A DNA stretch of 64,000 nt. Source: Mucilaginibacter glaciei (lineage in GTDB: Bacteria > Bacteroidota > Bacteroidia > Sphingobacteriales > Sphingobacteriaceae). Location: contig NZ_JACWMX010000003.1 in NCBI RefSeq assembly GCF_014773245.1, forward strand, positions 434,001 through 498,000. Reading direction: 5' to 3'. A program made the translations under genes and the position numbers. The notes below the pieces were generated by a model. It saw nothing but the letters and a program-made list of their open reading frames with translations. It did no database searches and had not been told where the DNA came from. Positions 1 through 64,000 of this stretch are shown one piece after another (within the stretch, counting starts at the first letter, position 1; the number at the start of each line of letters is the position of its first letter).

Positions 1-151
1 TTTCTACCCAAATGTTATCTATACGAAGAGTGTTTTCAATTCCCGAGTAAGAATCTAAGCCTTCGGCATACCAAAATGCAACCGTGTCTGGATATTTCTT
101 TAAATGAGATTTAACATAGTCTATGTTATTTTTAAAGAATAATACATTCAT
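1..151 (-). CDS. Partial protein of the surface-polysaccharide operon (N-terminus only)
   Basis: An open frame starts at an ATG at 151-149 and runs off the left edge, so only about 50 residues are visible, beginning MNVLFFKNNIDYV. The start lies three bases beyond the stop of the flippase gene, the tight spacing expected of the next gene in the same operon. I do not recognise a family in this fragment and see no signal peptide. Its position after neuA-, neuB- and wzx-like genes suggests a glycosyltransferase or another carbohydrate-cluster protein, but that is only context. Confidence 0.6.
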   Translation of the reverse strand, partial: MNVLFFKNNIDYVKSHLKKYPDTVAFWYAEGLDSYSGIENTLRIDNIWVE

Positions 152-154
152 ATA

Positions 155-1594
155 TTAAAAAATTTTAAAGAAAGCCAATGCAGAAAATACTATCAAAATT
201 GCCACAAAAGGTACACTAACTGTGCGTTCAAATTGCCAAAAGTTAGTATTGTTTAATGATCTGTAAGAGAACTTAGTTGTATACCAGCTGTAAAAGCCCA
301 GATAGCCAATCAGCATGCCTACAGGTATTGCATAAACGCCAATATATTTGCTTAAAAAGTAAACGGCTACAATGTAAAGAAAACCGGAAACAGTATCAGC
401 AATATGAGTAATAACATGGTTGGTAGTTAAATAAACTTGCAAATGCATAGCACCAAAACGTTGCGCATAAAAAGCCCAGCCTAACAACCCCCAAATATTC
501 ATATCCAAAAACGCGGTTTTTGACCCTATTACTCGTAACAGTGGGCCTATCAACAATGAAGTTGCGATAAAGCCAATAATAAATACCGCATGGCTTAATC
601 GCATGCCTCTTTTGATGGCAGCTTTTAACGATACCATATCGTTATTTACCCGGTATATGGCCAATACCGGTAATTTGCTGTAAAAAGGTGCCATAGATAC
701 CTCTTTAATTTGGGTGATTATACGAATAGCTAATAAGTAAGAGGCTACTGAGGCTGTATTACCAAACTGCGCGTATACAATTGATGTTAAGTTTGTTACC
801 CCTGCCGACATTAAGCCACCAATGCCGCTACGCCAGGCCGGGTGCCATATTTTTTTAAAGATAACTTTATTGAACGGTAGTCTTTTTGAAACCTTTTTAT
901 AAAATCCGTCATTAATTATGGTACATAGGTACCAGTCTCTGATAGATACTATCAAAACCCAAAACTGGCTTACTATGATCAAGTTAAGCAGGGTAGGCGC
1001 GAAATATAAAACAGCCATGCTGCTTAAGATGCTACCTATAGACGTTAAAGTTTCTATCCGGCGCACCAGCGCAATTTGATTTAAACCCTCTAAAAAATTT
1101 AGATAACTTTTTGTGTAAAAATTAAAGCACGATACAATAAGGATAATAACCCAACAGTACCATGCCTGGTTAGCATTACTTGCATCGGCTACTGGTTTTA
1201 TCATTGACAGGGTACCAAAAACGGTCATGGCTACAAACAGTATAGCTGTTAAAACCAAGTAGATATATTTCATTGTCGAAATGATATCGCCCATTAGCGG
1301 AACGTTAGGCTGCGTACCCTGTTCTGAATTTTTATAGGTATTTGTAGTCGAAAAAACGGCAATATCTTTAGCACCGCCAAAAGCGTAAGATATAATGCGG
1401 GTAAAGGTTTGGCGAAAACCAAAGTCGGCCACGGATTGAAGAAAAACAATGGTAGAGAAGAGATAGTACAAAACAATGTCAGCAGCTGAAAATTGCTTTA
1501 GTATCAGCGGTAAAACCCCAAACAATGATAAAGCCTTGGTAGAATAGCTCATCCATGTCATCAGAGTAGGAGAATTCCATGCTTTTTTTAACAT
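155..1594 (-). CDS. Wzx-like polysaccharide flippase
   Basis: A 479-residue integral membrane protein with about 12 to 14 hydrophobic segments spread over its whole length, the layout of MATE/MOP-superfamily O-antigen and capsule flippases. Such proteins move undecaprenyl-linked repeat units from the cytoplasmic to the periplasmic face of the inner membrane. No soluble domain is visible. It lies 64 bases downstream of the neuB-like gene on the same strand, so it probably flips the repeat unit that carries the sugar made by this operon. A second flippase lies at 11108-12469, so the locus may export two glycans or one may be redundant. Family assignment rests on topology and context more than on motifs. 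Confidence 0.8.
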   Translation of the reverse strand: MLKKAWNSPTLMTWMSYSTKALSLFGVLPLILKQFSAADIVLYYLFSTIVFLQSVADFGFRQTFTRIISYAFGGAKDIAVFSTTNTYKNSEQGTQPNVPLMGDIISTMKYIYLVLTAILFVAMTVFGTLSMIKPVADASNANQAWYCWVIILIVSCFNFYTKSYLNFLEGLNQIALVRRIETLTSIGSILSSMAVLYFAPTLLNLIIVSQFWVLIVSIRDWYLCTIINDGFYKKVSKRLPFNKVIFKKIWHPAWRSGIGGLMSAGVTNLTSIVYAQFGNTASVASYLLAIRIITQIKEVSMAPFYSKLPVLAIYRVNNDMVSLKAAIKRGMRLSHAVFIIGFIATSLLIGPLLRVIGSKTAFLDMNIWGLLGWAFYAQRFGAMHLQVYLTTNHVITHIADTVSGFLYIVAVYFLSKYIGVYAIPVGMLIGYLGFYSWYTTKFSYRSLNNTNFWQFERTVSVPFVAILIVFSALAFFKIF

Positions 1595-1658
1595 TCAGAT
1601 CTTATTAGTTGTGACAATATTATACCCCGTATATATGGCGCAAAAATCAAACAAACAG

Positions 1659-3242
1659 TTAATTGCTTTTTGCGTTAGGCACATATTTATGGTGCTCTTG
1701 CAGGTGTATCACTTTGTTTTCGCTTCCGCACATTAATTCGGCTTTGCGTACGTCATGCACAAAATCTTTAAACCTATTGTTGTACAAATCAATGGCAACG
1801 CCATCAAAATGTATCCAATCCAAATCGCCTAACTTCACGTGTTTTTCTATCATTTTTGCGCCCGAAGCAACCGCGAGCATACAGCCCAGGCTGCCAACAT
1901 CGTGGCTGGAGTAGCCCGGCAGCATGTTAGCATATTGTTTAGCCCGTAATTGCCCGTAATGCCTTACTACAGCTATCTGGCAAGCCTCTGGTGGTGTGGG
2001 GTAAGAGGATGTGCATTGTAATAAAAAAAGTGTACGGTTGCCCGCAAAGCTGTTCAGTACAAAGTCTTCATAGCTTGAATCTGTAAAACCTGTAGATATG
2101 ACCAGATCGCCTTTAAAATCATTACCCACATTGAGCAGGTAGTTTTTGTGGTTTGAAATGGTTGACGGGAGCTTAATTAAGGGTGTATCAAACTGGCGTA
2201 AAAAATTATAAGAATTCCAGTCTAAAGCCGATGCAAACCATGGGATCTCTTTTTTCCGGCATTCTGCGTCAATCAACGCAAACATCTGTTCATTTAGTTC
2301 GACACCCCGGCGATAGTCGCCAAGTTGCTTTCCGAACGGTGATTTGTATGGTTTTGATAACTCATCGTCTGTATAAAAGGCATCTACGTCCCTTTTTTGA
2401 AATTTTACGATATCGGCTCCAGCTTCCTTAGCCAGCTCAATCATTTTTACGATTCTTTTAGGGTCGCTGATATGGTTATTTGTAAACTCTGCAACAATAA
2501 TTACATGGTTAGTTGTCATAGCCCGGTGTAACAAGGCCGCATACATTTCAGAGTTGGTAACCCCCTTTTTGTCTGTAAATTTTGATTGAAGTTGAGTTAC
2601 CAAATTATTAAACCCTACTGCAGATAACGCGCTGTAAGATTTTTCGCCAACGTGCGATAATTTTATATTTGGATAAACCTCTGTAAAGCTTTCTAATATT
2701 GATGTGAAAAAAGACTCCTGAGTTTTAAGTATGACATTCTTATACTCCAGATCATACATCTGGTTATCATCGGGGTTTACTTGGGCCGAGTGGAAATCAA
2801 AGCCAATAAAATAAACCTCAACATTACCTGCTACAGCTTGCTGATGTAAAATGGAAAACTTTATAGCTGATAAAATGATGAAATCTTCGAGAAAAAATTC
2901 AGGGTCCTGGAAATACTCATATGTATATTCAAAACTATCCTGGCCCGAAACAAGATGCTTTACTTCAATATGTTGGTTATCGGGTATCTTGAAAAAGGAT
3001 GGTGCCAAATATTTAGCGGCCTTAAATCCGTTTTCGCGAATCTGATCAAACAGCTCGGTACGGTAAAACATGGCGATATCGCCAGGGATGATTTTCTCCG
3101 AGTCGTTCAGGTTAATGATAAAAAAGTCATCAAGTTGTTTTAAATTAATGTCTTTTATAGAATCACCTTTTCCAATAACGGCAATTTTATTTTTGCCTGA
3201 CTTTAAAGATATATTTTTGATCTGGTCTAAGTAATTCTCCAT
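1659..3242 (-). CDS. Fusion: GT42/MptE-like Rossmann domain + NeuB-type nonulosonic acid synthase lacking SAF domain
   Basis: 527 residues in two parts. Residues 246-515 are a NeuB-type synthase, which condenses phosphoenolpyruvate with a hexosamine or hexose to give a nine-carbon nonulosonic acid. Seen: VAEFTNNH (E252, H257), KFQKR (280-284), QCTSSYPTPPE, GYSSHD (H447) and IEKH (E466-H468). The C-terminal SAF (antifreeze-like) domain normal in NeuB/SpsE is absent; the protein ends about 45 residues after the last barrel helix. Residues 1-235 form a different domain with GKGDS (24-28) and VEVYFIGFDFHS near 141-152, a pattern like GT42 sialyltransferases (CST-I) or MptE-like/DUF115 Rossmann domains. 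The only sensible start overlaps the upstream phosphatase gene by 56 bases, which suggests translational coupling. The synthase call is firm; the N-terminal call is inference from pattern. Confidence 0.8.
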   Translation of the reverse strand: MENYLDQIKNISLKSGKNKIAVIGKGDSIKDINLKQLDDFFIINLNDSEKIIPGDIAMFYRTELFDQIRENGFKAAKYLAPSFFKIPDNQHIEVKHLVSGQDSFEYTYEYFQDPEFFLEDFIILSAIKFSILHQQAVAGNVEVYFIGFDFHSAQVNPDDNQMYDLEYKNVILKTQESFFTSILESFTEVYPNIKLSHVGEKSYSALSAVGFNNLVTQLQSKFTDKKGVTNSEMYAALLHRAMTTNHVIIVAEFTNNHISDPKRIVKMIELAKEAGADIVKFQKRDVDAFYTDDELSKPYKSPFGKQLGDYRRGVELNEQMFALIDAECRKKEIPWFASALDWNSYNFLRQFDTPLIKLPSTISNHKNYLLNVGNDFKGDLVISTGFTDSSYEDFVLNSFAGNRTLFLLQCTSSYPTPPEACQIAVVRHYGQLRAKQYANMLPGYSSHDVGSLGCMLAVASGAKMIEKHVKLGDLDWIHFDGVAIDLYNNRFKDFVHDVRKAELMCGSENKVIHLQEHHKYVPNAKSN

Positions 3243-3900
3243 GATAAACTTGGTTATTTACAGTTACTGATAAGCCATTTTCGAGCGCCAAATTCAAGCC
3301 AGGTATAATATCCCAAACTTTTGCGCCTTTTGGGTTCTCAAAAGAGTAATATGCACCAATTACAACGTTGTACATATTGTAAACACAGCACCCGATGATT
3401 CGGTATTCAAAGCCCGGCTGCAATTTTAAGATCTCTTCTTTTGTTAAGCTTGATGATATACCTGCAATACGGGAATTGAATCGCTTAGGTTTATCGCCGG
3501 TTATCAGGTACGAGTCGAGTTCGGGCATCGCCAGCATAGATTGCTTGTGAACGCCTCCCTGGTAAACACATACGGCAACACCCCATTCCTTTAAACCAGA
3601 AACAAAGTTCTCGGTGCCATCAATAGGGTCGAGGATTATAATGTTTTCCTGTTCAAAATTATGGTTGTTCTGTTCTGGCGACTCTTCCGATATCAGGTAA
3701 AAGTTTGGCAGGTTATTGGTAATATATTCTTTTACTAAAGTTTCGCATAACAGGTCGCCTTTAGATACGTAACTTCCGTCTTCCTTTGAAACTTTATCTT
3801 GCCTCAAATCTATAATAGACTGTAAATTGGCTATTATTAACTCTTTGATATCTTCACAAATTCTCATAGGTTCAATCTGGTAGGATAAGTTGTTTATCAA
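3187..3900 (-). CDS. Inositol-monophosphatase-family (CysQ/SuhB-like) sugar phosphatase
   Basis: 237 residues with the metal-site signatures of the Li-sensitive phosphatase family: ISEES (E72, E73), DPIDGTENF (D91, D94) and WDIIPG (W196, D197). These enzymes remove phosphate from inositol phosphates, PAP or sugar phosphates using Mg2+. Set between neuA- and neuB-like genes, its natural substrate may be a phosphorylated nonulosonic acid or its precursor; KDN and sialic acid routes that go through a 9-phosphate need such a step, usually done by a HAD enzyme. The first Met lies inside the neuA-like gene; Met12 at 3867 would start four bases after the neuA stop and removes little. The 3' end overlaps the synthase gene by 56 bases. 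Confidence 0.85.
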   Translation of the reverse strand: MINNLSYQIEPMRICEDIKELIIANLQSIIDLRQDKVSKEDGSYVSKGDLLCETLVKEYITNNLPNFYLISEESPEQNNHNFEQENIIILDPIDGTENFVSGLKEWGVAVCVYQGGVHKQSMLAMPELDSYLITGDKPKRFNSRIAGISSSLTKEEILKLQPGFEYRIIGCCVYNMYNVVIGAYYSFENPKGAKVWDIIPGLNLALENGLSVTVNNQVYHGELLRPDQKYIFKVRQK

Positions 3901-4549
3901 TATATATCCGTTTATAAAGTTGGTCTGCTACAAAAAAATCTAACGGGGTGTCAATATCAATCCCTTCTATCTCATCAACCGGTTTAAAAATTGGATTTAT
4001 ACCAACGATATTTTTGTTTTTAATTAAATTATCTCTTGAAATCAAATTCAGCCCAAAATTTAGCGCAACGATGTCGGGCAAATTCTGGCTGTTCGGCTGT
4101 TTATCCCTCGAATAATTAATTGGGTTTTGATCAAGCCACATAAATTCCTTCACTGCATTTACAGTAGCCAAAGAATCAAATTCAGCCGATTTTTTAAACA
4201 ACTCTATACATTCAATTATCGTCTCTTTTTTTATAAACGGAGTTGTTGATGGGCAATAAGCAAAAATGTCAGTGTCCGTAACCTGCCCCAAGTGTTCTAA
4301 AAATTCACTGTTTGAACAAGACGACGATGCGTAGTAATCTTCTCTCTTATGAGCCGATACGCCCGCTTTAAGGGCAATTTGCATTGCCTCTGCCGAGTCT
4401 GTATTAACTATAATTTCGTCTATCAGGTCAATTTTTTTTAATACATCAATTTTAAGCTTTAACAGGCTTGTATCACCAAATGGCCTTAAGCTTTTGTTTT
4501 TAACTCTTTGTGAACCTTGCCTTACTGGAATAACTGCGGTGATTTTCAT
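3872..4549 (-). CDS. neuA: CMP-nonulosonic acid (acylneuraminate) cytidylyltransferase, NeuA-like
   Basis: 225 residues starting MKITAVIPVRQGSQRVKNK, the nucleotide-binding P-loop-like signature of CMP-sialic acid and CMP-KDO synthetases (IPARxGSKxxxxKN). Further family marks are DEIIVNTDS near residue 45 and CPSTTPF near residue 99. The enzyme activates a nonulosonic acid with CTP for transfer to a glycan. It is the first of the sugar-pathway genes, 55 bases after wzc on the same strand. The partner synthase two genes downstream fits NeuA rather than KdsB. Which sugar is activated (Neu5Ac, KDN, legionaminic or another) cannot be told; no NeuC- or LegB-type precursor gene is visible here. Confidence 0.85.
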   Translation of the reverse strand: MKITAVIPVRQGSQRVKNKSLRPFGDTSLLKLKIDVLKKIDLIDEIIVNTDSAEAMQIALKAGVSAHKREDYYASSSCSNSEFLEHLGQVTDTDIFAYCPSTTPFIKKETIIECIELFKKSAEFDSLATVNAVKEFMWLDQNPINYSRDKQPNSQNLPDIVALNFGLNLISRDNLIKNKNIVGINPIFKPVDEIEGIDIDTPLDFFVADQLYKRIYIDKQLILPD

Positions 4550-4604
4550 ACAATAGTTTATAGGTGTTTAGTTACATATAAAATTGATACAACCGGTAAC
4601 GATA

Positions 4605-7031
4605 TTAAAATCTCTTGAAAAAGCTTTTTACTTTATCGCCAAAGTTTTCTTTGGATGCCTCAGAGTAAGAGTTATAATAAGCATTACCATATCCGTTACC
4701 ATAGCCATAGCTATACCCGTAACTATAGCTGAAGTTTTCTTTTTTGATACCGTTAAATACCAAACTGTATTTAGGTAACCTGTTTGAGTCATTTATCTCG
4801 TTAATAAACTCCAGTTCGTCTTTGTGGGTGTAGCCTTGGCGCACCATGTACAATGAGGCATCAACAACCCTTGCAATGATCAGTGAATCTGTCACCAAAT
4901 GTATAGGGGGGGAGTCAATCAGGATATCGTCATAACTCTCCTTCAATTTAGTGATTAACAGATCAAGCGTGTCTTTTTCCAGCAACTCAGAAGGGTTTGA
5001 AAGTATCGGGCCACATCCCAGCACATCAAGACCGGTAATGCCGGATGGTTGAATAAGCTTGTTAATATCCGTGATTTTTTCTGAAAGGAAATCACTAATA
5101 CCGGCATGGTCCGGAGAGAGATCAAACACGCCCGAAATTTTTGGCTTACGAAGATCCATCTCCAATATGATAGTTTTACGTTGGGCGTAAGCAAGCGTAA
5201 CGGCTAAATTTGAGCTCACAAAACTTTTGCCCTCGCCGCTAATACTCGATGTGAACAAGGTAACGCGCCCGCTATCATTGTTACCATGTAAATGAAACAA
5301 GTTGGTACGCAATACTCTAAATTGCTCGCCAATGGCAAATTTGCCACGGCCCTGCGTAACCACAATGGGGTTGCTCGATTCCTGGTAAGAAAGTTCGCCC
5401 AATACAGGAACTGTAACAGCATCCTCAATTTGCTTGCGGTGCATAATTTTTTCATTAAGGCTTTCTCTTCCATAGATAATACCTGCTGCCGCGGCCAAGC
5501 CTAAAATTAATGCTAAAGGATATATCACTATAGGTTTTGGCCATTTAGCTTTGCCGGCGTGTGCATCATCTACTACTTCAGAGTCTGACACTGACGAGGC
5601 GTACCTCAAGGCAACCTGTTCTTTTTTCTCTAATAAGAAGGTATAGATACGTTCCTTACTTTCCTGCTCCCTTTTCATGGAGGTGTATTGCCTGTCCTGA
5701 TCGGGTATTTTTTTCAAAGATGTTTGAATTCCAGAGTCGAAATTCTTCATTTGACCCTGGGTGGACAACAATGCCGATTTTATAGTACGTATTTTTTCCC
5801 GGAATGCAGTTTGAAGTATCGCAATCTGCTTGTTTATTGGGTCAAACAAGGGGTTAGTTTCAGGCGTAGTGGCCAATAATTGCTGGCGTTGTAATTGCAA
5901 AGCCGCTAATTTGTCATATAGTCCCATTAAACTTGGGTCTTGCAGGTATGCACTTGTTGCGGGTAACTTTTCTGTGTTTTGCGGTGAGTTGGCCCATTTT
6001 TCCAATCCCTCAACTATTTTAAGTTGAATAGTTACATCGTTTTGAGCTTTGATATTGGCCTGTTTAATGTCTCTAAATCCCTGGGCTTGCGAAATAATAT
6101 CCGTCATCCCCTGGTTACTTTTATATTGTTCAATATTACCTTCTGCAACGTTTAGCCCTTTCTTTATAGAATCTAAACGCATGGTAATAAAGTTAAGGGT
6201 GCTTTGCGCTTCTTTACCTTTATCAATAAGGGCATCTTTTTGATAAAGCGCCATTAAGGAGTTTAGGATATCTTTACCCCTTGCAGGTATCTGATCGGAT
6301 GTTGACAGGTTTACAAAAGGTGCGTCCTTATTTTCTAACACCACCTTAACATTTGCTTGATAACTATCAGAAACCAAGTCGGGGTCTTGCACTTTTATAG
6401 CAATTTGCTCGCCAATATAGCTGTCAATATAAGCGGTTGGCTGCAATAACCATGTGCCAAAATCACTTTTTATAGTGGTGCCGAATTTGTAGTCCTTATC
6501 ACCATTCACATCATCCACCAAAGTAAATGTGCCTGGATTTTTGATAGTTATCAGCAGTTTTTCGCCTTTTGCATCTATACTACCATTTGCTTTTACAAAC
6601 TGGTAGTCGATAGGGCTATTTTTGTAAAGCTCAATACTCTTACCTGTTTTTTTGTGCGTGTATGAAACCCAAAGCTGCAGATCATTTACTACCTGGTACA
6701 TGAGTTTTTTTGATTGCATAACTTCAATCTCGTTTTCAACAATCACCGGCGTTTTAATGGGGTCAAGTTGTTGATCAACACCGTTTTTATTAGTAACAGA
6801 ACCTTCTGAACTAACGGGCGATTTGAATTCTAACGTGGCCAATATTGGATATACCGGATTGGTTTTTTGAATATAAAAGAACGCTGCAATTAGCGCTACA
6901 ACAGCACACAAAATAAACAATGGCCAGTGAAAAAGGTATTTTTTTAAGAGCTTACTGGTATCTGTTGATTTACTTTCAGATACTGGTAAAGTGAATGCTG
7001 CTATTTGAGGATTTGATTTTTGCTTACTCAT
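4605..7031 (-). CDS. wzc: Wzc-type polysaccharide co-polymerase with tyrosine autokinase domain
   Basis: 808 residues. A first transmembrane segment at about 36-52 and a second at about 505-525 flank a large periplasmic Wzz/GNVR-like region with coiled-coil stretches. The C-terminal cytoplasmic BY-kinase has Walker A SSISGEGKS near residue 597, Walker A' ILEMDLRKPK and Walker B DDILIDSPP near 702. The tail carries a dense tyrosine cluster, nine Tyr between about 775 and 795, the usual autophosphorylation target that controls octamer assembly and chain length. It starts 11 bases after the wza stop. It should work with the Wza-like lipoprotein upstream to form the envelope-spanning export complex. 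Confidence 0.95.
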   Translation of the reverse strand: MSKQKSNPQIAAFTLPVSESKSTDTSKLLKKYLFHWPLFILCAVVALIAAFFYIQKTNPVYPILATLEFKSPVSSEGSVTNKNGVDQQLDPIKTPVIVENEIEVMQSKKLMYQVVNDLQLWVSYTHKKTGKSIELYKNSPIDYQFVKANGSIDAKGEKLLITIKNPGTFTLVDDVNGDKDYKFGTTIKSDFGTWLLQPTAYIDSYIGEQIAIKVQDPDLVSDSYQANVKVVLENKDAPFVNLSTSDQIPARGKDILNSLMALYQKDALIDKGKEAQSTLNFITMRLDSIKKGLNVAEGNIEQYKSNQGMTDIISQAQGFRDIKQANIKAQNDVTIQLKIVEGLEKWANSPQNTEKLPATSAYLQDPSLMGLYDKLAALQLQRQQLLATTPETNPLFDPINKQIAILQTAFREKIRTIKSALLSTQGQMKNFDSGIQTSLKKIPDQDRQYTSMKREQESKERIYTFLLEKKEQVALRYASSVSDSEVVDDAHAGKAKWPKPIVIYPLALILGLAAAAGIIYGRESLNEKIMHRKQIEDAVTVPVLGELSYQESSNPIVVTQGRGKFAIGEQFRVLRTNLFHLHGNNDSGRVTLFTSSISGEGKSFVSSNLAVTLAYAQRKTIILEMDLRKPKISGVFDLSPDHAGISDFLSEKITDINKLIQPSGITGLDVLGCGPILSNPSELLEKDTLDLLITKLKESYDDILIDSPPIHLVTDSLIIARVVDASLYMVRQGYTHKDELEFINEINDSNRLPKYSLVFNGIKKENFSYSYGYSYGYGNGYGNAYYNSYSEASKENFGDKVKSFFKRF

Positions 7032-7042
7032 TTATATGGAAA

Positions 7043-7819
7043 TTATCTTTGTAACAGAATAGCGATAATTGAAAGTACCGACACAATTAAACCAGCCCTC
7101 TGGAAGGTTGAACCATTATCTTCAGATCTTGCGCGGTTAGGCTTAACATAAATTACATCATTATTTTTCAGATAATAATAAGGCGATGTAATTATGTCTT
7201 TTGAAGTAAGATCGATAGGCACATAAGTTCTTTTACCCTCAAGCTCCCTAATTAGTAAAATACTGCGGATACCGGTAATATTTAAATCGCCAGAGCGGCT
7301 TAAGGCTTCCGATAAGGTTATGCGCTCATTAGTAATGTTAAAAGTGCCTGGGTTTTTCACATCTCCTAATATTGATATCTTGAAGTTTTGTATGCGCACA
7401 TTGACGGTTGGTTGTTTCAGGTCTAACAATAGTTTTGTTTCCAGCAAGCGGGCTATTTGAGTTGTAGTTAAACCACTCACTTTAATGGTACCAATACTTG
7501 GCATTTTTATGTTCCCGTCCTGGTCAACTAGGTAACCTACTACGGCGTTTTCTTCAGCCCTGTCCAAGTTACTGTTACCAAAAGCACGCTCCAGGTTGTA
7601 GTTATACTTCGCATCAGCTTCGTTATTTAAACTGGTAACGTGTATGCCTAAAAGATCGGCCGGTTGGATAGTTAACTGAGAGTAGTTTGTGATGGTTTCT
7701 GTAAAAATGCTATCTCTGTTTACATTTTGAAAATAGGGAATGTTTTTGTAGCTCGTGCATGACGAGGCGGTAATAACAATAGCTACAATGGATAAAAATA
7801 GTAAACGCTTAATGTTCAT
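7043..7819 (-). CDS. wza: Wza-like polysaccharide export lipoprotein
   Basis: 258 residues with a lipoprotein signal ending at C21 (ITASSC). The mature part has a Poly_export domain (QPADLLGIHVTSLN, then YLVDQDGNIKMPSIGTIKVSGLT) followed by an SLBB-like stretch (FKISILGDVKNPGTFNI). It ends in a hydrophobic segment (GLIVSVLSIIAILL), in the place where Wza has its outer-membrane helix. It is shorter than E. coli Wza (about 380 residues), as is common in Bacteroidota. It is the first gene of the leftward export/nonulosonate operon. Confidence 0.92.
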   Translation of the reverse strand: MNIKRLLFLSIVAIVITASSCTSYKNIPYFQNVNRDSIFTETITNYSQLTIQPADLLGIHVTSLNNEADAKYNYNLERAFGNSNLDRAEENAVVGYLVDQDGNIKMPSIGTIKVSGLTTTQIARLLETKLLLDLKQPTVNVRIQNFKISILGDVKNPGTFNITNERITLSEALSRSGDLNITGIRSILLIRELEGKRTYVPIDLTSKDIITSPYYYLKNNDVIYVKPNRARSEDNGSTFQRAGLIVSVLSIIAILLQR

Positions 7820-8173
7820 ATCAGCAATTTGGAATTAATATTTTATTTGACTTTATTATTCTCACAGATTCAAAGTTTAGTGTGATTTGATGTGTTGCTT
7901 TGAAAATATTTAATGAAAACGATATTATTTGAAAAGAGGCAGTTTAATAATGTTGCTTTTTAATATTTCAACGTATCATTTTAACTGACGGCATATTGTG
8001 ATTGATTTTAATAGTTTTGCGAAAATAATAAAAAAAATATAAAATAAGGGTCGTTTGGTTTGCATTATTGCGTAATAATACCTGTTTTAGTGGGTACATT
8101 TGCGGGATAATTTTCACTTACAGAGTTTATTCCACTTAGAATTTGAATTACATTTTACTTAATTTTAGTTAAA
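7820..8173. promoter_or_regulatory. Divergent promoter region between the two halves of the polysaccharide locus
   Basis: 354 bases, very AT-rich, with no convincing ORF. It must hold promoters for the leftward wza operon and the rightward deacetylase gene. On the plus strand TACATTTG at 8095-8102 fits the Bacteroidota -7 consensus TAnnTTTG and would give a leader of about 65 bases; TAGTTTTG at 8012-8019 also fits. Neither has a good TTG at the expected -33 spacing. I found no matching box for the minus strand. Confidence 0.4.
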
Positions 8174-8908
8174 ATGCCCATCCCCTGCAATGTTTTGATA
8201 AATGCTGACGACCTTGGTTTAAGCGCCCCGATAAACGAAGCTATAGCGTATTGCTTTGATTTGAAATATATCAACAGCACTTCCCTGCTTACAAATATGC
8301 CTGGTTTTGATCATGCTATTGGGCTGATTGCGACGAATGATAATATTAGAAATATTGGTGTCCATATTAATTTTGCCGAGGGGAAACCTTTATCAAGCTT
8401 CAAAGAGAAATTATTCTTAAAAGACGATGGCAGTTGGGACACAGCGCTCACCAATAAAAAAACCGGCCGATTATCAGATAGTCAAAAGGAGGCGTTTTTA
8501 GCAGAAATTTATGCGCAGATAGATAAAGCCTTACAACACGATGTATACGTTACGCACCTCGATTCACACTATCACCTGCATACTTTACCATGCTTTTACC
8601 TGCTTTTTATAAAAGCTGCAACGCGTTATAAGTTGAAGCTGCGGCTCGCGCAAACGTACAGAGAGGGCAGTTGTTTAAAATATTTTTACCGGAAATATAT
8701 AAATGCCCGCATCATATCCCGGGGCCTTAATTACACAACTTATTTTGAAACAGTTAACGTTTATTTAAGCAATAATGGGGAGCAAGGCAGGTGTGTTGAA
8801 GTAATGGTGCACCCCGGTTTTGATAGCGCAGGTAGTCTGACTGATCATTACAATCCGTCATCACTTCTTAATTGGTTAAACTTTGTGAAAACCGGTTTAG
8901 CGCATTAA
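8174..8908 (+). CDS. YdjC/ChbG-family carbohydrate deacetylase
   Basis: 244 residues. Family motifs are NADDLGLS at 10-17 (metal-binding Asp pair), NIGVHINF near 70, VTHLDSHYHLHTLP near 130 (metal-binding His and Asp) and VMVHPGFD near 213. Members remove acetyl groups from N-acetylated sugars such as chitooligosaccharides or hopanoid and lipid-linked sugars, using a divalent metal. There is no signal peptide, so it acts in the cytoplasm. Beside glycan-export genes it may deacetylate a polysaccharide precursor rather than a degradation product. Full family length, no sign of damage. Confidence 0.87.
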   Translation: MPIPCNVLINADDLGLSAPINEAIAYCFDLKYINSTSLLTNMPGFDHAIGLIATNDNIRNIGVHINFAEGKPLSSFKEKLFLKDDGSWDTALTNKKTGRLSDSQKEAFLAEIYAQIDKALQHDVYVTHLDSHYHLHTLPCFYLLFIKAATRYKLKLRLAQTYREGSCLKYFYRKYINARIISRGLNYTTYFETVNVYLSNNGEQGRCVEVMVHPGFDSAGSLTDHYNPSSLLNWLNFVKTGLAH

Positions 8909-8920
8909 TGTGCGCACTTT
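8900..8920 (+). terminator. Short hairpin at the end of the deacetylase gene
   Basis: GCGCA (8900-8904) and TGCGC (8911-8915) enclose the stop codon and are followed by ACTTTTACTT. The stem is only five base pairs, so this is a weak terminator candidate. Confidence 0.3.
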
Positions 8921-9232
8921 TACTTATCGCAGTTATTAAATCATAAACTCAATAGGGTAGTAAATTAAGTATTACCGTAATTTATAAGCTAAAATTAAAT
9001 ACTTGCCAATCTACTTTGATGGTTAATTTTATAATTTTAACCTCATATATATTGATGTTAAGCAAACGCATAATAACCGTTAATTTTTAAAACGGTAAGG
9101 CTTTAAATTTCGTAGTTTCACATTGTTACTTGAGGCATTTTAGCAGGTACGTCAAAAAGCACTAATAGTTGTATATTTATAAAATGAACTTTTTAACAGG
9201 CACAACCCAGCTGATATCACTTTTTTATAAAA
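8909..9232. promoter_or_regulatory. Intergenic region upstream of the WecG-like gene
   Basis: 324 AT-rich bases without a credible gene. It holds an inverted repeat, ACCGTT (9076-9081) and AACGGT (9091-9096) with a nine-base spacer, which could be an operator. TATATTTA at 9172-9179 is a near match to a -7 box and would give a leader of about 47 bases for the next gene. Confidence 0.35.
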
Positions 9233-10006
9233 ATGAATAGATACGAAACGTTAAAATTATTTGACTATTCAATTTTTACCTCGAGTTTAGATGAATTCGA
9301 AAATATCAATATCGATGGTAAATGTGTTATCAATACGCTTAATCAGTACTCATACATCATTGCCGAACAAGACGAAACTTTTAAAACGGTGTTGATGCAG
9401 TCGGACATGCTTTTACCTGATGGAATTGGTATTGTTGGTGCTGCCAAAATTTTAAAAGGGAAAAAGATCAAAAAAATCGCCGGTGCCGATATGCATAAGC
9501 ACTTGCTAAAAAAGCTTAGTGCAAGTGGCGGGAGCTGTTTTTATTTAGGGTCGTCTGATGAAACGCTGGAGGGCATCAGGAAACGTTTAGCTGTGGAGTA
9601 CCCTGCTATCCGGGTGGGCACTCATTCCCCGCCGTTTAAAAATGAGTTTAACGATAGCGACAATGCTATCCTGACAAAAAAAATTAATGCCTTTCTGCCC
9701 GATGTGCTGTTTGTTGGCATGACCGCGCCTAAACAGGAAAAATGGGTTTATGTAAATAAAGATCAAATTGATACCAAAGTAATTTGTTCGATAGGCGCCG
9801 TTTTTGATTTTTATTCAGGCACTGTTAAAAGGCCCGGTAAATTCTGGATCAACCTGGGCCTCGAGTGGTTTATCCGTTTAGTAAATGAGCCTAACCATTT
9901 ATGGCGTCGTTACTTGTTGTATGGGCCTGTTTTTGTTTACCTGGTATTTAAAGAAAAGCTTATCCTGCTATCTAACAGAAAAAGATATATAGACGAGGCT
10001 CACTAA
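9233..10006 (+). CDS. WecG/TagA/CpsF-family glycosyltransferase
   Basis: 257 residues of the GT26 family, which adds the second sugar (for example ManNAcA, ManNAc or a glucosyl residue) to a polyprenyl-diphosphate-linked sugar at the inner membrane. Seen are the family blocks SDMLLPDGIGIV near 61, KIAGADMHKHLL near 85, PDVLFVGMTAPKQEKWVY near 160, and the C-terminal GLEWFIRLVNEPNHLWRRY near 220. It probably builds the repeat unit exported by a flippase of this locus. The beta-helix gene follows after five bases. Confidence 0.92.
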   Translation: MNRYETLKLFDYSIFTSSLDEFENINIDGKCVINTLNQYSYIIAEQDETFKTVLMQSDMLLPDGIGIVGAAKILKGKKIKKIAGADMHKHLLKKLSASGGSCFYLGSSDETLEGIRKRLAVEYPAIRVGTHSPPFKNEFNDSDNAILTKKINAFLPDVLFVGMTAPKQEKWVYVNKDQIDTKVICSIGAVFDFYSGTVKRPGKFWINLGLEWFIRLVNEPNHLWRRYLLYGPVFVYLVFKEKLILLSNRKRYIDEAH

Positions 10007-10011
10007 CGCCT

Positions 10012-11007
10012 GTGTATATTAGTTATTTCATCTATCCGCATTATTCAATGCAAATGTTTTGCAATTTATCACCATCCTTTTTTAACTTATTTCGTGCTAT
10101 ATTACTGTGCAGCTTAACAGCGTTTAAAATACCAGTATCGGCGCAGCACTTTGGCGGTAGCTATACCCAATCAAAACCAATAGTGTTATCCGCCGTGCAC
10201 AATAAAGTAATAAATCTTTTAAGCATAAGGGGCAACATGGCCGATTGTGTCAGGTTGATCAATTGTAGTAATATAACTATTAAGAATTGCCACTTCTATT
10301 CATCGTCGCAAAACGGTGTCAATATCATCAACAGCAAGAATATAACCGTTACTAATTGTTATTTTGAAAATACAGTTTCCGGGGTTTATGCTTATCAGAG
10401 CAGCGCAATTAGTGTCATTTATAACCAATTTAAAAATATGCTGGGGCCAATTCCTAAAGGCCAGATGGTGCAGTTCAATGAGGTTTATGGCGGCGGTAAC
10501 CGTGTAAATTTTAACAGGTGCCAAAATACCCCCGGTATTGGTAACCCCGAGGATGCCATCAATATGTACAAAACTAATGGAACAGCTACCAGCCCGGTGC
10601 AGATTCGTAATAATCAGATCCGGGGTGGCGGCACTGGGGCATCGGGCGGGGGCATCATGCTGGGCGATAATGGCGGCTCTTATCAAATGGCCCGCAACAA
10701 CATATTGGTAAATCCGGGGCAGTATGGAATGGCCATATCCGGTGGAACACACATAAGTATTACAGCGAATAAAATATATGCCAGGCAACAGCCATTTACC
10801 AACGTAGGCATCTATGTTTGGAACCAGCACAGTACAGGTTGTGCATTCAATACCGTTAATTACAATCAGGTTAATTATACCAATGCTGCGGGCAAACAAA
10901 ATAGCGGTTGGGATAAAGGCAACTGCGGGGATGTTATTGAATGGGCTACTAATGTTTGGGCTGCACCCATAAATGATAAATTGCTGCCTGCCAATATCGT
11001 TAAGTAA
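10012..11007 (+). CDS. Secreted right-handed parallel beta-helix protein
   Basis: 331 residues from a GTG at 10012; ATGs at 10048 or 10054 are equally possible and leave a signal peptide ending near VSAQ. The body repeats short beta-strand turns such as ITIKNCHFYSSSQNGVNI and ITVTNCYFENTVSGVYAYQ, the PbH1 pattern of pectate lyases, polysaccharide epimerases and tailspike-like lyases. Asn ladders at turns are visible. The five-base gap to the glycosyltransferase suggests co-expression, so it may cut, epimerise or bind the exported polysaccharide. I cannot identify catalytic residues. Confidence 0.75.
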   Translation: MYISYFIYPHYSMQMFCNLSPSFFNLFRAILLCSLTAFKIPVSAQHFGGSYTQSKPIVLSAVHNKVINLLSIRGNMADCVRLINCSNITIKNCHFYSSSQNGVNIINSKNITVTNCYFENTVSGVYAYQSSAISVIYNQFKNMLGPIPKGQMVQFNEVYGGGNRVNFNRCQNTPGIGNPEDAINMYKTNGTATSPVQIRNNQIRGGGTGASGGGIMLGDNGGSYQMARNNILVNPGQYGMAISGGTHISITANKIYARQQPFTNVGIYVWNQHSTGCAFNTVNYNQVNYTNAAGKQNSGWDKGNCGDVIEWATNVWAAPINDKLLPANIVK

Positions 11008-11034
11008 CCGTAGCTTTATTATTAATGCTTTATA

Positions 11035-11042
11035 TAAATTTG
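11035..11042 (+). promoter_or_regulatory. -7 promoter box for the second flippase
   Basis: TAAATTTG matches the Bacteroidota -7 consensus TAnnTTTG, 66 bases before the next ATG. No clear TTG lies at the -33 position. Confidence 0.35.
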
Positions 11043-11107
11043 TGTTGAAACGAAATAGGGTGCATTTGCCGGCAACGGCAGTAAACAAAAGCTATAGTAA
11101 CTGCTAA

Positions 11108-12469
11108 ATGGTTTCTTTCATAAAAAACAAAGTACAGGGCTTTTGGAATGCAGGGCATGAGCGCACCCTTAAAATAAAAAGGAATATCATTTACACCTTT
11201 TTAATAAAGGGCGTCAGCGTACTATTTAGTTTTTTGCTGGTGCCGCTCACGGTGCGTTACTTAGATAGCACCCAATACGGCATCTATATCACTATAGCAT
11301 CATTGGTGGGTTGGGTAAGTGCCTTCGATATTGGCCTGAGTAACGGGTTACGCAATAAGCTTGCCCATGCCTTAGCGATAGATAACCGCAATGATATGGT
11401 GAAGGATATCAGCACTACCTATGCGTTGCTATTTTTAATAGCGTCGATAGCGTTTGCCGTGTGTTTTGCCCTAAGCCTATTTTTTGATCTGAACGCTTTG
11501 TTACGTGTGCCGGCCTCCCTAAATGTGAGTATAAGGCCAATATTAATTATTACCCTTGCCGCGTTTTGTATTCAATTTGTTTTGCAGCCCATAAACAGTA
11601 TTTTAACAGCAACACATCAGCCTTTTAAATCGTCGTTAATATTACTGGTAGGGCAGGTGCTTACTTACGTTTTTACTTATTTGCTTACCGTTTATACGGA
11701 TAGTAGCTTGTACCTGCTGGTTTTGGTGGTTACAGGTACGCCGGTTTGGGTGCTATTGTTGGCTAATATTTATTTATTTAGCACCAGTCTTAACGGGTTA
11801 ACGCCAAAGTTTAAGCATATATACCTTGGGCAAGCAAAAAACCTGCTCTATATTGGTGGCGCATTTTTTTTTATACAGATAGGAGCATTGGTGCTTTATG
11901 AAACAGATAACATTGTGATAACGCGCTTACTTGGCCCGCAAAATGTCACCACGTTTAATATCCCTTTCAAATACTTTTCGATTGTAACTATCTTATTTAC
12001 AATTATCATTACCCCATACTGGAGTGCATTTACAGATGCTTACGCACGCAATGATTTTGCCTGGATACAAAACTCCGTCAAAAAAATGCGGTTGCTTTGG
12101 CTGGGCTTTGTAGTAATGGCTGTCGGCTTATATTTTTTATCTGGCGTTTTTTACAAATTTTGGATGAAACAGCTGGTTACGATACCCCATGCGCTTTCAT
12201 TTGCCATTGCGGTTTACACTATTGTACAAACCTGGATGGTGATACACGCCTATCTGCTAAACGGGTTAGGTAAGTTGCGTCTGCAATTAATCATGGTTTT
12301 GGCAACAGCAATTATTAACGTACCGCTCTCAATAGTTTTGATCGGGCAAATTGGCTTGCCGGGCACAGTATGGGCCAATACTATTGTGATGCTGGTATTA
12401 AGCATTGTTATAACCTGGCAAAGCCATCTTATAATTGATAAAAAGGCTACCGGCATCTGGAATAAATAA
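11108..12469 (+). CDS. Oligosaccharide flippase (MOP superfamily), second copy in the locus
   Basis: 453 residues, about 12 to 14 hydrophobic segments, starting with a positively charged N-terminus and TFLIKGVSVLFSFLLVPLTVRYLDSTQYGIYI, a typical opening of Wzx/RfbX-type transporters (polysaccharide_synt family). It should carry lipid-linked oligosaccharide across the inner membrane. It is not a close copy of the flippase at 155-1594. It has its own upstream gap of 100 bases with a possible promoter. Confidence 0.87.
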   Translation: MVSFIKNKVQGFWNAGHERTLKIKRNIIYTFLIKGVSVLFSFLLVPLTVRYLDSTQYGIYITIASLVGWVSAFDIGLSNGLRNKLAHALAIDNRNDMVKDISTTYALLFLIASIAFAVCFALSLFFDLNALLRVPASLNVSIRPILIITLAAFCIQFVLQPINSILTATHQPFKSSLILLVGQVLTYVFTYLLTVYTDSSLYLLVLVVTGTPVWVLLLANIYLFSTSLNGLTPKFKHIYLGQAKNLLYIGGAFFFIQIGALVLYETDNIVITRLLGPQNVTTFNIPFKYFSIVTILFTIIITPYWSAFTDAYARNDFAWIQNSVKKMRLLWLGFVVMAVGLYFLSGVFYKFWMKQLVTIPHALSFAIAVYTIVQTWMVIHAYLLNGLGKLRLQLIMVLATAIINVPLSIVLIGQIGLPGTVWANTIVMLVLSIVITWQSHLIIDKKATGIWNK

Positions 12470-12581
12470 GTTTATTTTTATTGGTTTCCACTAATTAATG
12501 GCGCTTACCCGGGTGTTAAATATCCTGATACTAAACTCTGGCCATTATCTATCCCAAAAATCCTATCTAAAAAGGAATTCT

Positions 12582-12589
12582 TAACTTTG
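12582..12589 (+). promoter_or_regulatory. -7 promoter box for the DUF885 lipoprotein gene
   Basis: TAACTTTG fits TAnnTTTG and lies 20 bases before the ATG at 12609, giving a very short leader. No TTG is visible at -33. Confidence 0.45.
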
Positions 12590-12608
12590 TGCCATCTATC
12601 GTACTGTT

Positions 12609-13919
12609 ATGAAAAAACTATTGTTGTTTATACCGCTTGTGTGCTTATTATCGTGTAAGCAAAACATCGCTACCGATCCTGAAACGGTCAAATTAAACGC
12701 CCTTGCGCGTGATTATGTAACCCTTGGGCTAACCATTGGCCAGTACGATAAGGATTTTGTAGATGCCTATTACGGCCCCGATTCCCTCAAACCTACCAAG
12801 CCTGTTCTGGAAGTTTTCCCTAAAGACAGCTTACTGGCATCGGTAAACGAGCTGATGAATAACATGAAAACTGTTGCGGGAAAAGGCACAATAGATTCCA
12901 ACCGGATGCGGGCCAATTGGATGTACAATCAACTGCTGGCATTTGGCCGCCGCATACGGATCTACTCCGAAGATTACCGTTCTTTCGATGAAGAATCGCG
13001 CGAGTTGTTTGGCGTTGCCGCCCCTGTTTTTGCTGAGGAACACTACCAGGCCGAGTTAGATAAATTGGATAGCCTGCTACCTGGTAAAGGTAAAGTGAAT
13101 GATAGGTTCCAAAAGCTGGCCAATCAGTTTGTTATACCCAAAGAAAAGCTTGACGAGGTAATGAAAGCCGCTATTGCCGAGGCCCGTAAGCGTACATTAG
13201 CGCATTATAAACTACCGGCTAAAGAGAATTTTTCGTTGGAGTTTGTTACCAATAAACCCTGGAGTGGCTATAACTGGTATAAAGGCAATTACACCAGTGT
13301 AGTTCAAATTAATACAGATACCAAGATATTTATTGATAGGGCAATAGATGTGGGCAGCCATGAAAGCTATCCCGGTCATCACGTATATAATACTTTGCTC
13401 GAACAGAAATTATATCACGACAGGGGATATGTAGAGGTTTCCCTCTACCCGCTTTTTAGTCCGCAATCATTAATTGCCGAAGGTAGTGCTAACTACGGTG
13501 TAGAGGTAGCATTTCCCGGCGATGAAAAGGTAAAGTTCACCAAAAACGTTTTGTTGCCGCTTACCGGGTTAGATACTACGGGTATTGCCTTATATTTTAA
13601 AGCACTTGCTATAAAAGGACAGCTTAACTACGCCCGCAACGATGCCGCCCGCGGCCTGATAAATGAAACCATGACACGTGATAAGGCTCTAACCTGGCTC
13701 AAAAAGTATTGCCTCATGAATGACGAGACCGCCGAAAAATCCATCAGCTTTATCAAAAAATACCGCAGCTATGTAATCAATTATAATTACGGCCAGGATC
13801 TGGTAAAGGGCTATGTTGAGGGCCAGGGTGGTACAGCAAATGCTGCTGACAAGCGCTGGGAGTTATTTGGCCAATTGCTGAGTAACGAAATTAGCCCTGA
13901 AACGCTTCTGAAAAAATAG
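12609..13919 (+). CDS. DUF885-family lipoprotein, probable zinc-metallopeptidase-like
   Basis: 436 residues with a lipoprotein signal ending at C16 (LVCLLSC). The hallmark GSHESYPGHHVYNTLLEQ lies near residue 250; the HExxPGH core resembles a metal-binding helix, and AEGSANYGVEVAF near 295 supplies a plausible third ligand. DUF885 proteins are predicted periplasmic or surface hydrolases of unknown substrate. This copy is shorter than the roughly 550-600 residues usual for the family. It is monocistronic and converges with the sialidase-like gene across 44 bases. Confidence 0.82.
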   Translation: MKKLLLFIPLVCLLSCKQNIATDPETVKLNALARDYVTLGLTIGQYDKDFVDAYYGPDSLKPTKPVLEVFPKDSLLASVNELMNNMKTVAGKGTIDSNRMRANWMYNQLLAFGRRIRIYSEDYRSFDEESRELFGVAAPVFAEEHYQAELDKLDSLLPGKGKVNDRFQKLANQFVIPKEKLDEVMKAAIAEARKRTLAHYKLPAKENFSLEFVTNKPWSGYNWYKGNYTSVVQINTDTKIFIDRAIDVGSHESYPGHHVYNTLLEQKLYHDRGYVEVSLYPLFSPQSLIAEGSANYGVEVAFPGDEKVKFTKNVLLPLTGLDTTGIALYFKALAIKGQLNYARNDAARGLINETMTRDKALTWLKKYCLMNDETAEKSISFIKKYRSYVINYNYGQDLVKGYVEGQGGTANAADKRWELFGQLLSNEISPETLLKK

Positions 13920-13963
13920 AGGTTACAGGGCTAATATTTAATTATTATGCGATTTTGGGCAGC

Positions 13964-15250
13964 CTATCTTAATTTACTGATGATAGTTTTGCTTATTGGG
14001 CCACCTTTTATTAAGGTCTGCTCATTGAATTTTGCAAAAATTATATTACCGTTAGGCGCGCCGCGGGCCCAGTCATAAACCATACAAATATCGTCAGTGC
14101 TATTTTGAATTACATCCGGATATGAAGATCCCATACGGGCATCTATCAGTAGTTTGTAAGGCCATGTTTTGCCCTGGTCTGTTGATAAAAAGGCTGTCAT
14201 TTTTTCTCTTGACGTACTATTATTTAATATCAAAAGCAAATTCCCTGATTTTAACCTGCCAAAATATACGCGGCCTGCAGCAGTTGCGCCTACATCTTTA
14301 AAAAGGCTTTGTGTAGACCATGTGTTGCCGCCATCGGTACTTCTTGATATTACTGTACCACTAACCTCTGACCTTGATAAACAAACCATATTGTTTGCAT
14401 CAAGGCTCACTACAGACGGCTCGTCAAATGTGCGTACAAAGTTTGTTGGCACCTTCGCAAATTTATTAGGCGGTAGCATTTGCTTTGTTGCGGGGTTGTA
14501 GCCACTTTTATATAATAGTATACCATTAATATCGGTTAGTGTAGGTGTTACCTGATAGCCACTCAATGTTGTGCCTGTAACATTCCAACCCTCTACAGGC
14601 ATTAACATTTGTGAGCTATCTGCTTCTAAAGGAATTGGCTTAGTATTCATTACCCCATGAAATAAGAATTCCGGTTTGGTGATAACTAACTTGTCTTTGA
14701 CCGTTTTGATCCGGACACTCCAGGCGCCCCCCTTTGAGCCATCCCAAAAGCCTTCAGATCCGGTCCATGAAAGGTGCAACGCTCCATATTTATCATTCCA
14801 AAAAAGCGGATCAAATGTTCTGCCGGTTGGGGTTGCATACGCAATTGCCATTCTAAACTCTGTCCAGGTTTCACCCATATCTTCACTGGTAGTCACCATT
14901 ATATAGCCTCCCGGGGTTTCTCCGGTGCCCGATGCCATAAATGCCGCATACAGGCGGCCTTTGTATATACCTATAGAGGGGCATCCCTGCCAACCACGGC
15001 CAATATTATTTATGTTTAAATTATCATAATCATAGTAAAATTTAGTCTTACTTGCAGTGTCGGCCCCTATTTGCTGGAAAATATTAAAAGACGTATCCTT
15101 TTTGATGATGTCATCAACAGTTGTTTCTGTTTTGACAGGTGTGGGCGTTTTAGGATAAATTGCATCATCTTTTTTTAAGCAAGAAGTTAGGCCTAATATT
15201 ATTAACGAAAAAGAAAATACACATACTTTGTTAAGTAAATTTTTTGCCAT
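13964..15250 (-). CDS. Sialidase-like (BNR/Asp-box) lipoprotein, probable exo-glycosidase
   Basis: 428 residues with a lipoprotein signal ending at C24 (LGLTSC). Three Asp-box turns are visible: TSEDMGETW, STDGGNTW and STDQGKTW, the mark of six-bladed beta-propeller sialidases and related enzymes. Members are exo-sialidases (GH33), trans-sialidases or other propeller hydrolases such as GH93 arabinanases. The family Arg triad cannot be proved by eye, so substrate is open. It lies about 10 kb from the nonulosonic acid genes in the same polysaccharide region, and could trim the cell's own or a foreign glycan at the surface. Confidence 0.75.
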   Translation of the reverse strand: MAKNLLNKVCVFSFSLIILGLTSCLKKDDAIYPKTPTPVKTETTVDDIIKKDTSFNIFQQIGADTASKTKFYYDYDNLNINNIGRGWQGCPSIGIYKGRLYAAFMASGTGETPGGYIMVTTSEDMGETWTEFRMAIAYATPTGRTFDPLFWNDKYGALHLSWTGSEGFWDGSKGGAWSVRIKTVKDKLVITKPEFLFHGVMNTKPIPLEADSSQMLMPVEGWNVTGTTLSGYQVTPTLTDINGILLYKSGYNPATKQMLPPNKFAKVPTNFVRTFDEPSVVSLDANNMVCLSRSEVSGTVISRSTDGGNTWSTQSLFKDVGATAAGRVYFGRLKSGNLLLILNNSTSREKMTAFLSTDQGKTWPYKLLIDARMGSSYPDVIQNSTDDICMVYDWARGAPNGNIIFAKFNEQTLIKGGPISKTIISKLR

Positions 15251-15712
15251 AGTTTATTAGTATAGTAATAGTTAATAGGGGATTGTTTTTACATTTCCAA
15301 GCCCTTAAATTATATATTTTGTAACAAAGTTGTTATTTAATTTGTTATTTATTCTAATACAGAGTATTATTTTGATTTTTTAATAAATCAGGAATTTAAA
15401 ATGACTTTGAAAATATTCAACGAACTTATTCAGCAAAGCGATCTTTTTTTCGGAATAATTTGGCGAACATGTTAACAGGATTAATAACCTTCAAAAGTGG
15501 GTTGGACATAAAAAAAGGTAGCCTGCAATACGCAGGCTACCCTAACTAACTTATCTTTATTATAACTATCCGCAAATGTCTTTTAAATATCAATAGGCTT
15601 GCAGGGTGTAATTAGCTTTTATCCAAGGCTTTTTTAGGGTGAAAAAAGGTTCGATATTTATTGTATCTATATTTATAAATAATCACTTTAGTTAACCCTA
15701 ATTAGATTTTCT
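15251..15712. other. Long AT-rich intergenic region with an isolated hairpin
   Basis: 462 bases between divergent genes. It contains the hairpin described at 15510-15541, a possible 24-codon ORF at 15401-15475 that I do not call, and TATATTTA at 15668-15675, a near match to a -7 box for the next gene. Otherwise I see nothing in it. Confidence 0.5.
15510..15541 (-). terminator. Orphan intrinsic terminator on the minus strand
   Basis: GGTAGCCTGC (15517-15526) and GCAGGCTACC (15532-15541) form a perfect ten-base-pair stem with loop AATAC. Seven A residues at 15510-15516 become a U tract when read on the minus strand. No minus-strand gene lies upstream: the next gene to the right runs the other way. 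It may end a small RNA or antisense transcript. Confidence 0.6.
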
Positions 15713-16282
15713 ATGACATTGAAAAATGTGCTTTTTGTGTTAGCCGCCGGGGCCATTTGTTTAGCCTCGTGCCAATCCAAAACTGCCGAAATTAAAACTG
15801 CCGGAATAAATTTCGATAACGATACTTTGAGCTATCAAAGAGCTAAAGCTTACGTAAAAAATTACGAAAAGCATGCTGGTACGGTAGATTCGGTGGTAAA
15901 CGGTGCTATTGGCAACAAGGTGGTTAAAAAGCCTGACACGCGCGCGATATGGTTTAGTGCCGATAGATTAGAAGCCTTGCTGGCCAAGATCCGTAAGGAA
16001 AACGGTGACGGGATCCGGTTTTACCTCGCTACTTATGATACGGTTTACAAAGAAAGCCTGACCGCGCACATCCCTCCCAAAAAATATTGGGGGTATAATA
16101 CCCTGGTTATGGTATCTACCAGAGATAGCCTTGGGGGTAAATTCCATCAGGACTATTACGGCCCCGCAAAGGCAAATGGTATGGGTGGGGGTTTCATAAT
16201 AGGTGCCACGCCAGAAAACCGTGGTGAAATATGCCCGCCGCCGCGTGATTGCAATACGATTGGTGCTACACTTGCCCCATAA
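15713..16282 (+). CDS. Hypothetical lipoprotein, first gene of a two-component operon
   Basis: 189 residues with a lipoprotein signal ending at C20 (AICLASC). The rest is soluble, with no domain I recognise; notable are RAIWFSADRLEALLAKIRKENGDGIR in the middle and a Gly- and Pro-rich tail with two Cys (GEICPPPRDCN). It is followed after four bases by a membrane protein gene, then a histidine kinase and a response regulator, so it may be a periplasmic sensor or an accessory protein of that pathway. Confidence 0.75.
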   Translation: MTLKNVLFVLAAGAICLASCQSKTAEIKTAGINFDNDTLSYQRAKAYVKNYEKHAGTVDSVVNGAIGNKVVKKPDTRAIWFSADRLEALLAKIRKENGDGIRFYLATYDTVYKESLTAHIPPKKYWGYNTLVMVSTRDSLGGKFHQDYYGPAKANGMGGGFIIGATPENRGEICPPPRDCNTIGATLAP

Positions 16283-16286
16283 CTAA

Positions 16287-16943
16287 ATGCTTTATATTAC
16301 CTACAATACGGCATCAGCATTTATTTGCTTTTTGATGGCCCTTGTTTTTTTGTTTAACGACAAAGATGCGGCCTGGAGGCTTATGATATTGTTTTTGCTG
16401 GCTTCGTTAGCTACCGAAGTGCTGGGCATATTTATGCGCCATGCTGTACACTCCAACCTTGGTGTGTACAATATTTATGTGGTTATCGAATGTGGGTTCA
16501 CCAGTTTCTTTTTTTATCACTTGTACGGTAATTATAGTGGTAAGTTGAAGTGGCTGCTGGCCTGGCTGGCATTTTTTCTGGTCATGTACATTGCCGAGTT
16601 ACTATATAACAATTTTGCCGATTTCGTATTTATTTCGGCCACCATTATGTCGGTTGTGTTTGTGCTGGCCAGCCTGCTGTATTATTTCCTTAAAATGCAG
16701 GACGATCATTTTGAACCACTACTATCATCCGGCCCGTTTTGGTGGGTAAGCGGTGCTTTGTTCTTTTATTTTGGCAGTACGGCCTGTAACCTTTTCTTTG
16801 ATTATTTAAAAGATCATGATACCGCAATTTATAGCCGGTCGGTTAGGTATGTGGTGTTTGTTGCGTTAAACATTGTACTATATACGTGTTGGTCTTATTC
16901 ATTTATATGCAGGTATCGACAACAGAGATCGTCTTCTTACTAG
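16287..16943 (+). CDS. Hypothetical integral membrane protein (6-7 TM)
   Basis: 218 residues, almost wholly hydrophobic, with about six or seven membrane spans. No catalytic motif is seen. The layout is like the small polytopic proteins that Bacteroidota often encode next to LytS- or NarX-type kinases without their own sensor domain. Its 3' end overlaps the kinase start by 37 bases, so the two are translationally coupled and probably work together, perhaps with this protein as the sensing part. Confidence 0.75.
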   Translation: MLYITYNTASAFICFLMALVFLFNDKDAAWRLMILFLLASLATEVLGIFMRHAVHSNLGVYNIYVVIECGFTSFFFYHLYGNYSGKLKWLLAWLAFFLVMYIAELLYNNFADFVFISATIMSVVFVLASLLYYFLKMQDDHFEPLLSSGPFWWVSGALFFYFGSTACNLFFDYLKDHDTAIYSRSVRYVVFVALNIVLYTCWSYSFICRYRQQRSSSY

Positions 16944-17698
16944 GGTTAGGCTCGCTCATTTTTTTAATTGCGCCACTGTTCCTGGTCATGTATGTTTTAT
17001 TATATAACCGGAACAAGAAAAAGCACGCTGAAGAAAAAATGGCCATGCAGGTAAGTTATGAAACCGAACTGCTTAAAACTCAAATGGAAGTACAGGAGCA
17101 GACTTTTAAAACAATCGCCTATAACCTGCATGATAACATTGGCCAGCTACTTAGCCTCATGACCATTACCTTAAGTTCGGTAAATGTAAATGATACTGCC
17201 CGCACAGCCGAAAAGATAGCCACAGTAGAGGATCTGACCAAGCGCTCTATGAAAGAGGTAAAGGCATTGTCGCGCTTGCTGCAAGGCGATGAACTGCTTG
17301 GCAAAGGGCTCACTACGGCGATTGAAGCCGAACTTGATTTTTTACAGCGCAGCGATCGTTATAAAATAAGTTTTACCAGGTTTGCAGATATTGTTTTTGA
17401 CGACAGCAGTAAGGCAATCATCGTTTTCAGGCTGTTTCAGGAAATTGTTAATAATATCATTCAACACGCCCGGGCAACCGAGATCTTTGTTACTTTAGAG
17501 CAGGTATCCGGCATGTATAAGATCATTATGCGCGATAACGGCATTGGCTTTAATGTTGATGAAAAAATTTCTTCTAAAACAGGTATGGGGCTGCTAAATA
17601 TTACTAAACGTGCAGCGCTGATAAAGGGTACAGCATATATCAGTTCAATTCCCGATCAGGGTACCGTGATCATTTTAAACATCCCAATTGCCCAATAA
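16907..17698 (+). CDS. Sensor histidine kinase, HisKA_3/NarX-type
   Basis: 263 residues from the ATG at 16907; a GTG at 16886 in frame is less likely. One transmembrane segment (8-33) is followed by a short coiled-coil linker and the HisKA_3 dimerisation helix with NLHDNIGQLLSLM, H75 being the phospho-acceptor. The HATPase domain has EIVNNIIQHARAT (N box), DNGIGF (G1) and GMGLLNI (G2). There is no periplasmic sensor domain, so the signal probably comes from the membrane protein or lipoprotein encoded just upstream. The partner regulator follows after two bases. Confidence 0.92.
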   Translation: MQVSTTEIVFLLGLGSLIFLIAPLFLVMYVLLYNRNKKKHAEEKMAMQVSYETELLKTQMEVQEQTFKTIAYNLHDNIGQLLSLMTITLSSVNVNDTARTAEKIATVEDLTKRSMKEVKALSRLLQGDELLGKGLTTAIEAELDFLQRSDRYKISFTRFADIVFDDSSKAIIVFRLFQEIVNNIIQHARATEIFVTLEQVSGMYKIIMRDNGIGFNVDEKISSKTGMGLLNITKRAALIKGTAYISSIPDQGTVIILNIPIAQ

Positions 17699-17700
17699 TA

Positions 17701-18357
17701 ATGGAAACCGAAAAAATTATCATAGCTATTGTTGATGACCATACCCTGTTCAGGCAGGGGCTGGCGCACTTACTAACTGAATCCGGCGAGGTAGAGGTGG
17801 TTTTTGATGCCGGCAACGGTATCGACCTGATGAAAAAGATTGCCCTGCACCCTTTGCCCGAGGTTATCCTGATGGATATCAATATGCCTGAGATGGACGG
17901 TTACCAAACTACCAAGTGGGTAAAGGAGAACTATCCGGAAATTAAGGTGCTGGCATTGAGTATGTTTGATGAAGATCAGCCTATTATAAAGATGCTGAAA
18001 AATGGTGCAGGGGGTTACATGCTCAAAGAATCGAAGGCGGTTGAGCTGGTTAACGCGATCAGGCAAATTGCCCGAAGTAACTTTTTTATCAACGAGCTGG
18101 TTTCAGAGAAACTGATCCGTAATATCCAGCGCGATACACAACCCCAAAAGTCACCAGCTATTTCGCTGAATACCAATGAGTTAAAGTTTTTGGAACTATG
18201 CTGCTCCGATCTAACCTATAAACAAATAGCTGATCTGATGCACCTAAGCTCGCACACCATCGACAACTACCGGGAATCGCTTTTCCAGAAGTTTGAAACT
18301 AAATCGCGTACGGGATTGGTGATTGCCGCCCTAAAGAACGAATTGATCAAATTGTAA
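17701..18357 (+). CDS. NarL/LuxR-family response regulator
   Basis: 218 residues. The receiver domain has the acidic pair VDDH (11-14), phospho-acceptor D59 in ILMDINMPEMDG, and K110 region AGGYMLKES. The C-terminal LuxR helix-turn-helix begins near 150 with LNTNELKFLELCCSDLTYKQIADLMHLSSHTIDNYRESLFQKF, cut here only by domain logic. It should be phosphorylated by the kinase encoded two bases upstream and bind DNA as a dimer. Target genes are unknown; a site near its own operon would be the first guess. Confidence 0.93.
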   Translation: METEKIIIAIVDDHTLFRQGLAHLLTESGEVEVVFDAGNGIDLMKKIALHPLPEVILMDINMPEMDGYQTTKWVKENYPEIKVLALSMFDEDQPIIKMLKNGAGGYMLKESKAVELVNAIRQIARSNFFINELVSEKLIRNIQRDTQPQKSPAISLNTNELKFLELCCSDLTYKQIADLMHLSSHTIDNYRESLFQKFETKSRTGLVIAALKNELIKL

Positions 18358-18547
18358 TGGCGTGTCAGCCTTTTGTATATTTTAGCATACAAGCAAGGCA
18401 GAAAATAGCGCGATAAATCTCTAATTATCTCTAATTTTCTCTGTTTTTCAACGATATTTCTGCCGGTTTAAAGCAATTGAATTTACCCCCGGGTTTTGGC
18501 ACTGTTATTAGTACTAATGAAGTAACTAAAATACTAATCTCAGCAAT
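18358..18547. other. Intergenic region before the small ORF and ATPase gene
   Basis: 190 bases with short direct repeats (TCTCTAATT twice near 18417-18436, then TCTCTG). No clear promoter box or hairpin terminator is seen. Confidence 0.4.
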
Positions 18548-18694
18548 ATGAAAACTTCTATCAAAACCATCGTAATGTTAAAAGCAATCGACCTTGAATT
18601 AAAAAGAATCATTGACGCAGACCTTCAAAAATTTAAAGCCGGACAACAGCGCAAAAAGAACCTTGCCTTTGTACAAATGTTAATGGCTGCATAA
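18548..18694 (+). CDS. Small basic protein of 48 residues, unknown
   Basis: ATG at 18548-18550 to TAA at 18692-18694 gives 48 residues starting MKTSIKTIVMLKAIDLELK and ending FVQMLMAA. It is strongly helical and basic, with ten Lys and two or three Arg, and no Cys. I recognise no family. It lies 153 bases before the RepA-like ATPase gene, with the GGAAC repeats in between, so it may be a small regulator belonging to that unit. Whether it is translated is not proven; the reading frame and position are the only support. Confidence 0.5.
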   Translation: MKTSIKTIVMLKAIDLELKRIIDADLQKFKAGQQRKKNLAFVQMLMAA

Positions 18695-18698
18695 TACT

Positions 18699-18774
18699 GT
18701 TCCGCTTAAAACGGAACACAGCGGAACGCAGTTTCTAAAAACGGAACGCTTACCGGAACACCCGACCGGAACGC
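18699..18774 (+). repeat. Five iteron-like direct repeats CGGAAC(A/G)C plus one inverted copy
   Basis: CGGAACAC or CGGAACGC occurs at 18712, 18722, 18742, 18754 and 18767. The inverted GTTCCG at 18699-18704 forms a hairpin with the first copy. Spacings of 10, 20, 12 and 13 bases are close to one or two helical turns. The array lies directly upstream of the ATPase gene, as iterons often do relative to plasmid rep genes. Binding by that protein or the 48-residue protein is inference. Confidence 0.6.
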
Positions 18775-18817
18775 TTTTAAATAAAAAAATTTACTAATGC
18801 TGTTATTAAAGAAAATT

Positions 18818-18831
18818 CTGTATATTTACAG
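18818..18831 (+). promoter_or_regulatory. Promoter-like box inside a palindrome upstream of the ATPase gene
   Basis: CTGTA and TACAG arms surround TATT. TATATTTA at 18821-18828 is a near match to a -7 box, which would start transcription about 12 bases before the ATG. The overlap of palindrome and box suggests repression, possibly self-regulation. Confidence 0.35.
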
Positions 18832-18847
18832 ATATTATCTTTAAAGC

Positions 18848-19927
18848 ATGGATGGTGAATTTTATAAAGGTGTTACTTTTTATCGGCCCGATATCATAAA
18901 CGATATCCGGGTCGAAGTTCAAAAATCAAATACTCGTCTCAAAAAACACGGTTTAAGCCCTGTTATTTTTACCGAGAAAGACAAAACGCAATTATTCGTT
19001 TTACGCAAAGCGCGTGATTGGATGGCAAGGGAGCATAACAATCCCCAGCCACGTAAACTCTTAGGCGATTTGTGGACGGAGGGTGAACTCTGTATACTCT
19101 TTGCAGATACCAATCTGGGCAAATCTATCCTTGCCGTGCAAATTGGTAATAGCCTCACAACCGATCAAAGCGTCGGCCCTTTTGCCAATCAATTACCTGC
19201 ATTAACCCCTGTGTTATATATCGACTTCGAGTTAGGAGCAAAGCAGTTTCAAAGCCGCTATACGGATAACCTGCATGGTAATTTCGCATTTGGTGAAAGC
19301 TTTCACCGGGCCGAATTTAACCCCTTCGCCAATAACCCTGCATTATTCGATAATTACAATGATCAGTTGATCGCCTCCTTAGAAACGGCGATCAATAAAA
19401 GCAAAGCTAAAGTACTTATCATAGATAACCTTACCTACATGCGCAACGGTACCGAGCGCGCTAAGGATGCACTGCCATTGATGAAACAATTAAAGGCATT
19501 AAAAACTAAACACAAGTTGTCGGTTTTATGCCTGGCCCACACCCCTAAACGTAATAACGCCAAACCCATTACTGTAAACGATTTACAGGGCAGTAAAATG
19601 ATTATCAATTTCTGCGACAGCGCCTTTGCCATTGGCCAAAGCTTTACCACGCCCGGCGGCCGCTACATTAAGCAGATCAAACAACGGAGTAACAGCCAGG
19701 TATATGGCAGCGATAATGTTTGCCTTTGCCACATTGTTAAAGAAATGAATGACCTCCGTTTTGAATTTGACGGCTTTGCCCATGAGGCCGACCACCTGCA
19801 GCAACCCCGCGACCGTAACCAGCTTAAACAGCAGGCCATTGAACTACAACAGCAGGGGCACAGCTATCGCCAAATTAGCCAACAGCTAAACATTGGGTTG
19901 GCTACCGTTAACAGATTTTTGGCTTAA
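18848..19927 (+). CDS. RepA/RecA-fold ATPase with C-terminal helix-turn-helix
   Basis: 359 residues. The ATPase core has Walker A FADTNLGKS (85-93), a second acidic strand PVLYIDFELGAKQF near 128, Walker B KVLIIDNLTYM near 193 and a following HTPKRNN sensor-like motif near 238. This is the hexameric RepA/DnaB-like (AAA_25) fold of replicative helicases in plasmids and integrative elements. The last 35 residues (QGHSYRQISQQLNIGLATV) form a helix-turn-helix. Iteron-like repeats and a tiny ORF precede it. No integrase, relaxase or partition gene is near, so it may be a stranded part of a mobile element or a chromosomal regulator. Confidence 0.8.
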   Translation: MDGEFYKGVTFYRPDIINDIRVEVQKSNTRLKKHGLSPVIFTEKDKTQLFVLRKARDWMAREHNNPQPRKLLGDLWTEGELCILFADTNLGKSILAVQIGNSLTTDQSVGPFANQLPALTPVLYIDFELGAKQFQSRYTDNLHGNFAFGESFHRAEFNPFANNPALFDNYNDQLIASLETAINKSKAKVLIIDNLTYMRNGTERAKDALPLMKQLKALKTKHKLSVLCLAHTPKRNNAKPITVNDLQGSKMIINFCDSAFAIGQSFTTPGGRYIKQIKQRSNSQVYGSDNVCLCHIVKEMNDLRFEFDGFAHEADHLQQPRDRNQLKQQAIELQQQGHSYRQISQQLNIGLATVNRFLA

Positions 19928-20148
19928 AGCGTTTAATTAAATTGCTAATTATCACCGGCTGCCGCGTAGCAGAGAGGGTCGACGGACGAAGTCTCGTCGG
20001 GTGAGTTGAGTCGGCGAAAGGATATTCGAATCATACCAATGCTGGCGCAAACGTGCCGAGTGTGTCTATACACATAACTTTTGCCGTTATCCGTATGGAT
20101 AAGCCCCTCCACCTCAATGTCATTACGTTAAGGAAATGACTGGAAACT
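19928..20148. other. Hairpin-rich intergenic region
   Basis: Four short inverted repeats follow one another: GACGA/TCGTC around 19985-19998, TGTGT/ACACA at 20061-20074, TTATCC/GGATAA at 20087-20102, and GTCATT/AATGAC at 20119-20140. No ORF is credible. It resembles REP-type genomic repeats or a structured RNA; I cannot decide between them from one copy. Confidence 0.45.
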
Positions 20149-20184
20149 AAATCCAACAAGCCGAATCTTCGGTTTGTTGGATTT
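20149..20184 (-). terminator. Strong hairpin at the end of the tetR gene
   Basis: Arms 20149-20165 and 20168-20184 pair over 17 positions with one G-U pair; the top is GCCGAATCTTCGGT. It sits eight bases beyond the tetR stop and has T-rich flanks on both sides, so it could stop transcription in both directions. Confidence 0.6.
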
Positions 20185-20191
20185 AAAAGTT

Positions 20192-20761
20192 TTAATGGTC
20201 TACACCGACCATATCCCAGCACATCAGGAAAGAGTGTTCTAAATACTCGTCTCTTTTATTGGGGTGCAATATTAAAAAATCTATCGTGCTGTAAAGGACG
20301 GTGCTAAATATCTTAATGAGAAACTCAATAGGTATGTCTTTTATTTGCATGTTCTTAATGGCCGCTTTCCACCAATCCAATAATGATGTCCAAGTATCAT
20401 CCTGTGCCATTAATTCTTTACCATAATATGGAGAATTTACAAACTGCTGCATGTACCGAAATTCATCCTGATGATTTAATGACCATTCAATCAGGTTATA
20501 CCACATCAGCTTTAAATCTTCTCTTACATTATTCTCATTCCGGCAGTTCATTGTTTGCGCTATAAAACTGCGTTTAGCAGTTTTATATGCTGTAATAATA
20601 ATATCGTCCTTGCTGCTAAAATGATGAAACATTGTACCTGTCGCCACTCCGGCAATTTTTGATATACCTGCTGTAGAGACCTTACTGAACCCGTTGGCTA
20701 CAACAAGCTTAACAGCGGCGGCAATTACTTTTTCCTTTTTCGTTGGTTCCGCAATATTCAT
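20192..20761 (-). CDS. TetR/AcrR-family transcriptional regulator
   Basis: 189 residues. The N-terminal HTH spans about 10-55 with VIAAAVKLVVANGFSKVST and the recognition helix region GTMFHHFSSKDDI. The C-terminal part is helical and would bind an inducer. It follows the aldo-keto reductase gene after 35 bases on the same strand. An 18-base perfect palindrome of TetR-operator type overlaps the promoter of that pair, so it probably represses its own operon. Confidence 0.92.
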   Translation of the reverse strand: MNIAEPTKKEKVIAAAVKLVVANGFSKVSTAGISKIAGVATGTMFHHFSSKDDIIITAYKTAKRSFIAQTMNCRNENNVREDLKLMWYNLIEWSLNHQDEFRYMQQFVNSPYYGKELMAQDDTWTSLLDWWKAAIKNMQIKDIPIEFLIKIFSTVLYSTIDFLILHPNKRDEYLEHSFLMCWDMVGVDH

Positions 20762-20796
20762 AAGGGCTCAAAGTTAATTAAACGAAGCTAAGGTAA

Positions 20797-21816
20797 TTAG
20801 GATAAAGTACGATCTGCCTTGGTATACTCCAGTATCCAACCCGGATACTCAGCAGGTAGCTTGCTGATCTCATCCAGTTGTTTCAATTCGTCATTAGTAA
20901 AATTTACATTTGCCGCATCTAAGTTATCACTCAACTGCTCCGGCTTTTTAGCACCTACAATAATACTCGTTACAACAGGCTGGTGTAACAACCAGGCTAA
21001 AGAAAGTTGAGCTACAGTAACACCCTTTGATTCAGCCATCGGATGTAGTAAATCCAATATATCGAAAGCCCGGTCACGGTTTACCGGAGGGAAATTAACC
21101 GTATTTCTTCTCCCGGAATCTGTTTCTCCGGAACGAGAGTACTTTCCGCTTAACAAGCCACCTGCAAGCGGACTCCAAACCATTAAGCCAACTTTCTGAG
21201 CTTGCAATAAAGGAACAAGTTCGCGTTCCAGATCTCTTCCAGCAATTGTATAATACGCTTGCAATGAAATGAATTTTTCAACATTGTTATACTTAGAATA
21301 AGTTAAAGCTTGCGACAATAGCCAGGCAGGTACATTACTTGCGCCTATATAACGTACTTTTCCGCTTCTGACCAGGTCATCCATTACACGTAAAGTTTCT
21401 TCGATGGGTGTAAGGGCATCATAGGAATGCATCTGATAGAGATCAATGTAATCTGTACCCAAACGTTTCAGACTGGCATCTACCTGCTGCATGAGGTGCT
21501 TGCGTGAGAGGCCTTTGTCATTGGGGCCGGTACCCATGCCCGACCTCGCTTTCGTAGCGAGTATCAAAGAATCCCGCTGGATGCCCAAATCTTTGATCGC
21601 TTGCCCGGTGATTTCCTCTGAGCGCCCCGCGGCATAAACGTTTGCTGTATCAATAAAGTTGATACCCGCCTCGACAGCCTGTTTTAATAAAGCGTTAGCT
21701 TGTTCTTGATCCAAACCGCCCAGTTCTTTATAAACCACATGATCTCCGAATGTCATCGTTCCGAGACAAAATTGTGATACCAATAAGCCGGTATCCCCTA
21801 ACATTTTAAATTTCAT
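20797..21816 (-). CDS. Aldo/keto reductase
   Basis: 339 residues of an NADPH-dependent (alpha/beta)8-barrel oxidoreductase of the AKR family. The catalytic tetrad is visible: D and Y in DTANVYAAGRSEE (about 56-61), K in LATKARSG (about 86) and H in QMHSYDALTP (about 127). The C-terminal cofactor region ITSIIVGAKKPEQLSDN is present. Such enzymes reduce aldehydes and ketones; the substrate is unknown. It is the first gene of an operon with tetR, so expression is probably induced by a toxic or signal carbonyl compound. Confidence 0.93.
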   Translation of the reverse strand: MKFKMLGDTGLLVSQFCLGTMTFGDHVVYKELGGLDQEQANALLKQAVEAGINFIDTANVYAAGRSEEITGQAIKDLGIQRDSLILATKARSGMGTGPNDKGLSRKHLMQQVDASLKRLGTDYIDLYQMHSYDALTPIEETLRVMDDLVRSGKVRYIGASNVPAWLLSQALTYSKYNNVEKFISLQAYYTIAGRDLERELVPLLQAQKVGLMVWSPLAGGLLSGKYSRSGETDSGRRNTVNFPPVNRDRAFDILDLLHPMAESKGVTVAQLSLAWLLHQPVVTSIIVGAKKPEQLSDNLDAANVNFTNDELKQLDEISKLPAEYPGWILEYTKADRTLS

Positions 21817-21833
21817 ATTTTATACATTTTAAT

Positions 21834-21862
21834 ACCGACAGATTAGTCGGTCTGCAAATGTA
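21834..21862 (-). promoter_or_regulatory. Promoter and TetR operator of the reductase-tetR operon
   Basis: ACCGACAGATTAGTCGGT at 21834-21851 is a perfect inverted repeat (six-base arms, six-base spacer). Just upstream on the minus strand TACATTTG (21862-21855) fits the -7 consensus TAnnTTTG. The palindrome therefore covers the likely transcription start, about 18-35 bases before the ATG at 21816, as expected for a self-repressing TetR protein. Confidence 0.7.
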
Positions 21863-21976
21863 TTACTTAATTTGTTAGAAAAAAACAGACAATGAATAGA
21901 AATATCAAAATAATTTCTGAAATAAAAAGTTTCATAAAATTATCCTCAACTCAATCCCAAGTCGTACAAACAAGCT

Positions 21977-22003
21977 AAAAACCCCTGCTAAATAGGGGCT
22001 TTT
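21977..22003. terminator. Small hairpin with A and T flanks between divergent genes
   Basis: CCCCT (21982-21986) and AGGGG (21994-21998) form a short stem flanked by five A residues and by CTTTT. It looks like a weak two-way terminator, but no gene ends here. Confidence 0.3.
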
Positions 22004-22046
22004 CACCCTGATAGGTCTGTCTGCTTTTCATTTTCTTTACAATTAA

Positions 22047-22340
22047 ATGGAAACTGCTACTTATCAAATGAGTTTACGAGAAACACGCCACATCACTTTT
22101 TATATAAAAGGCGAGCGCCATATGGTGCCTGCTTACAGCCAGATTGAAAATATAAAGGGGATGGTAAAGGTAAAGTTTGTGTTTTTAGACAAAAACCAGA
22201 TAACCGATATTGACCATGTAATTGCCGATAATGCGGCCGGATATGTAAAAATGATCACATCAAAGGGTAACCCATTCAATACCGGCGCCCTGTTCGATCA
22301 GCTTTTTGTTTGGTTTGATTATATTATTAAAATGCAATAA
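22047..22340 (+). CDS. Hypothetical small protein, 97 residues
   Basis: A soluble protein starting METATYQMSLRETRH, mixed alpha/beta, with no motif I recognise. It ends two bases before the next small gene, so the two are probably co-transcribed. Codon use looks ordinary for the window. No signal peptide or membrane segment. Confidence 0.55.
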   Translation: METATYQMSLRETRHITFYIKGERHMVPAYSQIENIKGMVKVKFVFLDKNQITDIDHVIADNAAGYVKMITSKGNPFNTGALFDQLFVWFDYIIKMQ

Positions 22341-22342
22341 CG

Positions 22343-22570
22343 ATGGCTGATAGTAAATCAGGGGGGAATAAAAATTCGTTGCCAAGCGTGTGTTATGCAG
22401 AAAGTGCTGCCGAAGACTGTGGTTGCGAATTATGCCAGCAACGGCATGGTTACCGTATTATGTATAATATAAAAACCAAGCATTTTTACCGACAATATCA
22501 CGGTAAGTTGAAGATAGATCAGGATGAAAAGTCCGGCAATATCATCGGTATGGACTGGTCAAAAAAATAA
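22343..22570 (+). CDS. Hypothetical small Cys-rich protein, 75 residues
   Basis: The N-terminal half holds SVCYAESAAEDCGCELCQQ, giving four Cys with a CGCxxC core near 30-35 that could bind zinc or an iron-sulfur cluster. The C-terminal half is basic and beta-rich (YNIKTKHFYRQYHGKLK). No family is recognised. It follows the 97-residue gene with a two-base gap and converges with an XRE regulator 29 bases away. Confidence 0.55.
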   Translation: MADSKSGGNKNSLPSVCYAESAAEDCGCELCQQRHGYRIMYNIKTKHFYRQYHGKLKIDQDEKSGNIIGMDWSKK

Positions 22571-22599
22571 ACGGTGGTTGGGGGCTTTACCAGCGCCAA

Positions 22600-22824
22600 T
22601 TATGCAACTTGCATGGCAGGTTTCAGCATTTCATAAACATCTATCTCCAATATGCGGCAAACGTCAATCAAACGCTGCACGGTAAGGTGGCAACGGCCAA
22701 GTTCCAGTTTGCTGTAAGCGTTTTGCGATACGCCAAGACAGGCGGCAACATACTCTTGCTTATACTGCAACGCCAGCCTGCGGTTGCGGATAGTTTCAAT
22801 TAGTAATTGTAAATCAAACTGCAT
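22600..22824 (-). CDS. XRE-family helix-turn-helix regulator, 74 residues
   Basis: A single HTH_3 domain: LALQYKQEYVAACLGVSQNAYSKLE at about 17-41, followed by RCHLTVQRLIDVCRILEIDVYEML. It has no effector or toxin-binding extension. Small Cro/C1-type proteins like this act as autoregulators, antitoxins or competence-like switches. It faces the two small genes on the other strand and may control them; that is inference from position. Confidence 0.85.
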   Translation of the reverse strand: MQFDLQLLIETIRNRRLALQYKQEYVAACLGVSQNAYSKLELGRCHLTVQRLIDVCRILEIDVYEMLKPAMQVA

Positions 22825-23086
22825 TATCGTTAAATATTAATACATGGTAACAGGGTATTATAACCATCTACGTAACAACTATATATGTGGTTTGTGTTTG
22901 GTGCTGTATTGTTTAATTAATAAGTTAAATAATTAAATGGCCCGCTTGTTTATAAGGGCAGCGTTTGTGAAATCAGCCGGCACCTTAACCAAACGCTAAG
23001 TTTACCCATCTTAAAATAATCTTTCGCAGGGCCGGTTAAAATCCATTTGCTTTCAATTATATTTGGTTACTACCTATCTAAATATT
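22825..23086. promoter_or_regulatory. Divergent promoter region, XRE gene / alpha-2-macroglobulin gene
   Basis: 262 bases. TATATTTG at 23058-23065 is a perfect -7 box and puts the start of transcription about 15 bases before the ATG at 23087. It also covers the TTG at 23063, ruling that out as a start. AGCGTTTG (22960-22967) and CAAACGCT (22990-22997) form an eight-base-pair inverted repeat of unknown role. Confidence 0.5.
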
Positions 23087-26000
23087 ATGCAAGCTGCCCA
23101 TACCTGGTTTTCGCGCCGCAATATTGTTATTGCTGTGTCCCTCTTTACCTTAATCTTAGCTGTTACACTGTTTTGGTTTTATAAGCAAAAAAAAACCACT
23201 ACCGATAACCAGGCTTTCAGCAAGTACATCGAATCGTACACGGCGGGGGTTATCTCTAAAGAAAGTACCATCCGCATTAAACTGGCCAACCAGGTACAAA
23301 CCACACACGCCCAAAATCAGGAGCTGGACAACGATGTATTCAGCTTTTCGCCATCGGTAAAGGGCAAGGCCTATTGGGTAGATGCACAAACTATTGAATT
23401 TAAGCCCGCGGAAAAGCTCGATCCCGATAAGGAATACAGCGTTGATTTTGATCTGGGGGACATCACTAAAGTCCCCGGCGATTTGGAGCATTTCGAGTTT
23501 ACATTCCAAACTATCAAGCCGGATTTCAGCATCTCGTTCGTAGGGGTGCAAAGTGCCACCAATACATCGTTAGATAAGATGAAATTGACCGGCACCGTGC
23601 AAACTGCCGATAAGGAAGACAACGCGAACGTGGAAAAACTGATCAGTGCCGAATATCCTGCCGCCGGGGCCATTACCTGGCAGCACCACCCGGCCACCAA
23701 AATGCACGATTTTACGGTAAATAACCTGTCGCGGGCCACCGGTAAAGCTACCCCGCTGATCATGAACTGGGACGGCGGCGTGTTAGACGTCAATAAAAAA
23801 GGAAACCAGCAATTTGAGGTACCTGCCGTAGGTGTGTTTAAATTATTGGGTATAAAGGCCATGCAGGAGCAGGACCAATACGTGTTGTACCAGTTTAGCA
23901 ACCCTATCCGGATAGGGCAGGAACTAAACGGTTTGCTGGGGCTGAACAACGTGGCCGATCTGGCCTACACCATTGAAGGCAGCATGGTAAAACTGTATCC
24001 GCCCGATCATGTGCAGGGTAATTACAACGCTTTTGCCATTGCCGGGGTTGAGGATATCAACCGTAAAAAACTGGGCACCAATTATACGGCCAACGTGTTT
24101 TTTGAGAACCGGCTGCCATCAGTTACCATACCAGGCAAGGGCGTGATTTTGCCCAGCAGCGGCAAGCTGATGATGCCTTTCGAAGCCACCAATCTGAACG
24201 CAGTGGATGTGAGCATTATTAAGATCTATGAGAACAACGTACCGCAATACTTTCAGAACAATAATTTTGATGGTGAGCAGCAACTGCGCCAGGTAGGTAA
24301 ACCTGTGGTGCAAACCACCATTAGGCTGGATAACGACCGCAGCCTGAACCTGAATAAAAAGAACCGTTTTATGCTGGATATTGACCGCCTGTTGCGTACC
24401 GAGCCGGGGGCAATTTACCGGGTGGTGATCGGGTTCAGGCAATCGTATTCCGTTTACAATTGTAAGGCAGGTAAGGTAAAATCTGTTGTGGATGATGCTA
24501 CGGATAATGAAGAAAGTGAAGGCGATTACAGCGAAGGTGAGGGCGATTATAACGGAAGTGGTATTGATGACGACGACGATTTTTGGAGCCGTTATGATAG
24601 CTACTACCCGGCAGGTTATCGCTGGAACGAACGCGACGATGCCTGCAGCACATCTTATTACACTAAAGATAAATGGGCAACCCGTAACATCATCGCGTCA
24701 AATATCGGGCTGATAGCCAAACGCGGCAACGATAACAGTATGATGGTGGCCGTAACCAATATTTTAACCGCTCAACCCATGAGTGGTGTAGATGTGGAAC
24801 TGCTGGATTACCAGAAGCAGGTGATCTACAAGGGCACATCAGACGGCGACGGCTTTGCCAATTTTACGTTAAAACGCAAACCCTATTTGCTGGTAGCTAA
24901 AAAAGGAGCGGAGCGTGGCTATTTAAAACTGGATGATGGTAACGCCCTGCCGCTATCGCGCTTTGACGTGAGCGGCGAGCAAATTCAGCACGGTTTAAAG
25001 GGATTTATTTATGGCGAGCGTGGTGTTTGGCGCCCCGGCGATTCGATCTTTGTTTCTTTTATCCTGGAGGATAAACTCAAAACCCTGCCGCCCGATCACC
25101 CGGTCGAATTTGAATTTTACAACCCGCAGGGGCAGTTGTATAAAAAGCTGGTGAAGACAAAATCTGTAGATGGGTTTTATAGTTTCCATGTGGCAACAAC
25201 TACCTCATCGCCAACGGGCAACTGGAGCGCGAAGGTAAAGGTAGGTGGCGCCTTGTTTGAGAAAAGCCTGAAGGTAGAAACCATTATGCCCAACCGCCTC
25301 AAACTCGACCTGAACTTTGGCAACCAAACCGAACTGACCAAAGGCAGCGGCAGCAATGGCGTATTAACGGCCAAATGGCTGTTTGGGGGTATCGCTCAAA
25401 ACTTAAAGGCCAAGGTCGATGCGTTTTTATCGGCACAAACTACCAGCTTTAAAAACTTTGAGGGCTACACATTTGACGATCCAACCCTGCCATTTAATAC
25501 CCAAACGCAAACTGTTTTTGATGGCAAGTTAGACGAGAACGGTACCACACCGATAGATGCAGATATCAATGTAGAGAAACAGGCGCCCGGCCAGCTTAAG
25601 GCCAATTTTTTAGTGAAGGTGTTTGAGCCGGGCGGTAATTTCAGCATCCAGCAGGTAAGCAAACCCTATAATGTTTACCCCGGTTATGTGGGAATTAAAA
25701 TGCCGCAAGGTAGTTCATTGAGCGATATGCTGACAACAGGTGCCGACCACCAGATAGCAATTGCCGATGTGGATGTAAAGGGCAACCCTTTTGCGGGCAT
25801 CCGGAATGTGGATGTGGAACTGTACAAAATTCAATGGCGCTGGTGGTGGGACCAAACCGGCGACGAGATGAGCAACTTTACGCAGAACCAGTTTAATAAG
25901 CTCATCACCACGCAATCCGTAAGGTTAACCAACGGCCGCGGAAACTGGACGCTGCATGTAAACCAAAATGACTGGGGCCGGTATCTGATCAAGGTAAAAG

Positions 26001-28696
26001 ACCGGGCTACGGGCCACTCTACCGGTAAGATCATTTATGTCGACTGGCCAAACTGGGCCGAACGCCTGCAGCAGGATAACCCAACCGAGGCGGCGATGCT
26101 GTCCTTTACATCTGATAAGAAAAGCTATAAGGTAGGGGAAGAGGCCACGCTGACTATCCCTACCGGCAGCGACGGCCGCGCGTTGATCAGTTTTGAGAAT
26201 GGCAGCAAGGTTGTAAAGGCCGTTTGGACGGATACTAAAAAAGGCCAAACCCAATACAAGTTTAAAGTAGAGGAAGGCATGGCTCCTAACGTATTTGTAA
26301 ACGTAACGCTATTGCAGCAACACGCCCAAACGGTTAACGATTTACCGATACGGATGTATGGCGCGATACCCATCAAGGTAGACAACCCCGCAACGGCGCT
26401 GAAACCGATGATTAATATGCCGGATAAGATAAGACCGCAAACCCCGTCGGCCATAACTGTTTCGGAAGCCTCGGGTAAGGAAATGACCTACACCATTGCG
26501 ATTGTAGATGAGGGCATATTGGACCTCACCAATTTTAAAACACCCGATCCGCATGAGTCATTCTATGCCCGCGAGGCACTGGGCGTAAAAACCTGGGACT
26601 TGTTTGACTATGTGATTGGTGCCTATGGCGGTGGTTTAGAGCGCATCCTGAGTATTGGCGGCGATGGCTCGTTAGGCAGCAACCGCAATATCTCGGTAAA
26701 CCGCTTTAAGCCGGTTGTGAAATTCCTGGGGCCGTTCCATCTCAATAAAGGTGAATCGCAAACACAGAAGTTTACGCTGCCGCAATACATAGGCTCGGTA
26801 AGGGCGATGGTGATTGCCGGGCACGATGGCAGCTATGGATTTGCTGAAAAGGCCGTGGCCGTTAAAAAGCCGCTGATGATCCTGGCTACGCTGCCACGGG
26901 TGCTTGGCCCGTCGGAGAAATTCCAGCTGCCGGTTACCGTATTCGCGATGGAGAATAACATCAAAAACGTGAGTATCACGGTACAGTCTAATACGTTTAA
27001 CAGCGCGCAGGGTAACCAGCGTACCATCACCTTCACCAAACCCGGCGACCAGGTGGTAACTTTTGAGATGGATGTGAAGAATATGGTAGGTGTGGGCAAG
27101 GTTCGCATCATCGCCAAAAGCGGTAACGAAACATCGGTAGAAGATGTGGAGCTTAATATACGTAACCCAAACCCGCCGGTTACCAGGGTGATTGAGAAAG
27201 AGATCCAACCCGGCCAAAGCTGGAGCAGTAACTACGCAGCGGTTGGGATGCAAGGCAGTAACAAGGCCACGCTGGAAGTTTCGGCAATCCCGGCCCTGAA
27301 CCTGGCTAAACGGTTAAATTATCTGATCCAGTATCCGCACGGTTGTGTGGAGCAAACTACCTCGTCGGGTTTCCCGCAACTTTATTTGGATCAGTTGATG
27401 GACCTGTCAGCAGGCAAACGTGCCGAGGTGCAAGAGAATATCAAGCGGACCATTGGCAGGCTCAACGGCTTCCGGGTGGTTAATGGCGGCTTAAGCTACT
27501 GGCCGGGCGAGGGTGATGCCGATGAATGGGGCACCAACTACGCCGGGCACTTTATGCTGGCGGCCCAGGCCAAAGGTTATACGCTGCCCGTTGGGTTTTT
27601 AGAGGGTTGGAAGAAATTTCAGAAACAAAAGGCGCTCAACTGGGCACCAGATGCAAAAACCTATTATGGCGCCGATCTTACTCAGGCATACCGCCTATAC
27701 CTGTTGGCTATGGCGCGCGTACCCGAATTGGGCGCGATGAACCGGTTGAAAGAATATAAATTTCTGAGCGAACAGGGCAAATGGCGTTTGGCAGCCGCCT
27801 ACAAACTGGCCGGTCAGCCGGAGGTTGCCTTGCAAATGATCAGAGGGTTAAGCACAAGCGTGAAACCTTATAATCAAATGTACGGCACCTATGGGTCAGA
27901 TCTGCGGGACGAGGCAATGATATTGGAAGCACTTACCCTGCTGGGCCAGCGACAAAAAGCAGCGGGCTTGCTACAAACCGTAGCTGCAGATCTTTCACAG
28001 GATAGCTGGTACAGTACACAAACAACGGCATACTCTTTATTAGCAATTGCCCAGTACAGCGGCCAAAACCGCACCCCCGATAAATTGCTGTTCAATTACC
28101 AGGCAGGTAAGGCAACGGGAACTATAAAATCGGGTTCTGCATTGTGGCAGCTGCCGGTTAACGGCAGCGGTGGGCAAGCCATAGTGAAAAATATCGGCAG
28201 GAATGTATTGTATCTGAGGTTGATCCAGCAGGGCCAGCCCACACCGGGCCAGGAAACCGTAATTGCCAATAATCCGGATGTATTAGAAATGAACGTTAGC
28301 TACATGAGTATGGGCGGCAAACCGGTAAATGTAGCCGCGCTTAAACAAGGCACGGATTTTATTGCTAAGGTAACTGTACGAAACCCGGGGAGCAGGGGCC
28401 GGTACGATAATATGGCGCTTACACAGATCTTCCCATCGGGATGGGAAATACTGAATACGAGGATGCTGAATAATGACGAGGTTTATAAATCGTCGCCATC
28501 CAATTACCAGGACATCCGCGACGATAGGGTGAATACCTATTTCGGCCTGGCTGAACGCGAGACCGTAACTTATTATGTAATGCTTACCGCGGCCTACACG
28601 GGCAGGTATTATTTACCGGCCACCTATTGCGAGGCCATGTACAATTCATCTATCAACGCGTTAGAAAAGGGCAGCTGGGTTGAAGTGGTTAAATGA
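23087..28696 (+). CDS. Alpha-2-macroglobulin family protein with intact thioester motif
   Basis: 1869 residues from the ATG at 23087. An N-terminal membrane anchor (about 12-35) replaces the lipobox found in E. coli YfhM. Tandem MG domains follow, then the bait region and the thioester domain with GCVEQ; C1420 and the Gln form the internal thioester that traps attacking proteases. A very acidic stretch lies at about 470-500, with runs of Glu, Asp and Gly and five Asp in a row. Bacterial A2M proteins guard the periplasm against host or rival proteases. The penicillin-binding protein 1C gene follows with overlap, the classic pairing, giving protease defence plus cell-wall repair. Confidence 0.93.
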   Translation: MQAAHTWFSRRNIVIAVSLFTLILAVTLFWFYKQKKTTTDNQAFSKYIESYTAGVISKESTIRIKLANQVQTTHAQNQELDNDVFSFSPSVKGKAYWVDAQTIEFKPAEKLDPDKEYSVDFDLGDITKVPGDLEHFEFTFQTIKPDFSISFVGVQSATNTSLDKMKLTGTVQTADKEDNANVEKLISAEYPAAGAITWQHHPATKMHDFTVNNLSRATGKATPLIMNWDGGVLDVNKKGNQQFEVPAVGVFKLLGIKAMQEQDQYVLYQFSNPIRIGQELNGLLGLNNVADLAYTIEGSMVKLYPPDHVQGNYNAFAIAGVEDINRKKLGTNYTANVFFENRLPSVTIPGKGVILPSSGKLMMPFEATNLNAVDVSIIKIYENNVPQYFQNNNFDGEQQLRQVGKPVVQTTIRLDNDRSLNLNKKNRFMLDIDRLLRTEPGAIYRVVIGFRQSYSVYNCKAGKVKSVVDDATDNEESEGDYSEGEGDYNGSGIDDDDDFWSRYDSYYPAGYRWNERDDACSTSYYTKDKWATRNIIASNIGLIAKRGNDNSMMVAVTNILTAQPMSGVDVELLDYQKQVIYKGTSDGDGFANFTLKRKPYLLVAKKGAERGYLKLDDGNALPLSRFDVSGEQIQHGLKGFIYGERGVWRPGDSIFVSFILEDKLKTLPPDHPVEFEFYNPQGQLYKKLVKTKSVDGFYSFHVATTTSSPTGNWSAKVKVGGALFEKSLKVETIMPNRLKLDLNFGNQTELTKGSGSNGVLTAKWLFGGIAQNLKAKVDAFLSAQTTSFKNFEGYTFDDPTLPFNTQTQTVFDGKLDENGTTPIDADINVEKQAPGQLKANFLVKVFEPGGNFSIQQVSKPYNVYPGYVGIKMPQGSSLSDMLTTGADHQIAIADVDVKGNPFAGIRNVDVELYKIQWRWWWDQTGDEMSNFTQNQFNKLITTQSVRLTNGRGNWTLHVNQNDWGRYLIKVKDRATGHSTGKIIYVDWPNWAERLQQDNPTEAAMLSFTSDKKSYKVGEEATLTIPTGSDGRALISFENGSKVVKAVWTDTKKGQTQYKFKVEEGMAPNVFVNVTLLQQHAQTVNDLPIRMYGAIPIKVDNPATALKPMINMPDKIRPQTPSAITVSEASGKEMTYTIAIVDEGILDLTNFKTPDPHESFYAREALGVKTWDLFDYVIGAYGGGLERILSIGGDGSLGSNRNISVNRFKPVVKFLGPFHLNKGESQTQKFTLPQYIGSVRAMVIAGHDGSYGFAEKAVAVKKPLMILATLPRVLGPSEKFQLPVTVFAMENNIKNVSITVQSNTFNSAQGNQRTITFTKPGDQVVTFEMDVKNMVGVGKVRIIAKSGNETSVEDVELNIRNPNPPVTRVIEKEIQPGQSWSSNYAAVGMQGSNKATLEVSAIPALNLAKRLNYLIQYPHGCVEQTTSSGFPQLYLDQLMDLSAGKRAEVQENIKRTIGRLNGFRVVNGGLSYWPGEGDADEWGTNYAGHFMLAAQAKGYTLPVGFLEGWKKFQKQKALNWAPDAKTYYGADLTQAYRLYLLAMARVPELGAMNRLKEYKFLSEQGKWRLAAAYKLAGQPEVALQMIRGLSTSVKPYNQMYGTYGSDLRDEAMILEALTLLGQRQKAAGLLQTVAADLSQDSWYSTQTTAYSLLAIAQYSGQNRTPDKLLFNYQAGKATGTIKSGSALWQLPVNGSGGQAIVKNIGRNVLYLRLIQQGQPTPGQETVIANNPDVLEMNVSYMSMGGKPVNVAALKQGTDFIAKVTVRNPGSRGRYDNMALTQIFPSGWEILNTRMLNNDEVYKSSPSNYQDIRDDRVNTYFGLAERETVTYYVMLTAAYTGRYYLPATYCEAMYNSSINALEKGSWVEVVK

Positions 28697-31094
28697 TAAA
28701 GGCAGCCGGATCATCGTTCCGTTCAAGCGGTGGATGACCAGGCGGAAGGCAGCAGTATTGTTAATGATGGCGGTACTACTGCTGTTGTTTTTGTTTTGCC
28801 TGCCAAAGCGGCTTTTTAACAGCCCTACATCTTTTGTGATCGAAGATAGAGACGGCGTGCTCTTGGGTGCATCTATCGCTGCCGACGGTCAGTGGCGGTT
28901 CCCGTACAATGCCAGCGTGCCCGATAAGTTTAAACAGTGTATAATCGCCTTTGAAGATAAACGCTTTGAGCACCACCCCGGCGTGGATATGCTGGCTTTC
29001 GGCAGGGCTATTAAACAAAACCTGAGTGCCGGCCATGTGACCAGCGGCGGCAGTACCATCAGCATGCAGGTGATTAGGCTGGCCACGCATCACCACCGCA
29101 ACTTTTGGAATAAACTTTTAGAGATGGTAATGGCCCTGCGCTTAGAACTTACCCGTAATAAAAACGAAGTGCTGGCCCTGTATGCCAGTAATGCGCCGTT
29201 TGGCAGTAACGTGGTGGGGTTGGATGCGGCATCGTGGCGGTACTTTGGCCGCAGCCCGGATAAGCTTTCCTGGGGAGAGATGGCGGCATTGGCGGTGCTG
29301 CCTAACTCGCCCTCGCTGGTGCATCCCGGTAAAAACCGGTCGGTACTATTAAAGAAACGCAATCAACTTTTAGATAAACTAAGGGCCAAAGGAGTTATCG
29401 ATAAAAGTACCGCCGACTTATCCAAATTGGAACCCATGCCCGATAAGCCGGTACCCCTGCCGCAATACGCGCCGCATTTGCTGGCCCGTTTTGTAAGCGA
29501 TCATAAAAATGATCCGCAAACAAACACCCGTTTAACCACTACCATCAAGGCCAATTTACAGCAGCAGGTAACGGACATTATTCAGCGGCACCACATGGTT
29601 TTGCAGGCTAATCATATTAATAACATCGCGGCTATTGTGCTGGATGTAGAAACCGGCGCGGCATTAGCTTACGCAGGGAACATCTACCACAGTAATGACC
29701 CGTTGATGGAGAGCAGTGTAGATGTAATAGATGCCCCGCGTAGCCCCGGCAGCACCTTAAAACCGCTGATGTATGCCGCGATGCTGCACGACGGTTTGAT
29801 ACTGCCGCAAAGTTTAGTGCCTGATATCCCCACACAAATTGCAGGATACCACCCCGAGAATTTCGACCTGGGGTATGATGGGGCGGTTCCTGCGTCGAAG
29901 GCTTTGGCGCGTTCGCTGAATGTACCCGCCGTTAAGCTGTTACAGAAATTTAAGTATGAACGTTTTTATGATTTTTTAAAGAAGACAGGTATCACCACGC
30001 TTAAACAACCGGCAGATTATTATGGGCTTTCGTTGATTTTAGGTGGTGGCGAAAACTCACTTTGGGAACTGACCGGTACTTATGCGGATATGGCACGGGT
30101 GCTTAATCACTACAAAAAATACGATGGCCAGTACGATCCGGCAGATTATCACGCTCCAGTATATGCGCCAGTTGTTTACCAAAAGCCGGAACTGGAAAGG
30201 ACCGGGCTGCTTGACGCAGGATCCATCTACTATACCTTAGAGGCTATGGAAGAGGTAATGCGCCCCGGCGAAGAAATGCTTTGGCAGCAGTTTGGATCTA
30301 CCCAGCGCGTGGCCTGGAAAACCGGCACCAGTTTTGGTTTCAGGGATGGATGGGCAATAGGCATTACGCCTAAGTACGTGGTGGGCGTTTGGGTTGGCAA
30401 TACCTCCGGCGAGGGCAGGCCGAATTTAACGGGTATCAATACCGCCGCGCCCGCCATGTTCGAGATCTTCAGGTTGTTGCCCGTATCGCGCGAATGGTTT
30501 GAGAAACCCATTGGCGAAATGGTGAAAATAAAGGTTTGCCACCAAAGTGGTTTCCGGGCAGGAGAATATTGCGATAACCCGGACGAAATGTATGTACCGC
30601 AAAGCGGGTTGCGGTCGCCAGTATGCCCTTATCATCAGTTAGTACACCTGGACAGGAATAAACAGTACCAGGTGAACAGCGATTGTTTGGCACCCGACCA
30701 GATCATCAACCAAAATTGGTTTGTGCTGCCACCCTCGATGGAGTATTATTATAAGCCCAAAAATTACCAGTACAAAACCCTACCGCCATTTAAACCCGGC
30801 TGCGCGGAAGCGGATAAGGCCCAACCGCTGGAATTGATCTACCCCAAGGATGGCGCGAAGGTTTATATCCCCTTAGAGGCCGACGAAAGTCGCGGACGTA
30901 TCATTTGCAACGCCGCGCACAGGCAAGCGGGTACCAAAGTGTTTTGGTCGTTAGATGATACCTTTGTCGGAACCACTAAAGATTTTCACCAGTTATCTAT
31001 TAACCCTGCACCCGGCAGTCATAAACTGACCCTTGTTGATGGGGATGGCAATACCGTCAGGATAAATTTCACAGTGCTGGATAAGGATAAGTAG
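28680..31094 (+). CDS. pbpC: Penicillin-binding protein 1C (transglycosylase-transpeptidase)
   Basis: 804 residues if it starts at the TTG at 28680, overlapping the A2M gene by 17 bases; an ATG at 28734 gives 786 residues and is also plausible. One membrane anchor is followed by a GT51 transglycosylase (AFEDKRFEHHPGVDM, GGSTISMQVIRLA) and a transpeptidase with SPGSTLKP (active Ser), SLNVPAV (SxN) and KTGTSFGF (KTG). The last 90 residues form a BiPBP_C Ig-like domain. It builds peptidoglycan in the periplasm and works with A2M in repair after attack. Confidence 0.94.
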   Translation: MKWLNDKGSRIIVPFKRWMTRRKAAVLLMMAVLLLLFLFCLPKRLFNSPTSFVIEDRDGVLLGASIAADGQWRFPYNASVPDKFKQCIIAFEDKRFEHHPGVDMLAFGRAIKQNLSAGHVTSGGSTISMQVIRLATHHHRNFWNKLLEMVMALRLELTRNKNEVLALYASNAPFGSNVVGLDAASWRYFGRSPDKLSWGEMAALAVLPNSPSLVHPGKNRSVLLKKRNQLLDKLRAKGVIDKSTADLSKLEPMPDKPVPLPQYAPHLLARFVSDHKNDPQTNTRLTTTIKANLQQQVTDIIQRHHMVLQANHINNIAAIVLDVETGAALAYAGNIYHSNDPLMESSVDVIDAPRSPGSTLKPLMYAAMLHDGLILPQSLVPDIPTQIAGYHPENFDLGYDGAVPASKALARSLNVPAVKLLQKFKYERFYDFLKKTGITTLKQPADYYGLSLILGGGENSLWELTGTYADMARVLNHYKKYDGQYDPADYHAPVYAPVVYQKPELERTGLLDAGSIYYTLEAMEEVMRPGEEMLWQQFGSTQRVAWKTGTSFGFRDGWAIGITPKYVVGVWVGNTSGEGRPNLTGINTAAPAMFEIFRLLPVSREWFEKPIGEMVKIKVCHQSGFRAGEYCDNPDEMYVPQSGLRSPVCPYHQLVHLDRNKQYQVNSDCLAPDQIINQNWFVLPPSMEYYYKPKNYQYKTLPPFKPGCAEADKAQPLELIYPKDGAKVYIPLEADESRGRIICNAAHRQAGTKVFWSLDDTFVGTTKDFHQLSINPAPGSHKLTLVDGDGNTVRINFTVLDKDK

Positions 31095-31152
31095 GTGCGG
31101 CGATATTAAAGAAGCAATGCAGAACAAGGGCCATACAATGCTCAAGTAGCAT

Positions 31153-31160
31153 TATATTTG
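31153..31160 (+). promoter_or_regulatory. -7 promoter box for the SRPBCC protein gene
   Basis: TATATTTG fits TAnnTTTG exactly and lies 17 bases before the ATG at 31177. The GTG at 31162 would lie at or before the transcription start, so the ATG is preferred. Confidence 0.5.
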
Positions 31161-31176
31161 TGTGTTAATTAATATT

Positions 31177-31614
31177 ATGGATACATCAGGAAAAGCTTCC
31201 ATCACCGCGATTGTTGACGTGCACGCACCTTTAGAGACTGTTTGGGCTGCATGGAATACCCCCGGCGATATTATGCAATGGAACAACGTTACTGACGAGT
31301 GGCACACGCCAACGGTGGAAAATGATTTGCGCCCGGGCGCTCGTTTCCTGTATGTAATGGGGCTTAAAGATGGCAGCTTTAATTTTAATTTCGAAGGTAT
31401 TTATGACGAGGTAAAAGCTTACGAGTTAATCAGCTATACGCTTGATGACGGCCGTAAATCTACCATAACCTTTAAAGCTCATGGCGAAACTGTACGTGTA
31501 ACGGAAGTTTTTGAACCCAATAACAGCGACCCTATAGAGATGCAGTCGGCTTTTTGCCAGGCAGTATTGCATTCATTTAAGCGGCATGTTGAAGGCAACC
31601 TGGCTAAACTTTAA
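31177..31614 (+). CDS. SRPBCC/AHSA1-family protein
   Basis: 145 residues from the ATG at 31177. The pattern ITAIVDVHAPLETVWAAWNTPGDIMQWNN at the start, a central FEGIYDEVKAYELISYTLDD and a C-terminal helix (QAVLHSFKRHVEGNL) fit the helix-grip START-like fold of Aha1-type proteins. These bind hydrophobic ligands or act as toxin-stress accessory proteins; no substrate can be named. Short monocistronic unit with its own promoter box. Confidence 0.87.
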   Translation: MDTSGKASITAIVDVHAPLETVWAAWNTPGDIMQWNNVTDEWHTPTVENDLRPGARFLYVMGLKDGSFNFNFEGIYDEVKAYELISYTLDDGRKSTITFKAHGETVRVTEVFEPNNSDPIEMQSAFCQAVLHSFKRHVEGNLAKL

Positions 31615-31650
31615 AAGAGGTAAAAGTAGTGCGGTGATAAAATCTTCGCA

Positions 31651-32031
31651 GCGCACCATACCCCTTTAGGGGTTACCGCTTTTTAGAATAAATAAAGAGA
31701 CCCTTTGCGCCGTAGGTGCAACCCTACGAATGCATGCTTAAGAGAGGTAACCTCTAACGAGGCAAAATTACGCTTTGTGTTTGCTACAAAGCGGTAGCTC
31801 CTAACGGAGCAAATTTGAATATTCAAGCGCTGAAACGGACGTACGACCCATATCTTCTTAGCGAACCTTACCCCTTTAGGGGTTACCGCTTTGTAGAATA
31901 AATAACGAGATCCTTTGCGCCGTAGGTGCAACCCTAACGAATACATGGATGGCGAAAAGGGTAGCCTCTAAAGAGGCAAAACTATGCTTTGTGTTTGGCT
32001 ACAAAGCGAAAGCTACTAACGTAGCAAATTA
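31651..32031. repeat. Two tandem copies of a ~165-base hairpin-array repeat
   Basis: Copy 1 (about 31651-31815) and copy 2 (about 31861-32031) align with an offset of 210-214 bases. Each has the same order of hairpins: CCCCTTTAGGGG (31661, 31871), CGTAGG/CCTACG (31711-31728; broken in copy 2), CCTCTAACGAGG (31751) or CCTCTAAAGAGG (31965), an 8- or 7-pair stem CGCTTTGT/ACAAAGCG (31771; 31986) and GCTCCTAACGGAGC (31797) or GCTACTAACGTAGC (32012). The last pair differs by a compensatory change (C-G to A-T). No protein gene is plausible here. Confidence 0.8.
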
Positions 32032-32118
32032 GCTTTTATATTTTACACGTAAATAGTTCGCTATTGATTCGAGGTCTAGCTCCTCATGCAAGAAACAACT
32101 TAACATTAATATATTTAA

Positions 32119-32337
32119 TTATTTCGCCACCTCTGCCATACTAATATCGCTGGCGCCATAATTTCTTAGCACATCTACCGCTTCCTGTGCTTCCAACGCT
32201 GTTTGGGTGTAAACGTATAGCTTAAGCCCTTCCAGCTTCAGTTGATCTTCTTCAAATTCGTTGCCTAAAAGGTATTCCTGTGCGTCTTCAGCGTGTTCCA
32301 TCTGGTCAAAAGTGCCGCTGGTGATATGTGGTGTCAT
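32119..32337 (-). CDS. Hypothetical small acidic protein, 72 residues
   Basis: Starts MTPHITSGTFDQMEHAEDA and is acidic throughout, with a predicted beta-alpha C-terminal half (KLYVYTQTALEAQEAVDVL). The sequence loosely recalls small general-stress (YflT-like) proteins, but that is weak. Single gene with its own gap on both sides. No signal or membrane segment. Confidence 0.6.
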   Translation of the reverse strand: MTPHITSGTFDQMEHAEDAQEYLLGNEFEEDQLKLEGLKLYVYTQTALEAQEAVDVLRNYGASDISMAEVAK

Positions 32338-32419
32338 AGTTTAAGTATTTAGCCCAACTACAATAAATATGATGCCAGTAATTTCAAACGACCGGTAAGC
32401 CGGATGATTTAATTGTAAA

Positions 32420-33187
32420 CTATAGAGGCCGGTCTAACTCCCGGATCTGTGCTTTATATTTGGCCGGCAGCAGCATATCACGCAGCAAATGTTGTAAACC
32501 AATTTTGCTTGTTAGTTTGTAAGCAGCAAGCACAGGCATCAAACCTTGAGCATCCGGCAGGCGCAACATTTTACGCACCGTTGGTGGCGTTACCAAGCCT
32601 TGCACCTTGAGCAGCAGCCAATAACGCGGGCCGCCCAGGTGTTTTCGGTATTGTTTAAAAAGATCGGCAGTGAGGCTGCCAAAGGCCATATTTTGCTGTA
32701 AATGTTCGGTACGCATAATTAACCAAGCGTTGTAATTGCCCGGTAATCCCTTCAACCCCATACGGTTACCTACGTTATAAAAAACATCAAAAACTTCGCT
32801 CTTTTCCTCGGGTGTTAGCTTACGTTCCAGCAATTCGTAAGCCCTTATCGTATAATCTATCAGCATAAAAAGCACATCGCGGTAAGCCCAGTCGGGGATC
32901 TGCGCACCACGTGCGGCTTCTACGTATTGGTGTATGGCCGTTATCTGGTCTATTGCGGCATACGCATTGTTTTCCGTCGAAAATAAAATTTTGCGGGAGT
33001 AGGTTACAGTAGCGAATAGCCTGCCCAATGGGTCGGCGGGGAGTTTGCCGGTAAAATACAGCCAGTCTACCGCTTTATTCAACGCAAATTCTGCCGCTGC
33101 CCCGGCAAAAATAAACAGCACGGTATCGGCCTTTCCCCAAATCTTCCGCACTATCGAACTTTCATCAACAAAGTATTTTACAGGCAT
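32420..33187 (-). CDS. DUF2236 / MpaB-latex-oxygenase-like protein
   Basis: 255 residues. The opening SIVRKIWGKADTVLFIFAGAAAEFALNKAVDWLY, then RLFATVTYSRKILF and DVLFMLIDYTIRAYELL, match the all-helical DUF2236 family, named for MpaB and related to the rubber oxygenase Lcp and to ER-bound fatty acid oxygenases. Members are heme or iron oxygenases or of unknown activity. Its start overlaps the end of the DUF2809-like gene by ten bases, so the three leftward genes form one operon. Confidence 0.8.
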   Translation of the reverse strand: MPVKYFVDESSIVRKIWGKADTVLFIFAGAAAEFALNKAVDWLYFTGKLPADPLGRLFATVTYSRKILFSTENNAYAAIDQITAIHQYVEAARGAQIPDWAYRDVLFMLIDYTIRAYELLERKLTPEEKSEVFDVFYNVGNRMGLKGLPGNYNAWLIMRTEHLQQNMAFGSLTADLFKQYRKHLGGPRYWLLLKVQGLVTPPTVRKMLRLPDAQGLMPVLAAYKLTSKIGLQHLLRDMLLPAKYKAQIRELDRPL

Positions 33188-33549
33188 TTAATCATACTTT
33201 CTGTTATCCATACCAGCATTATGCCCAGGGTGTACATTAACATATCCATCCATGCGAAATCCGTGCCCATTATTAAACGCGCAGCACCAGAATTTTGCAA
33301 CCCTATTAAATTGATAAAATGAAAATATTGCAGGGCCTCTATCAGGCAGGCAAATAACAGCACGCCAATTACCACGTGGTTTATATTGCTGTTAACAAAA
33401 GTCTTCACAAAACAATACAAAAGGATCACCACCAGGAAATCGCCCCCAAATGGGCGGATAAAATCATCGTGCATGTACATACCAATCAGCACCTCAATAA
33501 CAAAAAGCAATATGGTTACCGCAAAATAAACAGGGTTAAATTTAAGCAT
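33178..33549 (-). CDS. DUF2809-family membrane protein
   Basis: 123 residues with four membrane segments, and the family blocks DFIRPFGGDFLVVILLYCFVK near 30 and ALQYFHFINLIGL near 72. DUF2809 proteins are small polytopic proteins of unknown function, loosely VanZ-like. It sits between the upstream membrane protein gene (six-base gap) and the DUF2236 gene (ten-base overlap). Confidence 0.82.
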   Translation of the reverse strand: MLKFNPVYFAVTILLFVIEVLIGMYMHDDFIRPFGGDFLVVILLYCFVKTFVNSNINHVVIGVLLFACLIEALQYFHFINLIGLQNSGAARLIMGTDFAWMDMLMYTLGIMLVWITESMIKCL

Positions 33550-33555
33550 AATGCG

Positions 33556-34044
33556 CTACAGCGAATTGGTTTTAAAAGAGTTTAACCGTTTAATATTATG
33601 ATAGCAAAACGCGAGCGGGATAATACTAATCACGCCAAAGGAACAATCTATCAGCCGCCAAAAAATTGGGATCTGCCTGATGCTGCCCGCAATGAATGCC
33701 AGCGGGATAATACACACGCAGGCGATCATGCCGAATTCAATTACCCAAATATTTTTAACCGGATCCTTTAACGGGCCGATAAATAACACCGCCAGCATCA
33801 GGTGCGCAAAGGCCAGCCAATCGGTGCCATAACTTAGGTACGGGTATTGCTGGTTAGTGGCTACAATTGCAGCATAAATGGTTTGCAGCCAATTCGTCAT
33901 TACCGTTGGGTAAAGGCTATAATACTTCACCAACCATCGCAATTCACTTTCGATAGGGAACGCGGTGAGTCCGCTTAATGCAAGGCCAAAGATCATGATC
34001 CAGATGCAGGTTTTTGTTTGTGATAATAAACGATGAACGTCCAT
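33556..34044 (-). CDS. Hypothetical integral membrane protein, 162 residues
   Basis: About four membrane segments, with polar loops holding NQQYPYLSYGTDW. No family is recognised. First gene of the operon with DUF2809 and DUF2236 genes. A perfect seven-base-arm palindrome lies 20 bases before its start, so the operon is probably repressor-controlled. Confidence 0.75.
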   Translation of the reverse strand: MDVHRLLSQTKTCIWIMIFGLALSGLTAFPIESELRWLVKYYSLYPTVMTNWLQTIYAAIVATNQQYPYLSYGTDWLAFAHLMLAVLFIGPLKDPVKNIWVIEFGMIACVCIIPLAFIAGSIRQIPIFWRLIDCSFGVISIIPLAFCYHNIKRLNSFKTNSL

Positions 34045-34063
34045 TTTATTTATTTATTAAAAG

Positions 34064-34082
34064 TACTTTGTAATGCAAAGTA
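34064..34082. promoter_or_regulatory. Operator-like palindrome upstream of the DUF2236 operon
   Basis: TACTTTG (34064-34070) and CAAAGTA (34076-34082) with a five-base spacer form a perfect inverted repeat, 20 bases upstream of the ATG at 34044 on the minus strand. It has the size of a dimeric repressor site. Which regulator binds it is unknown; no regulator gene adjoins it. Confidence 0.5.
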
Positions 34083-34264
34083 AATAGATAAATTTTGATT
34101 TAGCAAATTATATTTTGCCGGCTTTCAAGTATTGTAAGTGGGGTGTGGATCGTTTTGTAATCATTTGGTAAAACAAATTATAGATATGGTTGATTAAAGG
34201 AAAGGAGCCGGTTTCTGTTTATGAGTTTGGGAAAATGGCCGTATCTTTATAAAAACAGAATAAT

Positions 34265-34756
34265 ATGAATACTGAAAAAGCCATTTTGGCCGGCGGTTGC
34301 TTTTGGGGGGTCGAAGAATTGTTTAGGCATTACCCGGGCGTTATATCAACTGTAGTTGGTTACACCGGCGGCGATGTACCAAACGCCACCTATCGCAATC
34401 ACGGCTCGCATGCCGAAGGGATAGAGATCGTATTTGATCCCGAAAAATTATCGTACCGCAAACTTTTGGAATATTTTTTCCAGATCCATAACCCAACCAC
34501 CCGTAACAGGCAGGGTAATGACATCGGCGAATCTTACAGGTCGGCTATATTTTACCTGGACGAAACCCAGCAGGAAACCGCCAATGCTTTGATCGCAGAG
34601 ATGGATGCATCCGGCGTGTGGCCCGGTAAAATAGTTACCCAGGTTGTGCCTGCAACTGATTTTTGGAATGCAGAAGAAGAACACCAGGACTACCTACAGA
34701 AAAACCCGTACGGTTACACCTGCCACTTTGAACGGCCCGACTGGAAGTTGAGCTAA
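34265..34756 (+). CDS. msrA: Peptide methionine sulfoxide reductase A
   Basis: 163 residues with [11 protein letters not shown] at about 9-19; the Cys of GCFWG attacks methionine-S-sulfoxide. Further family blocks are [36 protein letters not shown] and [12 protein letters not shown]. It repairs oxidised methionine in cytoplasmic proteins. Typical length, no signal peptide and no fused MsrB domain. It ends before a strong two-way terminator. Confidence 0.97.
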
Positions 34757-34783
34757 TTAATATGCAAGCTTAAGTTCAATAAT

Positions 34784-34828
34784 AAAAAGGGGCGGCTGTT
34801 ACTTTAGGGTAACAGTTGCCCCTTTTTT
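34784..34828. terminator. Strong two-way terminator between msrA and the next leftward gene
   Basis: Arms 34789-34802 and 34809-34822 pair over 14 positions (two G-U) around loop TTTAGG. Six T residues follow on the plus strand and five A residues precede, giving a U tract on both strands. It serves msrA and the convergent membrane protein gene, whose stop overlaps it. Confidence 0.85.
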
Positions 34829-35352
34829 CATAAGCAATTTGTTTGTGTTTTACTGTTGATGAGTATTGTTATTTCTTTTTTATCTGCCAGACTCAAGGTT
34901 GCCGCAAGCACTCGTTTTGCCTGCCCGTTTTTCAGTTGTAGTATTACTACGTCACCCAGCCATTTATCGTAAATCAATTCAGCCTTAATGATATCCTTGT
35001 AGGCGATAAATAGCAGTTTTTCTTTCAGGAAGAAAAGGTTAAAAAGCGGCTTGTATTTAGAAGGTCGGTTTTCACCGAACGGAAAGTAATAAACACCCTG
35101 CTCATCTAACTTTAGCCGAAGAATTTTCCGGGCATTTTTTAAATAAAGTATGCCCGATATTAAGATTACAAGGAAGATGATCCCCAACATAACTTCCGGG
35201 AATCCGGTGAATGTTTCCAGGAAAAACTGAAACCCTGCTGTTACCGAATGATCTGTGAGCATGACAAAGTATAACGGAAATAAGCCCATCAACACGAGGA
35301 TGATACCGGCGGCAATAGCCCTTGATGCTGGGAGGTAGTAGGCTTTTATCAT
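34828..35352 (-). CDS. Hypothetical membrane protein with two TM segments (STM3941-like)
   Basis: 174 residues from the Met at 35352 (MIKAYYLPASRAI), preferred because the longer frame upstream runs through the terminator hairpin at 35484-35522 and reads as junk. Two membrane helices (about 13-33 and 52-72) are followed by a basic soluble domain with YYFPFGENRPSKYKPLF and AYKDIIKAELIY, like bacterial PH-type domains of STM3941/YcxB proteins. Function unknown. Confidence 0.7.
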   Translation of the reverse strand: MIKAYYLPASRAIAAGIILVLMGLFPLYFVMLTDHSVTAGFQFFLETFTGFPEVMLGIIFLVILISGILYLKNARKILRLKLDEQGVYYFPFGENRPSKYKPLFNLFFLKEKLLFIAYKDIIKAELIYDKWLGDVVILQLKNGQAKRVLAATLSLADKKEITILINSKTQTNCL

Positions 35353-35483
35353 ATGAAGATTAAACAATTTAATACTGAGTTGTTTTGTAACTGTACAGAT
35401 GCAATGATTGGTAACACGAGTGATAAGCAAATTATTACTGCAATATGAAAGTACTTTTACCCTGTTTTTTTTAGTAGACACAT

Positions 35484-35522
35484 CAAAAAAAATGCTGCCG
35501 GGCGGGCGCCCGTGCAGCATTT
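35484..35522 (-). terminator. Terminator of the arabinose operon
   Basis: AAATGCTGC (35490-35498) and GCAGCATTT (35514-35522) form a nine-pair stem with a GC-rich inner part, followed on the minus strand by eight U. It lies 38 bases after the stop of the transporter gene, the last of the leftward ara operon. Confidence 0.85.
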
Positions 35523-35559
35523 AATATTACCATTAATTACAGAAGAGACATTTTAAAAC

Positions 35560-37266
35560 TTACCAGAATTTAACATAAAGCATGGTAAGCAGCATTAAGG
35601 TTACGATGATGAGTGCCAACGTGCCCTTATCAACCTTGAACATGTGTTTAGGGATATCCAGCGCTTTAGGGTTAATTTTAGGCCCGGCAAGACTGATTAC
35701 GGCCATTACTAAAACGGTAAAGAAAAACGACAAGCCCATACAGATCAAAAATGGAATTTGCCAGGTGCCTTTGGCATCCCCTGTAGGGAAGGCCGTATAC
35801 AGCAGTGTTTCGTGCCCGAATAAGGCCGGCGCAAAATTGTTGAACAACACCGACATGGCAAAGCTGGTTAAGATCCCGGCAATGGCCGCTGCGCCTGTGG
35901 TGCGTTTCCAGAAGAATCCTAATATAAATATGGCAAAGATGCCGGGGCTAATGTAGCCCGTATATTTTTGAATGTAGGTAAACCCCCCCTCGCCGCTAAT
36001 GCCTAAAAGATCTTTCCAGGTAAGGATGATGGAGAATACCAGTGCCGCCAGGATCACGATCTTGCCGGTGATCACCATTTTCTTTTCGCTTGCGCCTTTG
36101 TCTATGTGTTTTTTATAAATATCGAGCGTAAAGATGGTACTGATACTATTAGCCTTACCTGCCAGCGATGCAACAATGGCGGCGGTAAGTGCAGCAACAG
36201 AAAGCCCTTTAAGTCCGGTTGGTAAAAAGCCGAGTATAGCAGAATAGGCGTTATCTGAATTGAAGTGCCCGCCCGACGACATCTCCTGTTGAAGCCCGCC
36301 ATTTTTGTATAGTACATAAGCAGCAATACCCGGTAATACTACGATGATCGGCATAGCCAGTTTCATTAAACCGGCGAACAGGATCCCGGTACGGGCGGTC
36401 TTCAGATCGGCACCTAGAGCACGTTGGGTGATGTATTGGTTACAGCCCCAGTAGTTAAGGTTTACAATCCACTGGCCGGCAAAATACATGGCAATGCCAG
36501 GCAGGGCCAGGTACTTGTTGATCTCGGCCTGTGGTGCACCGGGTTGTGGTTTAGCCATTATCATTTTAAAATGCTCGGGCGCATCTTTAAACATGGCGCT
36601 TAAACCCGCTATGGCATCGTGGCCCAAACCAAATTTTTCGCTTACCAGGGTAAGGGCGATGTAGGTTGTGGCTAAACCGCCTACTACCAATACCAATACC
36701 TGTATAACATCTGTAAAACCGATCACCTTCATGCCGCCAAGTGTTATAAACAAGGCGAATACGGCTAAGGCGATAATGATCTCATGCAGGTAACCACCCC
36801 CGGCAAGGCTGTTTATAGCCAACGCACCCAGATATAATATAGAGGTTAAATTCACCAGCACATATAACAGCAGCCAAAAAATGGCCATGATAAAGCTCAC
36901 CGTTTCGTTGTAGCGGGTGTGCAGGAACTGCGGCATGGTAAAGATCTTATTTTTAAGAAAAATGGGGATAAACCATACCGCTACAATAATAAGTGCAATA
37001 GCGGCCACCCACTCGTAGGCGGCAACGGCCAAACCTACTGCAAAGCCCTGCCCGCTGGTGCCGATAAACTGTTCGGCAGAGATATTGGAGGCAATTAGCG
37101 AAGCCCCGATGGCCCACCAGGTAAGCGACCCTTCGGCAAGGAAGAAATCCCTACTGTCTGATACACCCTTGATCTTTTTGCGGCTGTACACCCAGTAACC
37201 ATAACCGGATACTACAACAAAGTAGATCACAAAGATGATGTAATCTATATGCGTAAATTTATTCAT
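35560..37266 (-). CDS. Sodium/solute symporter (SSS/SGLT family), probable arabinose transporter
   Basis: 568 residues with about 14 membrane segments. Family marks are SRDFFLAEGSLTWWAIGASLIASNISAEQ near 37-65, and NYWGCNQYITQRALGA near 275, typical of SGLT-like sugar transporters. It imports sugar with Na+ across the inner membrane. As last gene of an operon with araB, araD and araA it most likely carries L-arabinose; substrate comes from context only. Confidence 0.9.
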   Translation of the reverse strand: MNKFTHIDYIIFVIYFVVVSGYGYWVYSRKKIKGVSDSRDFFLAEGSLTWWAIGASLIASNISAEQFIGTSGQGFAVGLAVAAYEWVAAIALIIVAVWFIPIFLKNKIFTMPQFLHTRYNETVSFIMAIFWLLLYVLVNLTSILYLGALAINSLAGGGYLHEIIIALAVFALFITLGGMKVIGFTDVIQVLVLVVGGLATTYIALTLVSEKFGLGHDAIAGLSAMFKDAPEHFKMIMAKPQPGAPQAEINKYLALPGIAMYFAGQWIVNLNYWGCNQYITQRALGADLKTARTGILFAGLMKLAMPIIVVLPGIAAYVLYKNGGLQQEMSSGGHFNSDNAYSAILGFLPTGLKGLSVAALTAAIVASLAGKANSISTIFTLDIYKKHIDKGASEKKMVITGKIVILAALVFSIILTWKDLLGISGEGGFTYIQKYTGYISPGIFAIFILGFFWKRTTGAAAIAGILTSFAMSVLFNNFAPALFGHETLLYTAFPTGDAKGTWQIPFLICMGLSFFFTVLVMAVISLAGPKINPKALDIPKHMFKVDKGTLALIIVTLMLLTMLYVKFW

Positions 37267-37344
37267 AATTTGATTGCTAACTGGTTTAATTGTTTTGATA
37301 AAGCAGGCAGCAATGGTCCCATCCGGCCGCCTGCTTTATGTGTT

Positions 37345-38835
37345 TTACCGGTACGAAACATCGTTCCAGCGTAATTCGTTACGGAATTGTTCGATAGTTG
37401 TGCCTTTACCAATACGCAGAAACTCTATACCTGCCATATCGGCAAAGTCCTGTAATTGTTCTGCCGTTAAATTCTGGCTGTAAGCGGTATGGTGCGCACC
37501 CCCACCGTAGATCCAGGCCGCACAGCCTGTTTTCATATCGGGCAGTGGTTTCCAGAGCACACGGGCTACCGGCAATTTCGGCAGGTCGTTTTGCGGCTCA
37601 ACGGCTTCCACCTCATTGATGAGCAGGCGGAAGCGGTTGCCCATATCAATCAGCGATGCATTCAACGCATTACCACCGGCTACGTTAAATACCAAACGGG
37701 CCGGGTCGGCCTTGCCGCCAATACCCAGCGGGTGCACTTCTAAGGCAGGCTTGCCACTGGCTAACGACGAATCTATCTCCAGCATATGCGAACCCAGTAC
37801 CAACTCATTATTCGGGTCGAAGTGGTAGGTGTAGTCTTCCATGAAGGCGTTACCACCCGGCAGGCCGCTGCCCATTACCTTGAAGGCGCGTACCAAAGCA
37901 GCTGTTTTCCAGTCGCCCTCGCCGGCAAAGCCATAACCGGCTTCCATTAAACGTTGTGATGCAATGCCCGGCAGCTGCACCATTCCATGCAGATCTTCAA
38001 ATGTATCGCTAAAGCCCTTAAAGCCACCATCTTCCAGGAATTTCTTCAAACCCAGTTCTATCTTTGCAGCTTCATAAACAGAAGTGTAGTTATCACCGCT
38101 TTTTTTCAGCCTGGCATCCATCGTATAACTTGCCTCATACTCATCGGTAAGGGCGGTTACTTCCGCTTCGCTGATGCTATCGATCACCGCTACCAGGTCG
38201 CCTATGCCGTAGGTGTTTACCGAGAAACCGAATTTGGTTTCGGCCTCCACCTTGTCACCGTCGGTAACGGCAACAAAGCGCATATTATCGCCAAAGCGGG
38301 CAAATTTAGCACCCTGCCAATCGTGCCAGCCTGCTGCGGCACGTGCCCATCCGTTGATCTGGCCAAGCACTTCTTCATCTTGCCAGTGGCCCACTACTAC
38401 TTTGCGGTTTTTGCGCAGGCGCGATACCATAAAGCCAAACTCGCGGTCGCCGTGGGCACTTTGGTTCAGGTTCATAAAATCCATATCGATGCTGCTCCAG
38501 GGGATATCGCGGTTGTATTGCGTATGCAGGTGCAGCATTGGCTTCTGCAGGATGTTCAAACCACGGATCCACATCTTGGCGGGCGAAAATGTATGCATCC
38601 AGGTGATGATACCGATACAGTTTGGCGCGATGTTAGCATCTTGTAACGTATTGTAAATTTCGTCGGTGCTTTTTACTACCGGTTTGTAAACAATACGTAC
38701 AGGTATCTGTCCGGCGTTATTAAGGCCATCGGCAATATGCTGTGAGTGTACGGCCACCTGCTTAAGGGTTTCCTCTCCATATAAGTTCTGGCTCCCGGTG
38801 ATGAACCAAACTTCAAATTCTTTAAGATCGATCAT
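37345..38835 (-). CDS. araA: L-arabinose isomerase
   Basis: 496 residues starting [22 protein letters not shown], a hallmark of AraA. Further blocks are [28 protein letters not shown] and, at the C-terminus, [22 protein letters not shown]. It converts L-arabinose to L-ribulose in the cytoplasm, with Mn2+. Full length. It lies between the GH27 and transporter genes in the leftward operon. Confidence 0.98.
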
Positions 38836-38885
38836 GTATTTAGTTAGTGAATTATTGAATTAGCGGATTAGTGATTTGTATAGTT

Positions 38886-40253
38886 TTAATTGATGGGTGA
38901 TATCCTGAGCAAGGCGGCGCCGTGCAGGTTGATGGCTTGTTGATAGCTGTTTTTAAAAGTGCCTGCGCCTTGTTTCTTCCACAGGTCGCGCACTTTTACT
39001 TTGCCTTTTAAGCCCAGGCTGGCTAAATCAATAGCTATACTTTTATCGCTATCGCTGATGTTGAACAAAGCTACGTACAGGTCTTTACTGCCCTGCACAT
39101 GCGAGTACCAAACCATTGCGCCATCTTTTTTATAAAGCTGTTTGGGGTTTTCGCCTTTTTGGTTGGCAGCCAATACTTCGGCGTTGGTAAATAGTTTTAG
39201 TTCCAGGTCGCGGTTTTCGGGCAGGTTGCCGCCTATCATCAGCGGCGACCGGTATATGCTCCAAAAGGTCATGTGTGTATATTGTTCGTCTTCGGTAAAG
39301 CGGCTGTAACGTTCTTTGCCAACCGGGCCGCGTTTGGATAGTTTACCAATCTGGATCATGTCCGCATCGGGCCAGTGACCGGGGCCGCCAACGCCTTCCC
39401 AGCTTTTTGCATAATCAAACATGTGTAATATCTCCTTCCAGTTATCCCAAAAATCGTCGGCCATGCGCCACATGTTGGCGTAATTGGTAGCATGTGCTGC
39501 CTGTGCCACAGGTGTTTCGCCCGGTGAAAGGCTTAAAACCATAGATCTGCCGCAGTTTTTGATGGCATTTTGGTAGCCCTCCACTTCGGCAGCGCTGTAA
39601 GGGCGGGAAAGATCATCTACCTTAATAAAATCTACATCCCAGCTTGCATATAGCTCCAGTATCGAATTCAAATATTCCTGTGCGCCGGGCTTTTTCATGT
39701 CGAGGCCGTACATGTGGTTCATCCATGGGCATTTGGAGTTGGTATCGGCAATCATATCCGCAGTGATTCCGTTGGTGCCTTTAACCGGTGATTTAGACCA
39801 AACCGCCTGGCGCGGGATGCCACGCATTACATGAATGCCAAACTTCAGGCCCTTGCCATGTACATAATCCGACAGGGGTTTGAACCCGGCACCATTTATA
39901 GCCGACGGGAATTTGTTGGGCTGCGGCATTAACCGGCCCCATTTATCCATTGTTAACCAGGGCACATAGGCACCATCGGGCAAACGCAATTGGAACGGGT
40001 TGCCAATGTTACTGCCCGGCGGGTTATCGTAGCTCCACAGAAAGTCAACCACAATATACTCCCAGCCAAAGGCTTTCAGGTTTGCCGCCATATAATCGGT
40101 ATTGGCCTTTACCTCATCCTCATGCACTGCCGAGCCAAAACAATTATAACTGTTCCAGCCCATTGGCGGGGTAGCAGCGATTTTAGTTTGTGCAGATGCG
40201 TTAAAGCAAAACCTAAGGCAAGCAACAATTATGATAAGTTGGCGGAATTTCAT
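38886..40253 (-). CDS. GH27 alpha-galactosidase / beta-L-arabinopyranosidase, secreted
   Basis: 455 residues with a signal peptide (1-22, cut after SAQ). The GH27 barrel opens with PPMGWNSYNCFG; the nucleophile is D213 in FIKVDD and the acid/base is likely in WRMADDFWDNW. A C-terminal beta domain follows (YVALFNISDSDKSIAID). GH27 contains alpha-galactosidases and beta-L-arabinopyranosidases, which differ little in sequence. Location inside the arabinose operon favours release of L-arabinopyranose, but activity needs testing. Confidence 0.88.
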   Translation of the reverse strand: MKFRQLIIIVACLRFCFNASAQTKIAATPPMGWNSYNCFGSAVHEDEVKANTDYMAANLKAFGWEYIVVDFLWSYDNPPGSNIGNPFQLRLPDGAYVPWLTMDKWGRLMPQPNKFPSAINGAGFKPLSDYVHGKGLKFGIHVMRGIPRQAVWSKSPVKGTNGITADMIADTNSKCPWMNHMYGLDMKKPGAQEYLNSILELYASWDVDFIKVDDLSRPYSAAEVEGYQNAIKNCGRSMVLSLSPGETPVAQAAHATNYANMWRMADDFWDNWKEILHMFDYAKSWEGVGGPGHWPDADMIQIGKLSKRGPVGKERYSRFTEDEQYTHMTFWSIYRSPLMIGGNLPENRDLELKLFTNAEVLAANQKGENPKQLYKKDGAMVWYSHVQGSKDLYVALFNISDSDKSIAIDLASLGLKGKVKVRDLWKKQGAGTFKNSYQQAINLHGAALLRISPIN

Positions 40254-40310
40254 GCTATTTATTCTCTGTAAAATTTAATTAATAAACTATTGAATCGATA
40301 AACAAATGAA

Positions 40311-41012
40311 CTAACTCTGCCCGTAATACGAGTCCGGTCCGTGTTTGCGTTCGTAATGTTTTTTGATCAGTGCATCTTTTAACCGGGGGGCCTTAGCATT
40401 GATCTGTTCGGTTAAATAGGCCATGTGCGCTACGCTTTCTAAAACCGCGCTGTTATAAACCGCCTTATCGGCAGTTTTGCCCCAGGTAAAAGGGGCGTGG
40501 TTACCCACCAATATCATCTCCACTTCGTCATAGCTTAAGCCCGCGTCTTTAAAATGGTCGATTATCTGTAAACCGGTTTGGTATTCATAATTGCCCCGGA
40601 TCATTTCGTCGCTCATGGGGGCGGCGCAGGGTATATCGGTTGTTAAGTGGTCGGCGTGCGTAGTGCCGAAGATGGGGATGCAGCGTTGCGATTGCGCCCA
40701 GGCCGTTGCAAAGGTGGAGTGGGTATGCGCGATGCCGCCGATGTTTGGCCAATTTTTGTATAGAACGGCGTGGGTTTTTGTGTCTGATGACGGCCGGTGA
40801 TCACCTTCTACGGTGTTACCGTCAAAATCTACAATCACCATGTTGTCGGGCACAAGATCCTGGTAAGGTACACCGCTGGGTTTAATGGCAAAAACACCTA
40901 ACGACCTATCGGCAGCGCTTACGTTACCAAAGGTAAAAAGCACCAGGCCAAGTTTTGGCAGCTGCATATTGGCGTGATAAGCCGTCTTTTTAATATGTTG
41001 ATACTGGCTCAT
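40311..41012 (-). CDS. araD: L-ribulose-5-phosphate 4-epimerase
   Basis: 233 residues of the class II aldolase/AraD family. The zinc ligands lie in GGIAHTHSTFATAWAQ (HxH) and the later His in VESVAHMAYL; the FTFGNVSAADRS opening is typical. It turns L-ribulose 5-phosphate into D-xylulose 5-phosphate for the pentose phosphate pathway. Its start is one base beyond the araB stop, so the two are tightly coupled. Confidence 0.97.
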   Translation of the reverse strand: MSQYQHIKKTAYHANMQLPKLGLVLFTFGNVSAADRSLGVFAIKPSGVPYQDLVPDNMVIVDFDGNTVEGDHRPSSDTKTHAVLYKNWPNIGGIAHTHSTFATAWAQSQRCIPIFGTTHADHLTTDIPCAAPMSDEMIRGNYEYQTGLQIIDHFKDAGLSYDEVEMILVGNHAPFTWGKTADKAVYNSAVLESVAHMAYLTEQINAKAPRLKDALIKKHYERKHGPDSYYGQS

Positions 41013-41013
41013 A

Positions 41014-42720
41014 TTAAGCTGTTTGTAATTGATTGCTGTTTAATACACCGGTTTGCCCGGCAATATGCCCGCCAAGCTTTTGATATTGCTGATAACGTTT
41101 TTGGTAGACCGCCTGCAGCGCCGGGTTAGGCTCATAGGTTGCATCAAAACCACCACCCATTGCGCTCATGGCCTCCTCTACATTTGGATAAATACCGGCC
41201 ACAACAGCGGCAAACATAGCTGCACCCAAAGCACAGGTATGGGTAAATTGATGGATACGGATAGGCATGCCCAACACATCAGCCATCATTTGCATAATAA
41301 AGGGCGATTTTTTTGCAACGCCGCCAATCCCGATAATGCCTTTCACCGGGATGCCTTCGCTGATAAAGCGGTCTACAATACTTTTGGCACCAAAGCAGGT
41401 AGCTTCTGCCAGCGCACGGAAAACACGCGGCGCATCGCTGCCCAGGTTAAGCCCGTTGATTACGCCTTTTAAAGCCTGATTAGCATCGGGCGTGCGGCGA
41501 CCGTTAAACCAATCGACCGCCAGTTCGCTGCTTTCATTAACAGGTAGCAATGCGGCCTGGCGGCTCAACTCGGGGATGATCAGATCGGACAGTTCATCTC
41601 TCAAAGCATCTGCGGTAGCTTTATCCACCAGGGTAGATTGTGAAAGTAGGGTATTTACAGGCCATGATATTAAGCTTTTAAACCACGCGTACGTATCGCC
41701 AAAGGCTGATTGGCCCGCTTCCAGCCCCGTCATACCGGGTATAACCGAACCATTTACCTGCCCACAAATACCCTTAACCAGTTTGCCATCTATCTCTGCC
41801 GATGGCGCTACTAAAATATCGCAGGTAGAGGTACCCATTACCTTGCTTAAATAGTAAGGTTCTATCTGGCCGCCCACGGCACCCATGTGCGCATCAAACG
41901 CACCGGTACCTACCACCACATTGCTGTTAAGGCCTAGGCTTTTTGCCCATTCTGCGCTTAAAAGGCCTGCGGATTGGTCGGCAGTAAAAGTTTCTTTATA
42001 AAGTTTACCGGTTATCCCGGTCAGGAGAGGATCAAGCGAACTGAAAAAGCTGTCCGGGGGTAATCCATCAAATTCTTCGGCCCATAAGGCTTTGTGGCCG
42101 GCAGAGCAACGGCCGCGTTTGATATCGGCAGCGCGGGTGCCTCCTGTAAGCAGAAAAGGGATCCAGTCGCAATGCTCCACCCAGGAGTGCAAGGCCTGGT
42201 TAACGGCCTCATCAACCCGTACGATGTGCAACAGTTTTGCCCAAAACCATTCTGACGAGTAAATCCCGCCAACGTATTTCAAATAATTAATATCGAAGTT
42301 AGCAGCATGTGCATTGATCTCGGCTGCTTCTTTAATGGCAGTATGGTCCTTCCATAACACAAACATTGCGTTAGGGTTGGTTGCAAACTGCGGTAGCAAG
42401 GCTAAAGGTGTGCCGGTTGCATCTACCGCTACGGGGGTAGAGCCGGTAGTATCTATCGAGATGCCTTTTATCGCATCAGCTATTGTTGCCCCGCCCGCTT
42501 TTTGAATACAGTCTTTTATAGTTGTTTCAAGGCCTTCAATAAAATCTGAAGGGTGTTGCCTGAACTGGTTAAGGGCGGCATCGCAGTATAAACCTTGCCG
42601 CCAGCGTGGGTAATTAAATACCGAAGAGGCCACTTCCCGGCCATTTGCTGCATCAACAATCACGGAGCGAACAGAATCTGACCCATAGTCGACCCCAATC
42701 ACATACTGGTCCTTACTCAT
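41014..42720 (-). CDS. araB: Ribulokinase
   Basis: 568 residues from the Met at 42720 (MSKDQYVIGVDYGSDSVRS); a Met 33 bases further up adds only a poor leader. FGGY-family kinase: N-terminal phosphate loop VDYGSDSVRSVIVD, catalytic-region GTGAFDAHMGAVGG, and ATP-site GIIGIGGVAKKSPF. It phosphorylates L-ribulose. First gene of the leftward operon, with a palindrome 18 bases upstream that is a candidate AraR site. Confidence 0.97.
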   Translation of the reverse strand: MSKDQYVIGVDYGSDSVRSVIVDAANGREVASSVFNYPRWRQGLYCDAALNQFRQHPSDFIEGLETTIKDCIQKAGGATIADAIKGISIDTTGSTPVAVDATGTPLALLPQFATNPNAMFVLWKDHTAIKEAAEINAHAANFDINYLKYVGGIYSSEWFWAKLLHIVRVDEAVNQALHSWVEHCDWIPFLLTGGTRAADIKRGRCSAGHKALWAEEFDGLPPDSFFSSLDPLLTGITGKLYKETFTADQSAGLLSAEWAKSLGLNSNVVVGTGAFDAHMGAVGGQIEPYYLSKVMGTSTCDILVAPSAEIDGKLVKGICGQVNGSVIPGMTGLEAGQSAFGDTYAWFKSLISWPVNTLLSQSTLVDKATADALRDELSDLIIPELSRQAALLPVNESSELAVDWFNGRRTPDANQALKGVINGLNLGSDAPRVFRALAEATCFGAKSIVDRFISEGIPVKGIIGIGGVAKKSPFIMQMMADVLGMPIRIHQFTHTCALGAAMFAAVVAGIYPNVEEAMSAMGGGFDATYEPNPALQAVYQKRYQQYQKLGGHIAGQTGVLNSNQLQTA

Positions 42721-42737
42721 AAATGGTTTTATAATTG

Positions 42738-42754
42738 AGTGTGTAAATAACACT
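42738..42754 (-). promoter_or_regulatory. Candidate AraR operator upstream of araB
   Basis: AGTGT and ACACT arms with a seven-base spacer, 18 bases before the araB start. Read on the minus strand, AAGTGTTATTTACACA matches 13 of 16 positions of AAGTGTTTATTTCACA at 43673-43688 on the other side of araR. Binding by AraR is inference from position. Confidence 0.5.
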
Positions 42755-42820
42755 TATTTTTTTACAAAAAGAAATTTTACTGAAAACAGTTAATTATTTT
42801 GTCGACAATGGCAAAACCAG

Positions 42821-43528
42821 TTAAGCCTGTAAAGAATCGGGATTAGGGATAATGTTGATAAACGCCTGGAAGTTTGCGTAATACTTTTGCATGTTTAGCT
42901 GGTAGTAGTATGCTCCGCGTTTAGATCCGGCTTTGTCTTTATCAGCCAACTTGATCAATAAACCGGTGGCTAATACTCGTTTACTAAAATTCCGTTTATC
43001 GATGCTGGTATTAAAAACGCTTTCATAAAGTATTTGCAACTGCGGAATAGTGAAGCGGGAGGGGAGCAATTCAAAAAGTATAGGGTGCAGGGCAGCTTTA
43101 TAACGGATGCTTTTTTTGGCCATCTCAACCATTTCCTGATGGTCGAAGATCAATTTGGGGATGCGTTTAAGCGGGACCCACTCGGCATGAAAATCCGTAC
43201 TAATCTGTTTTTCATACTTGTGGATGTCTACAAGCGCAAAGTAACTTACAGATAATGTGCGTTCTATGGGGTCGCGGTTGGTTTCACCGAACGAATACAT
43301 CTGCTCCAGGTAAACTCCCTCTAAACCGGTTAGCTGTTTTAGGATGCGGTTTGCGGCCTGGTCTAAACTTTCATCAGATTGTACAAAACCACCCATCAGG
43401 CTCCATTTGTCCTTCTCGGGGTTAAAGCTTCTTTTAATGAGCAGGAGCTTTAGTGTTTCGCCATCAAAACCAAATACAATACAATCTACCGCAATTAAAA
43501 ACCTGGTCTGTTTAGAATATTTTTGCAT
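42821..43528 (-). CDS. araR: AraR-type Nudix-domain transcriptional regulator
   Basis: 235 residues. An N-terminal Nudix-fold domain (about 1-150) carries a decayed Nudix box: GGFVQSDESLDQAANRILKQL keeps G, E and R but loses the catalytic Glu pair, so it should sense rather than cleave. The C-terminal winged helix (about 155-225) includes TIPQLQILYESVFNTSIDKRNFSKRV. This is the architecture of the Bacteroides AraR repressor of arabinose genes and of NrtR. It stands 100 bases upstream of araB, same strand. Arabinose is the expected ligand. Confidence 0.88.
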   Translation of the reverse strand: MQKYSKQTRFLIAVDCIVFGFDGETLKLLLIKRSFNPEKDKWSLMGGFVQSDESLDQAANRILKQLTGLEGVYLEQMYSFGETNRDPIERTLSVSYFALVDIHKYEKQISTDFHAEWVPLKRIPKLIFDHQEMVEMAKKSIRYKAALHPILFELLPSRFTIPQLQILYESVFNTSIDKRNFSKRVLATGLLIKLADKDKAGSKRGAYYYQLNMQKYYANFQAFINIIPNPDSLQA

Positions 43529-43860
43529 TTGAGGCGGCTTAGATTTACAAGTGTCGCGGACAAATATAGTTTAAGCGGGTATTAAAAAGATATTTCTTTA
43601 AAATTCATGATTAAAAAGGTTTTTCAGCTAATTAAACATTATTAAAGGTTTGATGATTACATCAAATATTTTAAGTGTTTATTTCACAATTAATAAAATT
43701 AAATTTTACCTTCGGTTTTGATGATGGCAGAAAGTGTCGATAATTGCGGGTAGTTCGATCCCAAAATTCATAAAAGGACTGAAGTCAGAACAAATTCAAT
43801 TATAAATCAGCTTGATCTTCAAATTCCAATTTTTGAAGATACTTTTCACGACAATAGAAT
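43529..43860. promoter_or_regulatory. Divergent regulatory region, araR / mutarotase-arabinofuranosidase operon
   Basis: 332 AT-rich bases without a gene. On the minus strand TATATTTG (43568-43561) is a perfect -7 box, giving araR a leader of about 26 bases. AAGTGTTTATTTCACA at 43673-43688 resembles the palindrome before araB and is a candidate AraR site serving the rightward operon. Confidence 0.5.
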
Positions 43861-45036
43861 ATGAGAACAAAAAATTACTCCTGTGAATTTTTTATTGTTT
43901 GCGCGCTGGCATTTTCGACTGCCTGCAACAGCCCGGCTGCAAAAAACGAAAGTCAAGCCGATTCGGCAACAGCCCGTACTGCACCCGCCGCACCAGCCTC
44001 AAAAAACTTTGAAGCCGAAGTAAACGGTAAGCAGGTAAGGTTGTACACACTCACCAACAAGGCCGGGGCCAGCGCAAGAATTACCAATTATGGCGGCAGA
44101 ATAGTAAGCCTGATGGTGCCCGATAAAACCGGTAAACTGGTTGATGTGGTGTTGGGTTATGATAACGTACAAACTTACCGAAAACCAAAAGAACCTTTTT
44201 TGGGAGCTATTATTGGCCGCTATGGCAACAGGATTGCAAAAGGCAAATTTACATTGGGCGGCAAAGCTTACCAGGCAGATATTAACGACGGCGTGAACAC
44301 CTTGCATGGCGGCTTTAAAGGTTTTTATGCGCAGGTGTTTGATGCGGTACAGGATGGGCAGACCCTGAATTTATCCTATACATCGTCGGATGGTGAAGGC
44401 GGCTACCCGGGCAAGCTTGTGGTAAAGGTTGCCTATACCCTTACCGACGATAACGCCCTGAAGATTGTTTACACGGCTACCACGAATAAGGAAACGGTTA
44501 TTAATTTAACCAACCATGCCTACTTTAACCTCAATGGCGAAGGCAATCCCAGCATACTGGATAACAACCTAGTGATAAATGCCACGGGCTTTACTCCCGT
44601 AGATACCACCCTGATCCCGACAGGAAAGATACAGCCGGTTAAAGGTACCCCGTTCGACTTTACTACCGCTAAACCTATTGGTAAGGATATTGAGGCTAAA
44701 GACACCCAGTTAAGCAATGGTAAGGGTTACGATCATAACTTTGTGCTGGATAAAAACGACGGTACCAAACCTGTAGCTGTGGTAAGCAGCCCCTTAACAG
44801 GAATCACTATGGAAATATATACTACCGAACCCGGCCTGCAATTTTACAGCGGCAACTTTTTAACCGGTGCAACGCACGATGGCAAAGGCGGTAAGGCCTA
44901 CGGACTGCGTTCGGCTTTTTGTTTGGAAACCCAGCATTTCCCCGATTCGCCCAATCAGCCATCGTTTCCTTCTACGGTTTTGAAGCCCGGCGCTACCTAT
45001 CGTACCAGTACCACCTATAAATTTACAGTAAAATAA
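43861..45036 (+). CDS. Secreted aldose 1-epimerase (mutarotase) lipoprotein
   Basis: 391 residues with a lipoprotein signal ending at C22 (AFSTAC). The galactose-mutarotase beta-sandwich has ITNYGGRIVSLMVPD near 72, GAIIGRYGNRIAKGKF near 119, NLTNHAYFNLNGEG near 215 (catalytic His) and the Glu in FCLETQHFPDSPNQP near 365. It speeds alpha/beta anomer exchange of sugars such as galactose or arabinose, here in the periplasm or at the outer membrane. Likely co-transcribed with the GH51 gene 37 bases on. Confidence 0.93.
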   Translation: MRTKNYSCEFFIVCALAFSTACNSPAAKNESQADSATARTAPAAPASKNFEAEVNGKQVRLYTLTNKAGASARITNYGGRIVSLMVPDKTGKLVDVVLGYDNVQTYRKPKEPFLGAIIGRYGNRIAKGKFTLGGKAYQADINDGVNTLHGGFKGFYAQVFDAVQDGQTLNLSYTSSDGEGGYPGKLVVKVAYTLTDDNALKIVYTATTNKETVINLTNHAYFNLNGEGNPSILDNNLVINATGFTPVDTTLIPTGKIQPVKGTPFDFTTAKPIGKDIEAKDTQLSNGKGYDHNFVLDKNDGTKPVAVVSSPLTGITMEIYTTEPGLQFYSGNFLTGATHDGKGGKAYGLRSAFCLETQHFPDSPNQPSFPSTVLKPGATYRTSTTYKFTVK

Positions 45037-45073
45037 TGCGGCCGCTAACCGTCATCACAAAAATAATAACCCA

Positions 45074-47059
45074 ATGTTCATCAAAAAAATACTTTTAACC
45101 GGATTTGCTGCCGCGGCGATGGTAACCGCGCGTGCACAAATCACCCCAATGATCTTTACCATAGCCGCAGATAAAATTAAGGCGCACATCGAGCCCAATA
45201 TGTACGGGATCTTTTTTGAGGATATCAATATGGCGGCAGACGGCGGGGTATATGCCGAACTTGTAAAGAACCGTTCATTTGAGTTTAACTCGCCTTTAGC
45301 TGCGTGGACAGAGCGGCTAAAAGGCGGCGGCAAAGGCAGTATCGAGGTGGTTGACCGCACCGCCGAACGGCCTGAAAACGCGCATATCATTAAGGTAAAT
45401 GTAAACGCCACGACTGGGTATTTCGGATTGTCGAATGAGGGTTTCCGGGGTATGGGCATTAAAAAGGATGAGCGTTACAGTTTTTCAGTAAATGCACGCA
45501 AGCCCGGTACAGGCCCTATAACCATGCTGATAGAGTTGCACAACGCCAAAGGCGCGGTGATAGGCACCGGTCGCCTAACGCCGACTGCCACCCAATGGAA
45601 AAAGTACGCTGTTAAATTTACCGCTACCGCAACGGAAGATAAAGCATCGTTATATGTTTGGCTAAAAGGAACAGGCGCGATTGACCTGGATATGATCTCG
45701 CTGTTCCCGGAGCATACCTGGAAGAATCGCCCGGCAGGATTACGCGCCGACCTGGTGCAGAAACTGGCCGATATGAAACCCGGTTTTTTACGTTTCCCCG
45801 GTGGATGTATCGTAGAGGGCCGCGACCTGGCTAACCGATACCAATGGAAAAAGAGCATTGGCGATATTGATAAACGCGAGACCATCATCAACCGCTGGAA
45901 CATGGAATTTAAACATCGCCCAACGCCCGATTATTACCAAACCTTTGGGTTGGGTTTTATGGAATATTTTATGACGGCCGAGGATATCGGTGCCTCGCCG
46001 CTGCCCATTTTAAATTGTGGGATGGCTTGCCAGTTCAATACCGGGCAACTGGTACCGGTTGATCAGTTAGACCCCTATGTACAGGATGCCCTGGACCTGA
46101 TAGAATTTGCCAACGGCGGCCCTGATACCAAATGGGGTAAACTGCGTACAGACTTAGGCCACCCAAAGCCCTTTAATTTAAAAATGATGGGTGTGGGTAA
46201 CGAGCAATGGGGCGAGCAATACATTGAACGCTGGAAAATTTTCACCAAAGCAATAAAAGATAAGTATCCCTACATCAAGATCATATCCAGCGTTGGGCCG
46301 TTTGCCGCCGGCGAGGAGTTTACCCGGTTGGATAAATTTTTTAGAGCGCAGCATGCCGACATTTTGGACGAGCACTATTACCAATCGCCTAAATGGTTCT
46401 TTGATAACGCTAAACGATACGATAACTATGACCGTAACGGCCCCAAGATATTTGCTGGTGAATATGCAGCGCAAAGCGTTGGTGGTGGCAGCCCCGAAAA
46501 TAAAAACAACTGGGACTGCGCCTTATCTGAGGCAGCCTTTATGACCGGACTGGAACGCAATGCCGATGTAGTGCACATGGCATCATATGCCCCGCTTTTT
46601 GCCCACGTAGATGCCTGGCAGTGGCGGCCCGATCTGATTTGGTTCGATAACCTGAGGTCGTACGGCTCGCCGAGTTATTATGTACAGCAGTTGTTTTCGC
46701 TAAATAAGGGGACAGATGTAGTGCCGCTTTTACAAAAAGGCGAAATGGTAAGCGGGAAGGATGGTTATTATGCCACAGCCAGTATTGATAAAGGCACCAA
46801 CGAACTGATCATCAAATTTGTGAACAGCGGGGCGACTGCGCAGCCGGTAAAATTTAATATCGAGGGCGGGAAGAGTTATGGAAAAACGGCGACAGTTATA
46901 ACCCTGCGCAGTGCAGATAAAGCTGCCGAAAACTCTTTAGCTGCACCAACGGCCATAAGCCCGGTAAAAAGCTTGATTAACGTTGATGGAAAAGCAGTAA
47001 ACGTTACTGTAGAACCCCTAACTTTTAAAGTGATCAGGCTGAAAGCGGTTGGAATGTAA
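45074..47059 (+). CDS. GH51 alpha-L-arabinofuranosidase, secreted
   Basis: 661 residues with a signal peptide ending near AQ (20-23). An N-terminal beta region with a CBM4/9-like fold is followed by the catalytic barrel: acid/base E377 in GVGNEQWGE and nucleophile E463 in FAGEYAAQS, then a C-terminal beta domain. It removes terminal alpha-L-arabinofuranose from arabinan, arabinoxylan or arabinogalactan outside the inner membrane, feeding the ara operon next door. Confidence 0.95.
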   Translation: MFIKKILLTGFAAAAMVTARAQITPMIFTIAADKIKAHIEPNMYGIFFEDINMAADGGVYAELVKNRSFEFNSPLAAWTERLKGGGKGSIEVVDRTAERPENAHIIKVNVNATTGYFGLSNEGFRGMGIKKDERYSFSVNARKPGTGPITMLIELHNAKGAVIGTGRLTPTATQWKKYAVKFTATATEDKASLYVWLKGTGAIDLDMISLFPEHTWKNRPAGLRADLVQKLADMKPGFLRFPGGCIVEGRDLANRYQWKKSIGDIDKRETIINRWNMEFKHRPTPDYYQTFGLGFMEYFMTAEDIGASPLPILNCGMACQFNTGQLVPVDQLDPYVQDALDLIEFANGGPDTKWGKLRTDLGHPKPFNLKMMGVGNEQWGEQYIERWKIFTKAIKDKYPYIKIISSVGPFAAGEEFTRLDKFFRAQHADILDEHYYQSPKWFFDNAKRYDNYDRNGPKIFAGEYAAQSVGGGSPENKNNWDCALSEAAFMTGLERNADVVHMASYAPLFAHVDAWQWRPDLIWFDNLRSYGSPSYYVQQLFSLNKGTDVVPLLQKGEMVSGKDGYYATASIDKGTNELIIKFVNSGATAQPVKFNIEGGKSYGKTATVITLRSADKAAENSLAAPTAISPVKSLINVDGKAVNVTVEPLTFKVIRLKAVGM

Positions 47060-47068
47060 AAGAATAAA

Positions 47069-47104
47069 AAAGGGAATTGAAACTTTAAGTTTTCAATTCC
47101 CTTT
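47069..47104. terminator. Two-way terminator between GH51 and GH3 genes
   Basis: Arms 47069-47082 and 47091-47104 are perfect complements over 14 bases, with A/T-rich ends that give U tracts on both strands. It lies between convergent genes. Confidence 0.85.
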
Positions 47105-47136
47105 ACAATTATCAAGTTCAGGCTTTATGATGGTGC

Positions 47137-49305
47137 CTAATGTACCGCAAATGGCATCTTAATTCTTTCATCTGCCGAATTACTGCCTAACAGCAATTGA
47201 TAACTACCCGGATAAAGTTTCCAGCTGTGGGTTTTAAGATTCCATTTTTGCAGTTCTGTCAAAGGGATCTTTAAATTAACGGTGCCGTCCTGGCCCTTTT
47301 TTAAACTGATGCGCTTAAAAGCCTTCATTTCTTTCACAGGCACCCTATCCATATTTGGGTATTTAATATAAGCCTGTACTACCTCATCGCCATCAAAGTT
47401 GCCTGTGTTTTTGATATTTACGCTTACGCTAACTGTGTCTTTTTGCGTATAGGACTTCACCGGGAGGGCAGGTGCCTCATAAGCGAAACTGGTGTAACTT
47501 AACCCAAAGCCGAAAGGATACTGTACCGGCTTATTAAAGTAACGGTAAGTACGGTCTTTCATGCTGTAACTGGTGTACAGGGGCAGATCGTTAACCGAAT
47601 TGTAAAAGGTAAGCGGTAAATGGCCGGATGGACTTACCTTTCCTAAAACAATATCAGCCAATGCATTGCCGCCTTGCTCGCCGGGGTACCAGGCAAATAT
47701 AATGGCGTCGGCATAGGGCTCAATTGCAGCTACATCCACATCGCTACCCGCTGTGATAACCGCGATGATAGGTTTTTTAACGCCTTTTCTTAATGCCTTC
47801 ATAAAAGCGATCTCGCTTGCAGGCAGGCTCAAATTCTTTTTATCGCCACCATTTTCTGATAAAAAAGCATCACCGGCCTCTCCCTCTAAAACCGGCGATA
47901 AACCTATTACGGCAATGGTCAAATCGGCATTTCCGGCACCCCATATACCGCCAAAATGGGTAGTGTCACGGTAATCGCAGCCCATATCATATTCAACCCG
48001 GGTCGATTTATCTACCGCGGCAGTTATACCTTCCACAAAGTTCACTACCTTACTGCTTACCCCGTGGTAACTACCTACCATGGCGTCTAACGATGCCGCG
48101 TTGGGGCCGAGGACCATAACGCTGGAGAAGCTGTTTTCTTTTAGTGGGAGCAAGTTATTACTGTTCTTAAGCAGCACCATACTTTGCTGTGCCGCTTTGC
48201 GGGCCAGGTCGATATGTTGCGTATTGTGAACGCTATCAGCACCGTAGCTATAGTACGGGCTTTTAGCGGCATCGTCAAAAAAGCCCAGTTTGAATTGTGT
48301 TTTTAAAACATGGCCAAGTGCCACGTCCACCTCTTTCTCCGTCAATAACTTTTGCTGTACAGCCTTAATTACGTCATTTTGCAAAACGGACGAACAGTCC
48401 AGGTCTATACCCGCCTTTATTGCGGCAGCTGCGGCTTGTACTGCCGTAGGGATGGTTTTATGGGTAGAAAATACATCGTCGAGTGCGCCGCAGTCGGTTA
48501 CGACGTGGCCTTTAAAGCCCCATTCTTTGCGTAACACATCGGCCACTAACGATTTATTGACTGAGTTGGGTACGCCATTAACCCGGTTGTAAGCCGTCAT
48601 GATCGACTCGACCCCTGAGTTAACCAAGGCATGAAAAGCATACAGGTAGGTTTCGCGCAGGTCTTTTTCATCAACAATAGCATCAAAATAATCGCGGGTG
48701 GCTTCGGGGCCGCTGTGGGCGACAAAGTGTTTAGCCGCTGCAGCTGTTTTTAAGTAAGCAGGATCTGTCCCTTGCAGGCCCTTTACAAATGCCGTACCGA
48801 TGTGCGCTGTTAAAAAAGGATCTTCTCCGTAAGTTTCCTGGCCGCGGCCCCAGCGCGGGTCCCTGAAAATATTGATATTAGGTGTCCAGAAGGTTAGGCC
48901 CATGTATTGTAAACGCCTGTCGCGCGCTACAGATAAATTATATTTGGCACGCGCCTCGGTAGATATAACGTTAGATACGGATTGGATCAAGTCTTCATTA
49001 AATGTAGCAGCCAGCGCAATGGCTTGGGGAAAAATGGTAGCTTCGCCAGCCCTGGCTACACCGTGCAAACCTTCGTTCCACCAGTTGTAGGCGGGGATGC
49101 CCAAACGCGGCACCGCCTTGCTGCGATAGCCCAGTAAGGATACTTTCTCGGCCAGCGTCAATTCGGCTACCAATTGCTTTACACGTGTATCTATAGGTTG
49201 CGTGGCATCCCCGAATGATTTTTTTTGAGCGGATACAGGTTGCTGGTTAATCAGTAACAACCCCAGCAGGATTATGAAAGTTAAATTGCCGATAGAATAT
49301 TTCAT
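47137..49305 (-). CDS. GH3 beta-glycosidase (beta-xylosidase/glucosidase-like), secreted
   Basis: 722 residues with a signal peptide (1-27). The GH3 N-terminal barrel holds RDPRWGRGQETYGEDP (148-163), KHFVAHS (192-198) and the nucleophile D271 in VVTDCGALDD. A GH3 C-terminal domain and a fibronectin-III-like domain (from about 620) follow. The RWGRGQETYGEDP form is common in xylan-acting members, such as xylosidases and bifunctional arabinofuranosidases. Last gene of a series running from susC; acts in the periplasm. Confidence 0.93.
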   Translation of the reverse strand: MKYSIGNLTFIILLGLLLINQQPVSAQKKSFGDATQPIDTRVKQLVAELTLAEKVSLLGYRSKAVPRLGIPAYNWWNEGLHGVARAGEATIFPQAIALAATFNEDLIQSVSNVISTEARAKYNLSVARDRRLQYMGLTFWTPNINIFRDPRWGRGQETYGEDPFLTAHIGTAFVKGLQGTDPAYLKTAAAAKHFVAHSGPEATRDYFDAIVDEKDLRETYLYAFHALVNSGVESIMTAYNRVNGVPNSVNKSLVADVLRKEWGFKGHVVTDCGALDDVFSTHKTIPTAVQAAAAAIKAGIDLDCSSVLQNDVIKAVQQKLLTEKEVDVALGHVLKTQFKLGFFDDAAKSPYYSYGADSVHNTQHIDLARKAAQQSMVLLKNSNNLLPLKENSFSSVMVLGPNAASLDAMVGSYHGVSSKVVNFVEGITAAVDKSTRVEYDMGCDYRDTTHFGGIWGAGNADLTIAVIGLSPVLEGEAGDAFLSENGGDKKNLSLPASEIAFMKALRKGVKKPIIAVITAGSDVDVAAIEPYADAIIFAWYPGEQGGNALADIVLGKVSPSGHLPLTFYNSVNDLPLYTSYSMKDRTYRYFNKPVQYPFGFGLSYTSFAYEAPALPVKSYTQKDTVSVSVNIKNTGNFDGDEVVQAYIKYPNMDRVPVKEMKAFKRISLKKGQDGTVNLKIPLTELQKWNLKTHSWKLYPGSYQLLLGSNSADERIKMPFAVH

Positions 49306-49344
49306 TTTTAGAATTAATGTTTTATTGTTGATAAGTAAGATGCT

Positions 49345-50691
49345 CTATTGTTTTTTTAACGGCCTGATACCCGCCGCTTTAATTTTTGCGATGATACCGC
49401 TTGCCACCAGTTTACCTTGTATATTACCCTTTTCTATACTCTCGATATAGTGGATGCCACCGTAAAGGCGCGACATGGATGCCTCGGCGGCTGCCTGCCG
49501 GAACGATTTAAAATCGCGCTGGCTACTGCCGAATGGAATTTCTGTGTTATCTGTGTAGGCGAAATTGTCGCCCAATAAGTAAGTCAGCAATTCTGCAGAT
49601 GCGTTTGAAATTACGGCATGGCCGCTGGTATATTCCGGGAAGGGCGGGGTTTGCAATACCGGCTGCCATTTAACATCCATGTAACGGTTAATAAAAGTTT
49701 CGGGCCTTATGCGGTTGCTGGTGAACTTTTCTTCCCAACAGCTGATAAAGGCATCCATGATGGTTACGCCCTCCAGTGTAATCACTTGTACCGACTGATC
49801 AAAATTTAAGCCCGCCTGTTTCGCAACCAGTCCGGCTATGTGCATCCAATGCCCGCCTGGGCTGATCTTTTTATAACCAATAGCCATATGGCCCGACGTG
49901 GTGATGGCAAACGGGTTACAATCCCAAAACAAAGCCATATTGATCTGTTCGGGTGTTAAGTTTTTGGATACATTATAAACCTGCTTTACCTGTTTGTAAA
50001 ACGCCGAAGAGGTGTCTTTACTAAAGGGGATGAACGGTGCGGGTTTATATTGCTGTGCAGAATCTATCACCAGGGTGCGGATAGTTTTCCAGTTAGGCTC
50101 AACGGCTTCTAAATATGCAGGTGGGGTAGGGTACCACTTGCTTTCGTCTTTTAAAGGTGTGTAGCGTTTTAAGGCGCTCAATCTGCTATAATTGTCGCCC
50201 TTTGAGTACCTGACGATATCTGCCGACGCATCTTCGGCCACTTTAACGGATTGCGTGATGAGCGATTGCTTGACCCCTGTTTTTAACAAAAGCTGAATGA
50301 AGGCATCCTCATCGTCCTTCAGCATAAAACCTGAGGGTAATAGTAATTTGGCCGTTTCTAAAATGCTGTAATAAGCCGCAATTTTATAATCGTATTTCGA
50401 TTTAACCGTATCTAATCCGTTGCCTGGTTTATAACTTTTTATGAAAGAATTTAATGCCGGGATGCTTTTGTTATTTGTGTTGACAATATTATAGGCGCCT
50501 AACATGCAATAGGCGTAATAACGTGCTGCTACAGGCGGGCTGGTAACATCGTGCACCATTACCATTGTTACAGCATTTACCGCATGATCCGGCTGTAAAT
50601 AATCGGGGTATGCCTTTGAGGCTTTCTGCGCGAAACTATTAACCGTAGTAAGGCAACCTGTTAAAAGCAATAATTTAAAGAGCTTACTCAT
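49345..50691 (-). CDS. Vanadium-haloperoxidase-like PAP2-superfamily protein
   Basis: 448 residues with a signal peptide (1-21). The phosphatase/haloperoxidase core has FPEYTSGHAVISNASAEL near 345, and SRLYGGIHYIES near 415, the pattern shared by vanadium chloroperoxidases and PAP2 phosphatases. In Bacteroidota such proteins are often encoded next to FG-GAP/ASPIC proteins and SusCD pairs, with no known substrate. Its start overlaps the upstream gene by four bases (ATGA), so the pair is translationally coupled. Confidence 0.85.
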   Translation of the reverse strand: MSKLFKLLLLTGCLTTVNSFAQKASKAYPDYLQPDHAVNAVTMVMVHDVTSPPVAARYYAYCMLGAYNIVNTNNKSIPALNSFIKSYKPGNGLDTVKSKYDYKIAAYYSILETAKLLLPSGFMLKDDEDAFIQLLLKTGVKQSLITQSVKVAEDASADIVRYSKGDNYSRLSALKRYTPLKDESKWYPTPPAYLEAVEPNWKTIRTLVIDSAQQYKPAPFIPFSKDTSSAFYKQVKQVYNVSKNLTPEQINMALFWDCNPFAITTSGHMAIGYKKISPGGHWMHIAGLVAKQAGLNFDQSVQVITLEGVTIMDAFISCWEEKFTSNRIRPETFINRYMDVKWQPVLQTPPFPEYTSGHAVISNASAELLTYLLGDNFAYTDNTEIPFGSSQRDFKSFRQAAAEASMSRLYGGIHYIESIEKGNIQGKLVASGIIAKIKAAGIRPLKKQ

Positions 50692-53600
50692 TGCTTGTAA
50701 AATTGTAAAGGCCCGTCATTAGTGCCGATTAGAAGATAATTTATGCTACCGATCTTTATTTCAAGGGCCGATTTAATATCGCCCGTTACCGAAAGGCCGG
50801 ATATAGATTGACTTTGATAGCTGAACCCCCCTTTACCATCGCCTTTTAAAAGGCAGCCGTAATTAGCATCCATACTGCCTAATTTTAAGCGGTTATCTGA
50901 TTTATTACCTAATAGCAGTAAGTCTGTTTTGCCATCATGATCAAAATCACTGATCAGGATCTGGGTAACCGGTGCAAACTGCGCCTGGATAGGAAGATCA
51001 GCAGCAATAAACTTGTTGTTTTTGTTTAAATAAACCGTTGTTTTGGTGTCGTTAACGGTAAGCTTGGCTGCTTTAGCCAATTCCTCTGCGCCAAAAATAT
51101 CAGTCACCGTAGCATCCGAATACATTTTGTAAGAGTTGAATTTGCGGCGCATGGGATAGATTTGTTCGTTCAATTCGTCGCGGCTTACAAAAGGATAACT
51201 TTTGCCCTGTACATAAAAGTTAAAGAAGGGATCGATAGAACCATTCTTATCCAGATCGGCAAAATACATCTCACCGGGTTCTTTATCAGTGATATGCATT
51301 TGTGTATTTGAACCCATGTTGCCGGCAATCAGGTCGGGTTTACCGTCACCATTTACATCTGCAAAAGTTATTTTATACCAAAACCCTTTTGCCGGGTTTT
51401 CAAAGTAATCAGCCGTCTGATCTTTAAACCCACCGATGGTATTAATTAATATCGTTACCGGCATAAATTCCCCGCAAATCACCAAATCTTTTCGTTTATC
51501 GCCGTTCAGATCTATCCACTGGGCATCGGTTACCATGCCAATTGCACTGAACGGTACGGCTACCTTGGTAAACACACCTTTACCATCATTTACCAATAAA
51601 TAACTTTCGGGGGCCAAGGGGTACTGGCCGGGAATTACCCTTCCGCCGACAAAAAGGTCGATATCTCCATCGCCGTCATAATCACAAGGCTTTACACATG
51701 CTTTGCTGCTTGCATTTACAACGGGCAGGGCAGTAGGGTCAAATACAAAGCGGCCGTTACCTTCGTTCAGGTACAATTCGTCCTGCAAAAAGGGGGTGTT
51801 AGGTTCATAAAGTGAATACCCTCCTTTAGCTACGTACAGATCGGGCTTACCATCGCCATTGGCATCAAAAAATGCAGCTGCCGAGGTGGTGCCAACCGTT
51901 TCTTTGTTGAAGCCGATCAAATCGGTCACCTTAAATTTTGATCCGGCTTGCTGAATATATAGTTTGCCAGGGCTATCGCTATCTCCGCTGATGAAAAGAT
52001 CTTCCAACCCGTCGGCATTTACATCCTCCTTGACGATGACAGGTGCCGTGCTCGAATACATGGAGAGCATTAGCAACTGCCGCTTAAAATCATTAATTGT
52101 TAACAGTTCGGGCTGGAAATTAATAGCCGCATTGGCTTTTGTAAACACTGTTTTTAACGGTTTAGATATAGGTTTGGCTGCTGTTTCTGTAGCCGTTTGC
52201 TCAACAGTTAGCAATTGATTTGTTTTAACGGAAAGTAATAACCGAGATGTTTGATCCGGCCAGATGATCTTCACAGAGTCGATGGTTTTTTTATCACCTA
52301 AACCAAAATTTAATGTGGTTGATACTCCGGATAAGTAACCTCTGTTCGGGTTAACTTCCTGATACTGTAAAATACCTGACGTATACACGGTTACTTTAGC
52401 GCCTATGGCATTGGTGTTTTTGCCTTTGCCCTTTAGTTTTACGGCCAGGTAAGATGTATTATTAGCTTCGCGACTGGTGTTTTGATAAATGAATGCGGGC
52501 TGATTAATATTGTTCACCACCAGATCAAGGTCGCCGTCATTATCCATATCGGCATAGACTGCTCCGTTCGAGACACTTTGCTGGTTTAAACCCCAATCCT
52601 GTTGTTTATTGGTAAAGGTAAGATCGTGATTGTTGCGGTAAACGTAGTTGGGTAACGCGGTTGATGGCATGGCCATCACCAGATCCATTAAAAGGAATGG
52701 TTCGCGCGCCATGGCCTTTTTGATCTTGTAGTCGCCCCAGTAGCGTAAAAAATCTTTGTTGGTGTAATCCCTTAAATAACCGTTGCTGATAAAAATGTCT
52801 TTGTAACCGTCGTTATCCAAATCGGCTATAAGAGGGCACCAGCTCCAGTCGGTGTTCGATACACCTGCCAGTTGGCCAATCTCGCTGAAAGTGCCATCGC
52901 CATTGTTTAACTGCAGCATATTGCGCATGTGTTGTTTATACAATCCCTGCGATTGCATGAGGGCGAAGGACTCGTAGTTTTCTTCCAGTTGCAGCGACTT
53001 TTGTCTGTGGTTATCTTCGGGCAGCATATCAAGGGTCATGATATCGGGCAGTCCGTCGTTATTAAAATCGGCAATATCAACCCCCATCGAGAAATGCGAC
53101 ATGTGCCTTAGCATTTCCTTTGAGCGCTCGGCAAATTTGCCATCGTGCGTATTGATGTAGATATAATCGGGTTCGTTATAGTCGTTTGTTACGTAAATGT
53201 CGGGCCAGCCATCATTATTGATGTCGGCTATGGCAACGCCTAAACCGAAGGTTAAGGGGTTTTGAACAATGCCGGCTGTTTTTGATACATCGATAAAGTG
53301 GCCATTGTCATTTCTAAAAAGTTTATTGCTTGCCAGCTGGTCGGTTTCATTTTTATACCGGGCAAGCTCCATGTTGTCAATTTTTTTGATGTTGTGGTTT
53401 AGCAGGAACATGTCCAGATCGCCATCATTATCATAATCAAAAAAAGCAGCCTGAGTGCTGTATCCGGGGTCGGCAAGGCCGTAGGCTTTAGCCTCGTCCT
53501 TAAATTTATTATTGCCTTTGTTGATGAAAAGCTGGTTACTGCGGGTGGCGTTATCTGTGCGGCCCGAGTAGCAGATATAAATATCTAAAAGACCATCGCC

Positions 53601-53999
53601 GTTAACATCAGCCATGGTAACGCCTGTTTTCCAGGCATTTGGTCGCCCTGCCATGTCCGGGCTGGCTTCTGTAGTAATATCTTTAAATTTTAGTCCCCCA
53701 AGGTTTAGATATAATTTATTGGGTTTCATGTTGGCTGTGAACATCAGGTCCTGCAGGCCATCGTTATTAATGTCGCCCACGGCAACACCGCCGCCATTGT
53801 AAAAGTATTCGTACGATAGTACGTTCAGTGATTCGTTCTCAACAATATCATTGCTGAAATTAACACCGGTTTGTTTGCCATCCAATAATTTGAAAAGCGT
53901 TTGCTGCGCTTTAACTTTTCCGGCAAAAAAAGGACAAAGAAAACTAATTATTAATGCCTTAAATAAATTTTTAAACGGGAAGTAATTAATTAAAGGCAT
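50688..53999 (-). CDS. FG-GAP/VCBS repeat protein with ASPIC/UnbV domain, secreted
   Basis: 1103 residues with a signal peptide (about 1-31). About 14 calcium-binding turns of the DxNxDGxxD type are visible, for example GDINNDGLQD, ADVNGDGLLD, DYDNDGDLD and DLDNDGYKD, arranged as two seven-bladed integrin-like propellers. Between them lies an ASPIC/UnbV domain (NPNRGYLSGVSTTLNFGLG). Such proteins sit at the cell surface and probably bind or process glycans; no catalytic site is known. Encoded 112 bases after susD, past a hairpin, and coupled to the haloperoxidase-like gene. Confidence 0.9.
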   Translation of the reverse strand: MPLINYFPFKNLFKALIISFLCPFFAGKVKAQQTLFKLLDGKQTGVNFSNDIVENESLNVLSYEYFYNGGGVAVGDINNDGLQDLMFTANMKPNKLYLNLGGLKFKDITTEASPDMAGRPNAWKTGVTMADVNGDGLLDIYICYSGRTDNATRSNQLFINKGNNKFKDEAKAYGLADPGYSTQAAFFDYDNDGDLDMFLLNHNIKKIDNMELARYKNETDQLASNKLFRNDNGHFIDVSKTAGIVQNPLTFGLGVAIADINNDGWPDIYVTNDYNEPDYIYINTHDGKFAERSKEMLRHMSHFSMGVDIADFNNDGLPDIMTLDMLPEDNHRQKSLQLEENYESFALMQSQGLYKQHMRNMLQLNNGDGTFSEIGQLAGVSNTDWSWCPLIADLDNDGYKDIFISNGYLRDYTNKDFLRYWGDYKIKKAMAREPFLLMDLVMAMPSTALPNYVYRNNHDLTFTNKQQDWGLNQQSVSNGAVYADMDNDGDLDLVVNNINQPAFIYQNTSREANNTSYLAVKLKGKGKNTNAIGAKVTVYTSGILQYQEVNPNRGYLSGVSTTLNFGLGDKKTIDSVKIIWPDQTSRLLLSVKTNQLLTVEQTATETAAKPISKPLKTVFTKANAAINFQPELLTINDFKRQLLMLSMYSSTAPVIVKEDVNADGLEDLFISGDSDSPGKLYIQQAGSKFKVTDLIGFNKETVGTTSAAAFFDANGDGKPDLYVAKGGYSLYEPNTPFLQDELYLNEGNGRFVFDPTALPVVNASSKACVKPCDYDGDGDIDLFVGGRVIPGQYPLAPESYLLVNDGKGVFTKVAVPFSAIGMVTDAQWIDLNGDKRKDLVICGEFMPVTILINTIGGFKDQTADYFENPAKGFWYKITFADVNGDGKPDLIAGNMGSNTQMHITDKEPGEMYFADLDKNGSIDPFFNFYVQGKSYPFVSRDELNEQIYPMRRKFNSYKMYSDATVTDIFGAEELAKAAKLTVNDTKTTVYLNKNNKFIAADLPIQAQFAPVTQILISDFDHDGKTDLLLLGNKSDNRLKLGSMDANYGCLLKGDGKGGFSYQSQSISGLSVTGDIKSALEIKIGSINYLLIGTNDGPLQFYKQ

Positions 54000-54063
54000 A
54001 AGCTTTTTGTTGGTACTTATGAAATGTAGGATAATTATCAGAAGGGGAAGTTACGATAAGTAA

Positions 54064-54100
54064 AAATGAATAAGGAGACAAATTGTCTCCTTATTCATTT
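54064..54100 (-). terminator. 18-base perfect hairpin after susD
   Basis: Arms 54064-54081 and 54083-54100 are perfect complements. The hairpin lies just after the susD stop and is A/T-rich at its base. It may stop or process most transcripts before the FG-GAP gene, letting SusCD be made in excess. Confidence 0.7.
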
Positions 54101-54111
54101 AAGTTGTAGGA

Positions 54112-55707
54112 TTATTTATCCCAGTAAACCCTGGCGGTAAAGATATCACCACCTGTAAGTTTTGCTACAGCAGCAGCATAATTTACGGGGTTTGTTGACG
54201 GTACACCAAGTGGATAAGGGTTCCTTCTTGGAATAGAACCATCTGTAAACTGGCCAATGTATTTAACAGGTGTTAAAACGGGGAAGCCTGATCTTCTCCA
54301 GTTAGCCCATGTTTCATTAAAATTAAACGTGGTTGACGTTACTACAAAATACTCCATGTTGATTTGCTGTAAAGCAGTAGCAGCTACTAAGGGGTGTGTT
54401 GCAACGTAAGCGGTAATGCTTGTTGTTGGTACGGTACCTGCAGCGTTAAACTGGGCGATAGATTGCATATCTGCAGTTAATGCATTTGCGTAGTGAGTAG
54501 CAGCTGAACCTGTGTTCCAGCCCCTGGTTGCCGCTTCTGCCAATAGCAGTTCGCTTTCGCCATAAGTATACAGCATGTTAATACGGCTACGATCATCATA
54601 TACTGCAAAACGCGGGCGTGAGTATTTACCAACCGGTGCTGCAACATCGCCTGCAACGGCAGCGTTAGCAGGTGAGGTGCCCGGGTAACCCGGTGCCTTA
54701 GAGATATCAGTAGTACCACCTTTAAGGTCGTAACCGTTTGGCATGCCAACTTGTAAAGCATAAGTGTTATCGCCTGCCGCACGTACTTCATTAGCAGCCT
54801 TACCTGTTCCTGAAGCAATTTCTGCGACTGCGCTAACACGAGGGTCGGTATTTGATTTCATATAGCTGATCAAAGTATTTGACCATCTTACTTCCCTGAA
54901 ATCGTCAGTAACCAATAACGCGTTCACGTCACTGTTGCTGTTACCGTTAGCCTCATCTGCCTTTACTTTTGCATTATCATCAATTGACGACATAGTACCG
55001 CCTGCAAATGCTTTTTCGGCATATTTTTGGGCAGTAGCAGGGTCAACCTTGGTTAAACGCATTGCTGCCTTTAACATTAAAGAATAGCCCAGTTTTTTCC
55101 ATTGTGCAATGTTACCATTATAGAAAAGATCTGATGATGGTACATCTTTAGAAGCATCTAAAGCCGCAGTAGCTGTTTCCAGCTGGCTAAGCATAGAAGT
55201 GTATATCGCTTGCTGGCTATCAAAAACTGGAGTGGTAACGCCTGTTTTTGCCTGGCCTTCCTGAGAGAAAGGTATATCGCCATAAGCATCAGTGATCCGT
55301 TGCAAGATCATTATGCGCATAATGGTACCTACGTTATCCAGGTTGGAAAATCCAGCCTTACCCTTGATCAGATTTTTCATTTCGTCTACTAAGGTAGATG
55401 CGCCATAGCTGGTATTCCAGGTGCGCTCTAAATAACCACGTCCGCTACCAGCGTAAATATATTTATCACCGTTACCATAGTAATCATAAGTACAGGCTAA
55501 TGACTGCGACCACATACTTTGAAAAAGTAATTGATCGTACCCGCTGTTAGAAAACTTGATCTGTGATTGCGCTAACAAAAAATTTGGAGGAAATATATCC
55601 GCATTAACCTTATTAGGGTTAGTATTTATCGCATCAAAGTTTTTTGTACAACCCGCTATAAAGGTAGCGCCTGCAATAAGGCAACTATATATAAGTCGTT
55701 TTTTCAT
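54112..55707 (-). CDS. SusD/RagB-family glycan-binding lipoprotein
   Basis: 531 residues with a lipoprotein signal ending at C20 (TFIAGC) and the usual INTNPN opening (28-33). It belongs to the SusD-like_2 type (SusD/RagB nutrient-binding lipoprotein), with YGESELLLAEAATRGW near 390 and NFNETWANWRRSGFP near 465. It acts as a surface lid over its SusC channel, gripping oligosaccharides. Five bases separate it from susC. Confidence 0.95.
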   Translation of the reverse strand: MKKRLIYSCLIAGATFIAGCTKNFDAINTNPNKVNADIFPPNFLLAQSQIKFSNSGYDQLLFQSMWSQSLACTYDYYGNGDKYIYAGSGRGYLERTWNTSYGASTLVDEMKNLIKGKAGFSNLDNVGTIMRIMILQRITDAYGDIPFSQEGQAKTGVTTPVFDSQQAIYTSMLSQLETATAALDASKDVPSSDLFYNGNIAQWKKLGYSLMLKAAMRLTKVDPATAQKYAEKAFAGGTMSSIDDNAKVKADEANGNSNSDVNALLVTDDFREVRWSNTLISYMKSNTDPRVSAVAEIASGTGKAANEVRAAGDNTYALQVGMPNGYDLKGGTTDISKAPGYPGTSPANAAVAGDVAAPVGKYSRPRFAVYDDRSRINMLYTYGESELLLAEAATRGWNTGSAATHYANALTADMQSIAQFNAAGTVPTTSITAYVATHPLVAATALQQINMEYFVVTSTTFNFNETWANWRRSGFPVLTPVKYIGQFTDGSIPRRNPYPLGVPSTNPVNYAAAVAKLTGGDIFTARVYWDK

Positions 55708-55712
55708 CTTTG

Positions 55713-58700
55713 TTATTTTTTAAATTTAAAGTTCACATTTAATCCATAAGTCCTTACGGCTGGTACACTTGTACCTTCTATACCAGCATAGTTGATGCCC
55801 GGTGCAAAGTTTGATTCCGGATCAATGTTGTCAGTGTGTTTCATAATAGTCCATAAGTTACGGGCCACTAATGATACGGTTATAGAATTAAATGGTGTAC
55901 GGTTGATACTTGCTTTTGGTATAGCATAACCTAATGTTACCTGGCGTAGTTTAATAAAGCTACCATCAAGTACGTTTAATGCAGATATGTTACGTGCCAA
56001 AGCCTGGTAATAAGTTTGAGCAGGTACATTAACTGTATTCGGCGCACCGGCTTCGTTTACACCTACACCAACCACACCGGTTTCGCGGCCCGGCAGGGTA
56101 GATTTGTTTAAACCGCGGAAGATACTGTAGTAGTTGGTTGCTGATAAAACCTTGTTGCCATAACGGTAATCGATCAGGAAGCTAAAGTTGAAGTTCTTGT
56201 AGCTGAAATCGTTATTAAAACCACCATAAAATTTAGGTATAACGCTACCCATTGCCTTACGATCTGTTGCCTTTGGGAGACCCTGTGCATCAAAAATGAT
56301 CTGGCCTTGCGCATTACGCAGGTAATCATTAGCAAGGATCTGAGGGCCTGCCATACCAACCACAAAAGCAGTTGTTGCATTAAGCGGGCGATAAGTACCT
56401 AAGCCAATATTAGCATTATTGGCATCTGTAGACAGAACTTTGTTATTTACGTAAGTAAAGTTAAAAGAAGAGGTCCAATTAAAATCACTGCTTCTAACAG
56501 GCGAACCGTGTATTTCAACCTCTAAACCTCTGTTTTGCGTTGAACCTGTTGGTACAAAATAGCTGGTGTAACCGCTGGAGATATCAAGTGATCCGTTTAA
56601 GATTTCCTTTTTCGTCTTCTTGTCAAAATACGTTACATCCAATCCAATGCGATCGTTCAGAAATTTTAATGAAGTACCAACTTCAAACTCCGTAAGAGTA
56701 TACGGTTTCAGGAATAAGTTCGGTAATGATGTATCAAAACTACCGGCGCTTACTCCGTTAATGGTGTTGTTAACATTATAGTATACCCTGTTGGTATATG
56801 GATTTGCTCCTGCGCTTGTTTTAGCGAACGAAACCCTTAATTTACCAAGATCTAATCCATTAATATGGGTTAATTCAGAGAAGATGAAACTACCTGAAAC
56901 AGATGGAGAAAATATGCCATTGCCAATATCACTACCAATACTTGTGTAGGCATCATAACGGCCAGATGTACTTAAAACTAAGAAGTTCTTAATGCTGAAG
57001 TCGGCTGTATAGTAAGCGGAGTTCACTTGTTGTTTAGAAACTCCTTGATTACCTGCATCTCTTGTTCTGCCGTTAGACAGATCATAGAAATAAGGGATAA
57101 TAAAGTTGTTGGCATTGATAAATGTACCTGATGCATCACTTTTACGAATGTTACCACCAACAGATAGATCAAGGTTTAGCAAATCTTTTACGATATCATG
57201 CTTCGCTCCGATCAAAACGTCAGAGTTAAATTCAGTAATTGCAGTTGTTTGGGTTTGCATACTGCCATTACTGCTATTAAACGCGGTACCAGTTGGGGTA
57301 ATAGCCAGGCGGGTATCATGAATTTTGTCATAACCCACGCGGCCCTGAACGTAAGCCCATGGGGTTAAGCTGTATTTAGCAGATACCGATGATATTAAAC
57401 GCTCCCTGCTGGTGTTGGTTACAAAGTTGTAAGCAGCAAAGTAAGGGTTGGTAACATAAATATCATCTGTAAATGATTGCTCGGTACCATTGGTCTTAGT
57501 GCCCGGTGCTAATATGCTCTGGCCTTCGTTAGGTGCTAAAAACTGTACGTTGTTAGGGTTACCCGGGCCATCACTTAAACCTGAACGGTTTTTAGCGTTA
57601 TCTAAAATGTAGTTAGCTACCAGGTTTATATCCAGGTTTTTAATTACAGTTTGTGAACCGTTAAAGTTGAATGTTTTTCTGTTTAAACCGCTGTTTGGAG
57701 TAATAGCGTGGTTGTTCAGATCTGACAATGATAAACGGAATGCACCGGTTTCGTTACCGCCGGTTAATGATACCGTGTTGGTAAAGGTGTTACCGGTTTT
57801 GTAAAATTTAGTATAGTCATCGCTGGTTTTTGAGTAAGCATAACTGTTACCGTCAAACTGTATCACCTGCGATCCGTCTAATTTTGCACCCCAGGCCAGG
57901 TTGCCAGAACTTAAGGCACCGGCAGCTGTTGTAGGTTTAGCACCGTTTAAGCCTTGGCCATATGTGGTTTGAAAATCGGTGTTGTCATAAACCTTGTCTG
58001 CCTGGTAGTTGGTATTGTATTCAACACCAAAGCCTGAATTCTTTTTGCCTGATTTGGTAGTTATCAAAATAACACCGTTAACAGCACGTGTACCATATAA
58101 CGCAGATGCAGACTGGCCTTTTAAAACAGTCATGGTTTCAATGTCATCAGGGTTGATGTTAGAGATACCATCACCAAAGTCGGCACCACCCCACTCGCCA
58201 GACTGGCCTCGTTGGGTGTTATCCATTGGTACGCCGTTGATTACAAATAGCGGGCCCTGTGTAGTACCTAAGCTGGTAACACCGCGTAACAAGATACGTG
58301 CTGATGAACCAGGGCCACCGTTTGTACCGCTTACGCTTAAACCTGCAACACGGCCTTGTAATGATAAGGCAACGTTGGTTTCTTTCGCTGTATTTAAAAG
58401 GTCGCCTTTTACAGTAGTTACCGAGTAGCCTAATTTCCTTTCGTCTTTTTTGATACCTAATGCTGTAACAACAACCTCGTTAAGGCCTTTGCTCGAAGCT
58501 ACCAGGGATACGTTGATAACCGATTTACCGGCTACCGTAACTTCCTGGCTTTCAAAACCGATGTAAGAAAATACGATTGTGCCATTTTCAGGTACGTTGA
58601 TAGAATAGTTACCGTTTTGATCTGTTACGGTACCTGCACTGGTGCCTTTAACTTTAACGGTTACACCCGGTGCTGCCATTCCTTTATCATCAACAACTTT

Positions 58701-59096
58701 ACCGCTCACAACCGCAAAGTTGATCACCTCATCTTTAGATGTGATCACGATCAGGTTGTTCTCTAACTGTGTAAATGTAAAATCAGACCCTGCCAATAAC
58801 TTTTTAAGCACGGAAGAAACCTCTTCATTATCAGCCTTGAAGTTGATTTTTTTTGAAGCAGGGATCTTGCTTTCACTAAAAACAAAGTGATAGCTGGTCT
58901 GTTTTTGAATTGCAGTTATAACCTTATTAAAATCTGTCGATTTCAAATTAAGTGTAACCTTTTGTTGCGAGTAAACGTTAGCTACAGATTGTAGGCTAAA
59001 CATTACTGTTAAAATAAATGTTAATTTCATTATTAATATAGACTTTAGTAGCCAATATTTATCCTTTACACCCTTTGGGTGTTTAAAATAATTCAT
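55713..59096 (-). CDS. SusC/RagA-family TonB-dependent outer membrane transporter with STN domain
   Basis: 1127 residues. A long n-region leads to a signal peptide ending near VYSQ, then an STN signalling domain (about 45-110), a carboxypeptidase-regulatory-like domain (VSGKVVDDKGMAAPGVTVKVKG), the plug (NEVVVTALGIKKDERK, GVTSLGTTQGPLFVINGVP) and a 22-strand barrel ending in NVNFKFKK. It imports oligosaccharides using TonB energy. The STN domain fits control through the FecR/sigma pair encoded upstream. Confidence 0.96.
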   Translation of the reverse strand: MNYFKHPKGVKDKYWLLKSILIMKLTFILTVMFSLQSVANVYSQQKVTLNLKSTDFNKVITAIQKQTSYHFVFSESKIPASKKINFKADNEEVSSVLKKLLAGSDFTFTQLENNLIVITSKDEVINFAVVSGKVVDDKGMAAPGVTVKVKGTSAGTVTDQNGNYSINVPENGTIVFSYIGFESQEVTVAGKSVINVSLVASSKGLNEVVVTALGIKKDERKLGYSVTTVKGDLLNTAKETNVALSLQGRVAGLSVSGTNGGPGSSARILLRGVTSLGTTQGPLFVINGVPMDNTQRGQSGEWGGADFGDGISNINPDDIETMTVLKGQSASALYGTRAVNGVILITTKSGKKNSGFGVEYNTNYQADKVYDNTDFQTTYGQGLNGAKPTTAAGALSSGNLAWGAKLDGSQVIQFDGNSYAYSKTSDDYTKFYKTGNTFTNTVSLTGGNETGAFRLSLSDLNNHAITPNSGLNRKTFNFNGSQTVIKNLDINLVANYILDNAKNRSGLSDGPGNPNNVQFLAPNEGQSILAPGTKTNGTEQSFTDDIYVTNPYFAAYNFVTNTSRERLISSVSAKYSLTPWAYVQGRVGYDKIHDTRLAITPTGTAFNSSNGSMQTQTTAITEFNSDVLIGAKHDIVKDLLNLDLSVGGNIRKSDASGTFINANNFIIPYFYDLSNGRTRDAGNQGVSKQQVNSAYYTADFSIKNFLVLSTSGRYDAYTSIGSDIGNGIFSPSVSGSFIFSELTHINGLDLGKLRVSFAKTSAGANPYTNRVYYNVNNTINGVSAGSFDTSLPNLFLKPYTLTEFEVGTSLKFLNDRIGLDVTYFDKKTKKEILNGSLDISSGYTSYFVPTGSTQNRGLEVEIHGSPVRSSDFNWTSSFNFTYVNNKVLSTDANNANIGLGTYRPLNATTAFVVGMAGPQILANDYLRNAQGQIIFDAQGLPKATDRKAMGSVIPKFYGGFNNDFSYKNFNFSFLIDYRYGNKVLSATNYYSIFRGLNKSTLPGRETGVVGVGVNEAGAPNTVNVPAQTYYQALARNISALNVLDGSFIKLRQVTLGYAIPKASINRTPFNSITVSLVARNLWTIMKHTDNIDPESNFAPGINYAGIEGTSVPAVRTYGLNVNFKFKK

Positions 59097-59182
59097 ACTT
59101 TTATTAAGTTAAAGTTGATTGATTAAAATGCAATTTTCTGTTCCAGAGATTATTGCGTGATTAACTAACAGTTTTTTGTGAG

Positions 59183-59215
59183 CGGGGATTACCACGGGTA
59201 GTCTCCGTTTTTTTT
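59183..59215 (+). terminator. Plus-strand terminator upstream of susC
   Basis: Arms CGGGGATTACC (59183-59193) and GGTAGTCTCCG (59197-59207) pair over 11 positions with two G-U pairs, followed by eight T at 59208-59215. The U tract exists only on the plus strand, yet no plus-strand gene lies upstream. It could end an antisense RNA starting over the susC leader. Confidence 0.6.
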
Positions 59216-59243
59216 GTAGAGTCGTTGTCTTTATTTCATAGGC

Positions 59244-60344
59244 TCAGTTTAAATTAATGGGGTCAGTAATATATGCAGTTCCGTTTTTTAGCTTGTAATC
59301 AAAAGGCTCTATCATTTGCAGCGCCTTGAAAGCCTGCAGCATGGTTTCTTTTTCAAAAACACCGGTAAAATGATAATCTTGTGCCCTGTCGTTTTTAAAT
59401 TTGATTTTTACGCCGTACCATCTTTCCATTTTCCTGGCTAGGGCTTCAAAGGGCTCATCCTTAAAAATGAGTTTGTTATTAACCCATGATGTTTCAACAA
59501 CGGTGGTATCGTTAGTTTTGAAGTACGTTAAATTAGTAAGTGAATAGCTGGTGTTAATGCTATCCATTTTTGCTTTGGCTAAAGGTGTTCTTACCCTGTG
59601 CTTTATTAAATGCGTACTTTTTAAAATAAGCTTTTCATTGGGTTTCAAAATTATCCTGTCAGATGGCCGGTCGGTAAGGGTTACCTCAATGGCCCCTCTT
59701 ATCAAAGTTGTTTCGCTTGTAACATCGTTAGGATACGATTTAATATTAAATGCAGTACCTAATACCTTAACTCTCATTTGGCCTGTATGTACAATAAAGG
59801 GATGTTTGTGATCTTTTGCGACATCAAAATAAGCCTCGCCGTTTAAATAAACTTCCCTTGTTTTGCCTGTAAAGGACAGCGGGTATTTTAAGGTGGTTTC
59901 TGAATTTAGGGTTACTACGGAGCCATCACTTAATGTTATTTTTGATTTCATGCGGCTTGGTGTTGCAGTAAGATCAAGCTTGGCTGTTGTATTAGCTTTT
60001 TCATTTAAGTTTGCTGCATAAAAAAGCGCCGCACAACTCACGCCAGCCACCAATACCGCTGCTATGGTTTTAAGAAAGAAATAAAACCGCCTGTATTTTG
60101 GCTCTTCTTTTATTGCAACTTCGGCAGGCTCGAGAATAGTTATTTTGGTGAGGATGTTTTCAAACATAGCGTTTGAATTAGAATATTTTTCCTGTTCCTG
60201 CACCCAGTAACTTTTAAAAAATTCGTACTGTTTCCTGAAATCTTCGTCACTCTTAAGCAGGTCATTAAACATTACCTGCTCGCCGGCGTTAAGCTCGTCA
60301 GATAGCTTTTTGGTAAGAAGTTCTATGAATGCGTCGTTAACCAT
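59244..60344 (-). CDS. FecR-family anti-sigma factor
   Basis: 366 residues: a cytoplasmic sigma-binding helical part (1-85), one membrane helix (about 90-112), the periplasmic FecR domain (SRMKSKITLSDGSVVTLNSETTLKYP, KVLGTAFNIKSYP) and a C-terminal DUF4974/STN-like domain (EALARKMERWYGVKIKFKN). It holds the ECF sigma factor until SusC reports substrate. It stands between the sigma gene and susC on the same strand. Confidence 0.95.
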   Translation of the reverse strand: MVNDAFIELLTKKLSDELNAGEQVMFNDLLKSDEDFRKQYEFFKSYWVQEQEKYSNSNAMFENILTKITILEPAEVAIKEEPKYRRFYFFLKTIAAVLVAGVSCAALFYAANLNEKANTTAKLDLTATPSRMKSKITLSDGSVVTLNSETTLKYPLSFTGKTREVYLNGEAYFDVAKDHKHPFIVHTGQMRVKVLGTAFNIKSYPNDVTSETTLIRGAIEVTLTDRPSDRIILKPNEKLILKSTHLIKHRVRTPLAKAKMDSINTSYSLTNLTYFKTNDTTVVETSWVNNKLIFKDEPFEALARKMERWYGVKIKFKNDRAQDYHFTGVFEKETMLQAFKALQMIEPFDYKLKNGTAYITDPINLN

Positions 60345-60436
60345 TAGGGCTTAAATAGCTTGGGTTTTTATACAGGACAACTTCTTTTTGAAAATTGCCT
60401 ACAAGCATTTAAAAAAAAGTTAAAAACTGATAAACA

Positions 60437-61105
60437 TTAAACTTCGTGCAGATCGTTATTCAATGGTTTGTTAAGGCGCTTGCCGGGTAACTGGTGCCCA
60501 TTAAGTATAATACTCAGTTTTTTAATAGCCCTGAATAGTTGGGTTTGCACAGTTCTTGGCGAAATATTTAAAATTTCGGCAACTTCCTTGTATTTCATGC
60601 CATCCTCTTTAATGAGCCTGAAAATGATACAGGCCTGGTTAGGCAACGATGAGATGGCTTTGTCTAATAAAAAATTCAGTTCTTTACGTTCCAGTTCCCG
60701 TTGAGGGTCAAACGTGTCTATAAACTCAATTTGGTTAGAAGATTCGATCTCCACCAGATGGATGCTGCTGAATTTTTTAAGGTAGTTGAGCGATTGGTTT
60801 TTTACCGCTACAAACAGGTAAGTTTCGGGATTGGAAATATCAAGTAAGCTTTTTCTTGATTCCCAACATTTGATGAACACGCCCGACACGATATCTTCTG
60901 CTGCTTCTTTTTGTTTGATATAGTAAATACAAAACTTTATAAGCCGGGTGTTTAGTGTATGAAAAAGCGTTTCAAACGCTTTCAGATCATCATCTAAACA
61001 TATTTGCCTCCATAAATCTGCCGCGGTTGGTCTGTTTATATTCAAAAGTTTAAATATTAATTGTGTGCCTGACAATTCATTCGCAATGTAACAATTACGT
61101 AACAT
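60437..61105 (-). CDS. ECF RNA polymerase sigma factor (FecI-like)
   Basis: 222 residues; region 2 around LKAFETLFHTLNTRLIKFCIYYIKQKEAAEDIVSGVF is cut here by function (about 38-75), and region 4 around PNQACIIFRLIKEDGMKYKEVAEIL with a helix-turn-helix NISPRTVQTQL. Released from FecR it should turn on susC and its partners. A Met further in would also give a complete sigma factor; the first 25 residues are unusual. Divergent from the GH29 gene. Confidence 0.93.
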   Translation of the reverse strand: MLRNCYIANELSGTQLIFKLLNINRPTAADLWRQICLDDDLKAFETLFHTLNTRLIKFCIYYIKQKEAAEDIVSGVFIKCWESRKSLLDISNPETYLFVAVKNQSLNYLKKFSSIHLVEIESSNQIEFIDTFDPQRELERKELNFLLDKAISSLPNQACIIFRLIKEDGMKYKEVAEILNISPRTVQTQLFRAIKKLSIILNGHQLPGKRLNKPLNNDLHEV

Positions 61106-61250
61106 AAATAGCGATTTTATTTAACTTTCGCAAAAAAAGATTTAAACACGCAAAAGATTTTAAATTTTTTTAAATAGTTTGTAGGCAAATTCCCTTTCAA
61201 GATTGTCATAACTATGAATGGAAGTCGTTAAATTTCTAACAAAAATCCCT
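61106..61250. promoter_or_regulatory. Divergent region, sigma factor gene / GH29-GH2 genes
   Basis: 145 AT-rich bases with no clear -7 box or palindrome. Promoters for both directions must lie here; the rightward one may be used by the ECF sigma factor. Confidence 0.3.
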
Positions 61251-62693
61251 ATGAAAAAACTCGCATTGGTTTTGGTTCTGCAATTAAGCTTAACCTGTTT
61301 ATTTGCTCAGGTGCATCAAATGTCTAAGGGCTACGTTGTTCCGGAGGATACGCTGGTGCAGCAAAAGATAAAAAAATGGGAAGACCTTAAGTTCGGCCTG
61401 TTCATGCATTGGGGTACTTACAGCGAATGGGGCGTAGTAGAAAGCTGGAGCATTTGCCCGGAGGATGAAGGATGGACGCAGCGAAAAGGTCCCTATGGCG
61501 CTACCTATTCCGGATATAAAAAGGCTTATGAAAATTTACAAACCACTTTTAACCCTACCAAATTTAACCCCGATAAATGGGTAAGGGCCGCAAAGGATGC
61601 CGGGATGAAATATGTGGTGTTTACCACCAAGCACCACGATGGTTTCAGCATGTTTGATACTAAGCAGACCGATTACAAAATTACCAGCCCAAAAACACCT
61701 TTTTCTGCTAACCCTAAAAGCAACGTAACCAAAGAGATCTTCAAAGCTTTCTCTAAAGAAAATTTCATGATAGGGGCCTATTTCTCTAAACCCGATTGGC
61801 ATTCTGAGAACTACTGGTGGCCATACTTCCCGCCGAAGGATAGGAACGTTAATTACGACCCTGCCAAACACCCGGAGCAATGGCAAAAGTTTAAAGATTT
61901 CACTTACAACCAGATCAGTGAGTTAATGACCGATTACGGTAAGGTAGATATACTTTGGATGGACGGCGGTTGGGTGAGGCCCAAAAGCACGATAGACACG
62001 GCAGTCGACTGGCAAAAAGCGATCACCTTTAACCAGGATATCGATATGCCTAAAATAGCCGCTATGGCACGTAAAAAACAACCCGGTTTAATAATGGTTG
62101 ATCGCACTGTTGCCGGGCAATACGAAAACTACACCACGCCTGAACAGCAGGTACCGGCCGCATCGCTCGATCATCCCTGGGAGAGCTGCATCACCATGGG
62201 TAATTCATGGAGCTACGTTCCCGGCGATAAGTACAAATCAGCTAATGAGATCATCTCCCTGTTAGTTAAGATCGTATCGCGCGGTGGTAATTTGCTCATG
62301 AACATTGGCCCGGGCCCTGATGGCGACTGGGACCCTGTTGCCTATAGCCGTTTACAACAAATTGGTAAATGGATAAAAATAAACGGCGAAGGTATTTACC
62401 GTTCAGCCGCTGTTGCCCCTTATTCAGAAAATAATATTTATTACACCAAATCGGTTAAAAACAACGCTACCTACGCTTTCTTCACGTCCGATAAAGAAAG
62501 CCTGACTTTACCGGCAACCATCACCTTGCATCTGAACGATAAGGCTAAGGTTAAAAAGATCAGCCTGCTGGGCATTAACAAAAAATTAAAATGGACTGCC
62601 GACAAAGCGGGTACTGTTGTTATTCAGAACTCGCCGGGAACATTAACGCAAAGCGGTTTGTTAAATGCCGCCGTTTATAAAATTAAATACTAA
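61251..62693 (+). CDS. GH29 alpha-L-fucosidase, secreted
   Basis: 480 residues from the ATG at 61251, chosen because it starts a clean signal peptide (KKLALVLVLQLSLTCLFAQ); an ATG at 61218 adds 11 poor residues. GH29 marks: KFGLFMHWGTYSEWGV (48-63), FTTKHHDGFSMF (124-135), the nucleophile D238 in ILWMDGGW and GGNLLMNIGPGPDG near 350. It releases alpha-linked L-fucose by a retaining mechanism, probably in the periplasm. The GH2 gene follows after 16 bases. Confidence 0.95.
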   Translation: MKKLALVLVLQLSLTCLFAQVHQMSKGYVVPEDTLVQQKIKKWEDLKFGLFMHWGTYSEWGVVESWSICPEDEGWTQRKGPYGATYSGYKKAYENLQTTFNPTKFNPDKWVRAAKDAGMKYVVFTTKHHDGFSMFDTKQTDYKITSPKTPFSANPKSNVTKEIFKAFSKENFMIGAYFSKPDWHSENYWWPYFPPKDRNVNYDPAKHPEQWQKFKDFTYNQISELMTDYGKVDILWMDGGWVRPKSTIDTAVDWQKAITFNQDIDMPKIAAMARKKQPGLIMVDRTVAGQYENYTTPEQQVPAASLDHPWESCITMGNSWSYVPGDKYKSANEIISLLVKIVSRGGNLLMNIGPGPDGDWDPVAYSRLQQIGKWIKINGEGIYRSAAVAPYSENNIYYTKSVKNNATYAFFTSDKESLTLPATITLHLNDKAKVKKISLLGINKKLKWTADKAGTVVIQNSPGTLTQSGLLNAAVYKIKY

Positions 62694-62709
62694 TAACACA
62701 CTAACATAT

Positions 62710-64000
62710 ATGCCGCAACTATATTTGAAAAAGCTACAACAAACCTTCCTGTTGTTATTAGCATTAGTCGTATTTACCAATCGCTTATATGCACAAACGA
62801 GTTACGAGTTAAATTTCGGCTGGAAATGTGCACCTGTAAAAGAGGTGGTGGCCGATGGCTACAAATTAAGCGGCCAGGCTTTCGATATAAAAAGCTGGAT
62901 GCCGGCTACCGTGCCCGGTACGGTTTTAACAACCTTACTGAACAACAAAAAAGTACCTGATCCTTTTTATGGGATGAACAATGAGCGGATCCCCGATATT
63001 TATAAAACAGGTGCCGACTATTATACCTACTGGTTTGTAAAGGAATTTAAGGAAGTAGCTACGCCGGGTAACCAGGTTTACCTGAATTTCAGGGGAGTTA
63101 ACTACAGTTGCGACGTTTATCTGAACGGACACAAGTTGAACAAGGAGCTTCAAAAAGGGATGTTCCTGAGGTTCTCTTATAACATCACCCCATTTTTAAA
63201 TAAAACAGGCAGCAACAAGATGGCGGTGCTGGTGCATCCGCCGGATGTTTTGGGCAATGCTAACGGCGGCCAGGGTGGCGACGGTACCATAGCTAAAAAT
63301 GTTGGCCTGCAATACACCGCGGGCTGGGACTGGATCCAACCGGTGCGGGACAGAAATACCGGTATCTGGGATAAGGTGGCCATCCAAAAAACAGGTGCTG
63401 TTAAAATTAACGATACGCACGTAATTACTTTGGTGCCCGGTAAAAGGCTGCCCGAAGGCGTACAGCAACCTGCCATAGTAAAGGTAGATGCCGAATTGAG
63501 TAACCCTACCAATGCAGCTGTAAGCGGTGCCGTGGTTTATGAAATTGCCGGTAAAATGGTTTCAAAAAGTGTTGTGTTAAAGCCTAATTCGACTGTAACC
63601 GTAAAACTTGATGATTATACCCTGCAAAACCCTAAGCTTTGGTGGCCCAATGGTTATGGCGAACAATATTTATATGATGTTAAGGTGAAGTTCGTGGCGG
63701 GCAAAACGGTTTCGGACGCGCAGAATTTGAAGGTGGGCGTGCGCCAGATCCAGTCGGAATGGAACGACCATACGGGCAGCAGGCAAATTGCTGTAAACGG
63801 CCAAAAGATATTTATCAAAGGTGGCAACTGGATCATATCTGACGCCATGCTGCGCTTTACGGATACCCGTTACGATGCCGAGGTACGGTTTCACCGGGAT
63901 ATGAACCTAAACCTGATCCGCATTTGGGGTGGATCAATCATCGAGCGTCCGGAGTTTTACGATGCCTGCGACCGGTATGGCATGCTGGTTTTTCAGGACC
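62710..64000 (+). CDS. GH2-family exo-glycosidase (beta-mannosidase / exo-glucosaminidase type), cut by right edge
   Basis: ATG at 62710; 430 codons are visible and the frame is open to the edge. A signal peptide ends near LYAQ (about 25). The N-terminal sugar-binding sandwich has YWFVKEF, VNYSCDVYLNGHKL and TAGWDWIQPVRDRNTGIWD, typical of the GH2 subgroup with beta-mannosidases, mannosylglycoprotein endo-mannosidases and exo-beta-glucosaminidases. The barrel begins with KGGNWIISDAMLRF and LNLIRIWGGSI. Catalytic Glu residues lie beyond the edge. Same operon as the GH29 gene. Confidence 0.9.
   Translation, partial: MPQLYLKKLQQTFLLLLALVVFTNRLYAQTSYELNFGWKCAPVKEVVADGYKLSGQAFDIKSWMPATVPGTVLTTLLNNKKVPDPFYGMNNERIPDIYKTGADYYTYWFVKEFKEVATPGNQVYLNFRGVNYSCDVYLNGHKLNKELQKGMFLRFSYNITPFLNKTGSNKMAVLVHPPDVLGNANGGQGGDGTIAKNVGLQYTAGWDWIQPVRDRNTGIWDKVAIQKTGAVKINDTHVITLVPGKRLPEGVQQPAIVKVDAELSNPTNAAVSGAVVYEIAGKMVSKSVVLKPNSTVTVKLDDYTLQNPKLWWPNGYGEQYLYDVKVKFVAGKTVSDAQNLKVGVRQIQSEWNDHTGSRQIAVNGQKIFIKGGNWIISDAMLRFTDTRYDAEVRFHRDMNLNLIRIWGGSIIERPEFYDACDRYGMLVFQD

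Follow-up and report, generated by a model that had tools for sequence, protein, structure and literature searches.

In a published account (PMC6200933), the Kdn route of Bacteroides thetaiotaomicron and Prymnesium parvum consists of Kdn-9-phosphate synthase, Kdn-9-phosphate phosphatase and CMP-Kdn synthetase. A gene fusion found in Mucilaginibacter glaciei, in the 64,000-nucleotide stretch of DNA that was analysed (the window), belongs to a cassette that appears from its genes to follow the same plan of condensation of PEP with a sugar phosphate, dephosphorylation and CMP activation; as in that route, a synthase without a SAF domain is accompanied by a phosphatase-family gene (26 of 26 loci) and a cytidylyltransferase-like gene (24 of 26). 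The cassette differs in that the phosphatase of the known Bacteroides route is of the HAD type, whereas the gene beside the fusion is inositol monophosphatase (IMPase)-like (PF00459), and in that the synthase carries an added N-terminal domain with the MptE/GT42 fold and forms a long branch of its own. The canonical synthases NeuB and PseI (PF03102 with SAF) share the barrel fold and a conserved histidine pair with the fusion, which lacks SAF and falls far below both equivalog cut-offs. No paper describing a fusion of NeuB with an MptE/GT42-fold domain was found in the literature searched, in keeping with the suggestion of an earlier sequence-only reading of this DNA that the architecture is undescribed.

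The fused gene and its NeuB-type barrel

The open reading frame noted in the sequence-only reading is real: the fused gene (1659..3242, minus strand) encodes 527 amino acids from an ATG start. It joins an N-terminal domain assigned to the MptE/Maf/sialyltransferase fold group (residues 1-239; 2526..3242, minus strand) to a NeuB-type barrel with a C-terminal tail and no SAF domain (residues 247-527; 1662..2504, minus strand). The barrel limits proposed earlier, residues 246-515, are consistent with a structural match that spans model residues 233-527, and the description as a NeuB fusion without SAF was likewise upheld: PF03102 matched residues 267-509 (E 8.6e-44, 150.2 bits against a cut-off of 22.1) as well as all 22 full-length rows of alignment A2, from which three genes of a plasmid collection are absent, and no SAF family matched the window protein or any of these 22 rows at E <= 1. 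The same profile library did detect SAF in a NeuB used as positive control (L091, 26.1 bits against a cut-off of 21).

The predicted barrel superimposed on 6ncs, an entry titled as a sialic acid synthetase, with a fold Z of 32.2 (274 residues aligned, rmsd 2.4), and on NeuB and PseI structures with Z of about 31. The motifs GYSSHD (residues 443-448; 1899..1916, minus strand) and EKHV (residues 466-469; 1836..1847, minus strand) contain His447 and His468, which aligned with two histidines of the solved structures 2wqp, 8h2c and 1vli, positions that we take to be the NeuB metal ligands. SSHD with EKHV, and the tail motif EHHKY (residues 516-520; 1683..1697, minus strand), are each present in 25/25 complete fusions. 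The protein missed the equivalogs for N-acetylneuraminate synthase (TIGR03569, 128.7 of 399.65 bits) and pseudaminic acid synthase (TIGR03586, 102.5 of 340.25 bits). By its family and conserved residues, the barrel is very probably a PEP-dependent synthase.

The nearest NeuB relatives found, in a search with an alignment (A4, also used for the histidines) that included 9 of the 25 complete fusions, were SAF-less NeuBs of Bacteroidia without the N-terminal domain. According to Pfam, NeuB is present and SAF absent at L002, L009, L089 and in the fused protein of L003, and a search of 395 Bacteroidia genomes listed 70 places, at 28 of which the frame is shorter than 320 amino acids, a length insufficient for barrel plus SAF. 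A HAD-family domain is adjacent at L009 and L088 and fused at L003, and none was found in the short flanks of L002/L087 and L089; two of the four SAF-less Bacteroidia NeuBs inspected have an adjacent HAD-family gene, and we infer that these relatives are Kdn-9-phosphate synthases.

These relatives bear on the earlier suggestion that the new domain may replace SAF. A domain that completes the synthase active site in place of SAF, or that is a mere assembly module, would be consistent with the lack of SAF in all 22 rows scanned and with the fused state of the domain in every complete gene. However, because the nearest NeuBs tested are SAF-less and do without such a domain, the N-terminal domain need not replace SAF, and this was set aside as the main idea. 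Also against it, the best structural match, 6ncs, is a chain of only 285 residues, though possibly a trimmed construct, and the predicted full-length structure of the single chain shows no firm docking between the N-terminal domain and the barrel (pTM 0.58, versus 0.82 for the N-terminal domain alone). SAF replacement or assembly is therefore considered improbable.

Fold and conserved residues of the N-terminal domain

Pfam found no relatives of the N-terminal domain for the window protein, and a plain Foldseek search against the PDB gave nothing at E <= 0.001, with epimerase/SDR folds on top; the fold assignment is based on VIA realignment and profile comparison. Realignment gave fold Z scores of 10.5 for Maf, 9.3 for thiamine pyrophosphokinase (TPK), 9.2 for MptE, 8.8 for the GT42 enzyme Cst-II (151 residues aligned, rmsd 4.2) and 7.8 for ST8SiaIII, unrelated SDRs appearing only from Z 4.8. 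In hhalign, the domain scored 97.6% globally and 96.2% locally over 63 columns against 14 MptE-like proteins, 51.6 against the two neighbour MptE-like proteins, only 22-42% against three GT42 rows, and at most 0.4 against three unrelated controls (local mode only). On these models and profiles, the N-terminal domain belongs, in diverged form, to the MptE/Maf/sialyltransferase (GT42, GT29) fold group, and the GT42/MptE-like identity claimed for it in the sequence-only reading is borne out at the level of the fold group. In searches with family HMMs, PF06002 (GT42) matched none of 23 members and, as a family query, gave one sub-threshold match among 149 Bacteroidia genomes, and PF01973 (MptE-like/Maf_flag10) matched nine of the 23 weakly at E <= 5 (best 8.9e-4; 12.0-14.7 bits in the five members for which scores were given, against a gathering cut-off of 34.6), the window protein not being among the nine. 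At E <= 0.01, an HMM of 14 MptE-like rows picked up 13 of the 26 fusions, again without that of the window.

Four motifs mark the domain, all encoded on the minus strand: GKGDS (residues 24-28, GKG invariant; 3159..3173) in the loop after the first strand, NDSE (residues 46-49, invariant; 3096..3107) in the loop after the second, GFDF (residues 147-150, invariant; 2793..2804), of which G.D is common to MptE-like proteins, and HVG (residues 197-199; 2646..2654), whose H and G are invariant, at the end of the last strand. The first and third had been picked out earlier, GFDF as part of IGFDFH. GKG.[ST], NDSE and GFDF each occur in 25/25 complete fusions and H[VI]G in 24/25, the exception being a row whose long N-terminal extension lies outside the slice searched; the histidine of HVG is present in 22/22 rows of alignment A2. 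Seventeen residues of the domain, including K25, D47, E49, D149 and H197, are invariant in 23 rows, and 14 of the 17 lie on strand-end loops. The domain as a whole diverges faster than the barrel, with a mean pair identity of 33% versus 57% (231 pairs, 22 rows).

While the domain has GxGxS, N and GxD in common with stand-alone PF01973 proteins, along with fold and profile homology, it differs from them in its new NDSE and HVG motifs, in scores below the Pfam cut-off where scored, and in the loss of three conserved residues: the asparagine of GNGPS is lysine here, G.DH has become GFDF, and the histidine of an 'HF' motif, kept in 13 of 14 stand-alone MptE-like proteins of Bacteroidia, is unconserved. 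At the place of the 'HF' histidine, 9 of 23 fusions have a histidine and the window protein has a tyrosine. Within the seven columns that correspond to H188 of Cst-II, an equivalence made by motif alignment, a histidine occurs in 9 of 23 fusions and none in the stretch of the window protein. We take H188 to be the conserved catalytic histidine of GT42.

TPK and MptE carry an acidic motif after the third strand. In the fusions, the stretch after the third strand varies (YRTEL, HRAW, SANW and HHGW types, as read by eye from the alignment), and the pyrophosphokinase reading is weakened by this lack of a conserved counterpart. That the domain is some other nucleotide-dependent enzyme, such as a kinase supplying the sugar phosphate, would accord with its invariant lysine, acidic and histidine residues, with the fold shared by MptE and TPK, whose Z scores tie with those of the sialyltransferases, and with the phosphorylated substrate implied by the phosphatase step described below; given the variable stretch, such an enzyme is judged quite unlikely.

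Gene neighbourhood and distribution

The gene directly upstream of the fusion encodes an IMPase-like protein, a proposed nonulosonate-phosphate phosphatase (3187..3900, minus strand), in all 26 loci. In the window the two genes share 56 bp, and an overlap of at least 4 bp is seen in 22 loci, start codons having been chosen mechanically. The window's protein scored 60.9 bits against PF00459 (cut-off 27), and the motif DP[ILV]DG[TS].NF, of the DPIDGT type characteristic of the IMPase family, is found at 26/26 loci. Next comes a gene for a CMP-sugar (acylneuraminate-type) cytidylyltransferase (PF02348; 3872..4549, minus strand), with counterparts at all loci except L052 and L053, the latter a contig-end locus. 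A synthase-phosphatase-CMP cassette is accordingly read from these gene families with good confidence. The phosphatase step argues for a phosphorylated substrate of the synthase, which is considered reasonably likely; mannose-6-phosphate is the simplest proposal, made solely because the loci have no further genes in common.

Apart from the three genes, each ORF cluster is confined to at most 12 of the 26 loci. This lack of further shared genes, together with barrel scores well short of the cut-offs for Neu5Ac and Pse synthases, would also suit a product other than a C9 sugar, namely an ulosonic acid of another size built on, for instance, a phosphorylated pentose or heptose; the PF02348 cytidylyltransferase and the GT29 and PF07388 sialyltransferase-family neighbours fit C9 sugars, and a product of other size seems rather unlikely.

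Among selected neighbours scanned, separate sialyltransferase-family genes exceeded their cut-offs at six loci other than that of the window: PF07388 at L045, L047 and L048, GT29 at L051 and L058, and PF01973 at L050. Two further cases are weaker, L043 with a match below cut-off and L057 solely as a member of the GT29 ORF cluster, without a Pfam match. L045 and L047 also contain a canonical-type NeuB, so that their PF07388 gene may serve a canonical pathway. For the window's own cluster, Pfam revealed no sialyltransferase-family gene in the flippase or in 14 scanned ORFs out of 17 in the adjoining 17.8 kb, and four custom models revealed none in all 17. One of the four, a GT29-like model, was flawed by a methyltransferase row, and its extra hits were set aside as artefacts. 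The flippase, a candidate polysaccharide flippase identified by eye (155..1594, minus strand; no family over cut-off), adjoins the fusion and belongs to an ORF cluster (c5) found in 7/26 loci. A 427-amino-acid protein beside it gave no usable family; the c38 set in which it was placed scored 0.1 against PF07388 proteins, and its row is unlike c38 by BLAST. Genes of cluster c13 lie upstream of the CMP-transferase gene at L034, L036 and L054 and farther upstream at L056, and their proteins had no match in Pfam (two members) or in NCBIfam and the PDB (one member).

The N-terminal domain was found at 26 loci in five phyla (by tree labels), with the same fusion in 25/25 complete genes, and the loci include group-3-type capsule loci of Escherichia coli and Enterobacter as well as E. 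coli capsule-gene plasmids. The tree and the overlap statistics cover 23 of the 25 complete fusions, L049 and L057 having been left out with duplicates L032 and L033; the 23 form one clade (support 100/100). A single-species oddity or annotation error was rejected in view of the 26 loci and the one clade. No unfused copy of the domain was found in 395 Bacteroidia genomes, in eight fusion-bearing genomes (one copy each) or among the ORFs of the fusion loci. A scan of GTDB also found none, although its query was two short motifs of the domain, so that it might overlook a stand-alone form that has diverged. A phage or viral origin was likewise considered and dropped, since a scan of viral contigs with alignment A1 yielded no relative of the domain; three records of a phage collection match, in the barrel part only.

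A library of viral structures yielded fold matches among uncharacterised, DUF115 and MptE-like proteins, with identities of about 10-14%; these show no more than that the fold of the domain occurs in viral proteins.

A probable nonulosonate synthase with a possible sensor domain

The sequence-only reading had proposed that one polypeptide joins synthesis to transfer or sensing; of these two, sensing is favoured here and transfer disfavoured. As a transferase, the N-terminal domain would be an active CMP-nonulosonate glycosyltransferase of the Maf/GT42 type, with the first and last steps of the pathway in one polypeptide. It shares its fold group with CMP-sialic-acid transferases, it is homologous to stand-alone MptE-like genes, and PF01973 matches, which were found in 16 genomes, lie within 5 kb of a NeuB gene in three of them (over the cut-off in G139, below it in G148 and G162). 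The 17 invariant residues, with their concentration on strand-end loops, and the fast divergence of the remainder, which would also fit changing acceptors, are in line with catalysis. The other NeuB fusions observed join enzymes, a HAD hydrolase (L003) or a PF02348 cytidylyltransferase (L091, L093), which raises the prior for an enzymatic domain, and since the scans of the window's cluster found no recognisable nonulosonate transferase, the domain could still be one. A sensor is preferred to a transferase because the 'HF' histidine is unconserved, as are the GNGPS asparagine and the G.DH histidine, because the scans made found no unfused copy, and because six other loci have separate sialyltransferase-family genes; active transfer is thus regarded as unlikely.

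The best explanation overall, put forward tentatively, is a first-step nonulosonate synthase within a phosphatase/CMP cassette, with the N-terminal domain as a CMP-sugar-binding regulator. The barrel, judging from its family and conserved residues, would condense a phosphorylated aldose, in the simplest case mannose-6-phosphate, with PEP and so form a 9-phosphorylated nonulosonate such as Kdn-9-phosphate; the IMPase-like product, in view of the invariable gene pairing, would strip the phosphate; the neighbouring cytidylyltransferase, from its family, would form the CMP-sugar; and a transferase would then place the sugar in a surface polysaccharide. The N-terminal domain, which keeps a framework like that of a nucleotide site (GxGxS, N46 and GxD) and has lost the conserved histidine of its stand-alone relatives, may bind CMP or the CMP-sugar that the pathway makes, and may exert end-product feedback on the fused synthase. 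Binding of a nucleotide or CMP-sugar is somewhat likely, and a regulatory rather than catalytic role is plausible, if doubtful. The fullest form of the proposal, in which a sialyltransferase-fold domain that lost its transfer chemistry senses CMP-nonulosonate and restrains the first step in response, and the cassette spread between phyla in polysaccharide or capsule clusters, is more speculative still.

DAHP synthases, members of the same barrel superfamily, are controlled by N-terminal regulatory domains or by fused chorismate mutase. The DAHP synthase-chorismate mutase fusions (3nvt, 5j6f) have an enzyme of the same pathway fused to the barrel, but they belong to another pathway and have another partner domain, and regulation in the NeuB fusion is a proposal.

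The fusion marks out a clade of nonulosonate synthases that can be identified from sequence. Automatic annotation labels it simply 'N-acetylneuraminate synthase family protein' and its neighbour 'inositol monophosphatase family protein', a pairing that may mislead predictions of capsule sugars. For new clusters, which may differ from the fusion loci, a survey of group 3 capsules in E. coli predicts precursors that include CMP-sialic acid and an inositol (PMC10433991). If the N-terminal domain transfers, the protein would be a first-and-last-step enzyme; if it senses the CMP-sugar, nonulosonate synthesis would gain a fused feedback domain like those of the DAHP synthases.

The fusion gene and its neighbourhood

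The fusion is encoded by one open reading frame of 527 amino acids on the minus strand (1659-3242; ORF call and Pfam), in which the only Pfam family is NeuB (PF03102, residues 267-509, 8.6e-44). The protein has no Pfam match to the SAF domain, as the sequence-only reading had claimed for its C-terminus, and the first 240 residues have no Pfam match at E ≤ 1. The barrel falls far below the NCBIfam cut-offs for Neu5Ac and Pse synthases.

Upstream of the fusion, also on the minus strand, are an IMPase-like gene (3187-3900; 56-bp overlap with the fusion) and then the cytidylyltransferase gene of family PF02348 (3872-4549), past which the same strand carries GNVR/AAA_31 and Poly_export/SLBB genes that are Wzc- and Wza-like. 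The downstream gene was read by eye as a flippase; beside it, beyond the window edge, is a gene encoding 427 amino acids with no clear family, and after this come GT2, Glycos_transf_1, WecG-type, initiating-transferase, hexapeptide and Wzy_C-like (below cut-off) genes. The fusion sits in a surface-polysaccharide cluster. The 427-amino-acid protein (14871-16151, minus strand, of L090, past the left edge of the window) is a candidate transferase of this cluster.

Distribution of the fusion and its cassette

In the M. glaciei genome the fusion protein matches only itself. Matches to it were found in 121 of 199 related genomes (its own included), the best non-self matches covering only the barrel at approximately 33% identity, and the N-terminal domain alone has matches in 3 of 395 Bacteroidia genomes, again including its own. 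Ninety-six records of a plasmid collection match, and in three of them (two from E. coli, one from Enterobacter) the match extends over 80% or more of the protein, with 43-44% identity. One of the two E. coli records, NZ_CP141089.1 (L035), 4.9 Mb long and labelled 'plasmid unnamed1', is probably a mislabelled chromosome. Of 5426 complete E. coli genomes, 4 contain a gene closely related to the plasmid one. Searching GTDB contigs with the N-terminal domain alignment turned up 22 loci, two of them hit already in the class scan. The window, the three plasmid-collection records and 22 genome contigs make 26 loci altogether. The same fusion is found in all 25 complete genes, the 26th (L053) ending at a contig end, and two Dyadobacter genes (66% and 63% identity) are closest to that of M. 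glaciei.

The IMPase-like gene is directly upstream of the fusion in all 26 loci, overlaps it by at least 4 bp in 22 (with start codons picked mechanically), and always encodes the motif DP[ILV]DG[TS].NF. A cytidylyltransferase-like gene is near the fusion, either upstream or downstream, in 24 of the 26. Mean pairwise identity is 30% for the cytidylyltransferase-like proteins (210 pairs), 52% for the IMPase-like proteins and 58% for the fusion barrel (253 pairs), as if the more divergent cytidylyltransferase-like gene had perhaps been recruited several times. Every further ORF cluster is confined to 12 or fewer of the 26 loci. One cluster (c8) occurs in five loci, and the single member tested is a hexapeptide transferase. 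Another (c13), a protein of approximately 480-610 amino acids in four loci (L034, 8810-10630; L036; L054; L056), is encoded immediately 5' to the CMP-transferase gene in three of these; the members tested have no Pfam, NCBIfam or PDB match, and the protein is a candidate glycosyltransferase.

The component parts of the fusion and cassette are of known kinds, and their combination was not found in literature searches. In a group 3 capsule survey (PMC10433991), CMP-sialic acid and an inositol are predicted as precursors for new E. coli clusters; this prediction may be a misreading of the present cassette.

Fold and possible role of the N-terminal domain

An AlphaFold model from 23 aligned N-terminal domains has pLDDT 86.3 and pTM 0.82. 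Foldseek itself gave no significant match for this model; VIA realignment of its candidates put Maf at the top (Z 10.5, 188 aligned, rmsd 4.4), with thiamine pyrophosphokinase at 9.3, MptE at 9.2, Cst-II at 8.8, SteA at 8.7, human ST8SiaIII at 7.8, and unrelated SDRs from 4.8 downwards. Profile comparison agrees with this fold assignment. Against 14 MptE-like Bacteroidia proteins, 12 of them above the Pfam cut-off, it scores 97.6% in global mode and 96.2% over 63 columns in local mode; the scores are 52% against two MptE-like neighbours, 22-42% against three GT42 rows, 39% against three GT29-cluster neighbours and at most 0.4% (local mode) against three unrelated control families. Both results support the earlier assignment of the domain as GT42/MptE-like. 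An HMM from the 14 MptE-like proteins recovers 13 of the 26 fusion genes, that of M. glaciei not among them.

Across the 23 rows, 17 residues never vary (G24, K25, G26, N46, D47, S48, E49, G54, Y78, A126, G147, F148, D149, F150, H197, G199 and S204), and 14 of these are predicted by the secondary structure of the AlphaFold model to lie at C-terminal ends of strands, the ligand-binding place of this fold. Stand-alone relatives keep the Asn of GNGPS, the Asn after the second strand and G.D in 14 of 14 cases each, the His of G.DH in 12 and the 'HF' His in 13. In the fusions, by contrast, the GNGPS Asn is replaced by Lys, G.DH by GFDF, and the 'HF' position is His in 9 of 23 members, not including that of M. 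glaciei; equivalences with Cst-II and MptE residues derive from motif alignment. With its framework kept and these Asn and His positions changed, the domain seems to retain a ligand site with different chemistry.

DAHP synthases, of the same superfamily, have N-terminal domains that sense products, and we tentatively suggest that the N-terminal domain of the fusion could likewise be regulatory, controlling the fused synthase, although other NeuB fusions join enzymes (HAD in L003, a PF02348 cytidylyltransferase in L091 and L093) and the scanned ORFs of the M. glaciei cluster include no nonulosonate transferase. An active CMP-nonulosonate transferase would fit the fold, homology and divergence of the domain, as well as PF01973 matches near NeuB in three genomes (one of three over cut-off), but appears somewhat less likely, given that the 'HF' His is missing, that the scans made revealed no unfused copy, and that, in a selection of neighbours, separate sialyltransferase-family genes exceed the cut-off in 6 of 26 loci (PF07388 in L045, L047 and L048; GT29 in L051 and L058; PF01973 in L050). 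Further matches are below cut-off (L041, L043) or by ORF cluster alone (L057). This last argument is weaker for L041, L045 and L047, which contain a second NeuB. These stand-alone MptE-like matches in Bacteroidia (G139:C25, G148:C29, G162:C18), at most approximately 5 kb from NeuB genes, are a lead to candidate nonulosonate transferases.

The synthase barrel and other NeuB fusions

In a tree of 23 of the 25 complete fusions and 11 other NeuBs, the fusion barrels are all on one side of a branch with support of 100/100. Across the 395 Bacteroidia genomes three fusions match below 1e-139 and everything else at 2e-49 or above; among the matches listed, frames are shorter than 320 amino acids at 28 of 70 places. 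Two His that align with solved NeuB enzymes are present in 25 of 25 fusions. Leptospira 6ncs, whose chain of 285 residues may be trimmed, is the best structural match of the full-protein model (Z 32.2); NeuB and PseI rank next, followed by DAHP and KDO8P synthases.

By Pfam, NeuBs of L002, L009 and L089 and the HAD fusion of L003 also have no SAF domain; since these are among the nearest kin, SAF loss is common to the fusion and its relatives. Four distinct loci of the SAF-less type were viewed (L002, identical to L087; L009; L088; L089). A HAD-family gene adjoins the SAF-less NeuB in L009 and L088, and none was found within the short flanks of L002/L087 and L089; coupling to a phosphatase is thus seen again, here to one of another family. 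This pairing of SAF-less synthase and phosphatase mirrors the Kdn-9-P synthase/phosphatase/CMP-Kdn route (PMC6200933).

A fusion of a HAD-family domain (KdsC-like by eye) to a SAF-less NeuB, approximately 480 amino acids long, is widespread in Mucilaginibacter (L003-L030): 7 of 7 same-genus proteins among the matches listed are of this type, with both domains confirmed by Pfam in L003. The search of the M. glaciei genome with the fusion protein gave no match to such a gene. In the two loci viewed (L003 and L024) the gene lies between SDR-like and fatty-acid-hydroxylase-like genes (by eye), and the protein possibly belongs to a nonulosonate-lipid pathway. Elsewhere, a PF02348 cytidylyltransferase precedes a SAF-containing NeuB in one protein (L091, 670-2415) or follows NeuB in another (L093, 551-2311). 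NeuB seems prone to fusing with its pathway partners.
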